A DNA stretch of 64,000 bases from Monosiga brevicollis MX1 (Eukaryota; Opisthokonta; Choanoflagellata; Craspedida; Salpingoecidae). The notes under the pieces were generated by a model that saw only the letters and a list, made by a program, of their open reading frames with translations, searched no databases and was not told the DNA's origin. The stretch spans positions 516,421 to 580,420 of the forward strand of contig NW_001865041.1 in the NCBI RefSeq assembly GCF_000002865.3, written 5' to 3'. The translations under genes were made by a program, and so were the position numbers. Of the stretch, positions 1 to 64,000 are shown piece by piece (the first letter of the stretch is position 1; each line of letters begins with the position of its first letter).

Positions 1-146
1 ACGAGACGAGCCACACACAGGCTACGACTACCCCAACACTCAGGCACGAGACGAGCCACACACAGGCTACGACTACCCCAACGCTCAGGAACGAGACGAG
101 CCACACACAGGCTACGACTACCCCAACTCTCAGGAACGAGACGAGT
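1..146. repeat. 45-bp tandem minisatellite
   Basis: Three nearly identical 45-base units lie at 1-45, 46-90 and 91-135, followed by the first 11 bases of a fourth. Each starts acgagacgag and ends in a variant of ctcagg. Units differ at only a few bases, for example cacgctct variants near the end of each. The array continues off the left edge, so its full length is unknown. There are no unique spacers between units, so it is not a CRISPR array. Confidence 0.95.
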
Positions 147-571
147 CAAAAGCTAGCATACAAAGACAGTATGACGTACCTTCTGCGCCAAAGGTTTTGA
201 CATTGCGAACAAGCAACGCAAGCAGCACGACTTGAGTGACAGCAGCACGCGAACTATCCTTTGTAATTGCCAAACATGGCCCAAGCCTGGAAAAACTGGC
301 AGATACACAAGCTCCCTTGAGGCTGATGACTTTTATTCATTCTTATGATCATCATTATTATTACATAGGATTCATCCGCATACATGGCCATACCACAATC
401 GACAAGCAAATTGAAATCGCTGATTCACATGCCCCCACCCACCCCCCCCCCCCAAAAAAAAAAAAATCTGATTGTAAATTGGAAAGAAAGATCGATCGCG
501 ACGGGCTAAAGCAATAATGAGAAAACGCAGCGGCTCCGCCGTCCCCATGGAAAAGCAACAAAATCTCCACC
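147..571. other. 3' flank of the tyrosine kinase gene
   Basis: No gene is supported here. The stretch holds a homopolymer run (about a dozen C followed by a dozen A) near 437-470. It is downstream of the kinase-SH2 stop codon, so it probably includes that gene's 3' untranslated region. Confidence 0.5.
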
Positions 572-3500
572 TCAGCTTGTTAGCTTCACATCACAGCTAC
601 GACCTAGACAAGCCTCGAGGCTTCCCTTGTGCTTCATGTGATAGTTGATCAAATCCGGAATTGAATCAAACTCTGGTCCATAAAAGCGATAGCGGCCGCT
701 GTAAAGCCACAGTTGACAAAAGACCCCCAAGCCACGAGTCACGGAAAAGCATGAGTTTGGCGAGGCAGTGAGCAGCTCGGTCAGAAGCTCAACGCCTGGC
801 TTTACCCAACATTGCAAAGCTGCTTGGCAATTGCAAACACCAAACATTCGTGCATTTCTTGAAGGCGTGATCGTGCGTACCTGTCTAACCGCTGAATGCG
901 GTAATGGCGAACTTTGGCCTGAACAATCACGTCGAGTGTAAAGTCGTTGGGACTGCTGCTAGACTGGCGAACCAAGAACGAGCCCTCCAGCTCTACAAAA
1001 ATGGCAAGCAAGCCATTGTGTGCGTCAAGTCACGTCGCAAAGATGCCGACAACAAGTGACCCTACGACGTACCGGCAATGTTGCCCTGTGATAACAGCAG
1101 GCGCTCGGCAGCAATTTTGGAGATGCTGCCATGAAAATAAGGCATGGAGTCTGCAGCCACAGCCATGATGCATGATGCAATGAGAGGACGGCGAGGTCAC
1201 TTGACTCAATCTTGCTCGCGAACTTCCACTAGACGCCCCCCATACCTGAGCCAGAAATCAGCTCCTCATCATCGTCAGGCAAGGCTGGCAAACGCTTCGT
1301 TTGCACGTAGGTGGTATGATCAGTCAGCTGTGAATAAGGCGCCGCCCCATCCTCAGCCGGCTAAAGATAAAAAAAATTGACCAATGTCCCAATAGACAAA
1401 CGGAGGGGCGTGAGTTATGTTCTCCCTGCAGGTGTGTGCACCATGAAACCGTCCATCCGAACAAACGCGACGACAAACCGGCTGCACGTTGATGTCGCTA
1501 AAGGTCAGTTTTTTGTATGGACTGGCTTCGACGCTGTCCGGGTCCTCTTGCGCTACGCGGAACATACGGCCGAGATCGCGAACCTGTCGCTCTTCCTCGG
1601 CGTGCGTAATTTGCAGGTGCCCGGCATGCAGGTCTGCAATGGTCTCATACAGTTTTCTGGGTAGAAAAAACCACCAGAGTTGACAGTCGTCAACTAACCG
1701 CAGGATGGGCGCTTTTATTGCAGCAAGGGTCCGATGGCACATACTTGAAGGAAGGACGCTCATCAGGGTTCTCATACCAACACGTGCGCATCATTGCGTA
1801 AACATTGTCAGGACAGTCATCCGGGATTGGCAGTCGCAGGCCGTTCATCAACTATCCCAGAAACGATCAAATAATGATGAGGGCCGAGGCCCATCCAGCA
1901 CTGATTTGCGATCACTGGCCCAGAAGTACCATGCCACACAGACAAAACGACCCAATAGTTTTCACATGTTATGCGCACCTGCAGCGGCAAAACATCGTTG
2001 CTCACGCCCTTGTACGGCATGTCACCGTAGGTGAAGATCTCGTGACAAACCACACCAAAAGACCTGAACGAATTTTCAAGCAAAATTGAGGAGGAAGTGG
2101 GGGGGCGGGATGCGTTCACACAGTGCTGGTTGACAGTGCTTACCAGACATCAGTTTTGAGGGTGAACTTGCGAGTGTCCAATGATTCAATGGCCATCCAG
2201 CGCAAAGGCAGGGCATCATCCTTGTCGACAAAGTAATAGTCCTCGTCCTCGAGGATCTGACGTGTCATGCCAAAGTCGCCAATCTTGATGATGGCGTTAC
2301 TGTCCACAAGGCAGTTGCGAGCAGCCAAGTCCTGTGTGGCACGAGGTCGTTGCGTCATGATTAACCAATCAATCCCTGTCTGAATCAATGCTGTTTCATC
2401 CAATTTGCAATCAGGTTGATCAAAATGACTTACGCGGTGGATAAACTGTTTGGTGGCCAAGTAGTGCATTCCGGCGGCAATGTTGCCCATCATGCGCAGC
2501 CGTTCTTCCACATTGAGAACAAACTGCTCCTGCTTCAACTTGCGCAGCAAGCTACGCAAGTCGCCGAGCTCGCAGAGCTCTGTCACGATGCACCAGGGCT
2601 TTTCCGAAGTCACAACACCAATCAGCCGCAGAACTACCACGGAAGGAAAGAACATGAGGACAGCGCGAACCATCTGGCTATCAGTACAGGCGCGAGAGGT
2701 TGAGGAGCAATTGTGTGTGCCTTGTTTTCGGGGCCATGAGCGCAAGCGACAACAAAGCATGCAAAGCGCCGCTGTGTGTTGAGCTAACCATTGTCGTGCT
2801 TGAATTCCATCATGATCTGAGCTTCAAGTAGAAAGTAGCGCGGTGCTTTTTCATCATCATCCTCTGACTTGAGCGTTTTGATGGCCACATCCAGTTGCTT
2901 GCCACTGATCTCTGTGTAGCGACCTCTAAAAAAATCACCAAAATTGCCCTGTTGCATCCAACAGCCACCGTAAAGCAAAGGTTAGGAAAAGAACGCAGGA
3001 AACGTAGCAATAATACACCAAAGGGGTGGCGCATCTGCTGGAGAGGGGCAGAATGACATACATGCCCCAGTTGCTCGAGTTGTTGAATACGGTTCACGGC
3101 GAGTTGCACCGACTTGAGATGGCTCTGGATGTCTGACACGACCACAGATACAGAGGTCATGTTCAGCTTGTTCTGGTCCACGATGGAGCCATCTGGGGCG
3201 CGCATGGTCAATTGGCCGTCATCGCCCACGGTGATCAGTGAATAACCCTTCGGCACGCGTTTTGGCCCGGGGGCGCTAGCACTTGTGGGTGAGCCCTGAG
3301 CGTCCGGTTTGCGCATGACGCGCGGCTGCAGATAGGCATTGGCGGCCGCACTGTTGTTCACTTGCGACGAGCGGGCAGGTATGGCGGGCGCATTCTGATA
3401 CTCTGAGGTTGCAGCCATGGGGTCTGACACAACCGATGATGGCGTGGCGGGCGCAGCACGACGGGCCGGCACGGCCGGGGCTGCAGCTGCATTGGGTCCG

Positions 3501-4816
3501 CTCGCCATACCAGCCAGCATAGGATCAGCCACGGCACGTGGGGCGAGCATGGGGTCGGCAGGTGCGACACGCGGTGGAACCGCCGGCATGTCGTGGCGCG
3601 TCGGGGGTCGAGGTGGAGGCACCGAATCGGCAGTGACTGGGTTTGCTGGCGAAGAAGTGGGCTGAGCATGTGGATGTGAGTGTGCTGGTCGAGGCGGGGG
3701 GGTTGAGTCGACCGTATTCGAGGCAGGCTTGGCCGCGGCAGGTGGGCTGGCCGTGGCAGGTGGGCTGGCCGTGGCAGGTGGGCTGGCTGGCCCAGCCATG
3801 AGCATGCTATCGGGGCCCGTCCCAAACATGCCGGTACCGCTATCACCAAGTCAGGCAGAGCCACAAGTGAAGGTGGAAAGCTTGTGGCAAACAAGACGAT
3901 CAAAAGAGTCGCATGACCAAACAAGAAGGGCATCCTTGTGAGTGTGGAGTTGAGGCGATACCTGCTAGGTTTTTGACGCAGGGTGGTCTTCTTTTCATCT
4001 GCAGCCACCAGACCACTTTGCGGCCGCTCGCGCACCCTGGAATGGAGTTGCAGGCAAGTGAACACCACGCGAGATTTCACTCCGGTTGTTTTGCGCGTAA
4101 ACCAGGACATGAACATACGTAGGCTGTGCGGTAAGGGATGGCGCATGACTGCTCAGCGGCATATTCATCCAACGGCATGGGGCAAGCACACGAACATAAG
4201 GGTGAGTCTGAGCAAACTTCTCGCGCTCGGTGCGGTTTGGTCGCATTGCATTAACGAGATCTGAAAAGAGAAGAGAAACACAGCCATGAGGTGCTTACAC
4301 TGGATTGGGAAACATCTCCGTGGTGCTGTCGTGCAGATGAGCATCCTCGTTTTCTGCAATATGTACATCGCAGCAGAACGACGTGAATTCGCAGGCCGCC
4401 GATTGCTCAAGGTCCACTGATACGGAAAGGACGCACTTTTGCCCGCACAGAGCATGACTAAAACCACCAGACCGCAGAGAAGCACCACGGCAAGAATGGG
4501 TTGTGTAGGAGTTGTGCCCCAACCCTCGTGGTCTGTACCGGTCCCTAGAGATAGGGACAGGGCGTAAAAGAGAGAGAGGGAGAGAGAGAGAAGCAGAGAG
4601 TGTGTGAGAGAGAGAACACAACAGAGAAGAGAGTGAGGAGAAGCAAGAGTGTCGCAAGACAGTCAAGGTGAGCAAGCAGCAAAGAACAGTCAGCAACCAA
4701 CCATGCTCGGGCGCCAAAGGGTTGCGCGTTGGCTGGCCAAGGACGCTGAGGGGCAGGCAGACGGCAATCAGCAGCAAGGCCGTGACCACACCATGTCGAG
4801 CGGATGATGATGCCAT
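572..4816 (-). CDS. Membrane tyrosine kinase with C-terminal SH2 domain
   Basis: Multi-exon gene read from 4816 down to the TGA at 572-574. The first exon encodes a signal peptide of about 27 residues ending LSVLG. A phase-1 join then gives only about 27 outside residues before a membrane helix (LAVVLLCGLVVLVMLC, near 4480). Inside come a linker (4246-3995), a proline-rich stretch with PPPRP and PAIPAR motifs (3830-3070), and a tyrosine kinase domain. The kinase shows the loop GHGNFGDF (near 2950), VAIK, the split HRDLAARN, DFGMTR (near 2280), an activation loop with paired tyrosines, LPLRWMAIESL and CWYENPDERPSF. A tail with YSQL and TTYVQT motifs (1370-1230) leads in phase into a full SH2 domain with SFLVRQSSSS (near 975) and FYGPEFDSIPDL. 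The intron after RPSF is not firmly placed. The kinase parts and the SH2 could be two genes, but exon phases join them cleanly. Confidence 0.85.
3737..3790 (-). repeat. 18-bp in-frame coding repeat
   Basis: Three copies of an 18-base unit (gtggcaggtgggctggcc on the plus strand) encode repeated SPPATA in the proline-rich inner segment of the tyrosine kinase. The unit length is a multiple of three, so copy-number change keeps the frame. Confidence 0.85.
4566..4640. repeat. GA-rich tract in kinase intron 1
   Basis: Purine-rich on the plus strand, so CT-rich on the coding strand. It lies between the signal-peptide exon and the membrane-helix exon, just upstream of the splice acceptor ctctag, and may act as an extended pyrimidine tract. 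Confidence 0.8.
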
Positions 4817-5596
4817 GATGCAGAGGCCTGTGCAAGAGCAAGGCTTGGCGCAATCCGATCCGCCTTGAGCTGCACGCGGTGCTTTGACGCAAGCGGGTCA
4901 GGGCCAATGGCGAGGATTAAAAGGGGCGGGCAGTCGCCCTGTGGTGCCGTGCCAGATGACGGGCTACAGCCCACCGGCTTGAAAGAACGCCGCTCGCTGT
5001 AGGCAAAAGAGAAAAGAAAAACAGTCCGAGCATTCATGCCATGCATAAAGTAAGACCAGGAACGGGAATGGCCGTGCTTCGTGACCCGGTACGTCTGGGC
5101 ACTCCTGGCATGAGGAGCACTTGAGCCAAGAAAGAGCACGGGGCGGTGATGAAAGACGTACCGCCGCGAGGTGGCTGCTGGCGGGTCGAAGCAGATGAGT
5201 TTAAGCGACTGTCCAACCTACAAAGGCAATGGAACGGAGCAGAGATTCGCACAGGGAGCAATTGTGACCATGAGCCGGCGCCATTAGATCCTGAGCCTGG
5301 AGTAACCTGGCTTCGACCCCTCCCCTTCGACACGAGAGCACTGTCGCCAACAAAAAAGAGGCAACCCCAACGTGCAAAGGACCATGTGACCAGGAAAGAA
5401 AGCCATTGGCGAGACCAGGCTGGCAGCGTGCGCATTCGCACAGACAGACAGCAGACCAAAGACGACCCGAGCCAACCAGCCGACCGAGTCACACACACAC
5501 GAACGCACACACACACACGCACACATCAGCACAAGTCACCAGCTCACCTGGACAAGAGCTCGCAAGTTTATGCTCTCTCTCTCTCTCTCTCTCAAT

Positions 5597-5637
<41 letters not shown>

Positions 5638-6233
5638 TCTCTCTTTAGTGTACAGCTCATATCGGCATTGACAGGCATCCGCCTTCTTTTGTCTCTCACT
5701 CACTTTTGTAACGTCACGTTTTACACGTTGGTGTTGGTGGTGAGTGACCCCAAAAGCTTGAGGGCACACACACACAACACATACAGACATACTCAAAAGG
5801 GGGCGTTACACGTAACATCATACCACGTAACATCGCAACATATCACACTTTCACACACACTTCACACACACTACTACGATGTTCACACCCCACATTCTCT
5901 GTGTTAGGCTTGATAACTAGACTTGCTTCTGTCGTGTGTAAGCTCGTCCCTCTGATGCTCGAATTCGCACCCACACTCTTCGTTCGACCTTTGTCCTGGT
6001 TTGGGCTCGAGCTACCATGTGAGAGTGTGATGCGATGCTCGACCACTTGTCAGACATGACATGGTGTTGAATGTCAGACTTTCATTTGGTAGTTGGTCGC
6101 TCAGAGGGGACCGGGGGTTTTGGCGGTTCAAGAGAGAGGGGAGTGAGAGATCGAGCGCAGAGCGCGACAAGACGCGACAGGGGCGGCGGTTCGGGTGACG
6201 TGCAAGGTTGCCACCTTCCATCACACCGGCAAG
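4817..6233. promoter_or_regulatory. Divergent intergenic region, kinase (-) / THOC3 (+)
   Basis: A 1.4-kb interval between two start codons pointing away from each other, so it should hold both promoters. It contains CA repeats near 5491-5525 and a long CT tract at 5572-5645. The reading frames present are biased by these repeats and show no recognisable protein. Confidence 0.5.
5491..5645. repeat. CA and CT microsatellites
   Basis: An imperfect ACACAC tract (5491-5525) is followed by about 70 bases of CTCTCT broken twice by caattcat. The CT strand is the coding strand of the downstream THOC3 gene. Confidence 0.9.
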
Positions 6234-7973
6234 ATGAACTTGCAGGAGTTGCAAAAGTTGTATGCCAATGCCGAGTCCCGCACGCATGCCCTTCGCAGCA
6301 ATGGGCACAGCAAAACAGTGAGATCTTGTGCTGAACCGGTGCATCGACCCGTGAAGGTGACTCTTCTTGAGTAGACTGACCGACCCGCTAACCTCTTCTT
6401 CACTGATACAGATCCATGGCCTACGCTTCAATGCCGATGGCACCTTGCTGGCCTCAAGCGGCATTGACAAGCTCGTCATTGTGCACGAGCCCGGCACCAA
6501 CGGGCAGTTTGTACGTCTCGTGATCCCACGTAGACCCACGCGCCTGGTGCCACCCGCAACTCACGTTGAACACCCGTGGCTAGGAGGAAGCAGTCAAACT
6601 TGAGGGGCACACCAGTGCCGTAGATCAAGTGGCCTTTCACCCGCAGAACACCAACATCCTGGCCTCTGCCTCGGATGATAAGAGCGTCAAACTGTGGGAT
6701 GTCCGTGGTACGTTTTGACTGCCCATGCCCACTTCTGTCCTCCTTCAAAGACCCCGTGATCATGACGTTTCTGCCTCACTTCAGCGCCGTGCCGCATTGT
6801 TACCCTGTGCAGCCAAGCAGCGTGAAACAACGTCCGTCACCACGGACGACGGCAACATCAACCTCAAATGGCATCCAGACTGCAACCTCCTGGCTGTGGG
6901 CAACCGCGTACGTTTGCTCGGTGGCTCGTGACCTGTCACCTCTTTGCCTCTGACGGTCATCAACAGGCGTGTTGGCGCTTGCTTGGACTTGCTGCTGAGC
7001 TGCTCAAGACCTCGTGCCCAATACCATGACCCCGTGCCCAATACCATGACCCCGTGCCCAAACCGTGACCCCGTGCCCAATACCGTGACCCCGTGCCTGC
7101 TGATGGACGTGGATTGCTTGCAAATTGCTCTGCTCTGGTCCGCAGTCGGATGTCATTACGCTCTTTGATACACGCACCTGGCAAGCCTTGACCACTAAAC
7201 AGTATGAGATTGAAGTCAACGGCCTGAGTTGGAACAATGATGCCACGGGCTTTTTCCTGACCACGGGTCGTGGTACGTGCCCCGTCTTGACGCACACCCC
7301 ACCCCAGCAACACAAGTCGTGGGGTCATTGGCCCGCACTCATCCAGCGCCTCCCATCTTGGCGTAGGCTCAGTCCGCGTGCTCCATCCTGAGACCCTTGA
7401 GCCTCTCTGTGAGGACCTCACGGCCCACACTTCAAACTGCCTCTCTATTGAATTTTCGCCCTGCGGCCGGTTTGTGGACCGTAACCGGCAACTCTTTATG
7501 CATGCCAACCCGACACTCGAAACTGCGAATGGTGTACTGGGACCTTCTCACAGCTTCGCTGGCTCGGCCTGGCCCAAAACTTAGATACTTTGCCACCGGC
7601 AGTGCCGATGCAACCGTGAGCCTGTTCGACGCTCATGAGTTGATTTGCTTTCGCACGCACAATTCTCTCGATGGTGTTGCGCGGAGCATTGGTTTCAGCT
7701 ACGATGGCGACGTCTTTGCAGCTTGCTCGCCTCAAGATCACCTCGACCTGGTACGTCCACGTTTTGGGAGAGCAGCAAGTCGTGGTCCTCCGTCTCTCGC
7801 ATCTCACGCTTTGCATACGTTGCTTTCAGATCCACACCGAGTCCGACGCCGTTTTGCACTCAATCAAGACTGGTAAGGAGTCAAATGCCGTGACCTGGCA
7901 CCCCACCAAGCACATGGTCGCCCTTGCGCACTCTGATTCCAGCCTACCCGCCATCAAGATTGTCGGAAGCTGA
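6234..7973 (+). CDS. THOC3: THO complex subunit 3 (WD40 protein, Tex1/THOC3)
   Basis: Multi-exon gene from ATG 6234 ([15 protein letters not shown]) to TGA 7971-7973. The first exon ends at HSKT and splices in phase 0 to [17 protein letters not shown]. The exons spell successive WD40 blades: [98 protein letters not shown], and a last blade with [18 protein letters not shown]. The stretches [10 protein letters not shown] and [12 protein letters not shown] are hallmarks of THOC3 in animals. The protein belongs to the THO/TREX complex, which couples transcription to mRNA packaging and export in the nucleus. One intron carries a minisatellite. The gene is divergent from the kinase and convergent with the carrier. 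Confidence 0.93.
7012..7099. repeat. 20-bp intronic minisatellite
   Basis: About four copies of cccgtgcccaataccatgac, with one shortened unit, lie inside a THOC3 intron just before the exon that begins with [13 protein letters not shown]. Confidence 0.9.
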
Positions 7974-8224
7974 GCCAAGTCAGCCCGTGTTTCTCACCAT
8001 GCTAACCGAATTGAACAATGAGACAAAGCGAAGGAATGCAACTTCTTTTTTTTTTTTTTTTTTCTGCACGTGCAAAAATGCGCGTAGGAGATTTACTTTT
8101 GATGGCCGGGCAAATGAATTTCAACACACACACACATTCATTGGCATACTCTAACTCATTCTCTGATGGATATGCATTGGCGCGTGAGACAGAATGCACG
8201 GGCTCTCTCTAAGCAGGTCTGCAG

Positions 8225-9380
8225 CTAGATGTCATGCCCGTCCTGGCGCGCCTTGGATTTGCGCACTTGCAGACGCAACATGTCAAAGGTCACAAAGACA
8301 GCAACACTAAAGGCAGACACATGAATCCAGAGCGGCACAACACCCTTCCACAGGCTGAGGACCCCTTCATTCCGAATCATCTTGGTCAAGGCGTCAATCG
8401 GTCCGCTATAGAGAGGCTTGCCATCGGGGCCGAGCTCATTGCGATAAATGCGCGTCTTGATGCAGTCGAGGGGGTTGCCCAAATAGGCACCAAAGAAGCC
8501 GGCACTCAAGGAACCGAGGAAGAAGAGCGGAAGCCCATCTTCCATGCCATAATGCTTGCGCAAGAGATCTTTGGTGAGATCATAGGCCGTAACCTCGGCC
8601 ATGTTTTGCCAGGCCATACGTGGCACGGCAATCTTGAGGCCGTGGAAGAGACCCGCAACGCCCTCCGTGGCCATGATGTACTTGAAGCAACTGACAGTGC
8701 CCTTGAAGGGTACCTTCTGACCCGGTGCAGGCTTGATGGAGGCTTGCAGCTTGGTTTTGACCAGATCAGCCGGGTTGGCAAACACCATGGCCACCGCCCC
8801 AGTCGAGGAGGAGGCCAGCATGCGCTGCCACAGCTGGACCTCCTTGAGCTCGCTTGGATCTGTGGGCTTTTCAAAAGTGCCATAGTTCAGATAGCTGATG
8901 GTCGGATCATAGAGGCCCAAGCGCATGGTCCCCGCAATGCTGTGCCGCAATAATCCGGATGGCAGACCCGCCATGAGCGCCATCAAGCCCTCATTTCGCC
9001 CCACCTTGATCATGGAGTCAAACATGCCAGTGAACTTGACTGCGGGGCCACACGAAAACAAAAGGGTGTGATGAGGCCAGCAACTTGGAACGAAGAGATA
9101 AATAGAAGCAACAGACCACGACACAATCAGAAGGCCCAACATGTACTCTTCAATTGATCTTGAATCGGTCACCAAAGCCAGTCAGGGCCAGCGGGACCCA
9201 CCTTCACCAGGTAGAAGAGCGCGGCTGCCCTGAATTTGGAGCCGCACTTTGGCCACCTCAAAAGGATAGGTCACGGCCTCCGCCACACAGGAGGCAGCCA
9301 AGGAGCACAGCAAGTTTTCGCCGCCACTCAGTGGGTACTTGGTCAGATCGACGCCCTGCGCCGTCACCTTGACAGCCATG
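8225..9380 (-). CDS. Mitochondrial carrier, UCP/dicarboxylate-like (SLC25)
   Basis: Two exons joined in phase (…LLPGE to VKFTGMFDSM) give about 305 residues, the normal length for SLC25 proteins. All three repeats show the carrier signature: PFEVAKVRLQ, PADLVKTKLQ and PLDCIKTRIY. RLGLYDPTISYL and the C-terminal EGVLSLWKGVVPLWIH followed by VFVTFDMLRL resemble the uncoupling-protein and dicarboxylate/oxoglutarate branch more than ADP/ATP or phosphate carriers. It should span the inner mitochondrial membrane six times. The substrate cannot be read from the sequence. Start chosen at MAVKVTAQGVD (9380). An upstream in-frame ATG at 9445 would add 22 residues. Confidence 0.9.
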
Positions 9381-9558
9381 GTGCTAGCGGTTTGAGTCGC
9401 CAACTCTTTGAGGTCAGTGTCTTGACCACTATTGAAGGTGCACAATGCGGTACAGCGCTTGATCCGGGATTGATTAGAGTCGCCAAACTAGCCTCTGCTG
9501 TTACCCAGTCCTACAGCACACGGAACAAGCCCAGAATCAACAATGTGACCTCGATGAG

Positions 9559-9993
9559 ATGAGCATCGGCCCTGCAGATACGGGATCTCCACCCTGTAGC
9601 CCTTATCAACGACTGGCCAGCCCCCCCTTGCCTCCCTCGGAACACGCCTATCCCCTCGACTCGTCAGCGGTCAATCGTTCACTCTTTGCGCCCCTTGATA
9701 ACCAAGAGCACAATTCTTTCCCCCCTCCTGCCGCCAAACGCACACGTCGTGAGCTGCACCCGTACCTGCACCCTCGTTCGCCCAAGAACAAGAAAAAGCA
9801 GAAGCAGAAAAAAAAAACATCAACATCTTCCATCTCACAGTTTGTGCGCGCTGACATCGCAACGCTACAACAGCACTTTCAAACCTCTGCCATCGAAAAG
9901 ATGACATTTATTCGAGATGACATTTATTTATTTAAGAGAGCTGGTGTTTATCTTGCTTCGGTTAGTAAGGAAGGAGTTGAAAATTTCATCTAG
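9559..9993 (+). CDS. Possible small basic protein, unrecognised
   Basis: An uninterrupted frame of 144 codons between the divergent carrier and the TSNAXIP1-like gene. The N-terminal half is Pro/Ser-rich, followed by a Lys-rich block (KKKQKQKKK) that would suit nuclear localisation, then a helical-looking tail (FVRADIATLQQHFQTS). No family is recognised. The poly-A tract encoding the lysines makes a chance open frame quite possible. It lies only 65 bases before the next gene's start, so it may instead be part of the promoter. Confidence 0.25.
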   Translation: MSIGPADTGSPPCSPYQRLASPPLPPSEHAYPLDSSAVNRSLFAPLDNQEHNSFPPPAAKRTRRELHPYLHPRSPKNKKKQKQKKKTSTSSISQFVRADIATLQQHFQTSAIEKMTFIRDDIYLFKRAGVYLASVSKEGVENFI

Positions 9994-10058
9994 CTAGCAA
10001 CGCGTGCGTGAGAGGACAGCCAGCCGGGCAAACACTCGTGCTCGTGTGAAGGAGTGCC

Positions 10059-12319
10059 ATGGAGGCTGGCCGCTCCAGCAGTAGTGGGGCTGGACTAAGC
10101 GCTTCCCCTCCGGCGTCAAAGGCGCTGCCCTTCCTCCAAAACAATCGGTGAGCTTTGCACGCGATCTCGCCGCGCCGCGGGTTGTTTGGGTTGTTTAGCA
10201 GTGCATGCATGGACAAAGCCTGCGGGCGACGCCCAGCCTCCCCCGCCTCGCTGCTCGTTTCTCCGCTGTCACGTTGAACGAGGCGCGTCCTTATGCGTCG
10301 TGTCAACATTGTGCTTCGTCCATTGCACTTAGGTTGCATGGCCGATCAGCTTCGGCCCGCCTACCGCAACCCCGGTCAACCTCTGCTCGCGCCGCCTCGG
10401 CACGTCCTGCAGCGTCCGCGCGGCCAGCGACCACAACCGCCAGCCGAAGTGGATTAAACACCCGCTCTCTGTCTGCCACGCTACGACCTGCCGGGAGCAC
10501 TGTGCCTAAATTTATACATCGGATCCTTGCTCAGCTGGAGGCTGATCTTCGCCGTCAAATCGAACCCCATAGTTTGCCCGTCGCCGTGCGTCTGCAGCCC
10601 CACCGCGATGCCTTCCAGCAGTTGTGCGAAGCTACGCCTGCCTACCAGCCCCTCTTGGCTCGACTGCGTACCGAGTACGATGCCGTCATCATGGACTTGG
10701 ATGCACGCATCCAAGAACTCGTGGCTCTGCGCCAACAGTCGGCTTTGACCGAACAGCGCCACCTGCAAGAAGTCGATCGCCTACGCGAACACGCTCGCAA
10801 TGAGCATGCATCTGCTACCGTACATGTAGACGACTCGCGCCGACAAATACGCGAGCAGCAACACCGCATCGCTGATCTTGAAGCCCAAGTACAACGCCTC
10901 AGTGACGAACTGGTGCTGGTAGGTCTCGCCGGCTTTAGTCCATACCAACCTCGTTCCCGACCCCCTTCCGCACGACTCGCTGCTCGCAGCATCGTCTCAT
11001 TGTCCTTGAACCCATCCTGTGACTTGCGGTTGACCACGCTCTCTTCAAACCTTTGACGCCAACCAATCAGGAGTCGGAGCGTGGTCGAAATGAAAAGGCT
11101 GCCCGCTTGCTGATGGTGAACCGCTTGCACCAATACTCGGCCGAAGGCCTAGTCGCGACACCTTCACACAACCTGAGTGGCTCTGCAAACGCCGCTCTCC
11201 ATGCCCAAAGCGTCAATCTGCAAGCTTCCCCATTGCCAAGTGGCTTGCACATGGCAGACTCGGTCATCGAGGCTGAGTTGGCCACGCTGCAGCTGAAAAA
11301 TCAGCAGCTGCAGACGGAACTTGACCGCGTCGTCACCAATTTTCGGGAAGCTGTCACAGTGCGCGATCCGCAAATGCAGCAACGGCTCTTAGAAGCAGAG
11401 AATAACCTTGCCGCGGCACGCCTCGAAAATCACGACTTGCACGCACGCGTCGAGTACGATGCTTGCTGGCTCGCCCTTAATCATCTTCCTTGTTATAACC
11501 CAACATCCGCCACCCCTGCTTTTCACTGGCACAGTCTCACATTGAAGCTTGAACGTCACCCCTTATCATGTCTGTTTGCTATCTAGAACGCTGTCCAGCA
11601 CTCACGAACAGATGAAAGCTCGTATGGAGCGAGAAGCCAAACTCTTATTAACGACCCAAGTCGAGTTGGCTCGCGTGCGCCAAAAGCTGGAGGCCGCGGG
11701 GTTGGAGGATGTTGGTACGTTTCTTCAAATACGGCTTGGGACTTAACGTGGGCAAAGCGGTGCTCAGACGTGAAAGATTTGACATAAGCTTTCCTCTGCT
11801 ACACCCGTACCTTCTAGTGATCGAGGAGAATAAGTTACCTCCCACACAAGCCGAATCCGTCCGGCAACTCTTTCGAACGTCGGCTCGCTTGACCGACCTC
11901 GAGGTATGATTGCCTTGTCTGGGCCTTGACCCGTGCTTCATGTTCAGTGAGGCTACCTTCCAGGTGAAGCGTCAATCTTTCACTATGACGCCCTTCGTGC
12001 TGCTCCTGCTTCCCAACAGTGGACGTTGGAAGAGACACGTCTCTGCTTGCATGACATCGCACAAACACTGCGCCTCGGCTCCACCGACACAATGCTGTTG
12101 GAGGACGTCGTCGCCACTTACGCCGATGACAATGCTGAGGCGCTCTTGACCAACGCTGAGACACTTCTTCGCAACATTTATGCTGCGTGCACAGTGTACG
12201 CCAGTTTGGTGCCGGCAGCGCACGAGTTTTTGACCTGGATTCGAGGCGGCCCGGAGGCGCCTGTGCTCAGTGAATTGGCTGAGTTGGCGGCGCATGCTGA
12301 CCACGTGGCACCTCTGTAG
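10059..12319 (+). CDS. TSNAXIP1-like coiled-coil protein
   Basis: Multi-exon gene from ATG 10059 (MEAGRSSSSGAG) to the stop at 12317-12319. After a Ser/Ala/Arg-rich N-terminus, an exon near 10500-10700 carries PKFIHRILAQLEADL, RLQPHRDAFQQLCE and YQPLLARLRTEYDAVI. This matches the N-terminal domain of translin-associated factor X-interacting protein 1 as I know it (arginine-rich LRLQ…F…YKPLL…IKNEY pattern). Long charged coiled coils follow (RRQIREQQHRIADLEAQVQR; THEQMKARMEREAKLLL) and a helical C-terminus. Animal relatives are linked to sperm and motile cilia, so a flagellar role is a reasonable inference in a flagellate. The join to the last exon, with HYDALRAAPASQQWTLEE, is not settled in phase. 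Confidence 0.6.
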
Positions 12320-12783
12320 GCGCTGTGCGCTCCTTTTTGACTATGTCGCGTCGCAAAAGCTATTCCCTTGCCGTGCCACCATGAATGTAAAACTGATTCA
12401 ACTGAATTGAGCGCTCTGAGAGCAGCTCGAGCGATGGCATCAAACTCTGACGCGTGTGGGCCCACAACTAAGTCTTTATCAAGTTAAAAACTCAATGGGG
12501 CAAGATGACTAACAAAATGAAAAAAATTTGTAGTGGAAGAAGAGAAAAGAAGAACAGAGTACTCTCAAGCCTAATTAACGGGTAAAAAGAACAAAGGCGA
12601 TGGTGTTGCTGTATGACTCATGACAGCAGAGCCACCATATCGATGATGTGTTGCTTGCCTCCGGGCGCTCAGCGCCCGTGGTGCACAAAAGAAGAGGGAG
12701 AAAAAAAACAGAACATTGTACAGAAGCTGCCAAGTGGATACTTGAGTACCAAACCAGAGTCGATAGGAGAACCGTCACTGGGT
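12320..12783. other. Convergent intergenic region
   Basis: Lies between the stops of two genes facing each other and is A-rich near 12490-12560. No gene or structured element was seen. It probably holds both 3' untranslated regions. Confidence 0.5.
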
Positions 12784-15700
12784 TTACGAAGGCTGTTGCG
12801 CAACATCAATGCCAACAGGCCCCCCGCTGGCGACGGCGAACAGACGAAGAACTCCCGAAGGTAGATCCATGACCACAAAATCAGTGCCATCGTCTGATGC
12901 TCGCGTGATGGTGAGAGTACCTTCTTCCGGAACCAAAGTCAGAATGAGCTCGTCGCCTTCCTCAAAGTTGAAGGCGGCGCCCTCGAGAAGATTGCCGTGA
13001 ACCGCACCCACAGAAGAGATGGCAGCCACAAAGGGTGAAGACAAGATGGACGTGGCCGTGTTGGTAGTGGCCGTACAGCCAATGGCCACCCAGTTGGCAT
13101 CGTCAAGCTCCGACACATTAACAACCAAGGTGCAGGGCATGCCCACAGGTACAGAAAAAGCATGTGCCATTCGCTCAAGGCGGTTGGATGTGTGCGGCAA
13201 AAAGATGCGCATGTCATTCAGCACGCCAAAGGGCGCCTCGGATAGTGATGCATCCCTGTAAACAAACAAGGTCCCAATCGAGACACAGAACAGTGCAACG
13301 GTAAGTAAGCTTGGGACAGAAGAAAGAGCGAGAGCAGGATGAGCTTTCAACGGTTGCACAGGCCCACGCACCAGGACAAAGGTTGCAACGGGGTTGTGGG
13401 TGGCTCTTGCGTTCGATGCGAGATGTGGCGATGATTGTGGGGGTTGGAATGGGAAGCAATGGCATCCAGGATGCGCGACGACTCGATGAGGCCATCCGCG
13501 CGGACGACGGACAAAAGGCTGTCCAGGTCGATAAGATTGAGGCGCAGGCAGGCCAAAGGCTCGGCCACAAGCTCCTCAATGCTGAGATCGCAACGGAAAG
13601 ACATTTGCTTCGCCCACGCCACAACAGTACGATAGAGCTCAAGTTCACTCATGCCTTGGATTGCATCAAGCTGCATGATGATGGCTAGTTCCTCGGGGCG
13701 AACATCGGCCTGGACAAGGCGCGAGGGCTGAAGCAGCTCGCGCGCGTGACTGCCGACGTGCTGAAGAGCTTGTTCGGCCAAGAAAAGGTTCTCCTCGCGC
13801 AGACTACGCACCAGCACGTCGAGGGCGGATTCGGCATCGATATTTTGTGTCAAAATGCTGTTGCACAAAACTTCGAGGTGGGCAAGACCATAAGTCTCGG
13901 CCATGAGAAGGACGGCGCGAACGGTGGTGCCTTGAAGCCGAAGTTCACCCGTGTGGCACCACGTAATGACAGCGGCGAAGGCATTCGCATCGACGGAAGG
14001 CAGCGCCACGGTGACTTGAGGAATATCCCGGCTAGCAGCGAAATAAGGCTTGAACATGGCCTCAAACGTGGAACTATGCATGGCCAAGATGGCAGACAAG
14101 GCAAAAATGGATTCCTGTTGGGGGCCAACCAGGAAGCGAATGTTGCAAAGATCATGGCGCTGCTCAAGCATATCCAGCATTGTGCGAGCAAGGACGTGAG
14201 GTGAATGGTGACTTTCCACGCCGCCCTTATTGGCACGACTTGTCATGGTGGAATAGTTGGAGGTGGCTGGCGCGACAAGAAGATTGTGGGTATCAAGGGG
14301 ACGGCCCATTCCACGGACAGCCGGGGGGGAGGCCCGCGAGCCGTGTGCGTTGACGTGTGTGACCATGCCGTCGGATGTGTGGCTGTGGGGACCCACGAGG
14401 TCAGCGGGCGAGGTGACGGCGGAGCGCCGACGGGCGAGAGCTGCCAGGACGCGCTTGCGGGAGCGCGAGCGCGGCCGTGCATCCGAGTTGGATCGAACGG
14501 ACATGGCTCGGTCGGCAAACGGGGATGGTGCGTTGGGCGTTGGGAGTGAGCGGTGGTCAAGCGTGCGAAAAGCCGTGGGTGTGGGCGAGCCTTTGCGAGG
14601 CCCATTGCGCCCGCTTTGGGCGGGGCTGTTGGGATCTGGCCGTAGGGGGACACCTGCTGCACTCTTTTGCATACGGGAGATGGCATCGGCGGCTTGCATG
14701 AGTTGGCTGTGCAACACGTACTCGCCCTCTCGAAACTTGATGGGGGCACTCTGTGGCGCGGCAGCATGGGCGTCTGCGGGTCGAGGACTGGCGGGCATCA
14801 TTTGTTGGGCCGATGGAAGGGAACCCATTGAGCCGACGTCCCGGCGTGGAAGGAGGCTAGCAGACGCGGACGCCAATTCGGTGGTGGTGGCGGGCATAGC
14901 TACCGGCTTGGTAGGACCTGACTCGGAGGCGGGTCGAGGTGCAGCCTTTTCTTGCAACTGGTCCACAGAGACGTAAGAATTCTGGACGGTAGCGGCTTTG
15001 GTGGCATGTGAAGCGATCGTGGAGGTGGTGGTGACGTCGGTGATCGGCGAGGTGACGGTCGAGGCACGGGGGGAAGCTTGCTTCTGGTGTTGGTGATTTG
15101 AGTCAAAGAGAGCGGCAAAGAGACCTTGAGCCCCCTGGTGTTCGTTGACTTGAAAGGATGTGCCAGCAAGAGCCTTGCGCAGCACATCCCATTCAATGTC
15201 TTGGGGCGGGGTGGGGAGATGTGGGGAGGCGGTGGCGGTGGCGGTGGCGGCCATGTCTGTGGGTGCCGATGTGGAGATTGGCTTGCCGGGTGTGTCGTGA
15301 GGAGGGGGTACGGAAGCAGCAGCGGTGTCACTGGCTGCCGTGGTACTGGCTCGGGTGCTTTTCAACTGAGCAAGATCGCCCGCCGACGCCGGACGATCAA
15401 AAAGGGGGTGGCGCGTGATGATGGGCTGTGGTGGCGAGAGTGTTGCAATGCCGCTGCTCAAGAGGGAAGGTGAGCCGCGAGTGCCGGCCGTGGAGTGAGC
15501 AGAGGCACGATGGCCGTGTGGGCGGGTGGGATGTGCGGATGGACTGGCCGGGCCATTGGCCAAGCCGGAGCCAAAAGAAGGGGAGCCAGCGGCGGAAGGG
15601 GTTTGTGGTCGCGAATGACGGCGAGGCCTGCGACTGCCAATGCCAAGAACACCTTCGAGTTCGGAATCTGTTTCAGGTTCGGTGTGTTCGTCGGGACTGT

Positions 15701-16904
15701 CCGCGGCGGTGGTGGCGGTCGGGCGTCGAACGAGGTGGGTCGAGGGCGCCGAGGGCGCGCCGACCGAGCCCGCGGGCAAAGAAGGACAAGCAGCAGACGG
15801 GCGGTCACTCGTGCTTTGCACGCTCGTCCGGAGGTGGCTCTGCGTGTGACGAGGGCTGGGAATCTGGTAATAATGCGACTGGACCCGGCTTGAACCCGGC
15901 ACGGTGGCGGTGAGGGAAGGAGAAGAGGCAAAGGGGGAGGGCGCCACCAGACTAGATGGCGATTGCTGCTGGTGCAGGGTGCGGTGGTCGGGTTGGGAGC
16001 CTGTGGAAGCTGATGAGGCGGAAACAGAAGCGAGGGCAGCGGCTTGAATGGTTTGGTGATGCGGCAAGGCCGAAGTGAGGTGCGCGTTCTCTGGGGAATT
16101 GGCCGCAACAACAACAACGGTGGAACTGGTGTGCAAAGGCTCGAGGTCGTCTTGTTGTCCTCGCTTCGTCGGAACCTCGTCTGTCGTAGGTGGCACGGTG
16201 TGGGAAGCCAGTGCGGGCGAATTGGCCCTGGTTTGTGGCGATGGGCTTGAAACGTTGGGGGTTTCTTTGGAATCGTCGGGAGAATGGGGATGATTGCTAG
16301 ATGTGGTTCTGGTTCTGGTGCCGGGGCTGGTCTTGGTCTTGGTCTTGATGCTGGTGGTGCTCTTGGTGCGCCACGGCATGTGGTCGGTAATGGTGTGGGG
16401 TTGGGTCCTGGAGACGGGAGAGATGCGCGGGGGCGAGGGCAGGGGCGAGCTGGGGCTCAGGTCTGGCGCATGATGATGCTCCTTGTGGTGGAGGGAGATA
16501 ACGTCCTCCTCGCTGTCGGTGCCCTCGTCGCTCTTGTGGTCGCTCTTGTCGTCGTCGCTGTTGTCGCTGCTGTTGTCGCTGTCACAGGGCTCAAGGGTTT
16601 TGGTTGGCGTGGATTCTGGTGAATTTATTTGTTGAGCAGGTGTCGCTGTTGGTGCTGGTGCAGGAGCAGGTGCTGATACTGGTGCTGGTGTTGGTGCAGC
16701 AGGGTCCACTCGCGGTATTGATGAAGGCGGTGCAGGCTGCATGACGAAGGAGTGCAAGAGGCAGAGAGAGCAAGGGAAGAAAAGCAAAGGGGATGTTCTG
16801 GGGAGGGGAGGTGGGGGTTTCGTCTGTGTGTCTGGCGGTAGGGGAAGGGTGATGTTTAGGTTTGGCCTGAGTTCCCGGGAACTGGGTAGTACAGAATCTT
16901 CCAT
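12784..16904 (-). CDS. BTB-BACK protein with long disordered N-terminus and SPRY-like C-terminus
   Basis: A large exon (16904 to about 13368) splices TG|G in phase to a second exon (13262-12784), joining …PLSW to DASLSEAPFGVLND. The first 750 or so residues are low-complexity Ser/Pro/Thr with acidic runs and look disordered. A BTB domain follows (HDLCNIRFLVG, FALSAILAMHSSTFEAMF, HTGELRLQGTTVRAVLLMAE), then a BACK domain (ELYRTVVAWAKQM; PLACLRLNLIDL). The last 165 residues contain FNFEEGDELILTLVPEEG and FVVMDLPSGVLRLFAV, similar to a SPRY or NHR fold. Proteins of this class are usually Cullin-3 substrate adaptors. The true start may be MQPAPPSSIP at 16743, because the sequence before it resembles a pyrimidine-rich splice acceptor. 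Confidence 0.85.
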
Positions 16905-17388
16905 GCGGCTTTACACAACAACACAGTACCCACGATCTGTTTGTCTGACAACGGACCAAATCTTCATTCTTTCTTTTGGTTGCTTCACCCTCCCACCAAA
17001 AGGCCTCCTCGACGTCAAGGGCATGTGGACGCTTCGAAATTTTAGGGACATGCCCTCGGGATGCTGGCTGATTCTCGGGAAGTTGCAGTGACGAAGAACA
17101 AAGAATTCTTCTGATTCCAAGTCCTGCGAACATCTCGCGAAAACAGTGAGAGAGTCGGGCCATTCTTGTCATCCAGACGCGAACTCAGTGAGATCACTGC
17201 TTTCGCGCTCATTTGGCTCTGTCGCTTCTGCCGTCTTCTCGCAACACGCCAACTGACGACGCCGCGACTGGCTTCGACCTCGGCTCGGCAGGACTTGCTC
17301 GCTGTTTGGCGGCCTGGCTACCTGCCCTTTCAACCCCTCACTCAGTACTCCAGCTTGACTGTTCAATTCTATTCGTGGACACAGCACC
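16905..17388. promoter_or_regulatory. Divergent promoter, BTB-BACK (-) / GET3 (+)
   Basis: A 484-base interval between two outward-facing start codons. No coding signal of its own. A bidirectional promoter is inferred from position only. Confidence 0.45.
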
Positions 17389-18783
17389 ATGGCAGCGGCA
17401 ACCGTGGACGCAAGTGAGCTGGGAGAGGATGACCTCGTCTTCGAGCCCACCATCCAGAATCTCATCGACCAGGAAACACTCAAGTACATCTTTGTCGGTG
17501 GCAAGGGCGGCGTCGGCAAATCAACGTGCAGCTCTTGCATTGCCATCCGTCTAGCCGAGGCCGGCCGACGCGTGCTCCTCATCTCCACCGACCCCGCGCA
17601 CAACCTCAGCGACGCCTTTAACCAAAAGTTTGGCCCACGGCCCACCAAGGTCGACGGTCTCGATCGCCTCAGCTGCATGGTCCGTTTGTTGCAAGCCATC
17701 CCTGCCCCCTTGCTGCCATGACGCGTCCTGCCACTGCCCACTTGCTCATTCACCTTTGACTTGACTGATATCAACGCCATGCCTCCCCCTGGCAAGTAGG
17801 AGGTGGACCCCGTGGTCGGCTTTGAAGACCAGCTGGCCCAGCTAGAAGGTGCGCCGGCTCGCTCTCTCCATCCATGCCCGCACACACGCTGGCTTGCCCG
17901 CACACACGCTGGCTTGCCCGAAATGAAATGTGCTCCCAGCTCAGCCAGGCATGGTTGCTTGTGCTGCAGAACAAAATGCGGAACTTGCCTCCTTCCTCAA
18001 GGGTTTTGGCTTCTCCCTGCCCGGCATTGACGAAGCTACCAGTTTTTCCCAAATCATGAAGTACATTCCTTGCTGATTTGACCCGTGCGCAAAAGGCTGC
18101 GTGTTGCTTGAATGACGTCTTGGATTTTATTTCTGTTGCTATTTTCGTGTCTTTTTTTTTTTTTTTTTTTGGAACTCATGCCCACTGCCTACCTCTAGGC
18201 TGGTCAAATCGCTTGATTTCGATGTCACCGTCTTCGACACGGCTCCCACCGGACACACCCTGTACGTCAACTCATGCAACTCACATGCACGCACGCACGC
18301 ACGCACGCACGCGCCCTCGTGCATACCCAACGTGCTCGGTCCACATGCCCACCCTCACCCTCACCCCTACGCACACACTCCTTGTAACAACCAACCCCAT
18401 TTTTAGGCGTTTGCTTCAAATGCCCGACTCGCTCAACAAAGCCATCGATAAGATCATCGGTCTCGACTCCTCCATGGGTGGCATGCTCTCCCAGGTATAA
18501 GCGCTGTCACCAAGTTGACCACGCTCGCTGCCACGGTCACTTTCAGCTTTTATTCCACCTCACATTTGCTGTCGCTTGTAGATGGGCTCTATGATGAACG
18601 TCGGCTCAGTTCTTGAAAAACTGCAGAGTGCCAAGGCCTCCATTGAAGAAGTTACACGCATCTTCAAAAATCCCGTACGTGCTGCCAACCCTCGCCCCAT
18701 TTTCACCCGCGTCCTTTCCTGGCCCTAACCTTGCAACCATGATGACCTGCCAGGAGCAAACTACCTTTGTCTGCGTCTGTAAA
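17389..18783 (+). CDS. GET3: GET3/ASNA1 tail-anchored protein targeting ATPase (3' end lost in gap)
   Basis: ATG at 17389. Residues 37-46 are the deviant Walker A loop [10 protein letters not shown], followed by switch-[20 protein letters not shown]. Later exons give the helical part ([28 protein letters not shown]), the switch-II strand [15 protein letters not shown], then [17 protein letters not shown] and [14 protein letters not shown], ending EQTTFVCVC just before the run of N. In the family this is followed by about 130 more residues, including a zinc-binding CxxC and the rest of the client-binding helices. These are absent here because of the gap, not because the gene is broken. GET3 is a cytosolic homodimer that hands tail-anchored membrane proteins to the ER. 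The small exons contrast with the long exon of the divergent BTB gene. Confidence 0.95.
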
Positions 18784-18833
18784 NNNNNNNNNNNNNNNNN
18801 NNNNNNNNNNNNNNNNNNNNNNNNNNNNNNNNN
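18784..18833. other. Assembly gap (50 N)
   Basis: A run of exactly 50 N separates the unfinished GET3 gene (+) from an unfinished beta-helix gene (-). The round number suggests a placeholder. Any frame reading across it is an artefact. Confidence 0.98.
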
Positions 18834-19858
18834 GCCTGAGATTTCAGGCAAGTCCAAGTGGCTCAGGTCCATCTCCCAGATGTTAGCACCCTCGGAGCTG
18901 GCCTTCCAGTTGCTAGGCAAGGCCATGCCACCAGACAGGGTCACGTTTTCACCATTGTATGCCATAATGGTCAGGTCCAGATCTGCCAGGCCCCCGACGC
19001 GCATGAGATGTGCCACTGACCCTGGCCGAGCGAGGGCACGGGGGCAACCAGCACCACCTACCATCGGGTGTGATAGTTATGGTGGATGAAACAAAGTAGG
19101 TGCCTTTGCGAAGGATGATGGTACGGGGTGTGCCACTTGCTGACGGCTGACGGGTAACGGCAAGGGCGTGCTCGATGGTCTTGAGAGGTTGGCTCTTGGT
19201 ACCATTGTTGTCATCGTTGCCGTTGCTTGCGTCCACAAAGACAACAAGACCAAGAGATGGCTCAGGGAAGACCGGTGTGAAGTTGGCTGGGGCATTGGGG
19301 GGCGCCGTCACGTTGAAGCTGCAGGCGTTGACCGATGCGAATCGTGAGAGAAATGTACGCAAAGCTCGCTCAGGGGTCACGGTAACGATTGTGGCCATGC
19401 CACCAGCCTCTCGAACTGCCAAGGCAATGACAATCACAGGCAGAAATTCAGAGGCATATCAATATAAGGGCACGCTACAGAAAATCGCACCATTGCGTTG
19501 CACCCCCGGGATCACCGCCAGGCAGGTTCAGGGCCGCGGCCACGCCTTGCCAGTCTTCAATGGATCGAAATGGTTGGATGTGGAACCCATACTCCATGGC
19601 CAAGTGGCGCATGCGACAGTCCGCATCTGCGGGTGCCTACATGTCTCGTGCAATTGAGTGGGACGCCAATCCCGCACGCCCCGCCGCAACAAGTAGGAAG
19701 GCAATGAGCAGCGCTTCCGGTCAGCAATTACGGTTGATCAAGGCTCAGACCGTCAGACTGCGGTGGAGAAGGCGGACATGGGCTCGGTGCATGCTTACCT
19801 GGCCAGAGACGGTGCTCAGGGCCATCAAACCCCCGAGGGTAAGCACCAACACTTGCAT
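18834..19858 (-). CDS. Secreted right-handed beta-helix protein (3' end lost in gap)
   Basis: ATG at 19858 opens a clear signal peptide (MQVLVLTLGGLMALSTVSGQ) followed by a GTAAGC donor. Next is an exon near 19630-19480 (RHLAMEYGFHIQPFRSIEDW). An exon at about 19420-19070 contains LVVFVDASNGNDDNNGT, SQPLKTIEHALAV and IILRKGTYFVSSTITI. This is the typical entry of a parallel beta-helix (pectate-lyase-like) domain, where short exposed strands wind into a solenoid. It splices in phase (…TPD to DLDLTIMAYNGENVTLSGG) into a last visible exon that runs into the gap. Most helix turns are therefore missing. Such folds often bind or cut polysaccharides, but no catalytic residues can be judged here. The joint between the signal-peptide exon and the next is not phase-verified. 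Confidence 0.75.
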
Positions 19859-20053
19859 GATGGCGTTGAGCAATCACGGAGATCGCCAAGACGACAAGCA
19901 GAAACAACCCAAGAAACGCCCAGTGCGAGTAGGATGGCGATGGCGAAATGGTCCCAGTGCGTCACTGACAGACACACACCCCACCACCAAGCACTCGCAC
20001 GCGCCAACAAAAGAGACGCAAAACATCAACAAGCAAAACATCTCTCAAACTCG

Positions 20054-20114
<61 letters not shown>

Positions 20115-20148
20115 CTCTCTCAGCTCTCTCACAGCTCTCTCTCAGCTC

Positions 20149-20181
<33 letters not shown>

Positions 20182-20215
20182 TTCTCCTCTCCCTCTCTCT
20201 CTCTCTCTCTCTCAT
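20054..20215. repeat. Long CT microsatellite
   Basis: About 160 bases of CTCTCT with scattered CAG, TAC and G interruptions, placed between the divergent beta-helix (-) and orphan (+) genes. It creates meaningless Ser/Leu-rich open frames. Confidence 0.95.
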
Positions 20216-20315
20216 CTGTCTTTTTGAAGAGTGTGACAAATTTCACACTTCCGTAGCTGCGTTTGCTGATTCTCTCTTTTTTGCATCAAAAGGACGGGGC
20301 GATGCCTTTGAGTAG

Positions 20316-21470
20316 ATGACACCGGATGTGGAGACGGCTGGGCTGGGATGCATGCCCGCACAGGCTGAACATAAGAGCATGGAGGGGGTAGGGCATGTGG
20401 AGTGGAAAGCTCCACACCAGGTTGAGGCGTACTTGGCTCAGGTGCGACGCGCAGCCCGTTGCCACGGCCTCGTGATGACCCGTCTTGTCTGCCTGGAGGC
20501 TCCGAACCGCCTAGCTGATGCCCGCGAGCGCGAACTCGTGGTTTGGCATACGGGTCTTGGCTTGGACCGAGCCCGCCTTGATGCCGCCATTCTTTCCCAT
20601 CTAGTCAGGCTTGACAACCACGCCAAAAACAAGTATCAAGCACCTTTCCCCCAGCATGCCTGTGAGGCCTCGGAGACCGGCTCAGAGTCAAGCGTCCGCC
20701 CCTTAGCCTTTGCAGCTCGCTGCAGCGCGCCACCACACAGCCGCTCATCCAAGTGGGCTGCGATCATCAATGGACACGACGCTTGGTCCGCATCATACAT
20801 CGCCATCGCATTATCGAGTGGCTCATCAACTTCCACCCTGGGTGGTGGTCACTCACAGCTCAGCCACGGCACTCAGCACAGCGCACGGGCTACCTTTCAC
20901 GGTCGACAAGCGACCCGATATGCCCTCACCATGGCCCAACTGGCCAAGGTTCAGGCGGACCGCAAACTTGAGCGCCGCTGCTATCTCTACGCCAGCTTGG
21001 GCTACTGGCAGCAAGGTGGGTTTGGGTTTCAAGTCTCCTGCGCACATCACGCGAGGCCTCGCCGACCGCCCCCGAGTCAAACCCTACCTCCGCTCTTTTG
21101 CTTTACCTTTCCATTCCACCGCATCCCATTGATCTGCTGTCCATTTTTGTCTGCAGGTTTGGTACAGTCAAGTCGCCGTCTTTTGCGGCACGTCCACCGC
21201 CTTCACCAGATCCATCCCGTTGACGCCGCAGTACGCCCCGAATACTGCACGCCGTCCCGTAGCCCTCCCCATGGCTGCCTCTCCGCACTTTCTCTCACGA
21301 CCAATGTCGCCCCTGATTCATGCATGACTTGCGTCGGGAACAGACAAAGCAAATGTATGCTGACATCAAAGGCCGGCTTCTATCGCAGGCCTCAACAGCA
21401 GCGACCTCTCGTACCGCTACTACGCCCAGCACGGGGCCAGACCAGAAGAATTAACTCTTGTGCCTACTAA
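20316..21470 (+). CDS. Unrecognised protein gene
   Basis: I do not recognise the family. An exon from about 20316 to 21015 has convincing coding character, for example HQVEAYLAQVRRAARCHG, LVMTRLVCLEAPNRLAD, RERELVVWHTGLGLDRARL and LERRCYLYASLGYWQQ. It ends at a GTGGGT donor. The matching acceptor, ttgtctgcag, lies near 21160. After it more than one frame stays open, so the C-terminus is unclear: one reading ends at 21470, another stops earlier near 21330. No signal peptide or membrane helix is evident. The gene is divergent from the beta-helix gene across a long CT tract. The start codon is simply the first ATG in the open frame. Confidence 0.45.
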   Translation: MTPDVETAGLGCMPAQAEHKSMEGVGHVEWKAPHQVEAYLAQVRRAARCHGLVMTRLVCLEAPNRLADARERELVVWHTGLGLDRARLDAAILSHLVRLDNHAKNKYQAPFPQHACEASETGSESSVRPLAFAARCSAPPHSRSSKWAAIINGHDAWSASYIAIALSSGSSTSTLGGGHSQLSHGTQHSARATFHGRQATRYALTMAQLAKVQADRKLERRCYLYASLGYWQQGGFGFQVSCAHHARPRRPPPSQTLPPLFCFTFPFHRIPLICCPFLSAGLVQSSRRLLRHVHRLHQIHPVDAAVRPEYCTPSRSPPHGCLSALSLTTNVAPDSCMTCVGNRQSKCMLTSKAGFYRRPQQQRPLVPLLRPARGQTRRINSCAY

Positions 21471-21845
21471 TTGACCAATAAACCACGGTGTCCTTTTTGA
21501 CTGCCTTTCAATCGTCACGCTTAGCTTGGCAAAACTGTGCTTATGCTTTCATAACTCAATTCATGGCCGTGACAGCCTCACACCAATACTGCAAACTCAA
21601 TGGGGAAGAAGACCACGTGTGGATACAAAGTGATGCGCGATGCAAGCACAAAACGCAAATGCAGCCATGATGACCCGAACAAACGTTGTGCAGCACGGCT
21701 CGGATACGGCAACACGGTCAGAAAACGAATGGTCTACAAGCATTGCCACAACAAAAAAAAAAGCTGAGCCTCAGCTCAAGACAGCAAGACAGGAACGGCG
21801 CAATGGCGCCCCCACACAAGTCGGATCTGAAAGCGTCGGGCGTCA
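21471..21845. other. Convergent intergenic region
   Basis: Between the orphan gene (+) and the phosphatase stop (-). A short A-run is present near 21750. Nothing else is recognised. Confidence 0.45.
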
Positions 21846-24800
21846 CTACTCTCGAATGGGAGCAGTTGCAGCAGCCCGACGCTTGGCATGAAAACGCTTA
21901 AACTCCTCCAGAGAGATGAAGCCATCACCGTTAGTGTCCATCTCACGAATTTGAGCCGTGGTGAGACCTTGAAGGCGACACTCGGACACAGACAAGCGGC
22001 CATCGCCGTCCATGTCCCACATGTTCCAAATGCGCTCCGCTTCCTCGTTCATGCGCCGGTGCTGTGAAGACGTCAACGACAATTCACCGTGCATCTGAGC
22101 ACGCGTCATGAGCTTGGAACGACCACCCTGGCGAATGCTTTGTTGACGCCGCTTGGCTGCCGATTGCTTTTCCGCCGAGCGTTGCGTTTTGAGCTGCTCG
22201 AGCGTTAGGCGTGGCTGCTGCGTCTCTGGCTGCAGCAACTCCTCCGCCTCAACGGTAAACGGCATCTTGTGCAACTCTGCATACTTGAGGCAGGCCTCGT
22301 GCACAAACTCAAACTACCATGAACGCGCGCGCACAAGATGATGGTCAGCAAGCAACAACAGCGGCATTAACCGACAGGCGGACATCACATGGTCGCTCTA
22401 AAATCCAAGCGCCGAGAAAGAAATCCAAACCCTTGTCGCCACAAGAATCAGAAACACCATGGTGCAGTACCTGCTGGAGATGTTGGACCAGAGCCGGCCG
22501 ATCTTGGCGCACAGCCTCAATAATGGCCAAGGGGTCCGCGCGCATTTGCGTCTTGAGCAGTTGGCGACAGTGATCAATAACAATCAGAGTCCCTGTGCGA
22601 CCAATACCCGCCGAACAGTGAACAAGCGTTGGCTGATCTTTGAACTTGGAATTCCACTTGTGCACCGTGTGCAGCAATCCTGCATGCCCCCATACATGAG
22701 TCAAAGTTGAAGTGAGCCGCTCTTTGTTGTTGCCAGCTACAGCGCGCCAACATCCCCAATCGGATCTTGCCAACACAAGCTCTTGCACCTACCAAGAACC
22801 GAGTCGGGGTAGAGGCTGCGTTCGGCGTCACGCGGCACACCGTGATCGGGCCACGTGTTGTACCAAAAGTGGCCAATGCGACGGCTCTCGCCGTGACGTA
22901 CGACCTTGAGCTGCGTGAAAATGTAGCCCTTGGCCTTGGCCTCGGAGACAGAGAGGACCACAATGTCCCCAAAATGCATGGCCGTTTTGCCATCAACCTC
23001 GGCAGGCCAGTACCGCTCGCATTTCGTCTTGCCCTTTTCAATCAAGCCCGTGGCCATAATGATGGCAGAAACATTGGACTCCCAGATGGTGCGCCAAAAG
23101 TGCGTCAGCGTGGCTGGCAGTGGACTGATAGATCCCCCAATGTAAAAAAAAAAGGGAGGGGAAAGGGGAGCAGATCAAAAAGCGACAAAGCGCAAGACAA
23201 GCAAGATGAGGTGTTGATCGTCAATCACAGTAGCCTGCTGTAACGCGCCCAAAATGCAGGTTTTTTTATTTTTTCCCGAAACCAACACGCACCCCATCGC
23301 TGCCACGTATGCCTTGGGGTTGCCATCTGCTCCGCGCACCCAGTTGGCATTGTAGTATTCCGACTCGGGATCATCATGTATACGGGGCAGCACCACGCGC
23401 GTCTAAGCATGCATGACCCACACCAGTGCTCATGAGTCAATATCCAGGACCTGACTCTGCATCACTTCACTTCCCACAACACGTCCCAAAAGAGTCAAAC
23501 ACGTCTAGTGCGTGGCACGCCAGCACGCGGGCAAACCTGGGGTGGCGGCAAGATGTCCATGTAGCGATTGTGGCGTTTGTTACGAACGCACTCGGGAATC
23601 TAACGGCGTGCGCAGGACAAAGCATTTGAAGTTGAGCAGCCATCGTGCTGACCTGCGACACAAAGGAGTAGCATGCGGCAGATGAAGGATGCCGCTTGCT
23701 GACCTGGTCTGGCATGACGAGGCGATTGTCCATGGCTTTGTACGCGTTGCCATCTCGCTTGCCAATGGTCCAAAGCTTCTTGGCCTTTTCCCGTTCCGCA
23801 CGCGAGACTTGATAAACAGATTTGCGTTGGCGGCGATTCAGAATCGTGCGACGCACGAGCTGTTGATATGGAAAAGTGCACGTCGCGCCCCCGAACCATG
23901 TGAGCGGCGGTTACAGTTGACTCGCCGATCGGATAGTCAACCAAGCGGAGCGAAAAGAAATGGGGATGAGATTAATAGGACTAACGAGATCAAGCGCAGC
24001 ACAAGGTTGGGGGTCATCCACGAGACGCGGATCGTCATAAGAGGCCAACCCCGAATCGTGGTTGAGAAAGTAAGTCTATACAGCATAGAGGCAATCAAAG
24101 AGGGCACGAAACCAATCAGAGCAGACAGGAATTAATGGCGGTGCGGTGTGTATGTTTTCGCCCCCATGTTTGCCAAAAAAAGAAGCACCTACGTCGCCGT
24201 CTTCGTCCTTCTCTTCCGTCCAGCCGATTGGCAACTCCCTTTCCAGCTCTTCGGGACGGGGATCCGCCTGACCAGATGCCAAGTTTTGCAGAAGTGATGG
24301 CAGACCATGAGTGAGACCAGGTACTGCCGGGCCAAGATCGCACTCGCTGCTGGGAGCAGCCCAACGCGAGTGAGAGGCTCTGAGGCAATCGACAAACCTG
24401 CTGAATGGCTTTGTCCTTGCGATTGCGAAAAAGGATACAGGCATCCTGGTAGAGGGGCTTGCCCGGCGAAGCAGCCACAATTTGCTCCCAGCCTTCGAGC
24501 ATGTTCTCTGGCTGAGGTTCGAGGCTGAAGGTAGCAACGCGCCAAAGGAGCAAATGAGCTGTGAGCCTGGTGGTCGGATAGCCCGGTGTACACAAGAGCA
24601 GGCTGGGGACTCCTTCCGTTCGCAACGTACACAAAAAGGGAGGGTGCGCCTTTGACCTCCTTTTCCAACGGGAGAGGCGAAGTGCGCTCCCGCGCAGCCT
24701 TGCCATCAGTTCCAGGATTGTCCCATTGTGCCACCTGCTCGAAGCAACGGCACAATTGGTGAGACCGGTTGAATACATTGCCTTTATTTTTAAAGGACTG

Positions 24801-24915
24801 GGGCTGGACGCACCTGGTTTTTCTTGTTTAAGAAGATGACGCGTTGCTCAGCTGGAAAGTAAGCGCGCACAAAGTGCTTTGGCAACTTGCACGCCAGATC
24901 CTCATCGACCTGCAC
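21846..24915 (-). CDS. Protein tyrosine phosphatase with WW domain and C-terminal EF-hands
   Basis: Multi-exon gene ending at TAG 21846-21848. A phase-0 join makes a WW domain (ELPIGWTEEKDEDGD then TYFLNHDSGLASYDDPR, 24240-24015). The PTP domain follows: RHNRYMDILPPPQ (near 23560), SEYYNANWVRGADG (near 23350), HFWRTIWESNVSAIIM, IGHFWYNTWPDHGVP with the WPD loop (near 22850), the P-loop VHCSAGIGRTG with Cys and Arg (near 22610), and QFEFVHEACLKYAE. Directly after it, two EF-hands, WDMDGDGRLSVSE and MDTNGDGFISLEEF, close the protein. Further upstream exons (24800-24560: KLPKHFVRAYFPAEQRVIF; LFVYVANGRSPQPALVY) are coding but unassigned. They may be FERM-like, and the true start is probably near 25280. 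The enzyme should remove phosphate from tyrosine, with calcium sensing suggested by the EF-hands. Confidence 0.85.
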
Positions 24916-25509
24916 ATGAGGGCACACAATTTCGTGTATTCAATGACCACATCAAACACGAGTCTTGGCAATTTAGGATCAAAGACAGGGGGGACGGTGA
25001 GCGTCGGTTAGCATACCGACGGCATGGTGCACGGTGCCTCAGCTTCTTCTCCAAGTGTGATTTGAGCGTGCTATTAGCACGAGATCAGCAAGGACCTTGC
25101 TGAAAGGCGAAAGGCGAATGCCAACAAGTCAAATGATCGGAGCCAACTAACACATCAAGCCAAGGGGGTCATGAGCAGGCGACAGGCGCAGTGATTGGCG
25201 CTGGAGACCACCAAAGTAATTGACGTCCCCGCCCAAGAGAAGAAAAAATACATCGTCTGAACTCTGCTCCCTCATCGCCCCAGGGTTAGCCCTCACACTG
25301 CGATCAATCAACAGGACCGCATGGCATCGCAAATACCAGACAAACACTCCCCATCATGACCTCCAAAACCAAAAGCCCCTCGCGATGCTTCACCACAACC
25401 AGCATGTTGTGCCGGGTGCGGCTGAGAGCTCAAATCAAGCACAAATCAAGCACAAATCGCGGCATGCCATCCAGTCCTCACCGTCGGAAATGCCGTCGGA
25501 ACTCACACA

Positions 25510-25548
<39 letters not shown>

Positions 25549-26223
25549 GATGAGCAACGCCCCTTGTGCTCTCTCTCTTTTCTCTTTTCTCTCTCTCTTT
25601 TCTCTTTTCTCGACACTAAAGGGGGCGTACAGAACAAAGCCCTTCTTCATTCGGAGAGTTGTTGAGGGATCGGTGGAGGTTCGTGTAGCGGGCGGGTGCA
25701 TGATGCATGGGCTTGTGTTGAACAGGCAGAAGAGTTAGGGTGGCTATGGGGATGGTTGTGGTCGTTGTCAGATTGATTGATTATCCAACGCTTCGTTCGG
25801 AAAGGGAAGGACCGGCTTGTGTGGGCGATCATCACATCGCAACCCCTGCACTCTCTGGATCGCTTGGCAACTCTGCGACGTAGGCAGGTGAAGGAAGCGT
25901 CTGCCTGCCAGTCAAAATACGTCTTTATGCTTGCCAACTGCCAAACCTTCAGACATCGCACTGGCATTGAGAGTGCTTCGAAGACCGCTCAATTCACGGC
26001 TTTCGGCGCTTCACACACTGTGCTTTTCTCTTTAACATTGTAAAGAAAAAAAAATCAAAAGCAAAATCGACTAGTTTCAAGGCGACAGGCACGAGCTCAA
26101 GTTCAGGGAAGAAGAGAGGAGACGACTGGAACATCAACAGACATCATATCAACATGTTTACGCGAACATCCCCCATACACGTCCAAGGGACAACAAGCTT
26201 GGACTACGGATATGGCAGGTTAC
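24916..26223. other. Phosphatase 5' region and intergenic DNA
   Basis: A possible first phosphatase exon lies near 25280-25150 on the minus strand (MREQSSDDVFFLLLGGDVNYF). The rest carries microsatellites and shows no convincing gene up to the sarcoglycan stop at 26224. Confidence 0.4.
25503..25611. repeat. CA and pyrimidine microsatellites
   Basis: An ACACAC tract (25503-25545) is followed by repeated CTCTCTCTTTTCT units (25568-25611), upstream of the phosphatase gene. Confidence 0.9.
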
Positions 26224-27204
26224 TTAGCAAAGAGACACGCCCGTAGCACAAGCGGCACCGCTTGCCACGCGGTAGAGCTGGCCCGAAGCACAAGCGCAGA
26301 GCTGAAAGGCGGCTGCCCCTGCATCAGCCGCCAGCACCGGTAGGTTATCCATAACTATTGCGTTCCCCGAGAGGGAGAGCTCGTTGGCAGCCGTCAACGA
26401 AATGCTGTCAAAGGCTGACACAGTCACGCTGGCCGTTTGACTGTTGACGGTCACATCCTGATTGGCCTGCACGCTGAGATCTTGTCCCACCGATTCGACG
26501 GTCAGGCCTTGATTGGCCGTGTACGCGTTTTCCAAGCGGCCAGTCTGCAGGGTGCCCGAGACCAGCAGTCCCGACGCGCTCTCCACGACGACCTCGTTGG
26601 CTCGAAGCGTAACCTGACTGGCGTTGGCAGTCAGATAGATATCATCACCATATGCACCGCGCAAGCTGCCCGAGGTTACCTGCACCGCATCGGTGCCCAG
26701 GCTCACGGTCGATCCTCCGCCACTGCTGCTTGTGTCGCCCGCTCGTAGGTTGACACCCTCGGTGCTTTCCAGCTGCATGGTGGTGCCCGTGAGCGCTGTC
26801 AGATTGGGGGCAACAAGCCCCTGCGTAAACTCAACGTCGCCCTCGATGCGAATGCGGTGCTCTCGGAACACCACGGGGCCAGCCCGGTTGTCGCTCAGTT
26901 CAAAGGCATCAATCAGCCAGAGCACGAGGCCAAAGTTGATGAGCGCGAGGATGACGAGCCAGAGTACCGAGCAGTAAAGGCAGTACTTGCGCCAGCCGTA
27001 AATGCCGATGCGCTGAATGTGCAGCTCCACTGTTTGGGCGCCTCGGTCCGCGTAAATGTCCGTGTCGGTCGTCAACGTGTCTCCGGGCTCGGGCTCGTAG
27101 CGGCGCTGCCTCAGCCCCTCGCCCGCCGGCTCGTAGCTGACCTTGCGAGGTTCGGCCATGTCGTACGCTGGACGCTCGTCGCGCATAGGCTCCATAGCTG
27201 GCAT
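26224..27204 (-). CDS. Sarcoglycan (gamma/delta/zeta type)
   Basis: Single exon of 326 residues, a type II membrane protein. A cytoplasmic N-terminus of about 70 residues ends in QRIGIYGWRKYCLYC, the same motif that precedes the membrane helix in animal gamma, delta and zeta sarcoglycans. The helix is LWLVILALINFGLVLWL. The outside part begins with VVFREHRIRIEGDVEFTQGL and continues as repeated short beta strands rich in Val, Ser and Asn, with N-glycosylation sites (NLTAL, NASQ). It ends with the family's cysteine cluster, CACASGQLYRVASGAAC and final C. In animals, sarcoglycans stabilise the dystrophin-dystroglycan complex linking cytoskeleton to matrix. Length and domain order match the family. 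The exact animal paralogue cannot be assigned. Confidence 0.9.
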   Translation of the reverse strand: MPAMEPMRDERPAYDMAEPRKVSYEPAGEGLRQRRYEPEPGDTLTTDTDIYADRGAQTVELHIQRIGIYGWRKYCLYCSVLWLVILALINFGLVLWLIDAFELSDNRAGPVVFREHRIRIEGDVEFTQGLVAPNLTALTGTTMQLESTEGVNLRAGDTSSSGGGSTVSLGTDAVQVTSGSLRGAYGDDIYLTANASQVTLRANEVVVESASGLLVSGTLQTGRLENAYTANQGLTVESVGQDLSVQANQDVTVNSQTASVTVSAFDSISLTAANELSLSGNAIVMDNLPVLAADAGAAAFQLCACASGQLYRVASGAACATGVSLC

Positions 27205-27946
27205 CCTCCCAATGAACGCTCACCAAGTAACGTCGATGGAATTTTGCTGGGATCAGTCGGGAAGGGAAAAGTGGCCAGACAGCATGAGATGAACCCCAAC
27301 ACACGCGAGAAACAGGAAGCACCCCCCCTCACTCAAAAAGGTTGTGCTGACACACAAGAGCAGGGCCAACCCTCCCCTCGTACACATGCATGCGCGCGAA
27401 CCATGCCAGCGGGGAGACCAACTCAACAGCTCGAACCTACCAACAGCTTGAACGAAAAGCACAGCCCCGACCAACCGATGCTTGCACAAAACAAAAGGGC
27501 AGCGACCCACTATCCGGGACGAAAACGGAATGGAAAAAGAAAAAGAATGCACTCCCCTTACCCAGTCTGCATTGTCTCGCCGCAAGAACTCGGTGGCTTT
27601 GTCCGCGTCCTTTCAACACCTCGAGGGCGCAGTCAACCGTTCAAACCGCATGATGCATACATGCATGCAAGTGGTGGCTTGCCGATCCGGTCAGGTTTTT
27701 GCACCAACAACGCTACCCGTTGTGGCGAGAGTGCTCTCACAGCCTCGTTGTCAGCCCCTGGTGTATTGTCGCGGCTGCCTTCACACTGTTTCTGAGCCCG
27801 CCACGACTGTCTTGCAGGTCGAGCAGGCTTGGTCGATCGGGCGCGTACGGCTACGGACACTTGCGGACGTGGCGTGTGTGCTGGCACGGCTCCAGTCGAC
27901 CAACCTGACGCACTTCCGAGCAGGCCAGCGCACGTGAGCACGAACC
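27205..27946. promoter_or_regulatory. Divergent promoter shared by two sarcoglycan genes
   Basis: A 742-base interval between the start codons of two sarcoglycans that point away from each other. The arrangement would allow joint control of two subunits of one complex. No specific binding site was identified. Confidence 0.55.
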
Positions 27947-29797
27947 ATGTCTAGCCTGCGCCCGCACCACCACAAGGGCCACCGTGGCTCAGCCGACTCA
28001 GATCTGGTCTCGGAAGACAACCTGGACTATGCTGGCTCGAGCCGTTACATTCGTCGCCCCAGTCACCGCTTCATTCCAGGCTCCAAACAATGGTGAGAGC
28101 TCTCCTACTTGCCTCAACTCTTTCTATAAAGTGCGCCCAGGCAACACCCGAGCGTGTCGGCCATTGGCGCAAACCGTCGGCCCATTGCCTTCCATGATTG
28201 AGTGTTGGTCACGCCGTTGGAGCCAACCGCATGCACTCACCAAGCCTGGCTTTGGGTTAGGCATATGGGACACAATCTCAAGGGCCAGGAAGACGACTTG
28301 ATCGAGGATCTTCCCGTTGGTCTGCGCCGTGCCCGCCTCTGCTGTGTTGTGAGCTGCACCGTGGTGGCGGCGCTCCTCAGCCTCGTCACGCTGGCCCTGC
28401 TCATTTGGGCCATGACGGTCTTGGACGTTGATACGTACGGCCCCGAGGGTGCCGTCTTTCGGGATCGCGCCGTCGGTTTTCTCAAGCCCGTGGAGGTCGG
28501 TCTTGGTTTTTTTTTTTTTATTGGGTTGCTTTGTTGTTGTTTTTCCTCCCCACGACTATACGCTGTTCCGCGCTGCAGCTTGCCCGTGGGTGCTACTTTT
28601 TCTCATCGGTTCAAAGCACTCACCAAAATTGGTACGCCACCTGCTCTGGTCCAACTTTTAGTGTACGGGTCAAGTTGCTATCGGCCAAGGTGACTATGTA
28701 GTCCGCAGCACGGCCAATGAACCCCTCAATGTAGCTGCTGCTGACTCGGTATGCCGCCTGCCATGGGGCCCAAAATGCTTCAGCACGCGTACACACATAA
28801 CACGCACACGTTCTCGGGCGCACCACAGCATGCACGCGTCTGTTGCTTCGCTCACACTAACCCCGGTATCTGGGCTCTTGCACACACATTGGACGTGTGT
28901 ATCTACAGTATCGGCTGACCGCACGGTCCGCCACGGCACGTAGCACAAGCAGTATCTCCAGCACGCCCGCCGATGTCACTTTCAACGCCTCAAAGATGAC
29001 GGCTCGCAGCGCCGTACGTACATCGTACATGCGCCTCCTTCCTCACGCCTCGGATGCAGCTGAGCTCATAACACCTCGGATGCAGCTGAGCTCATACCGC
29101 CTGTGCCCGGATAGGTGAATGAATCCGACATTTACTTTGAGATGGACCCGGAACAGAGTTACGTACGCAGTCGCCGAGCTTTTTTCGATACCCCAGCCGT
29201 GCGTACAGCAGGCAACGCCAAGGTTGGTTCGGCTCGTCATTCAGAACCTCGGACCTTTGGCTTCAAGGCATGTGCAAGCTATGGGATGGCTTCAGTGGCT
29301 TACGCTTGCATGAACAACCCCCGCTGCATGTGGCACAGGTGCAGACAAGCATTCTCCGAGCGCCTGTTGGTGAGGACATGGAACTGGCCAGTACCTCGAA
29401 CATGACGTTGACGGCCTTTCGTGACCTCGCTCTGACGGCACAACTTGGCAACGTACTGTTCACTGCTGGTGCGTGGAACGAATTCCCCCAGGATGCCTCT
29501 GACCCTCGCCACCCTGCGCCACAGACCTATCTCACCAGTTGTCCTCATGACTTGATTTCCACACATCTCCGCCTTTCAGACGACTTGACCTTGGCAGCCC
29601 GACAATCTGGGGTGGTGGGTGCACTTTCCATGTCTTCACCGGTGGTGGCTCTTGACATGGCGAGCCTCTTGGCCAGCTCGGGGTCTGTGGTGCCCGCAGC
29701 CACGTACACAGTCTGCACTTGCAACAACGGACAGCTATTCGTTGTCGATGGCAGCACCTTGTGTCCCTCCACGCCAGGTGCTGCTGTGTGTGCTTAA
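27947..29797 (+). CDS. Second sarcoglycan-family protein
   Basis: ATG 27947 starts MSSLRPHHHKGHRGSADSD. An exon near 28270-28495 carries DLPVGLRRARLCCVV and a membrane helix (VVAALLSLVTLALLIW), followed by GPEGAVFRDRAVGFLKPVE. Further small exons (CTGQVAIGQGDYVVRST; STPADVTFNASKMTARSA; VNESDIYFEMDPEQSYV) add beta-rich repeats. The last exon ends with ATYTVCTCNNGQLFVVDG and two more cysteines, the last one residue from the stop. This is the same C-terminal cysteine pattern as the neighbouring sarcoglycan. Unlike that single-exon neighbour, it is cut by about six introns. It is more divergent, so assignment rests on the helix position, strand repeats and cysteine cluster. Exon order between 29200 and 29300 is approximate. 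Confidence 0.8.
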
Positions 29798-30320
29798 AAC
29801 GTAGTTGGCCGAGACTGAGCTCACCCCTTTGGACCCGTGCGCCCGAGGCCATCTAAGGGAGGATCCTAATGCCATAACACGACGTGCACATGCGTTCCTA
29901 TATTCCACCTTCACTTCTCCCTTCTCATCTTTCTCTCTTTCTCTCTTTCTCTCATCCTCTCCATCTCTATCTGTCTCTTCCCCCCCCGCGCGCCCCTACC
30001 ACCTTCTTGTTTGTAATGTGTCCACGTTTGAACACACAGGAATTGAACGTTTGTTTTCTGATGTCAAATCCTTTTTAAGTCAACCTGGTGCCATCTGTGG
30101 AACACGAGATGCGTTCAAAATGCTTCCGCTGCTACGGTCGATTGCAGATTGCAAGACGCACAGTTTGAAAACCCAGACGCAGGTGGGTGTACGGGTTAAC
30201 GGGGCACGATGGTAGCACAAAACACCTTCCAGGCCTTGCGCGGCAAGGTCACACGCATACACACATGCTAGGGCATGCAGCAGGTGGCGGAAGTGGTCCA
30301 AATACACAAAGAATCCACAT
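29798..30320. other. Convergent intergenic region
   Basis: Between the stops of sarcoglycan 2 (+) and DNAJC19 (-). Pyrimidine-rich (TCTTTCTC) at about 29915-29985. No gene seen. Confidence 0.5.
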
Positions 30321-31084
30321 TCAAACTGAAGCCTGGTTCTGGTGAATCTTATCCAGGAGGGTTTTGGCCTCGTTGATTTTGGCAGCCAAGAAAGGAGAGC
30401 CTCCACGATCCGGATGATTGGCAATCATGATGCGCTTATGCGCCTCTTGAATCTTCTTGTAAGGAGCCGAGGGGCTACCAAAACCATCGCACGCGCAATC
30501 AGGGTAGCATTTGGGCAGAGCATTAAATCTGCTGCGGCAACCAGGGCACCAAAAGCCAGGAGCTCACCTGCAACCAAGAATGAGGCCAGCCTCGCGACGC
30601 GACATCGTCTCCTCAAAGCCTCCTTTGTAGTATGCATTGAGATTGAGGTTCAAGTTGATCTTCTATGGTTGGCAAAGCATCAACGCACCATTTTTACATC
30701 CTCGTGTGAGTTTGACGTTCATCAAGAAGAAGGCGAGTAGCCACCGAGCCACCGAGCCCAGGTGATTCAGACACCAGACAGGAGCCTTGCACGCACCGGC
30801 ATCAGCTTTTCGGGCATCTTGACATCCATCTTGGGCATGCGCTGAATCGCGCGCATGGCCACGCGGCCTGATTGACGGCGAGCAGCACAAGAGAGGCGGG
30901 GTGAAATTGGGATGAGAGCAGAGCCAGGTCGGCGGGCTAAAGAGCCAATCACAGGGACAGTCACAAGAACACAAAACTCGCTCAGGGTCGCGCCGGAACC
31001 CTGGTTATGACAAAGGCCTCGCTCCAACGCACCGCCAAAGCCGACACCGGCCACCAAAACACCAAGTGCCACAGCCGTCGACAT
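30321..31084 (-). CDS. DNAJC19: DNAJC19/Pam18 (TIM14) mitochondrial import motor J-protein
   Basis: Four exons, all joins in phase, give a protein of about 110 residues, the size of its relatives. It starts [18 protein letters not shown], a single membrane helix like that of animal TIM14. The middle reads [20 protein letters not shown], then [22 protein letters not shown], then a short J-domain ([23 protein letters not shown], given here in part as [14 protein letters not shown]) with the catalytic HPD near 30415, ending [16 protein letters not shown]. In the family the protein sits in the inner mitochondrial membrane and stimulates the Hsp70 of the import motor. Stop TGA at 30321-30323. Confidence 0.93.
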
Positions 31085-31627
31085 TGTGAGCGTCTTGGGT
31101 CTTGCAACTGGATTGAAAGGACAGGAGAGACGTTCAAAGGGATACCAACACCCAATGGAAAGAAATGCTGTTCCTGCTGGCTCTACTCCGTCAAGCTATG
31201 TACTCTGGTCGCCGTTTCACAACTGCCCGTCGAATGGAAGTCTCGTCCACCATCAAATCAAGAAAACGCCGTCAACGTCAAAGTGTTGTTTACACGTGTC
31301 GTTGTCCTCTCCTCTCTCTCCCTTTTCTTTTGTGACTTTCCCCTGAAAGATCCAGAAACGAGATTGGCGTTACCAAATGTTAGTCGGCTCGGAACGAAAA
31401 AGAAAAAAAAAGCCTTTGAATTGACGAGACGGCAAAGCTAAATGAGGGGAAAAAACGAAGGCACAGCTCGTTCGCAACCAGTGACCCGGAAACACACAAG
31501 ATTATCATGACTGGGTAGGCAAGGCTCAACAAAGGCAGACACACGGCCATGAGCTGACCACAAACGGACCAACAACAAAGTAATAAAGGGCAGGAACAGG
31601 GCAAGCGAAGGCCCGTGATTTAATGCT
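31085..31627. other. Intergenic region between two minus-strand genes
   Basis: Upstream of DNAJC19 and downstream of the esterase stop. It should contain the DNAJC19 promoter. No gene or repeat of note was seen. Confidence 0.45.
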
Positions 31628-34104
31628 CTAAGCATGGGACGGGCTGAGTGCGCCGGCAGCCAAGATGGCTTGCTGTGCTGCCTCTTGCACCGCAGCCAGA
31701 GGTTCCGTAGGCATGCCCTGAAGCTCTTCAATGCGATCAAAAAAGTCGCAGCGCAGCTTGCGGAGCTCATGCTTTTCCATCGGCAGCAGGGGACCTCCGA
31801 GTTCCATATACTCGCCCTTCTCAGATGTGAAGGGAGACCACAGGTTGTCCTCTTTACCTTTGACAAAATCTGTCCAGTACGAGGAAACCACCTCCGCCAG
31901 GAGTCGATCACGCAGAAGGCCAAAATCCTTTTGAAACAAAAAGACGTAGGGAATCTCCATGCCATGACAGGTGCCAATGCACGTGGGTCCCGGGATGGCG
32001 GGATCCCGATACTCGGTCGAGTTTGTGTTGTTGCGGGAAAAGTAATATTGGAAGGTTGTTTGGTTCGTGGCAGACATCCAACGAGCCTACAGCATGCAAG
32101 GCCAAAAAACGGAACATGCCCAAAACCAAGCCCAGCCCGAATGAGATCCGATCCGCATGGCAACGACAGCAAACGAACGATTATCCACACGGCGGCGGCA
32201 ACGGTAAAGGCATACGTACCATGCGACGTGCAGGGCACGTAAATGCCTGGATAACACCGGTACACAAGTCGAGTCCAAGCGACCGACATGGACATGAGAT
32301 GCACCCGAGTACAACAACAAGCGGTACATAAATTGCGGGGGATCAACGGGTGGCCTTACCCAGTCACCGAGCACATCAGCCATGGCCCACCAGACCGACT
32401 TGTAAAGTGGCACGGGGTACAGCACATTGAGCTCCAACAAGTTGCGCAGCTTGAACAAGACCCTGCACAGCACCCATCAGCAGTGTCAGCACCCGCGTCA
32501 GCGTGCGGAAAGTGCCTTTGGTGCGAGTCGGGGCGAAGGTGTGGACAGGCAGCAGCAGGCCAAAAAGGCTGTAGCCTCGGCATGCTCAACGTACGTCAAA
32601 GCACCCTCATAGAGCCAGAGGGGCAATTCACGGGGGAAAATTGCTGCGGCAAATGCCGTGCCTTCGTCCTTGTTGGACCCCAACAAGGTGGGCACCTATG
32701 CACAACCACGGGACCTGTTTGTCATGCGAGCTTTCCTTTTGCCCCACTTCCCGGTCCCTCAGCTTTCAGGCGCAGCAGCGGTAGCACTTGGGCATACCTG
32801 GCTTGCAATGTCTCCCTTGCGGGCCATCTCAATGGGATCTTCTGGAAGAAACACGCCGTCAATGACCGGGGCCCATTGGATGATGCCTGTGGTGTTTCCC
32901 AAAAGTTCGTCCGTGGAGGCCGCCAGCATGCAATCAAGCTTCTCCGTAGCAGAGCCCGTGCATCCCATGTTTTTAGCCATAGTGAAAAAGTCCAGGCTGG
33001 CCATGTTCAGCTTGTGGCGAGCCCAGAAGGATGCTCCGCCCGATTGCATGATGGCACGTGAGAACGCGCCCTTGGCAGATGGCTGGAGCAGCAGAAGGGC
33101 CACACTGGCCGCTCCCGCCGACTCTCCCCAGATGGTCACCTGAGCCGGATCACCACCAAAGGCAGCGATGTTGTCCTGTTGATGGTGCCATGTGTTGGGT
33201 CTGAGGTGAGCAGTGCGCGGGGGCCGAGGACAAAGTAACCACGATGAGGGAGGGGCTACCGGTACGCACGTGAACCCATTGTAGACCAAAGAGCTGGTCC
33301 TGTAGACCGTAATTGCCCACGCTGCTATCCGCATTACGACTCCGCAAGACTTCGTGGCCCAAAAAGCCAAAAACTCCGACGCGATAGTTGACGGACACAA
33401 CCACCACTACATTGCCATTACATCAAGGAATCCAAGGTGAGCGCACGCGCCTTTCCTTTCCTTGCTGGGCTGGGCAACCCCCATGCTCCATGCATCGAAA
33501 ATGCATAGACCAGGACAAGTGGAGACGAGGGAAAAGCCTGCATTGAAGCAACCATTCGGCAAGGGCGAGACCGAGCGAGGGGGCCGCACCGTTCTTCTCA
33601 GCCGCCAAGCGGGCGCCATCATACATGGCATAGCTTGTGGACCCGTTCACAAAAGCACCACCGTAGTACCAGATCATCACCGGCAAAGGCTCCGCTGGCT
33701 GGACCGCAGGTGTCCATACCTAAAGATGGCGCACGAGACATTGCATGTCAGCCGGCTTTGCATTTCATTGAACGCCCCCGGTCGGCAGGCTTTGGCAGTG
33801 TTACCTGAAGATACAGGCAATCTTCGGAGGAGGATGGAGCAAAGCCATTGGGACGCTGGGCACAATCGGGGGCAAAGGCCTTGGCAGATCGCGGCGCGGT
33901 CCAGGGCGTCACGGGTTGTGGGGCGCGCCAACGCAGATCCCCGATTGGAGGCTGGGCAAAGGGCACACCCAGGAAGGCGGTGACAGCATGCAGCGCGTGC
34001 TCCGTGCCCACCACGGGACCCGCCGAGGTGTGCACCGTCACATCATCGCCCCAGGCAACACCAAGAACCAGGGCCAGCAAGCCCAATGTCAAGACCGCCA
34101 TCAT
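31628..34104 (-). CDS. Secreted type-B carboxylesterase, cholinesterase-like
   Basis: Signal peptide MMAVLTLGLLALVLGVAWG starts at 34104. The family landmarks appear in order over several exons: FLGVPFAQPPIGDLRWRAP, SSEDCLYLQV, the oxyanion segment VMIWYYGGAFVNG, VSVNYRVGVFGFL, NYGLQDQLFGLQWV, the nucleophile motif GESAG (near 33120), PVIDGVFLP, the acidic catalytic motif GSNKDEGT (near 32680) and the histidine motif CHGMEIPYVF (near 31960). Ser, Glu and His of the triad are therefore all present. The C-terminus (…ALSPSHA) lacks an obvious membrane helix or GPI signal, so the enzyme is probably soluble and secreted. Substrate is not predictable. An adhesion role, as in catalytically dead neuroligins, is unlikely because the triad is intact. 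Confidence 0.9.
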
Positions 34105-34142
34105 GCACACGTCAACTGCAAGTGAAGCCAAAAGTGAGCTTT

Positions 34143-34331
34143 TGGAGAGAGAGCGAGAGAGAGAGAGAGAAGAGAGAGAGCGAGAGAGAGTGTGTGTGTG
34201 TGAGAGACATAACACACACAGAAGGAGAGAAAGAGAAAGAGAGACAGAGAGACGAAGAGACAGAGAGACAGAGACAGAGACAGAGACAGAGACAGAGACA
34301 GAGACAGAGAGACAGAGACAGAGACAGCGAG
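34143..34331. repeat. GA / CAGAGA microsatellite upstream of the esterase
   Basis: About 190 bases of GAGA and then GACAGA repeats on the plus strand, starting roughly 40 bases before the esterase start codon. On the esterase coding strand this is a CT tract. Confidence 0.95.
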
Positions 34332-34499
34332 ATGGCGGCTTTCACAACCACAAGTGATAGGCCCAAAAGAAGCTCATCAGCGGCGCGTGCAACAAGACAT
34401 GCTTTGGTTGTCAGACTTTTTTCTACGATTCAGATCGATTTGTTTTCGACTCCTGGAAATGCGCTCAGCGCATGAAATGAGGGGGTGCTTCTGTTACGA

Positions 34500-37400
34500 C
34501 TACTCGTCCTCATCGGTCAAATTCGTCTCAAGGACAGTGGTTTCTTGCCTCGGGCGAGAAGAGCCACTGGCACTGGGCTGTTGAATTGGACCAGGCTTGA
34601 CCAGGTCGAGGGCTCGGCACAGCCGCACTTGAACATACTCCTGCGCCACGCGCTGGGTCAAACCATGGCAGTCGCCAATGTGGGACGGAGCGGCTGACAG
34701 ATGCAAAGAAGATAAAACAAGTGAGAGCAGTCACCAAATCAAGCGTGCATCGGCCCAATTGAAACAGCAGCAGACGCACAGTCGTGGCGGGGAAGCGAAG
34801 CGTTGCAAAAGGGACAGATGCCCTTCAGCCCTAGGGTGGAGAGCTGAGGAGAAGGGGGGCGGAGGCATTGGCACACACGCACACAAAGAAGATGAATGCA
34901 ACGACCCTGTACATTACTTGGCATTCAACGCCATCACACACGGGTAACCGCTCGCCAGTGCTGGAAAACAAGGGAAACACGCTCCCATGCAGCCAGCACG
35001 AGGCACGAGGGTTTTAGCCCAAGTCAAGTTGACTACCGTACATACCCCAAGCCCCAGCTCAATGTCCTCATCTTGAATACGCTCCAGACCGGGTTTGATG
35101 CGCTCAAAGAAGCGACCCGCCGCCTGTGTGCACACCACAACAGCCAGGCCAGGCACGCTCTCAGCACTCGTTGCCAACATTACAAATCCAGCCAAGCAGC
35201 GTGCCAGAGGGAGAGGTGGGGCAGATGGGCTCCGAGCTCACACCTCATGCAGCGTGCTTTGATAGCAACCAGCTTGTCGAGCACAAATTGCAAGTGCCTC
35301 CTGGTATGCCAGGGGCGTCGCTTCCAAGCTGGAGAACAGTGCTGCAAATTTCCATTTAACAACGGATTGAGCATGCTCATTCATCTTGTCTCGAGCACCA
35401 GGCGACCAGCGAGCCGGCTGCACGTACTGGAAACATTGCAGGCGGTCGCATGGGCCATGTTCTGCACATTGAGCTACCCCAACAAAACACGCGTAAGACA
35501 TGCTGTTCCGCGCACACACCTGACGTGGTCAACCCCAAGGACTCACCGGCATGGCAGGCAGCTCGTCTGAGGGAAGTGCGTCACCGCTGTCACTCTCATC
35601 ATCCGAGGTTGCTTCCTAAAGACAAGGCGGTGATTGAGCTCTCAATTTGTTTTGCAACCTCGGACTGAAAATTCCGCTGCCCTACCTCTGCGGCCGACCC
35701 CAACTCCTCAAAGGTCGAGGCAAACTGGCGCAGTGCTGTGGGCAAGGAGCCAGCAGCAAGGTAACTGGTGAGGGCTCGGCATAGAACCAGAATGATCCGT
35801 GGCAATCCACGAATCGTGGACCACGCCACAATGACTGACCTTCCCCTGCTTTATTGGACGGCTTTGCAGCACTAGAGCCGAGGACTTGTCGCCGCCAGCT
35901 CAGCTTTTCCCTGCACAGAGCACAGACAGTTCCCATGGCCACAGCCAAGGCGCGTCAGCATCCCGATACATGTGCTTTCGACCACACCACGCAGATATGC
36001 CAGATGAAGCGTGCTTGACCTACCTTTTGGAGCCCGACCGCCACTTCTCTAGCCAGTCCGTCATAGCCGGCACAAACACACGCAGGTGGTGTGCTTGCAT
36101 CAGGTTCATGGCTCGTAAGAACATGGCATGGTCGGCCTTGTCGGTTCGGTTGCCGTAAAACTCTTCAAAGAAGCAGGCAGTGCGCAGGGCCATCTTGGCG
36201 GGTGGAGCTTCGTCGCTCTTCTGAGCCATCGTGTGTGGTTTGAAAGCCACATGACCCAATCGACGCGCGTCCTCGGGCTCACATTGATAAAACTTTCGCC
36301 TTAACAAAGTGCTCGCCTTGACCTTCTTGAAAATGTTTGTCTCTGCTTCCAGAGACATGAAGGGCCTCAGTGTCAACTCTATGCCACGGTGCGTAGCGGC
36401 ATTCTGCCATGCCCCTGCACGCACCTCGGCCCAGCTGATGCCAGCCAAACCACCGCGGCTGGTGCCGACGGCATGTACGTCATTGGCCCACAGATTATGC
36501 CGCTTGCGCGTGACCGGGAGCGACACACGCCACTCCTGTCAGCAAGCGCAACGCAGGAACAGGAAAGAGCCGTGAGGAGAGTTTGTGAAAGCGCATTTCT
36601 ATGCAAGATGCCGTGCCAGCTGAGGCGATCGGCACTCACATCTTCATCGTTAAAGTTGTAGATGAGTAGTAGCACCACAACGATGGCAGCCATGGCCTCT
36701 TCCACCTCGGGCACCGTGTCTGGAACCACTATACCCACACATGCCACATGTTTCTTAGGTACCAGCTTCTGCTGACTCCGCTATCGTGCCTACAAGCAGG
36801 CGCAACTTACGCAACCAAGCGGAATTGCCACCGCGAGTGGACGATGACTGATCCACTGCGCTCTCCGCCAGCTCCAGTAAACGATGGACCAATGGCGCCA
36901 GCGTCGGCAAACGCAGTCGCGCGCAAAGCTGTTCAACAGCAATTTCAAACGTGAAACAACACTCAAGATGCTCCAACTCGGCTCGAACACGCGCAAGGAT
37001 GCATGCTTCACTTGAATAGGCCTACGAGCTTACATCCGTGGCAATGGGTTGCACCGCGACTTGTGCGGGCAGATCCACCCCGAGCACGCGCGCCCAGGCC
37101 ATGATGCTGTTGTGCATTAGCCACCCACTGCGGTGCGGAGGGCCACTCACTGCAAGTGAGCGCGACTGATGACAGATGCGAGAATAAGCGCGTGCACAAT
37201 GCAGTCCGCCTACCTGGGCTGCCGTGCGTGACGAAGGTAACTCTGCAGAGAGGGCGTAAGCTGGCCTCGCTCTCCATCACGAAGGGTGGTCCAGAAGTTG
37301 AAAAACGTGAGCTTGCCCTGTTGTGCCGTCCGCAGCAGCAAATGAGGGCCTGCGCTGCAGATGGCAGGGATAAAAGCTTCCTCAGCGCCGAGCAAGCAAG

Positions 37401-38770
37401 GACACACGCATACCTCGTGGCACATGTGCAGCAGTTGCACGCTGGTCACTGGAATGCGAAAGTAGCTGGAAGGGTATTGATCCAAGAAAGCACATGATAG
37501 CCGACAAAAAGCAGAGCCGTGAGACGTGTTGCAAACAAAATGGGGTTGGACTACGAGGGGCCCACCGCAAAAAAACAAGATTGATCATGCCTACCGCAAG
37601 GCTATGCCGTGAAGAAGCAAGGTAAAGTGTGGCTGTGGTAAGCAATTGAGCTGGTAAACGTGATGGCTGCGATCCACTCGGAGAGGCTGAAAAGGTGAGC
37701 GCACGTCTGCCTCAGGCTTCGATGAGCTTTCCTTTGATGCAGCTTCCGCGGTGGCCCCCTGAGTCATAACGGCGGCATTGCTGGCAGCCTCGGCGGGCGC
37801 TGCCGTGGCAGGGCCCATGGCTTCATTGGGCTCGGAATCATTGGCTAAGGGGCGCGTTGAAACAACACGATTCAGTCAGTCTCAGGTGGGAGGTGTTTTC
37901 ATGTTTTTGAAAACTAAAACAGGGCAGGAGGCCTTACAGGTCTTCTCCGACGTTTCGGGATGAAGGAAAGAAAACTCGGCTTTCAGAATTCGATGCCCTA
38001 TTAGATTCAGTATCAGTCAGTACCTGTGCGACGTCCGTGTGCCTTTCAAGGTGGCACACATGAGTCGATAAGGACGCGAAACTGAGCGCACTATCGACCT
38101 ACGTTTGCCACGGGTCAGCGCCAAGGCCACCACCTTGGTGGCCAGCAGCTCCACAAACGGCTACCGGGCGCGAATTTGAAACCATGCCCAATGAGAGTCA
38201 GATCTGGAGCTCTCAAGCGTTGAAAGCCGGTCGAGGGTTGAGCAGGCCTGTTGCGGAAGGGTCACGGACCCAATATTCCGGCCCGAGAGCACAGCATTCG
38301 ATGAGCTCCGTGGCCTGCATCCGGAGCAATCTTCGGAAGAGCGTCAGATATCGTTGAATGCACTCTCCTACATCGACGCTTGGCGCTTCTAGTTTGGGGC
38401 CCTAAACATTAGGGTGGCCGCCAGGAAAAGGACCACATGAGCAAAAAGGAGCGTTGGCCGTGACAAGAACGCGCCAGCCACATGTGCATCACAAGTTCCG
38501 AGCAGCACCTTGGGTTTTTTGCGAGTGACGGTGCGCCCCATAAAGTTGATGGCTGAAGCCTCTGCCTCTTCGTTGCGGACATCCTACCAGGCGAGATGAG
38601 ATGAGATGACGACGTGAAGGAGAGGCCCCGGACACTCGTCTTTGAGCAAGATACCATGCAAGGCCCACCTGCGATAGGGTGCCACAGGCATTGCAAATAT
38701 ATTGTCCCAAAGAATCACCATCATCCTGGCTAAAGTTGGTGCTGCCGCATATGCGGCAGCGCAGCCCCAT
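34500..38770 (-). CDS. TAF1B: TAF1B/RRN7-like RNA polymerase I initiation factor
   Basis: Many short exons. The first (ATG 38770) encodes a zinc ribbon, CRICGSTNFSQDDGD then CNACG, with CxxC pairs at residues 5/8 and 26/29. Next come NFMGRTVTRKKPK and an exon with ECIQRYLTLFRRLLRMQATELIE (quoted in part: QRYLTLFRRLLRMQ), matching the TAF1B helix that starts the first cyclin fold. LLRTAQQGKLTFFNFWTTLRD (core GKLTFFNFWTTL) corresponds to the 'LLRFVEEDHIPYINAFQHF' part of human TAF1B as I recall it. AMAAIVVVLLLIYNFNDE corresponds to 'AVAIIVVVLKLLFLLDD'. The C-terminus is acidic (NLTDEDE, stop at 34500). TAF1B acts like TFIIB in recruiting Pol I to rDNA promoters. The family call rests on ribbon, spacing and these segments. 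Several exons between 34700 and 36700 are only approximately placed. Confidence 0.72.
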
Positions 38771-38947
38771 GCTGCCGGCGGTTACTCCCCAGCTCGTCCC
38801 GCGGTTCAAGAGTGAGCAGGTGAGCGAGAGAGAGAGCGCGAGAGAGAGCGAGAGAGAGAGAAAATTCACGTGGAAAAAACTGCGGACAACCCAACATCAC
38901 ACACACACACACACACATTTATTTGTTGTGGAAGATCAGGTCAGTGG

Positions 38948-38986
<39 letters not shown>

Positions 38987-39154
38987 CTCTCTCTCGATCT
39001 CTCTCTCTCTCTGTCCTTCGCCTGCTGTGTTGGGCCTCGGGCAGACGAGATGGAGCTCATGCCCGATTGCCACGGCCAGGCGCAGTCCAACGGACAGTGC
39101 TGGCCCTGCTTCTACAAACGCAGACGCTGCTCGAGTGCTTGTGCACGTGCAACC
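38771..39154. promoter_or_regulatory. Divergent promoter with CT tracts on both coding strands
   Basis: Between the TAF1B-like (-) and hydrolase (+) start codons. GAGA on the plus strand (38821-38861, i.e. CT for TAF1B), CACA at 38899-38918, and CTCT on the plus strand (38950-39014, i.e. CT for the hydrolase). Each gene thus has a CT tract on its own sense strand within about 50-150 bases of its ATG. Confidence 0.6.
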
Positions 39155-40775
39155 ATGATGAGCCGATCAATCTGGACCCTGGCAATCCTGTTGATGCTAG
39201 TGGTCTCTCCAGCCTTGGGCAAGTTTGTTTGTGCAGCAGACAATGGCGTGGATGAGAACCCCGGCACATATGCAACGCCGATTGGCAACCTGACTCATGA
39301 TCAATGGCTGGAAAAACGACGTGAGGTCATTGCTGCGCTTTTTGGCAACAACGGCACGCTGCCAACAGCAAGCGACCCTGTTTTGGTCGAATCCGTACCT
39401 GGCCCTCAGGCTGCGGGCTGTCTGTGCTCAACGCTAGGCCATTGCGAAGCCAGCGAGTGTGTATGGGGCAACAACATGACCAAGCTCGTCTGGTCCATCT
39501 CCGCCTCGACAACGGACGGCTATACGCTCACGCTCAACTCAACCGTCTTCTACACGCTCAACACTAGTGGAGTCGCCCCACTGGCCTACCCTCCCTATGG
39601 TCCGCCAGAGATGCCGGGTGGTTCCGCGGCCAACAGCCAGCCTGCTACGGGACGGGGCAAAACGCTCGTGCTCTTCCACAATGGCCACTCACAGCCGTGT
39701 ACCAACGACGAGCAAGGCTGCGTACCAGACTTTGATGGCTCTGTTGACTGGTTGAACCAGCTCGGTTACGACGTCATGAGCTTTCAAATGCCTTTGTTCC
39801 AATGCAATGCCGTTCCAAACGTACCGTGCCAGCACGCTTGGTTCCAGCAGTACGCAGATCGCGGCATGCCGACCATGCGCTTCTTTGTCGAACCAGTTGT
39901 GCGAGCCATCAACTACGCACGAGACGTGCTCAAGTATGAGCGAATCGCCATGATGGGCCTCTCTGGTGGTGGCTTTACCACCACGGTCCTGGGCGCCATC
40001 GACCCCCGTATTCAACTCTCGATTCCAGTCGCAGGATCGATCCCGTGCGATTTCAATCACTCAAGCTGGGACTTTGAGCAATACTGCGACGACCCATGGG
40101 CCATGGTATGTCGGCAAGCCGCACAGGCCCGCACTTGTAGGATGGTTCTGGCAAATTGCCCATTCTCTCTGCCTTGCCTCTCTTTGGAATAGCATCTCCA
40201 TGCCCATGCTCATTATGATCTGCAATCTGAATGAACCTCCGCCCATTGTGCTGGCAGGTGCTCAACTACACGGGTTTGTATGTATTGGCTGGCTTGGAGG
40301 AAGGCCGCACCTCAGTGCAGGTGTTGCATGAACAGGTTCGTTGATAAACATGCCCCTCCCTGCCCTTTGCCACGACAACCATTGCACCGGGGGATCAAAA
40401 GCTCTGACTAGCACCATGCTTGTATCGAAATCTTGGTCGAGCCAGGACCCGTGCTGCTTTCACGCATGCTCGCGCCATGATCGGATTCGGGCGTATAACT
40501 CTTATGTCAAGGCTCAGATTGCCGGTCATTTTCAGACTGTAGCCACGCCTGGTAACGTCCATGAGGTATGGGTGTCATGAGGGACTCGGGTTGCCATGTC
40601 CCGACGAACCCAATGCCCGCCATCGCATTGACACCGTGCCTCATGCTTGCATACTCAGATCAACCCGCGAGACAAAACGGTCGCTGCCATGCTCTTGGAT
40701 TTGGTCACAAATCAAGAGGACCTTCCCACAGACCTTGTCTCCCTTCTGCCTTACAATTTGCTCCGCGCATATTAA
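39155..40775 (+). CDS. Secreted alpha/beta-hydrolase
   Basis: ATG 39155 gives a signal peptide (MMSRSIWTLAILLMLVVSPA). The main exon contains GKTLVLFHNGHSQPC (strand with oxyanion loop), DWLNQLGYDVMSFQMPL, VRAINYARDVLKYERIAMM and the nucleophile elbow GLSGGGFTTT, so the serine is present. Small exons follow in phase: LNYTGLYVLAGLEEGR, HDRIRAYNSYVKAQIAGHFQ with ATPGNVHE, where the histidine may complete the triad, and NPRDKTVAAMLLDLV to the stop at 40773-40775. Several cysteines and N-glycosylation sites (NLTH, NMTK, NSTV, NTSG) fit an extracellular enzyme. The precise family and substrate are not recognised. Divergent from TAF1B, and its end lies only 63 bases from the stop of the next gene. 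Confidence 0.75.
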
Positions 40776-40838
40776 AACAGTATTGGAAGGTGGTTTTGTC
40801 GACTGCTTCTGCGCGACACACTTTCAGCGAGCCTGTAA

Positions 40839-42488
40839 TCAATTCAAATTTTTTGATTCACCCTGCACAAACTCAGAGAACGTGCTGACAAAGGTCTCTA
40901 GGCACCATTGACGTTGTTCGGTGTGCTCTTTTCCGGCCGGCCTTCGGGGCATGTGATTGAGGAGAGAATGCTTGAGGCTGGAAACCATATTGTCAAATCG
41001 GATCCCGAATTGATACTTTGCAGCCACTGTTTTGAACAGAGTTAGCACATGCTCGATCGGATATAACCGCATGATGGACGCAGGCACCTCCAGGCCGCCT
41101 GGGTGGTCATCCATAGATTCATCTGTAATTTCCGGCAAGAGACAATCACAAAGCATACACAGGAGATATGGCAGCCGGCGCGGGTCGCAGTACGAAACTA
41201 AAGCAGCCTTTTCCATATGACGCCTGCAACCTTCATAGACATTGCACCTAAAGTTATGGAAGTAGCCGCGGTAAAAGTAACACCAAGCTAAATCACGCTC
41301 AGCCTGTGCTGCTCGGTAGGAGGGATACGCAGAAAGGTACGCCGCGTAGCCCAAGTCGCAGTACTGGTCGCGTAAAAGTGGTTGCGTGGCAATCTCGAAA
41401 AAGCCCAGGAACAGCTTTGGCGAGACAACTGCTTGCCAAAACTCATAGACTGCGCCCTCCACTATGGGTCCAGCGAAAATACTACGCCGGTAAATGAGTT
41501 CCATCTTGAGAATGTTGCCGCAAACATCGCCAAAGCCATCCAGGCCGTCTAGAATGGGTGCCTCGTCTTCTGGCTTGGCTGCCGGCATGATGTGCAGCTT
41601 GAAATATGGTTGCCGGCCAACAATGTCAAGAATTTGTTCAATGCGGTACATGTCCCAGAGGTCGTCATCTCTGCTGAACACCAGGCGCACGTTTTCCTCT
41701 GGTACCTCCTGGAGCAGCGTCTGTTGCAGGTGTGTGGCTATACCAGCGTAGTGCTCGAATGGCTGCTGTGGCGTGCAGCGATAGAGTGTCGTGACTTTAA
41801 ATTGCGCAAGCATGGCCTGGCATGCTACACGTAGTTTTGGGGCACATGACCAGCTCAAGATGAGCTCATGGACTTGAATGGACTGCTTCGTTGCTGATGT
41901 CAGGCATGTCGACAGCTTTGCGAGCTGGTCTTCATCTGCAATATGACTGGCCATACAGGCAACGATCATGGGCTTGCCTGGACTAAAGGGTGCTAAGGAA
42001 GGTGGGACGCAAAGTAATACATTGACATCAAACACGACATCTGCTTTCAACTTCAGACCCGCCAGTTGTGCCAACTGCATGAGCCAACGCGTGAGCACAC
42101 GCTGTCGACAGGGAGAGGCCTTTGTGTGTCGCTTGCTATAAATGTCAAACAGCCCACGCAACCCTTTTTGATGAGGTCTTGCATTCTGCCAGACAAAAAT
42201 AAGCTCAAAAAAGTCCTTGTCTGAGATGTCGTCACCCCATTGGCGGCAAAAGCACGTGGAGCAGATTTCCAAGAGTCCAACCAGGCCTGGCACTGCCCGC
42301 GCGTTGCGTCGGCATGGCTGTCGGCACTGGACGCAAGGATTGCACTCCTTTTTGTGATGCCGCCAATGCTGCTTTTGGCACTCTGCATTGCAATAAGCCG
42401 TCATGGAACACGCGGTACACCGCTTGAGGCGCTCACCGGTTCCACCGCAGTTGGCACACACCAGGTGCACCAATGCTTCGATCGACAT
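40839..42488 (-). CDS. MYND zinc-finger protein with glycosyltransferase-like domain, intronless
   Basis: A single exon of 549 codons. Residues 11-49 form a MYND finger (CANCGGTGERLKRCTAC, YCNAECQKQHWRHHKKEC), followed by another cysteine cluster (CVQCRQPCRRNA). The middle part has KPMIVACMASHIADEDQL, VHELILSWSCAP and LVFSRDDDLWDMYRIEQI, which resembles a GT-A sugar-nucleotide fold: a beta strand with regularly spaced helices, then an acidic DDD metal motif. The C-terminal half is helical and cysteine-rich without a known name. The lack of introns contrasts with most neighbours. The protein has no signal peptide, so the glycosyltransferase-like part would be cytosolic or nuclear. That assignment is my reading of the pattern, and the MYND finger is the secure part. 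Confidence 0.85.
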   Translation of the reverse strand: MSIEALVHLVCANCGGTGERLKRCTACSMTAYCNAECQKQHWRHHKKECNPCVQCRQPCRRNARAVPGLVGLLEICSTCFCRQWGDDISDKDFFELIFVWQNARPHQKGLRGLFDIYSKRHTKASPCRQRVLTRWLMQLAQLAGLKLKADVVFDVNVLLCVPPSLAPFSPGKPMIVACMASHIADEDQLAKLSTCLTSATKQSIQVHELILSWSCAPKLRVACQAMLAQFKVTTLYRCTPQQPFEHYAGIATHLQQTLLQEVPEENVRLVFSRDDDLWDMYRIEQILDIVGRQPYFKLHIMPAAKPEDEAPILDGLDGFGDVCGNILKMELIYRRSIFAGPIVEGAVYEFWQAVVSPKLFLGFFEIATQPLLRDQYCDLGYAAYLSAYPSYRAAQAERDLAWCYFYRGYFHNFRCNVYEGCRRHMEKAALVSYCDPRRLPYLLCMLCDCLLPEITDESMDDHPGGLEVPASIMRLYPIEHVLTLFKTVAAKYQFGIRFDNMVSSLKHSLLNHMPRRPAGKEHTEQRQWCLETFVSTFSEFVQGESKNLN

Positions 42489-42736
42489 GACGACTTGGGA
42501 TCGCTGGATGAGATTAAGTCCTCAACAACTGTTGTTGATCACATAGTGGTTCTTGCAAGCAAAAAAAAAAAATGGAAAAGAAATCATGATCATACAAGCA
42601 CAGATCATGACTCAAAGCCTTGTGTTTTTTTTTTTTTTTGAAGTCTTGCTGATCGCTGGTTCGACGCGTCGCTCAAGCTCCGCATATTGGGCGGTTCACT
42701 CCACTTCGCCGCGAACGAGGGCTTCGGATCACGTTC
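42489..42736. promoter_or_regulatory. Divergent promoter of an intronless gene pair
   Basis: A 248-base interval between outward-facing start codons, with an A-run (about 42560-42572) and a T-run (about 42627-42640) roughly 55 bases apart. The poly-dA and poly-dT pair may exclude nucleosomes. Confidence 0.45.
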
Positions 42737-43588
42737 ATGCTCAGGAGCTGCCCTCGCCGAGTTATTTCAGCATTTTGCTTTGATTGTGCTTTGGGCAGCG
42801 TTGGCTTTTTGATTATTGCCAGCATGCCCAGCGTCTGCATCAAGGGCGTCGCCAGGTTCCGACACGATGGCAAAGTGTGGACTTCTCACAATGCCTGGTG
42901 CAGTTTTACGGAAGATAAAAATGGCCGGCCACGCCCCATCAAGTTTTACGGTCAAAGACCACGCAGCGGCGGCCCTTATGCCAAGCCCTGGTTTGGAAAG
43001 CAGGAATTGGACAGAATGAAGAAGCAGGCGAAACGAATGTTTCAACGCATGGCCGATAAACATCAAGCGTCAGGTCAAGTGCGACATGCTCCGGACATGA
43101 AACCCCATGAGGAAGGTCTTTGCGAGCGATGTCAAGAGCTTAAATTTCCTTGCAATGGAATGTTGGTTGATGTGATGGGCAAGCAGTTTACAATCAACAA
43201 GCGAGACCGACTGGAGCGAAAGAAGCGCCTTCGCGATGGCGAGAAAAAGACGTTGTATCACCAGACGAGTCGGGACGTGGCTGAGCTCATTAAGAAGACT
43301 CAAGAGATGAAGCCGGGGCAGGTGGGCCTTGCTGGTGGCGGTATATACTTTGCATTGTCGCCAGAGGACACACACGGCAAGGCTCAGCATCTTGGACCCA
43401 TCCTCGAATGCACCGTGTATCTCGGGAATACAAAACAACTAGGACCTAGTGGCGACCCTAGTCTTGACTTTCAAAAGCTCCAGAACGACCCAGAGGGCCC
43501 GTATGATTCGGTACTGATTTTGCGAGACCGCCCAGAGTATGTCGTCTACATGTCTGACCAGGTGGAAGACATTTGCTATCACAACTGA
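42737..43588 (+). CDS. PARP-like ADP-ribosyltransferase, intronless
   Basis: A single exon of up to 283 codons. The C-terminal 120 residues match the ADP-ribosyltransferase (PARP-type) fold: TLYHQTSRDVAELIKK (His), GLAGGGIYFALSPEDT (Tyr), GPILECTVYLGNTKQLG, PYDSVLIL and PEYVVYMSDQVEDI (Glu). The H-Y-E triad is therefore intact, which suggests NAD+ binding and transfer of ADP-ribose. It resembles the compact Gig2-type PARPs known from fish more than chain-forming nuclear PARPs. The N-terminal half is basic and includes a CERCQELKFPC cluster that may bind metal. Start is uncertain: MPSVCIKGVARFRHDG near 42824 is an alternative that removes a hydrophobic lead segment. Confidence 0.75.
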   Translation: MLRSCPRRVISAFCFDCALGSVGFLIIASMPSVCIKGVARFRHDGKVWTSHNAWCSFTEDKNGRPRPIKFYGQRPRSGGPYAKPWFGKQELDRMKKQAKRMFQRMADKHQASGQVRHAPDMKPHEEGLCERCQELKFPCNGMLVDVMGKQFTINKRDRLERKKRLRDGEKKTLYHQTSRDVAELIKKTQEMKPGQVGLAGGGIYFALSPEDTHGKAQHLGPILECTVYLGNTKQLGPSGDPSLDFQKLQNDPEGPYDSVLILRDRPEYVVYMSDQVEDICYHN

Positions 43589-44164
43589 CGCTTTGCTTGA
43601 CTCTGAGTAACCGTGGTGTGTGATGTGGCTCTCTTCTCTTCTCTCTTCTCTTCTCTCTTCTCTTCTCTCTTCTCTTCTCTCTTCTGTGACATCTTCTCTT
43701 CTCTCTTCTCTTCTCTCTTCTCTTCTCTCTCTATTTATTCACTTTTTTTCCGTTGCTGTGTGTATTCGATGGTGTTGTTGGTGTGCTCTTTTGCCTCTGG
43801 ACCGGCTGGGTTTTTTGCTTTGTCTATCCGAGAAAGACCGCCTCAATTGTTCTGGCGTGTTGTACTTGTATGAATCGACATGTGAATTAACCAATCGAAT
43901 TAAAGAGCTTCTCTCGTCGTCTGGATATGCTTCACTGGTTGGCCCTGTCCTCTGTTTTGGCTCTGTCGCGATGGAGATGGATGTGCGGCTGACCGCAACA
44001 CTCGAGTCGGGCATTGGGCGTTCTGGATGACCGGACACTCGCGCTTTAAGTGCAGAAGTATCTTCAGCATGACAATATCAAAATTAACAATGCTGAATCT
44101 TCAAGGCCTCAGACTTCAAAAAAAAAAAAAGTCAATTATGGCGTTGCTTACAGATTTCGCGCTG
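43589..44164. other. Convergent intergenic region with CT-rich repeat
   Basis: Between the PARP-like (+) and glycosyltransferase (-) stops. Contains TCTCTTCTC-type repeats (43628-43733) and an A-run near 44118. No gene seen. Confidence 0.5.
43628..43733. repeat. CT-rich tandem repeat (about 14-bp unit)
   Basis: Repeated cttctcttctctct units, interrupted once by gtgacat. Unlike other CT tracts in the window it lies downstream of genes. Confidence 0.9.
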
Positions 44165-47100
44165 CTACTTGTGTAAAACATAGACACCACGGGGTGCCTG
44201 CTCATGTAGCCAGAAATGACTAGGAAGTGACCGAAGAGCAAAACACGAATGAGAGGAACAAGACGGGGAAAAAAGAAAAGAAAAATAAAAAAACAAAAAA
44301 CAAACAAACAAAATTCAAGAGAAATTCGACACAAATTAGCCAAAATTCCAGCCTGGTCAAGCAACATCAACACACCTGGTAAAAGGGTATCCTGTGTACA
44401 AGCGCTCCATGAAATGCTTATGGATCACATAGTTAAAAGCCGCCATGTTACAATTGACCTACCACGCACGACAGTGAATAGACGCGTGGCCAACGCACGC
44501 CCAGCCCGCATCCACCGATACCTACATCGGGCGGCAGCTCGTCCAGGACGCTGACCATTCGAGCCAGAAACTCCAGCACCACGGTGCGATGCCCACCAAA
44601 GACACCGGCATTAAACATGAGAGGTCGGTCCAGGACATCCTCCAGGTCTGGCAGCCGGGCATGCATGTCGCACTCCTGCAAAGAGGCCCGTAGCCAAGGC
44701 TACAAAACCACCACAACAAGCGGGCACGTTGCACATCACGCAGGAGCGCCGCACCCACCGACACAGCTCGTGAGTCCTCGCAAAGACAAGCAAGGAGCAG
44801 ACAGCTGCAAAGCTCAAGACAATACGTCTGGCGTTGTTGACAGATCAAGGCAGGGCGCGATGGTATCGGCCGACGTGGCCGAGCCTTCAACCAACCATAC
44901 TGCGCATCGAGTCAAAGAGGTCGTTGTCATGACCCACAAAGAGCACATCGTCGTTGACACTGCTCATGAGATCAAAGGGGTCAGCCTGCAGAATCACATC
45001 TGCAGCCCCACAAAAGGCACAGGCACAAAACGGCACTGTGAGTTCATGCCCAAGTATTGGCGAAAACCGGCCATCATGCATGACAAACCTGAGGCGTCAG
45101 TCATGAGCACGCGGCTAAGGCTCGGATGAGCCCGAAGGTGATCCAGGTACGCATAGAACCGGGCATCATTGGTGGAGCGCGAGCCGACGCTCATGCGCAC
45201 AAAATTCATACCCGAGGGCTGCAAACTGGATACAAAGTTAGACCCCAGTTCTACGACACGTGCAGAGGCACGTTGTGTGAACCATGGCCTAACGGGGTGT
45301 TCATTCATTGCCAAGCATCCGAGTTTCCCTCTTCACGCGGACAAAATGCTCAAAGTTCACGGGGTGGTGTGACGACAGACCATCGTGGAAGATGATGCCG
45401 TTCAAGTTGAGCTGCACAAGCGACAGATGCCAGCCCCGCATGTACCCGTACTGGTCCGGATGCCTAGCCAAAGGTTGAGCAGACGCAGCGCACCAGCAAA
45501 GTCCATCGCATGACATCACCACCAACAGCAGACAGCAGTCAAGCAACGCAGGTAGGTGCGCAGGTTTATGAACAACGGACGCACCGGCGAATACGATGCT
45601 GCGGGTCGGCAACACTGGTCAAGTAGGTGGTCAAGACTGCATCGCTCTTGCCTCTTTGGCAGACCCTGAAGCAGCACAGATCAAGCCCCAGGTTCAAGGC
45701 GGGCTTTTCGCAGTCAGAAGCAGTTTGGACGGATGTTTGATGGCGCACCTGTGCAACATTGGCTCGAGGGAAGAGGCAGCTAGGCTCAGATCCAGTTGCG
45801 TATCAATCTCAAAGTCAGGGCTGCTTGCCAGCGCTTTCCCTGCCAATGCTTGTTGTGAGCTGCTTGCATCTTTGTCTGCATTGGCAGCCATGGCCAGTAG
45901 TGCGCGGCGGGCGGCAGGTTCTGCGGCGCAGCCAGCGACCTCGACTGCGCGCACCAGCTCCACCAGAGGCCAGGGGTGTTTGGTGGCGGAAATTCGAAGC
46001 TGCCTAATGTCCCACAGCAGATGCCAAACTTCCTCAGCCACGATGCTGCAAAGATGTCGTCAGCACAAAATTCCAACAGGCAGGGGAGTACCTGGGCAGT
46101 GGTGCAGCGTCGTGGGCTGCCACATCTGTCAGCCATGCCCTGAGGCGAGAGCCATCTAGCAGGTGCCGCCAGGGAGCCTCAAAGTAGGGCCAATCGGCGG
46201 GGCGCCATAGCTCATGCCGCAAGGCACGTCGTATAAGAGGAAAAAGTCCGTCATCTGCCGGATATAGATCGGGTACTTCATCCAAAAGAGCAAGCGTGCA
46301 GTGTTCGTACAAGTGGCAGAGGGTGTGCACGCCCTGAACCACTTCCAAAGGCACCTGACATTTGTGACAAGAGGAACGTGGGCTGCACTTGTGAGATGAC
46401 GAGTGCGACCGCCATTGGGGAGTCACTTTTAAGCTAGTTGCCGGCTCACGCACCAGCGGAGGGGCCAAAACCAACACACGCGGCGAAGGCACTGGGAGAG
46501 TCAAGAGCAGACGCTGAAGGCAGCCAATATTTCGGTGTACGTCGTGAATGGCTACGGCGAGAGTACATGACACACCAGGGATGGTTAGTATAAGCCGACA
46601 AGGGACAGGGATGGCTGCCTTGGCCATGATGCCGGTTGGCCACTTTGATGGTCGACTCACGAGCACTCGCTCCAGTCTGTGCAGAGGCGGTGGATGGGCG
46701 AAGCGTGAACACAATCAAGCTGGCAGCTGCAGCCAGCTGGCGCAAAGGGGACCACACGGCCAAGCTAGTGCAGTCTTCTACAATAGGCACATCTTGACAG
46801 GTGCTACGGTTGCCCGAAAGCACAGAACGTGCGTTGGCCTGACCATTCTACAATAGATGAAGGAGGAAGCATCAGGAAGGGTGGCCGGTACCTTTGGTGG
46901 AACAGCTCAAGCCAGAGCAGCAACTCGACCCGAGTCTTCGACTTACTTGGTCCAGGGCTATGCAATCGACTAGGCTCGAGGGTTCCAGTTGTGCGGCTAA
47001 AAAGGTGCCCAAACTGGTGTCGGCGCCCAGAAGGAGGAGTCGTGGCTTGGACCGTGGCTCAGGTTGAGTGGCACCCGTCTGGTGGGCTCCACTGTTGCCT

Positions 47101-47219
47101 AGCCAGCCCTGAAGAAGGTAAATCAAGAGACTCAACAGTGCCATAATCAACACCAAGCTCCGAATCCACCGCCCACGCAGCCTCAGCCACCGGGGGCCCA
47201 CCACAGCTCGTCCTGCCAT
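44165..47219 (-). CDS. Type II membrane protein: Rossmann (SDR-like) part plus GT-A glycosyltransferase
   Basis: ATG 47219. A short basic N-terminus and helix (SLVLIMALLSLLIYLL) give a Golgi-type anchor. Then KPRLLLLGADTSLGTFLA resembles the nucleotide-binding start of extended short-chain dehydrogenases, with later RNIGCLQRLLL and SPRVLVLAPPLV. A glycosyltransferase domain begins at DAVLTTYLTSVADPQH and runs through several phase-checked joins: NLNGIIFHDELGSNFVSS, NDARFYAYLDHLRAHP, RVLMTDASDVILQADPF, DDVLFVGHDND, RPLMFNAGVFGGH, NMAAFNYVIHKHF and the end HFWLHEQAPRGVYVLHK (stop 44165-44167). The aspartates in TDASDV are the likely metal/UDP-sugar ligands. Sugar and acceptor are unknown. The Rossmann part could belong to a separate gene, but no stop or start separates them. 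Confidence 0.75.
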
Positions 47220-47492
47220 GCTCCCCCCTCTCCGCCCGCCTCCCCCATCACCCCTTCCTGTCGTGTCGACCTGCTGACGACAAGAATGACCACTTTGTCA
47301 GACACATTTGTCAGACAATCTGGCACTTTCAAGCTTCTCGTCCATATGGTTGTGCTGCTGGAAGGTCCGGGGGGTGGGGCGGCGGTATCAGTGTATGGGC
47401 GTTTCTGTGCGAGTGCGGGAGGGGAGGCAGGTGTGCGGTAGAGCGGGGTCAAAGGCGGGAAGATTGAGGGGCTTTGTGCAGCTGAAGGCACA
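47220..47492. promoter_or_regulatory. Divergent promoter, glycosyltransferase (-) / JMJD8 (+)
   Basis: 273 bases between two start codons facing apart. Both products are predicted to act in the secretory pathway. No particular motif recognised. Confidence 0.5.
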
Positions 47493-49296
47493 ATGGCTCG
47501 GTGGATCGGCGCAGCCGTGGCATTGCTTTGCAGGTTTGTATCACACCTGCCGGTGATGTGTGCTCATGCCGCATCATCGGGTCTAATATTATTATGTTAC
47601 ATGTGTCGCAGTGTCATGGCCAGCGAGGAAGCGGGGATCGAGCAACACGGCATTGCACCGTCAGGCTCTTGCACTGACGTCCGGGAGTGCGAAGGAGCCG
47701 ATTTGCCACTCAATTCAGGGGGTGCGCTGCAATGGCAGCCACCCCCGCAAGAGCACGCCCACTTGCTCAGCGACACGTGTACCATCCCGCGAGTTGCAGC
47801 TCGCATTTGGCGCGAAGGAGCGGGTGGTAGCGATCCGACCCCGTTTCTCGACTTTCCGTTTATTTTAGAGAATGGTACGCGCGACCACTGTGCATGACTT
47901 GCTGGGCTTGTTTGAGCCGTACGCCTTGGTGCTAATACTCACCGGCGCCGTTCGGCTTGTTGGCGGTGGTGATTGGTCTGGCCGTAACTTGAAACTGCGG
48001 TCTCAGGCTTTGAGAATGCACAATTTCGACAGGTATCGAGCATTTTCCGGGACACAGACGGGTAGAAAGGTTGTGTATTGTTGGCGGAGGAGCACGGGGG
48101 CGTGCGCACGTGTGCGGAAGATGCAAGGGCCATCCGTGTGCGTGTGGATGCGTTTCGTGGTGGGAGCTTGCCAAAACTTGACTTTGGTGGATGACTCTGT
48201 GGGGTCATATCCCGACTGCGCTGCGCATAGATGACGGAGAAGGAGGCTCTCCTGAGTCGGTTTGGAGCCACCAATGTGACTCTCAGTTCGGCCAACACGT
48301 TTAGTTATGCCAAGCGCGACATGCTGTTTCGCGATTATGTCGAGGTGCGGCATGCTTGAGGTTGAGCTGATGATGCGTGAACTCATTGCTGTGGCGACCT
48401 TGGTGTGGGACCGTGCAGCAAGAGCTGGTGCCTCGCGTCTTGACGGATGTGGCCGGGGAGACTTGGTACATGTTTGGCAATAACAACTGTGAGAGCATGC
48501 GATGTATTCCTTGATCGCCTACCCAATTTGGAAAAGGACCACATCTCTGCTTGTGCGGCACCTCGATCCTGCTCACTCTTTTTTTTTTTCTGCCTGTCCC
48601 TGTCTCTATTCCCTGGCTCTCTCCTTTCCTGCCTTTCCCCACTCGCCTTGAACCTTGCTTTTCTTGGGTGGTGGCGGCGTGGAATGTGGTGACGGCCTGG
48701 TCAGACTCGGATTGGACCAACTTTACCGAATGGTACGATCGACCAAGCTATGGCTATGATCGCGAGCCCTTTTTCAGCTTTGGAATCGGTGGCAGTGGCT
48801 CGGGCGTGCCATTTCACACTCACGGTGGAGGTACGATGGGCTTGCGAGCCGCCAAGTGGCTTTCTTGAATTCTTTGGGACCAGAATTGCCATGGTCAAGT
48901 TGAATCGTTGCTTTCGAGCCTCCTCTCACGATGGACTGACAGTGTTTGCCGAGGTCTTGCATGGGGTCAAGCGCTGGTTCTTGACACCACCTGAGAGCAA
49001 GCCCACCTTTAGTCCCGACGAGACTTCTTTCTACTGGCTGCATCACGTAGGTGATCTCCGTCGCACAAGGCATGCTGGCAGGGCAACTGGGCGTCGAGAT
49101 TTAGCTCACATCCCGATGGAAAAACATTGACGGTCCGGACTGGCCAATCTCTCAGGTCTACCCAGACACGCACATGTTGGAGACGGAGATGCAAGAGTGT
49201 GTTTTACAGCCAGGCGAGGTCTTGTGGATCCCCACCCGATGGTGGCATGCGACCCTCAACATTGGAGACACAGTTTTCATCAGCACCTTCCTATAG
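47493..49296 (+). CDS. JMJD8: JMJD8, lumenal JmjC-domain protein
   Basis: ATG 47493 encodes a signal peptide (MARWIGAAVALLC) spliced to an N-terminal exon with CTIPRVAARIW. Later exons match JMJD8 closely: LSRFGATNVTLSSANTFSY, YMFGNNN, FFSFGIGGSGSGVPFHTHG, VFAEVLHGVKRWFLTPPES, DETSFYWLHHVYPD and EVLWIPTRWWHATLNIGD, ending ISTFL at TAG 49294-49296. In animals JMJD8 resides in the ER lumen. The usual HxD/E metal pair of JmjC oxygenases is here HTH (48815-48823), with the distal histidine in WWHAT. Human JMJD8 also has HxH at that place as I recall, so it appears to be a family trait. One exon between the N-terminal part and LSRFG remains unplaced. Confidence 0.92.
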
Positions 49297-49400
49297 TGTG
49301 CGATCATGCTTCATGGGACAGGGGTGCGATGCCAGCCTGCCTCCTCCCCTCTATCTCGTCAAATTTTAAATGCTCAAGCTTCTTCTCTTTCGAAAGTATA

Positions 49401-50244
49401 ATGATGCCATGGCTCCATCACACTTGGAGCCCCAAAACCCAAGTCGAAGATATAAGACGCCATCTTCTTGGACGGCCAGCCTTCTTTGTGAACACCGTTT
49501 GCTCTTCACCTCCTTGGCCAGCTTTTCCACAAGCGCTTGCTCTCAAACAGAGCACCCCCCACCCCCATCTACCCGGCCCCGCCAACTCAATCGGCAGGTG
49601 TCCCAATCTGCTCCAGATTACACCATCGTGCATGTGGTGTGTTCCATCCTGCTGGCTGCCCATTCGTTCTTGACGTTGCTTACATGCATGCATGTCAAAA
49701 GGAGCCCTTGTTGGAAACGACTTGATTCAGATCCTGGAACCTACGGCTCGTTGCTGGGCAAAGGTGTCCGCTGCCATGTCAAGCGGGTGCTCGGCAGCTC
49801 AGGCAGCCAATTAGCTTGTGCAGTGCCATCAAGCGGACGCCACCTTTCTTGGGTGCGCCCTTCTAGACAAAGGAACGCCACGCGTAAGATGGCATGCCAT
49901 CGCGGAAAAAAAAAAAAGCAAAAGAAAATCTCTTCGTGCCATCGTCAGAGATTGCTCCCCTCCCATTTCCGACTTTGCTGAATAACATCGCTGTCGTGTC
50001 GGAGGAGTTGGCCTGGTGGCTTTGCGGGTGGCACACGTCAATCTAGCGCTTGGTTGCCGTTTATTTTCCAGAGTCTGGATCTGTTTTTCCATTGGCGGCC
50101 CATTGGCTGCCTCATCGCAAGCTACCGCTCCACTCGGCCACAGTGCAACGCGTGGTCGACAAAGTCTTAAGCGACCCTCGCATTTGCTTGTTCCTGTTGT
50201 CTTGCGCGCTGCGGTCCTTGACTGTTGATGACCGTGCCCGCTGA
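49401..50244 (+). CDS. Possible small multi-exon gene, unrecognised
   Basis: Between JMJD8 and the sulfotransferase. The best coding signal is the last exon, after acceptor ttttccag near 50070: PLAAHWLPHRKLPLHSATVQ, then VVDKVLSDPRICLFLLSC and LTVDDRAR before a TGA at 50242. Other fragments, LIQILEPTARCWAKVSAAMS (near 49730) and LLNNIAVVSEELAWWLCG (near 49980), look helical and coding. I could not join them into one verified frame, and the start given is only the first ATG of a plausible upstream exon. It may be a small helical protein. Confidence 0.3.
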
Positions 50245-50400
50245 AGAACAACCAATTTTCCTTCGTCGACCCTTTTCCCAGATCTGCCAGCGCTCGTGCT
50301 CGCGCTTGCCGCTTTTGCTTTCTCGCCCTCCTGCATTCTCGGGCAGGCACCACCTCCATTGATCAACGGAATGACCCGCGGTTCGACCGCTGGCGGCAAA

Positions 50401-51474
50401 ATGACCGCGTTCTGGCTGCTGTTGGTGGCGGTTAGCCAGGCCTACCCCTTGCTGGACGACGCGTACTCACCGGCTGAGGAATTCTCCAACGATCTCGCAG
50501 AGCGTGTTTCGCGTGAATCCGCTCTTAGCCCCGATCTGCGCGCTAATCCGGACACTTGTGTGGCGCTCAATCCACATAGCGTCTTTTACAACCGCGTACC
50601 CAAAGCGGCCAGCACCTCCCTCAAGACGCTGGCCTCGCAACGTGCGCACAAAAACGGCTACATTCACATTTCCAGCACCGTCTACAACGATCGCGGCTTT
50701 TTTGAAACGGACCAAGAGGAAGCCAATGTTCAACGCATTCAGGCCATCTTTGATCAGTACGATAAGGTTCTGTACGACCAACATATCCGTTTCCTGAACT
50801 TTAGCAAGTTTGGCAAGCACCAGCCCGCCTACATCAACATGGTCCGCGAGCCCATCTCCCGAGCCGTGTCCACCTACTACTTTGCTCGTGTGGGCCAGCA
50901 CAGCCGACGGGATGAGATTCGTGCCCTCCTTGGCGAGCAGGCCGATTGGGACATCAACACTTGCATTGATCGCCGTGAGGAATGCCGCTGGTTCACTTCG
51001 AAGATTGAGCACTTTAACCTCATGACCCGCTTCTTCTGCGGCCATTCCGAAGCCTGCCGTGTTGTGGACGATGCCGCCTTTGAGGTCGCCAAGTACAACC
51101 TCGAGCATAACTTTGTCTTTGTGGGCGTCACTGAGCGCTTTGCCGAGTCGGTGCGCGTGCTTGAGAAGATTCTGCCCAAGTTCTTTCGAGGCGCCTACCG
51201 TACCATCTCCAGCGCTGCTCCCGACGCGTCTCGTCAAAATGTCAATAAGAAAGCAGGTGCCAAGCCCAACCAGGAAAACCTGGAGATTCTTCAACACTTG
51301 GCCCGCTACGATCTCGCTCTCTACCAGTTTGCGTCGGGCCTCTTTGAGCGCAAGCTGCAAGCTTGCTTTAGTGGCTTGGACGTGCCAGCGGCTGAGCAAA
51401 GTCCAAGCCTGGGGGAGCAGACCAGCCAAGGTGGTTCCTACGACGTGAACGGGTTCTCTGTTCCTCGAGCATGA
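50401..51474 (+). CDS. Secreted/Golgi sulfotransferase, heparan sulfate 2-O type
   Basis: A single exon. The PAPS-binding 5' phosphate loop is VFYNRVPKAASTSLKTL (near 50590), and the 3' phosphate region is YINMVREPISRAVSTYYFAR (core REPISRAVS, near 50850). This spacing and the sequence between (YDQHIRFLNFSKFG) match the HS2ST/UST sulfotransferase family. RFFCGHSEAC and NFVFVGVTERFAESVRVL continue the family pattern. A signal sequence follows the chosen start (MTAFWLLLVAVSQAY). In-frame ATGs at 50296 and 50371 are alternatives. It should transfer sulfate from PAPS to a hexuronic acid of a glycosaminoglycan-like chain in the Golgi. Intronless, unlike its neighbours. Confidence 0.88.
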   Translation: MTAFWLLLVAVSQAYPLLDDAYSPAEEFSNDLAERVSRESALSPDLRANPDTCVALNPHSVFYNRVPKAASTSLKTLASQRAHKNGYIHISSTVYNDRGFFETDQEEANVQRIQAIFDQYDKVLYDQHIRFLNFSKFGKHQPAYINMVREPISRAVSTYYFARVGQHSRRDEIRALLGEQADWDINTCIDRREECRWFTSKIEHFNLMTRFFCGHSEACRVVDDAAFEVAKYNLEHNFVFVGVTERFAESVRVLEKILPKFFRGAYRTISSAAPDASRQNVNKKAGAKPNQENLEILQHLARYDLALYQFASGLFERKLQACFSGLDVPAAEQSPSLGEQTSQGGSYDVNGFSVPRA

Positions 51475-51848
51475 TCATGCCAAGCCTTTTTTGTATCGTG
51501 AACCTTTGTTGCTTTTTCTCGTCCCTGGTCCAGGCATATACAGCTTAGCACAGACCTCGTTTGGGCACGGTCCCTTTCTAGTATTGTATGTGGTGGGTCA
51601 TTCTTTGGCGTCGTCGGGTCACAAAGCAAGGGTGTCGGTGCTCCGGCCCCTTTGCTACCCTTATTATTGCATCTCAACCCACGTTTGAAATACTCGGGTC
51701 TCTTTGGGTCGAAGAACGTGTTCTTGACTGTGGTTTCTTCAACCCCTTTTTATCTACCTGTGTTGGCCAGCTTTTTCAAAAGTAAAATCGAAAACATCAT
51801 GTTTCATCGTGAATGCGTTCATCTCTCATCAATGTCATGGCCTGTCAG
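51475..51848. other. Convergent intergenic region
   Basis: Between the stops of the sulfotransferase (+) and ZCCHC4 (-). No gene or repeat recognised. Confidence 0.5.
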
Positions 51849-54033
51849 TCAGGCAGTGTGGTCAGGCAGGGCTGCCATGTGATCTAAGATCTGTGTGCTT
51901 AGGGCCGTAAGCGTTGGGCAAGTCTCACGACGGTGGTCTGTAGCACCACAAGCATGGCAATGGCTTGTGGTCGGCCCGCCGCTAGATGGTGTGCATTGGT
52001 GCCCGGGTGGCTGTGTGCAGAGCAGAGCAGAGTGCATCGTTAGGATAAAAAGAGATAGAAAAGATCAAGACCGGAGCCGGGCCGCGGTGGTTGACAAGGT
52101 AGAGAGAAGCAGGAAGTCATGGCGCCGACAAGAGATTTATCACAGTCGCACCTGGCACCGCGCGCAGGTTTGACAGTGACGACGACCGGGTTTGACACAT
52201 GTCTGACAGAGCGCACAGTGGACAAAGGTGCGCCCGTCTTGGGAGGTACAGGTGCCACATGCTGCACAGTGGCGGTTGTTGCGATGCCGATACGCTTGAC
52301 ACGGTTCACAAAACCTGAGACAATGTCAATCCGCACCAACCCATGCAATGTGTGAGGCGTGCGTGGGCCCCAATGTTCCCGAACGCTCTACCCGAACACT
52401 TCACCCACCAATAGCCCTCCTTGCTCGGCAAGGGAAACTCTGCTAGGGGCAACGTTGTGTAGAGGCGCACGGGCGAAGGCCGGTCGCCTTTGTTCTGTGC
52501 ATGTTGGTGCCGGCACGCAACAAGTGTCGAGACTCGGTCAGCTTGGCATCGGGATAGGAGAAGGGTTGAGGGGCCAGGGAAAAAAAAGGAGAGGGCGCAC
52601 CTTGTAGCGGGGGTGGTTACGATAATCAACCGCATAGTCAGTCATTTGTAGACCCGTGTCCGGACCGACCAACTCGTTCTACGCGATGAAGAATCAAGTA
52701 AAAGACCGTGCCGTGAAATGATGCTGGCCGACGGGCTATAGGAGAAGACGCTTGTACACGGTCGCCGTGATGTCTAGAAGGAGGCTTGCCTTATTAAAAT
52801 ATGGAAAGAAAAGAAGCACATGGGCGAGTGGGTACTGGTGGCGAAGACGGCGGATAACGGCTCGCAATGCAGCTAGCGGTACTCCAAAGGGTGGGTCAAG
52901 TAGAATACAGGTTGCTTGCGTCGCCAGCTCTCGGGTGGCTTTCTGCTCAGCCTCAACGTGAAAGGTATCCGTGAGCATGTTGTATTGGGCATAGAAGCGG
53001 GGCATATTGACGTAGCGGAGCCGTTGATCCAGGTCCCAGAGGCACGAGAGCCGACCAATGTCCCCCACATGCGGGTTAGACGAGAGCACGCCCGCAGATG
53101 CGAGTGACTTGGAAGGCGGGCAAGAGGGGGACGATTCTTGAAAGCTGCGTTTGGCGGACAGCAACCGCGAGTAAAAGGGTTGCATAATGTGCTCATGGAC
53201 GCAGGGCGTGCCAATACACAGGGCTCGGCGCACTTGAGCGCGTTCAAAAAAGTCGTCGAGCATGGCCAGGACGGACGGCGCAAAAAAGTATTGAGCGTGT
53301 TTTTCGTCTTGGCTGAGGGGTTGGAGGAGCTGTGATGGTGCCAAACACTGCCCAGCCAAGTGAATCGGGTGTTGAGTGATGGGAAAGGTGAGTGTTTTGG
53401 TAGGGGGTGATGCCGTGAGGAGTGTTGACATGTCAGCTAATCACTCGCATGGGCATACCTGATGTCGGGTCACGTTCTGATGGAGCTCGTGCTTGGCGTG
53501 GGCAGAGCGAGCATCGGGATGCACAAAGTGGCCACAAGAAACGCAAAAAGAGCGTGCCTTTGCTCGCTTCAGGGCAAAAGTATCAGCCAAGCCCATCACG
53601 CCCTAGCGGCACATCACCGATTCGCACCAATAACAGCAGCCGCAATAGCAGTAGCAGGGGGAGGAGGACTTTGAGAAGGAGCGGAGCAGGGGCCGGTCAA
53701 ACAAGCCTAGCCAAACAGCATCGTCCGGGTTCGGGCATTCTTACAGCAGGGGCTGGAAGACTGGCTTGAGGCAGCGGTGAAGTGCAATCTGAGGCAGTCA
53801 CGTCTTTCCATGGGATGGGACAGCACGTTCGATTGCCTGAGTGGGCACAATCAAGCTGTGAGATCCTGTTGCTGAGCTCGCTCGTGGTGCACGGCCTGAT
53901 CAAACGTACTGCGGTCAACGGCACAGGCAAAGAAGGCTTCGGGAGCACGTCCCTGGTCGAAGAAGCGGCAAAACAAGAGCATTGGGCCGTGCGCGCAGGC
54001 TGGGCGACGGGGTAGTTGGTCCCACAGCTCCAT
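51849..54033 (-). CDS. ZCCHC4: ZCCHC4, 28S rRNA N6-adenine methyltransferase
   Basis: Exons in order on the minus strand match human ZCCHC4 from end to end. The N-terminal GRF-type finger is CAHGPMLLFCRFFDQG and AFFACAVDRS (54020-53850). A linker finger follows, SFCVSCGHFVHPDA and KHELHQNVTRH (near 53530). The methyltransferase core has HAQYFFAPSVLAMLDDFF, ALCIGTPCVHEHI, CLWDLDQRLRYV, the catalytic CILLDPPFGVP (near 52890) and VLLFFPYFN. Then come YAVDYRNHPRYK, RPSPVRLYTTLP, a chain of CxxC pairs (FCEPCQAYRHRN, CAACGTCTSQDGR, CALCQTCVKPG) and a final CCHC knuckle CHACGATDHRRETC. The enzyme places one m6A mark on the large-subunit rRNA in animals. Start taken at MELWDQLPRRPAC (54033). Confidence 0.92.
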
Positions 54034-55090
54034 CCAGCAGTCGGTGCCGACCGCCGCCTGGTCCGAGCGGCCAGCTTTGCGTCGAATCGGAGTGGGCGCA
54101 CTCGTGCCACGTGAGCCCCGATGCGGAACATGCCGATGACTTTTTGAGGACGGCGATGGCCGCGTTGGCGGTAATCGCCGTGCCATACTGCCTACACGCT
54201 GTGACATACTGCCCTTGATAGATTGATTGAGCGTGCCTTCGGCCTCTCCGACCCCAGCTGCACCTCCCCCGCCCCCCCGTTGAATCCCGACCGACCGACC
54301 ACGCGTTGGCGACCAACTCACAGCAGCTCTCTCTCTCTCTCTCTCTCTCTCAAAAGCAGTCTGACATCATAGATCAACAACAACATCAGTAACACAGTAC
54401 AAGAAATTGATGAGAGCAGTGGCACACACACACACACACACAACCATTTTGTTTCTTTCCCTTTGTCTCTTTTGTTCAACGACGTTGTTTGTTTCTGTTT
54501 GCTGTTGTTGGTGTTGCTGTTGCTGCTGTTGCTGCTTTTCTCAACTTGGGTCCTCAAGGTTAGTGGAAGCGAGGCGAGNTGAGTTGGGGGAGGGGATTGA
54601 GCTGGGGTGGGGGGGGTGGGGGGAAGGGAAGGGAAGGGCGTCGGGTGTGGGTTGTTCGTTGGGATTTGGAACGTGCGTTTGACTGACTCTGTGGGTGTGG
54701 GGGTGCGCAGGGGGTGTTTGTGCGCACATCCAAGCGCTGGCGCGTTCCTCTTCTCGTGTTTTTGTTGACAACGAACAAAACTGCTTGCTTCGTCGCGCGC
54801 TCTGCTCTCGACGCGCAGTGTGCAACAGGGCGCTCGCTTGGAAAGTTTGATGCTGGGGAGGCGTAGCAAGACCGTGTTCACCCTTGACTTACGCCAAAGG
54901 GAAGGCCACATTCCTCTCGCGTTCAGACGCTACACACGCAGCATGCAAACGAGTCTTGTATAGACTTGTCTCGCGACCAACTACCGCGAGCGGGCGCTCA
55001 AGGGCGCGCCCGCTCTACTGACACAGGCGAGAAGAACTCTCCTTTTCTTGCCCGACTTTCTGAAATCCAGCCCTCTCTTCATTGCACGCC
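54034..55090. promoter_or_regulatory. Divergent intergenic region, ZCCHC4 (-) / ATG2 (+)
   Basis: 1.06 kb between outward-facing starts. CT tract at 54330-54352, AC tract at 54424-54443, poly-G-rich stretch near 54590-54640, and one ambiguous base (n) at 54579. No gene supported. Confidence 0.45.
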
Positions 55091-58000
55091 ATGTCGTGGT
55101 TTGAGGCCTTCTCGGGCGGCTTTCAGCGCCGCATCGCACGCTTTGCTCTACACAACGTATGCAACTTCGCTCCCCGCTCTTTGCCAAAGGCCCATCAACC
55201 ATCAGCCGGGCAGTGGAGTGGAGGAATTTGTGCTTGCAACACAAGGCTCACGACTTGTCACGCTCATCTCGGATGGGGTATACTCGCTGCGGACCTTGGT
55301 AGACCCTCGGTACTTTCCTCAAATACAAGCTGAGTTTGGATCAAGTGGATATCGCCGCCTCTGGAGCCTTTGTCCTCGATAACCTCGAGCTCGATCATGA
55401 GGTCAGGCAATTTTGCAGCCCCTCCTCTTCGCTTGCAGTCGCGCATCTGTGGGAGGGAGGACATGCTCGCCCGTACAGTGCGCAATGCCTTGCATTCTCT
55501 CGCTGGGTTTGCCGAAACCTGCTTTCGAATCTCACAGGGCTATTCGCGCCCCTGGTCGTAACTCCCACCTGCACCAGAGCCTCGATCGGTATCTCGTGGC
55601 CAGTCCCTTCAAGCTGGTGGGCGGATGGATCACCGAGCTTCGCGGCGAGATTCCATATGCCGTACGTACTTGCTTCTTCAATACCGCCTACCCACTCGAC
55701 TGTCTTGGGGCCCCAACTCCCGGCTGCTGCTCATGCAACCATCATAACACGCACATATTGAAAACGACATTTGGACCATACCTCTCGTGACTTGACACGT
55801 CCATGCTCATTCTTGCTTCGGGTCGGCGGTTTGCAGCAACTCCTGTCCCGGGATTGTAGTTTTACCATCGAAGGCCTGGAGCTTTGGCTCGAGCCTCGCG
55901 CACCGGCAGAACACATGAACGCCTCGCACCACGAGGCCTTTGATGACGCCGTGCGCGACCTGGAACATGCTATTGAAGACTTTTCAGGTACCCTGGCCCA
56001 GGACATTCAGGGCTCACAGCCCGACGTGGAGCTTAGCCACGTGGCAGTTGTTGTCAAACGCATTCTCTCTCGCTTACGTGGTCAGCTGCGGAACGTCACC
56101 ATTCGCCTCTTCTCCGCATCCACGACTCAAAGCTCCGATCAGGCGATGCTTCTCTGCTCCTTGAGCAGCATCGAGGTGCTTGACGTATCACGCGAGGCCA
56201 CGGCCGTTCAGCGCGATGCTCACGAGGCCGAATATGATGCCGCTTTGGCGGCCGAGCTCCGCAAACAAGTTCGTTTTGAGGGGCTGACGATCAGTCTTGA
56301 GCACGGTCACATGGCGCAGGACCTGGAACTTGTGGTCACACACTCGCAGCCCGTGCTGAGCAGTATTGACAGTAATGACAGCGCTAACCTCATCGAAGTC
56401 ATCTACCGGCAAGCACCTCGGCGACAGCTCAAAGTAGAGGTCTTTCTTCAGCGCTATCTCGCCCGCCTCGACCCCGCTGTACTGCACCAGCTCGCGCTGA
56501 TGAGTGAAGTCTGGGCTTTTGCTGAAGACCAGGGTGTGGCGTCTTCACACTCTGGCCCCGCCCCCGCGGCCCCACCTGCGAGTTTGGCTCCTGCGCACGC
56601 CGGGGCAAGCGCTGCCGTGGCATTCGATGCGTCTGTGCGCATCATGGACCTGGTAGCCATCCTTTCCTACGCAGCCCCATCACACGATGCTGGCGTGGCG
56701 GCGCAGCGGTTCCAAAGCAACGCAGCTTGGTTGGGTCGCCATGGTTCAAGTCGCAAACCGACTGCCACGCCTGCGGCCCTTCACGCCCAGCTCCCCGAAA
56801 TGCTGGATAGCGACGAAGCAGGTTTGGTGTTGGCCTTATCCCAATCTCTCCTGCGCGTTGGCGATGGCGGTCAAGCCCAGCTTGAACTCACGAGTGAAGC
56901 TGTGACCGTGTACGACTGTGCGGGCAGCCACAATTGTCGGTGTCTCCTCCGCGCACGTACGAGCACTGTCGAACAGCTGAGTGCCAGCGACAGCGTCACG
57001 AGTGATGCGGTGCCGGAAGATGCCCTGACAGTGCGTCTGCCGCGCGAATCCACAGCCATTGAAGTGCGCTTGGCCCCAGACACCTTCTTGCAGCTGGATC
57101 TTTCGCTATTGGATCGTCTGCAGGGTCTCCTCAACGTTGCCGGCGCGCAGTCATCCTCATCTCTCCCCCCAAAACAGCCAGGCGTTGCCCAGGATGAGGC
57201 GCCGGAGGGCCTGCACATTGTCGTGAGCGGCGGTTCATTGGATGCTGTTGTTTTAGTACCCATTAACAGCACAGCTCGACACAACCTATCGGATGGCTGG
57301 CTGCACGTACCATCCTTTCGTGCACAGGCCCTGCACGCCCGACTCGAGGACTTTGTCCTGCATTTCTACAACGATATGCGTGGTAGTGACTGGCAGCAGG
57401 ACTGCTTGGGGCTGCCGATCCCAGGCCTTGAGCGTTTGCTTCAGATTGAAGCGCAAAGACTGACTCTGGGCCACACCCCAACCCAAACGCTCACGCCGAC
57501 AAAAGTTGTTGCGCTGCGTGGTGCTGCTACAGGTCGCGACGGTCGGGCTGGGCTCCGCGTTCTTGGACCTGGTGGCAAGCACGTTGTCGCGCCTGCTGCC
57601 AAGTCTGGGTTTCCCATGACCATGCGCACACACGCGCGCACCCAGCAGCAGTTTCACGAGCCAATGTCAGAGGAAGCCCTGTGGGCATTTGCGCAGGCTG
57701 CTCTGCCCTGCAGCTTGACCGCTGTCACGGTTCACCACGCCTGTGTTGACCTTCACTGCGAGAAGGCACAACTTGATGAACTCTATCAACTTGCGACCGA
57801 AATGGCCGACTGGGTGATGTGGTCGGATGTGCAGGCCAATGTCACGTCCGGTCCAAGTGCACCCGGACTTGGTGAACCCACCATTGTGTCAGCCACGCCC
57901 GCGGCTAGCTCTGAGTCCACACCCAATCTGGCGACATCCGTTTGGGCAGCACCTGCTGTTGACGGTGAGAGCGATGCGGAAAGCGGTGAGGATGACCAAG

Positions 58001-61000
58001 GGACGCCCGCGGAGCAGGGGCGCTCCGTTGCTGGTGATGTCGTCGTCCACACTGCGCACAAGATGGCCTTTGTTCTTGAGTTTGCCGAGTTGGACGTGAG
58101 CGTTGTTGAATCCCATCCGGAGCGATCGGGCGTCTTTGACGTACGCCTGTCTCGGGGCCAGCTGCTCCTTCTGTTGGGCATGCAAGGCAGCCAGAACATG
58201 AGTTTAGCTCTTCGCGGCGAGCAGCCCTACGTGGCTCAGCGTGCCGTCGTCGGCAACCCCAACGATCGCTTTGATGTGATTACACCCGTCTATGCTGAAG
58301 CAGAGGCCAGTCCCTCGGTCTTCTCCATTTGTCTCTGTGCGCAAGCCGCCAACACGAGCCAAGTGCAGGCGCGCACGACCGTCGCTTGTCTGCTACAGGG
58401 GGCGCAGTTTCGATATTTTGTCGATCCACAGGGGTTGTGGCTCTTCCGGATCTTGGATTTGCTGGATTTTCCGGATCATCCCGGTATGGCGTCAACTCCC
58501 AAAGCGACCACATCGGCAAAGGATACTTTGACGGTGCTCAACGTCTTTTTCGAAGATAGCGAGGTGGTTTATCAGCCGTATGGAAGCCAGGCCGCCTTGT
58601 TGACGCCCGTGGCGCGCGTGACCGTGAGCAGCAATCTGTACGCGGCCACGCCCATTACCGTGGTGAGCATTCTGCTCGAAGAAATAAGCGTCCTTGCCAT
58701 TGATGACGTCCGCAAACTGCAGCGTGGCCAAGATTGGCAAGCACGTGGCTGGCGCAAGTTGGCTTTTACAACGTACACACGCCTCGACCTGCGTCTAAGT
58801 GACGTAAGCGGGGAGATTGCCCAAGACTTTGGCATTACCAACGAGCTGCTCTCCGTTTATGTTTGCGCCGACTCGCTACCCACGCTCGTCGAACTCTTGT
58901 CGGGAGCTGTCGGAGGCGATGACGAGTATCTGGCCGAGCAAGTCGAGAATCTGGCCCGCGTGGCGGCGGGGGATACCTCTCTGCCATCGACGCGGACTGC
59001 ATCGTCCGGATCAGCCGAGCAGGCTTTGCCGAGCCCTCTCGCAGCGGGGCCCAAGGCCGCAGACGCTCTTGAGGAGTCTGGTGGTGATTTGTTCTTTTCC
59101 ATCATGTCAGATCCAGACGATGTCGCAGATGCCACTTCCGAACCGACTGCAACAACCTTTGCAGCGCAAGACGCATCGAGCAGCCGGGCGTCAGATGCTG
59201 CCGAAGAGGTTCTGGATGAATATGATGATGACTTTGAGGAGGATGAGGATCAGGACACAGAAGCAGAAATGGAAGCAAGCCTGGTGCACACTCGCTCCCG
59301 TGCACCACGTTCACCCACCGTGGAGTTTGATGACACGCTCATCGCAGAACTTGAGATGATGGACGACGGAGATGAGGCTGAGGTCGAGAGGAACGACGAC
59401 GGAACAGAGCGGTCTGGGTTGGGCCTACATGCGAGAGGCTCGCATTTGGACGTGTCAGCCAGTCCCAGTACAGCGAGTTTGGATTCCTTCATGGTATCCG
59501 AAATGGATCGGGGTGATGGGGCGGGGTATCGGCATCCTGCACAAGTACCACCGGCGGTGCCTGGCGCCACTGATTCAGCAGCCATTCAGCAGGACCTATC
59601 GGATGCATTGGTTGAACCGTTGTCTGATTCAGCTGACGACACGTCCCAGGCGCGATCGGCGTCAGGTCTACCTTTGGAGGGCCTCACTGCGCTGCGTCTC
59701 GACGAGGACTACCTTGCGCAAACGTTTGAGTCAGGGGCAGCAGTGCCAGATATGCCTGACGTGACCAGCGTCTTGCACGATGCTTTGCTGAGTCCGTCAC
59801 GAACAGTGAGCCACCCGAATGACTTGAATACCCCGACAGGCACCACGCCAACGGCCTCGATTGTGAGCTACCGAGGCCATGAACGCGTGGGTGCCATGAT
59901 CCAAGACGGGGGTCAGCCAGCTGATTTCATGTTTCAAGATGAGGACAGTGACTTGGTCGTACGCAAGTTTGTTGATCCAATCAGCTTCAAGCGCAATTTC
60001 TTCACCATTCCAAAGCAGGATGACGATGCAGACTTTCGGTTGGTGCATAGCTTGGCTTGCTTTAGAACTCTGCTGGCCTCTTCGCCTCTTCTGCGGGTTT
60101 CAGGGGGGTTTTTTTTTCCCCCGCACTTTTGCTCACCGCTGTGGCATCGCTTTGCAAATACCTTGCGTGCGACCAACGTTTTCCTTCTTGAATTCGGACG
60201 TTATGCAGGGCTTACGACTTTTTGCCTCTAGCGAAGCGACGTGTTCTGATCAAGCGTCTCAACATCAAGGTGCATTTGATCCGCGGACGGCATTGGCAGG
60301 ACGTATTTCCAGATGACTTGGATCCTGTAGGTCAGGCGGCAGGGTTCCCACGTGTGGCCCCTTCGCTCTTGACGTCGTCCTCGCAGACGGCGCCCAAGGC
60401 AGGCGTTGACGACGAAGGCTCTAACCAGGGACCCCGTGTGGTACGCGAGAGTCAGAGCGTCGATAACGAGGGCCTTGAGATTGATTTGCACCAGCTGACA
60501 GTCATTTCGGAAAACTATGATCAAAATGAACTGTATGCATCGCGGCTCTTGGTGCTGTCTCGCCAGATCAACGTTTTTGATCGGTTGCCCGAGTCTGTGG
60601 TCAACATGCTGTTGTGCGACTACACCTCGCGTCACGTGCATCGCGAGGCCAGCTCCAACATGTTACGAATGGAGCTAATGACAGTGCGCACGCCTGAAGT
60701 AACCGGCGAAGCGGCGTTGGAGGCCATGATGAAGCTACGCATCCTGCCACTGCGCATCAACCTGGATCAGGACACACTCAATTTTTTGATGGAGTTTCTG
60801 GCTTTTGCGCCACGCGGTAGCGAGGCGGCACAGCGGGCTGACTTGTTGACGGAAAACTGGCAGCAAATTGATATCGATGACAATAGCGGCCAGCCCGTTG
60901 AGCTCTCAAGTGCCCCTGCGGACGCAAAGCCGGCGCGGGTTAGCGATCAGGAGTCACGCTTGACAGCTCAGACTCATGCAACGTTGAGCGAAGGCTCGAA

Positions 61001-62557
61001 CGGCAGCGAAACGCAACAGGACAGCGAGACCTCGGACAGCGCGAGCGACACCAGCAGCGCTCAAGTGAACGGTACCTACTTTAAAAAAGTACTCATTGAA
61101 CCCGTCCTCTTGTGCGTCAACTATGCCCCAAAGCATCTCTCGGTGTCTGAACTGTTTCATGGTTCTTTTGAGCAATTGGCCGGCGTCATATCTTTGAACG
61201 ACGCCAAACTGTACCTGTCTCCGCTCACAGTCAAAGGTGCGTGCCTTCCCGATCCCATTCGCTGGTTACGTGTGTACGTGTGCAGGTTTCACGGGTTGGA
61301 ATGGTTTAGTTTCGACCGTCATGGACGCATGGATGCCCCGAATCCCCTTTAAGCAGGTAGGACCCGTTTTGTTGGGATGAAGGCCCAGTTGACCCCCCCC
61401 CCCCCCCCGGCTTTTTTTTCTAGTTATTTTTATCTTCTTTGTTTTTTTTTTGGAAAGGTTGAGTGGGCCATCGTAATACTCATGTGTTTTGTGGCTTTCT
61501 TTCTTTGTGACTGCATCGGGCCCGTCAGGTGCATCAATTGGTAATTGCAATTGTACCTGGGGGCACCAACGTGGCCTCGGTGATGGACGCCGGTGCAGAC
61601 ATTGTCTATCGGCCCGTGCGCTCGTATCCATATGTTTTGCAAGGTGCAGATGCCTGTCTTGTGCACGCATAGAGGCTCGCTGCTTTAAAGGCGGTCTGAC
61701 ACGGTTCTTTTGACATCATGGCGACGATCATGGTCGATTGTAGGCTTTCGAGAGGGTGTGACGGATGGCATCAGAGTGACGGCAGTGGAGATGTGTAGCG
61801 TGGCCACGGCCATGGTTTTTGCTGTACAAAACGCGCTCGAGTTGAGTCAGGTAGGCTCTTGGATACGGCGATGATGAATTGTGATGTAAAAGCTGCACCC
61901 TGGAGGATGGCACTCGGCACTCAAACATGTTTGGGTTCGGCTGTGCTCTTTGGGGAAAACTTGCATAGCTGATCACAATGAACGACCAGGAGCACCAAGC
62001 TGCGCTAGCACGACCGCCACGCAGCCGTATGGCTCAACAGCCACTGGACACGGCGGTGCGTAAACGCTGTAGTGATGAATTGGCTCGCTTGTTATTTTGA
62101 CCGTTTATGGTTTGGCAAGCTCGTCCCGGAGATCAGATCAACCCTTCTCCGCTGATGCGTGTTGCAATTTGTACCAATGTTGTGACAGGATGGGCTGCAG
62201 CAAGCGTATGATGCCCTGCGGCGATCCATTGCCGCGAGCTACGACAAGTTTGCCTCGGTATGCGCCTCAATTGATTTTTGGGTACCAGGGCGCAAGATTC
62301 AAAGTCTGCATGCTCAGTGGCCGCCATCTCACTGCTGGGGCTGGTGTGTTTGGCTGTGTGCCTTATAGGTACCGGAACGCGCTCGACAGACGACGGTCAT
62401 GAAGTCCATTGCCCTTCTCTTGCGCACATTGCCGAGTGCCACCCTTCAGCCTCTGATCGGGGTGTGTGAGGCCACAGCGCTGGCATTGCAGGGCGCGCGG
62501 AACAGCCTGGCGCCGCGAAGGGGTCAGGAGCTGGCCCAACAATACAAGCCGCTGTAA
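55091..62557 (+). CDS. ATG2: ATG2 autophagy lipid-transfer protein
   Basis: ATG 55091 begins MSWFEAFSGGFQRRIARFAL, the amphipathic start of the chorein-N domain. Short exons add KYKLSLDQVDIAASGAFVL and SPFKLVGGWITELRGEIPYA. A very long exon (about 55835-60040) starts LLSRDCSFTIEGLELWLEP and includes an acidic, probably disordered insert near 59210-59400. Downstream exons carry AKRRVLIKRLNIKVHLI, LPLRINLDQDTLNFLMEFL and ISLNDAKLYLSPLTV. The conserved ATG2 C-terminal region follows: FTGWNGLVSTVMDAWMP, GFREGVTDGIRVTAVEM, LQQAYDALRRSIAASYDKF and LQPLIGVCEATALALQGARN, ending at TAA 62555-62557. ATG2 is a rod with a lipid groove that bridges ER and growing autophagosome. Length and domain order fit the family. 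The open frame past 60045 is intron read-through. Confidence 0.9.
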
Positions 62558-63511
62558 AGTCTGTTTGCTTTTATGACGCTTAACGGCGCTGAAAAGAAAG
62601 GAGGTGTTGTCGAGCCTTTTTTTCGTTTTTCGATAAAACCCAATTTGATCGATCTGAGAACAGTGTGACGAGAAAGATACTCCATGCTCGTATCAGCTTT
62701 ACATGTTAGTCACAAGATGGCGGCATAGGTAGGTGTTGTGTGCCGGCGTAACTCTGTCTGCATGTTTCTGTGTTTCTCCATGTCTCGCGGTGTCTCTCTA
62801 TGGTTCTATGTGTGTCTGCCCTGCGTACTTTGTTCGATACGCAATGTTGTTTTGCACAAAGATACCAGTATGGATGACTGGCTTTAAACTATTGTCAAAC
62901 GTTCAGCAGCAAACAGGGGGGGAAAGCGTCGGCAACCGCGACGATGCACATGGGCTCAGCAGGGCACAGTCAAGCCTCGCTTGCCTCAGTGTCGCTTTTT
63001 TTACGATCGGATCGCATGATAACGCACGTCTGCTCTTTTGGTGATGATGATGGTTGCACATGCGACCGACCCCGCTTCAGCTTGCCCTTTGAGGTCGCGT
63101 TTTGCGAACTTTGGGATGAAGAAAAAAGGCAACGAAGCCGAAAGATGTTGGCAGAAGAAGACGAAGGAAGCGACATTCGTGCTGCACCTAGAGTGCGGAC
63201 ATTGTCAGACGATTTCCCGGTCGTGTGCGAAGAAAGAAGTCTGGAGCCCTCTTGCGAATGTGGACTGATCATCCGCCCAAGGACCGCTGGGTGCTTCAGA
63301 GCTTGTCCCCATTATGGCGTGGCTCGGTGCATGGTCAAGCGCCAGTGTCCCATTCGTCGGTCGCGTACAAGTGGTTTGCGCGCCGCCGGAGAAGGCATTT
63401 TTCTGATCCCACTGATCACAGCAAACAGCAAGCAAACCAGCAACGAACTCAACTACTCTATCTACGACTTTGACACTATCTGGACGAGCAAGACTCATTC
63501 CGAACAGCATC
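62558..63511. other. Intergenic region
   Basis: Between ATG2 and the small hydrophilic gene, both on plus. Open frames here have no coding character that I trust. It should hold the promoter of the next gene. Confidence 0.45.
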
Positions 63512-63928
63512 ATGGCCTCAACCACGCACACTGCCACCAACATCCAGAACACGAAGGTGGCCGACAAGCCTCAGGAGGACAAGTCCTTCATGGATAAGGT
63601 GGCCGAGAAGTCCCAAACCAAGCTTGAAGAGTGGCGTGATGCCATCAAGCCCGGTGTTGACAAGACGGTCGAGGACCTCAAGGAGGTTGGCGCCAAGAGC
63701 GGCAAGAACGTGGACAGCAGCGTGGACGCCTACAAGCAGTCGATTCACCGCATGGCTGAGGGCGAGCACAAGGAGCAACGCGCCGAGCGTGAGACTGGCC
63801 CCAACTCGCGCGAGAAGTGGCAAGATCGTTGGGATAACACCAAGCAAAGCACCGCTGCCGCCATTGACAAACGCCAGTTCAATGGCCCTTCATCGGAAAC
63901 GACCACACGTTCGACCAACCAGCTGTAA
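63512..63928 (+). CDS. Small highly charged protein, LEA-like
   Basis: An intronless gene of 138 codons (MASTTHTATNIQNTKVAD to STNQL, TAA 63926-63928). It has no cysteine, one tryptophan pair (EWRD, KWQDRWDN), and is rich in Lys, Glu, Asp, Gln and Thr with regularly spaced charges: SFMDKVAEKSQTKLEEW, GVDKTVEDLKEVGAKSG. The pattern suggests a long amphipathic helix or a disordered chain, similar to group-3 LEA and other hydrophilic stress proteins. This is an impression of composition, not a family match. Codon use is strongly biased toward C-ending codons (GAC, AAG, GCC), as in highly expressed genes. Function unknown. Confidence 0.65.
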   Translation: MASTTHTATNIQNTKVADKPQEDKSFMDKVAEKSQTKLEEWRDAIKPGVDKTVEDLKEVGAKSGKNVDSSVDAYKQSIHRMAEGEHKEQRAERETGPNSREKWQDRWDNTKQSTAAAIDKRQFNGPSSETTTRSTNQL

Positions 63929-64000
63929 ACAGCTTCAGGCCCATTGCCCCGGCTTGTCATGTTAACATAAATGTCGTTCTCCCCCCCCTTTTCTGCTCGA

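Follow-up and report, generated by a model that had tools for sequence, protein, structure and literature searches.

Can a membrane anchor, a tyrosine kinase domain, and an SH2 domain placed behind the kinase belong to one protein? This question is raised by a gene in a 64,000-nucleotide stretch of Monosiga brevicollis DNA (the window). We assembled a gene model of 15 in-phase exons on the minus strand, with splice sites set by hand, that encodes a protein of 855 residues. The model begins with an ATG at 4816 and its stop codon finishes at 572, as an earlier sequence-only reading had placed it. All 14 introns were 80 to 182 bases long with GT...AG ends, the phase was kept throughout, and the reading frame contained no internal stop. 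Three donors looked poor by eye, those of exon 1 (GTTGGT), exon 6 (GTTAGC), and exon 11 (GTTTGT). In agreement with the sequence-only reading, the exon phases joined a putative signal peptide, an outside stub (26 residues here, about 27 in that reading), a membrane helix, a proline-rich segment, a kinase, and an SH2 domain (Table 1). As a gene model predicted from the DNA, one tyrosine kinase with a membrane anchor, only a stub on the outside, and its SH2 domain after the kinase is thus confirmed.

Table 1. Features of the gene model in the window (coding scores by two measures, first/second).
Feature	Position (strand)	Residues	Content
Exon 1	4702..4816 (-)		Start codon, putative signal peptide (residues 1-27, at 4816-4736), beginning of the outside stub
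Exon 2	4437..4544 (-)		Last part of the stub, then the membrane helix (residues 55-73, at 4497-4441)
Exon 3	4119..4260 (-)		Basic juxtamembrane part
Exon 4	3962..4036 (-)		Juxtamembrane part; in-frame coding scores 11.6/5.8
Exon 5	3062..3839 (-)		Proline/alanine-rich segment, then kinase start (3085); in-frame coding scores 71.0/33.3
Tyrosine kinase domain	1641..3085 (-)	399-658	Exons 5-11
Kinase-SH2 linker	1140..1640 (-)	659-754	Contains exon 12 (1360-1246)
SH2 domain	638..1139 (-)	755-834	Exons 13-15
Exon 15	572..698 (-)		SH2 end and stop codon
AATAAA	332..337 (-)		Candidate poly(A) signal roughly 235 bases past the stop

Exons 1-3 had coding scores of 3.3/3.8, -1.6/3.3, and 2.6/1.2, each above its own alternative frames. 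Their second scores were no better than the 6.3, 6.4, and 9.1 reached by a frame in three introns. An extra exon within intron 2, where one frame scored -2.2/9.1, was considered and rejected, as reading by hand gave no phase-consistent joining.

The proline content was 21% over residues 148-350, with PPPRP-type motifs, and four tyrosines (96, 294, 316, and 346) were present on the inner side before the kinase. The spliced protein matched the Pfam profile PK_Tyr_Ser-Thr (PF07714) over profile positions 2-257 of 258 (E = 1.8e-89). Its motifs were GHGNFG at residue 405, VAIK at 427, LLEAQ at 446, HRDLAARN at 525, DFG at 545, and a tyrosine pair at 558-559. The complete domain and the HRDLAARN catalytic loop, which we take to be TK-type, place the kinase in the TK group. 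The sequence-only reading had credited the kinase with all key motifs; the full domain and these motifs were found, but the activation segment has MAIES at residue 572, with AIE at the place of APE. The catalytic motifs appear intact, and the kinase is predicted to phosphorylate tyrosine. Comparison of the kinase with a Src-Abl ancestor gave 216 bits, among many near-equal matches.

The SH2 domain, described earlier as complete, was borne out by a domain search of the spliced protein, in which Pfam SH2 (PF00017) was matched over profile positions 1-77 of 77 (E = 1.1e-20). The FLVR motif was found at residue 782 and HYRI at 806; the FLVR arginine and the His and Arg of HYRI are presumably the residues that contact phosphotyrosine, and from these we infer that the domain would bind it. 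SHP2 supplied the top matches of a similarity search with the SH2 domain (best 60 of 259). The 96-residue linker between the two domains holds Tyr700, Tyr721, and Tyr730. Exon 12 within it scored 13.5/14.3 in frame, against -9.1/-16.1 and 1.1/-2.4 in the other frames, and its in-frame score exceeded that of every intron frame scored. The SH2 domain is tied to the kinase because exon 12, lying between both, scores as coding in frame and has no start codon.

We know of no animal receptor kinase with an SH2 domain. RTKB2 and RTKC8, of the same species, share a single helix, a juxtamembrane part, a kinase, and a long tail with the window protein, but their ectodomains are large, and their tails carry RM2 repeats or a CAP-Gly domain. 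STYK1/NOK is not known to have an SH2 domain and is a pseudokinase, whereas the window protein appears to keep its catalytic motifs. STYK1/NOK resembles the window protein as a single-pass, kinase-fold protein with a short outside segment, which in STYK1/NOK has 22 residues; no ligand has been reported for STYK1/NOK (PMC13259870). HMTK kinases of M. brevicollis also combine a tyrosine kinase with their own reader domain able to target substrates (PMC3082566); that domain is a PTB rather than an SH2 and precedes the kinase, and HMD replaces HRD. The window protein has HRD at residue 525, and no PTB domain was matched in it by Pfam at E up to 0.1. In Shk1-5 of Dictyostelium the SH2 domain lies behind the kinase and no membrane helix is known. 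These proteins likewise hold kinase and SH2 in one chain but belong to the TKL group, with dual specificity for Shk1, whose localisation to the plasma membrane requires its SH2 domain (PMC1420674).

Src-, Abl-, Csk-, and Fes-type kinases also carry an SH2 domain and a tyrosine kinase in one chain, with the SH2 N-terminal; the window protein instead has it C-terminal on the 96-residue linker, plus a membrane helix, and has no SH2 domain on the N-terminal side of the kinase as the cytosolic family does. That cytosolic tyrosine kinases place SH2 before the kinase, as the sequence-only reading had held, is stated in a review, which describes the arrangement as highly conserved throughout the cytoplasmic family and as a unit that has probably been invariant since early evolution (PMC2791838). 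If the gene model is true, the window protein would be a natural exception to this order, found in a unicellular organism closely related to animals. With it one could test directly whether the position of the SH2 domain affects substrate targeting, a question addressed earlier by rearranging Src (mutant cited in PMC3082566). In the passages found by literature searches, no tyrosine kinase was described that combines a membrane anchor with a C-terminal SH2 domain; the gene may have been catalogued in earlier kinome work.

What might such a protein do? The likeliest mechanism, to which we give an even chance, is that the SH2 domain guides the kinase, anchored in the membrane, to phosphorylated membrane proteins. 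The window protein itself would be no ligand receptor but a relay. It could be activated by crowding or by another kinase, via phosphorylation of Tyr558/559, and its SH2 domain would then dock on phosphotyrosines that other membrane proteins carry, for example in the tails of the organism's many receptor kinases. There the kinase would add more phosphotyrosines, and the signal would be spread or amplified, while the proline-rich segment could hold SH3 proteins. The action would be Src- or Fes-like, but with a membrane helix as anchor and the SH2 domain behind the kinase on its long linker. The earlier suggestion that the protein docks on its own or neighbouring phosphotyrosines rather than bind a large ligand is reasonable, although a ligand-binding partner is possible.

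In M. brevicollis, a phosphorylated repeat of the RTKB2 tail binds the SH2 domain of MbSrc1 in vitro (PMC3584944), and for HMTK1 the substrate Km falls about 15-fold with a phosphotyrosine ligand of its PTB domain (PMC3082566); therefore, reader domains can steer kinases of this organism. The relay is also favoured by the active-site motifs, by FLVR and HYRI, by the lack of an ectodomain in the upstream frames scanned, and by the need of Dictyostelium Shk1 for its SH2 domain at the plasma membrane. Counted against the relay, the complex of RTKB2 tail and MbSrc1 was undetected in mammalian cells and the tail phosphorylation was weak (PMC3584944). A Src mutant with SH2 behind the kinase was poorer at phosphorylating Cas, Sam68, and pYEEI peptides (cited in PMC3082566), and therefore targeting in the kinase-SH2 order may be weak or of other geometry. 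The AIE sequence and the weak coding support for exons 1-3 are also counted against the relay.

The main rival, plausible but less probable than the relay, is that the SH2 domain binds phosphorylated Tyr700, Tyr721, or Tyr730 in the linker of the same molecule, or else juxtamembrane tyrosines on a neighbouring copy, so that the kinase is held on or off or clusters are built. The three linker tyrosines and the four before the kinase are candidates for such docking, and a stub receptor must cluster in some ligand-free way; however, Tyr721 and Tyr730 lie just 25-34 residues before the SH2 domain. The sequence-only reading had proposed docking on own or neighbouring phosphotyrosines. Docking is reasonable given the linker tyrosines, FLVR, and HYRI, but the sequence holds no preference for self-docking. 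More doubtful is the proposal that the kinase-then-SH2 order and the ligand-less anchor act together as a self-propagating writer and reader. The SH2 domain would bind marks that its own kinase writes on neighbours, and activity would therefore spread laterally in the membrane without an outside ligand. To our knowledge, such an arrangement is not known from animals.

The anchor itself was assessed by hydropathy, which peaked at residues 55-73 (3.05) and residues 9-27 (2.44). Basic residues follow the first of these, the membrane helix, and the stub (residues 28-53) is cysteine-free. The V-L-G ahead of Gln28 agrees, as we understand it, with the -3/-1 rule for signal peptide cleavage. In 2000 dinucleotide shuffles of 4261-4900, judged by criteria fixed after the real sequence had been seen, a signal peptide-like start arose in 21, together with a helix-like frame anywhere in 1, and a signal peptide followed by a helix in 0. 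As in receptor kinases, a putative signal peptide and a single helix precede the kinase, judged from hydropathy and shuffles in exons weakly supported as coding; a ligand-binding ectodomain was found neither in the 26-residue stub nor upstream.

Lemur (LMTK) kinases are anchored by a two-helix hairpin with a short outer loop, and the window protein would be likewise if its first hydrophobic stretch stayed uncleaved. Its hydropathy suffices for a helix, but the hydrophobic core is short, with an internal proline, and by eye the V-L-G cleavage site fits at residue 27, making a hairpin unlikely. This point concerns topology alone and is compatible with the relay or with self-docking. It is improbable that translation begins in exon 5, where methionines occur early, to give a cytosolic kinase-SH2 protein. 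The scores of exons 1-3, no better than those of some introns, would allow this, but exon 4 scores as coding in frame, all phases fit, and no shuffle gave a signal peptide followed by a helix.

Two genes, one for a kinase that ends with exon 11 and another for a small protein with SH2 only, are more improbable still. No new start was found between 1500 and 1200, where the sequence-only reading had allowed for one; an ATG in the SH2 frame at 1166 makes a separate SH2 gene conceivable, and the exon 11 donor is weak. Against this, exon 12 scores as coding in the joined frame and needs a 5' partner, read-through past exon 11 adds 41 residues that score -8.9/-4.8, and AATAAA is absent between exon 11 and the SH2 domain. 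Below 5000 on the same strand, only one AATAAA occurs besides that in Table 1, starting at 1719 within the intron that separates exons 10 and 11.

Upstream of exon 1, coding scores could overlook a short exon. The longest of 11 frames there scored -39.2/-37.8, and the top-scoring one (6049-5846, 4.5/0.4) was about level with exons 1-3; a Pfam scan of the 7 longest gave no match at E up to 0.1. A large ectodomain in further 5' exons, which the sequence-only reading had named as a refutation, gained no support. A divergent gene starts at about 6234, by eye. Least probable of all is an ordinary receptor kinase with a large ectodomain in unrecognised 5' exons, for although some receptor kinases of this genome have a long open frame ahead of the helix (such as L009 and L013) and the 6049-5846 frame scores like exons 1-3, the start codon is immediately followed by the signal peptide, the upstream frames gave the results above, and the divergent gene lies close by.

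Kinase and SH2 order elsewhere in the genome was compared by pairing positions of 114 SH2 matches (all matches) with 190 kinase matches (127 + 63), the latter among the matches listed from two partly overlapping searches (169 and 156 matches). Same-strand pairs less than 6 kb apart formed at least 11 loci, 8 SH2-first and 3 kinase-first by position. The window gene was the only tyrosine kinase found with SH2 last, among the matches listed. The kinase-first locus on C20 looks like two genes, as about 2.2 kb separate the end of the receptor kinase tail frame from the SH2 frame behind it, and a near-identical copy of that kinase on C15 (L011) had no SH2 match within 6 kb. The locus at 163 kb of C15, with exons joined by eye, is an apparent C2-protein kinase-SH2 gene with Ser/Thr-type motifs. 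At the 11 kinase loci of this genome compared with the window gene in the tree described below, no same-strand SH2 match lay within 6 kb behind the kinase.

No close paralog was seen in genome similarity searches with the kinase or with the SH2 domain plus linker. The best non-self kinase match by E-value (C49) had 39% identity, with shorter pieces up to 50%; the top identity among the first dozen was 43% (C47, where an SH2 match precedes the kinase). For SH2 plus linker, the best by E-value (C44) had 34%, and one short, weak match had 55%. In a midpoint-rooted tree of 12 kinases, with 4 of 9 inner branches open, the window kinase fell outside the RTKC-like group (split 98/99), a label assigned by eye from CAP-Gly-like tails. 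Within this poorly resolved tree it stood beside Src-, HMTK-, and other kinases.

The gene model runs from 4816 to 572 on the minus strand and has 15 exons, with splice sites set by reading the three-frame translation and not taken from any annotation. The 14 introns measure 80-182 bases each, start with GT and end with AG, and phase is kept throughout, giving a spliced product of 855 residues. A Pfam search of this protein (E up to 0.1) returned three matches, listed in the table. The sequence-only reading had placed a kinase and a complete SH2 domain with its FLVR arginine on one joined protein, and this was borne out: the phases fit, both profiles were matched nearly full length, and FLVR is present. 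We consider the gene model as a whole very probable. The phosphotyrosine pocket of the SH2 takes its arginine, histidine, and basic residue from FLVR and HYRI, both of which are present. The kinase had been described as carrying all key motifs; GHGNFG, VAIK, the glutamate in LLEAQ, HRDLAARN, DFG, and the twin tyrosines 558/559 are indeed present, but AIE stands in place of APE.

Features of the window gene and its surroundings (coding scores are first/second)
Feature	Position	Strand	Detail
Tyrosine-type kinase profile	residues 399-658		Pfam, matched nearly full length
General kinase profile	about the same stretch as 399-658		Pfam
SH2	residues 755-834		Pfam, matched nearly full length
Exon 1			coding scores 3.3/3.8
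Exon 2			coding scores -1.6/3.3
Exon 3			coding scores 2.6/1.2
AATAAA	from 1719	minus	inside the intron preceding exon 11
AATAAA	from 337	minus	about 235 bases past the SH2 stop

In sequence, the kinase is almost equally similar to solved tyrosine kinases of many kinds. Among the best 60 of 2460 matches, a Src-Abl ancestor, EphA2/A3, FAK, IGF1R, and the insulin receptor scored 216.5-207.8 bits; the top score (298 bits) belonged to a chain that holds the EGFR kinase twice, at 148 bits per copy. For the SH2, the best matches (best 60 of 259) were to SHP2, its N-terminal SH2 being the better stretch.

What is demonstrated for this gene is its anatomy, as predicted from sequence. Two M. brevicollis kinases studied earlier, together with Shk1, suggest by analogy that the SH2 could steer the membrane-anchored kinase to phosphorylated membrane proteins, a role whose prospects we judge evenly balanced. 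One of these two M. brevicollis cases also gave a negative result, in that no complex of the RTKB2 tail with MbSrc1 was detected in cells, according to an excerpt of PMC3584944. The SH2 might otherwise dock on tyrosines of its own or a neighbouring copy, which we regard as doubtful and for which the basis is tyrosine positions: Tyr96, Tyr294 (YQNA), Tyr316, and Tyr346 between helix and kinase, and Tyr700, Tyr721, and Tyr730 in the kinase-SH2 linker. The rivals are partly compatible, because a hairpin, in which the first hydrophobic stretch is uncleaved, bears on topology alone.

Residues 1-27 resemble a cleavable signal peptide, the 26 residues that follow on the outside (28-53) are a stub lacking cysteine, and the hydrophobicity maximum falls at residues 55-73, in agreement with the signal peptide, roughly 27 outside residues, and membrane helix proposed earlier. 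In 2000 dinucleotide shuffles of 4261-4900, a signal peptide-like start with an open frame arose in 21, a helix-like frame was present anywhere in just one of these 21, and a signal peptide followed by a helix arose in none; these counts are a rough guide only, because the criteria were chosen after the real sequence was seen. Two coding scores were computed, the first against intron triplets (the very introns under scoring) and the second against off-frame coding triplets. Training used 15,981 codons from 18 loci, each contributing its longest open frame (at least 450 aa) from whichever strand carried it; this partly redundant set includes other kinases, and in it L002/L003 and L009/L011 are largely the same sequence. 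Exons 1-3 score low, yet each outscores its two alternative frames. All intron frames have a first score of at most 1.5, but three introns hold frames with second scores of 6.3, 6.4, and 9.1, so these exons are not separable from introns by scores alone. From exon 4 onward, first scores run from 5.1 to 71.0 and second scores from 5.8 to 42.1.

A large ectodomain in extra 5' exons, which would speak against the sequence-only reading, found no support when minus-strand 4817-6230 was scored and scanned. This region holds 11 frames of 40 aa or more; the top two by first score are one of 68 aa (4.5/0.4) and one of 133 aa (2.4/-7.6), the frame of greatest length, 163 aa, scores -39.2/-37.8, and the seven longest gave no Pfam match at E up to 0.1. 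At about 6234, some 1.4 kb upstream of the kinase gene, a divergent plus-strand gene begins whose sequence is, by eye, WD40-like and THOC3-like. Given the frame scores, the lack of Pfam matches, and this neighbor, a large upstream ectodomain is unlikely to exist; a short additional exon is possible, since the best upstream frame scores within the range of exons 1-3. By eye, a tandem repeat with a 45-base period occupies 1-150 of the window, and a long CT microsatellite lies at about 5571-5650; both flank the gene.

An SH2 gene distinct from the kinase gene could start at an ATG at 1166, directly before exon 13 and in the SH2 frame, but exon 12 (1360-1246) scores 13.5/14.3 in frame against at most 1.1/-2.4 in its alternative frames, outscores all intron frames scored, and requires a 5' partner because it has no in-frame ATG before its donor; read-through beyond exon 11 yields 41 residues (-8.9/-4.8) and then a stop, and below 5000 the minus strand carries AATAAA only at the two tabulated places. 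Exon 11 is the phase-consistent 5' neighbor of exon 12.

Across the assembly (39,470,161 bases, 57 contigs), 114 SH2 matches were paired with 190 listed kinase matches by strand and distance. At least 11 loci were paired among the kinase matches listed, 8 SH2-first and 3 kinase-first; this is a lower bound because the exon-wise search misses short exons and the kinase set comprises the matches listed. One kinase-first locus is the window gene. Another, L010 (C15:160500-167500, minus strand), is apparently a C2-protein kinase-C-terminal SH2 gene with Ser/Thr-type motifs, and thus an apparent second case of an SH2 behind a kinase. The third, L009 on C20, was rejected since it looks like two genes, a receptor kinase gene and an adjoining one (about 6470-8700) that carries two SH2 matches as well as sub-threshold PDZ matches; these SH2/PDZ frames perhaps form one adaptor gene. 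No close paralog of the window gene was seen among the matches listed in kinase and SH2-with-linker searches.

A kinase-then-SH2 tyrosine kinase is noteworthy because a review stresses the SH2-then-kinase order as conserved (PMC2791838). It is less surprising in M. brevicollis, many of whose kinases have domain combinations that have not been seen in animals (excerpt of PMC3082566). Passages of PMC3584944 give 88 receptor tyrosine kinases for this species, 73 of them in 15 families, and parts of PMC4054682 give a later count of 135 tyrosine kinases and, for two choanoflagellates, eight families (UTKA-H) unassignable as cytoplasmic or receptor, plus 'TK-Unique' kinases. The window gene may belong to UTKA-H or 'TK-Unique'.

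Other kinase loci were also observed. An 18-base stretch of the published M. brevicollis HMTK1 primer matched exactly at C27:362313-362330 (minus strand), and 577 bases after it comes a kinase match whose frame carries the HMD motif; the reversed stretch, as a control, matched nowhere in the assembly. The activation loop there reads EGQDYWQSK, and the published HMTK1 loop is EGDQYWQSK (excerpt of PMC3082566). We take the assembly to be from M. brevicollis or a strain very close to it. One further exact match, C42:500702-500719, perhaps marks a related gene. L009 and L011 (C15) are near-identical receptor kinase genes on separate contigs, differing at scattered residues and in the region before the common part; either the gene was duplicated recently or the assembly contains it twice. 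The kinase match at C7:86555-87166 lies inside an open frame listed with a length of 29,192 aa, which may reflect a run of N translated as open. Many kinase matches on C7, C9, C12, C16, C17, C28, C48, and other contigs look like an expanded family; they cover roughly positions 13-203 of the profile, and their open frames are approximately 650-800 aa long.
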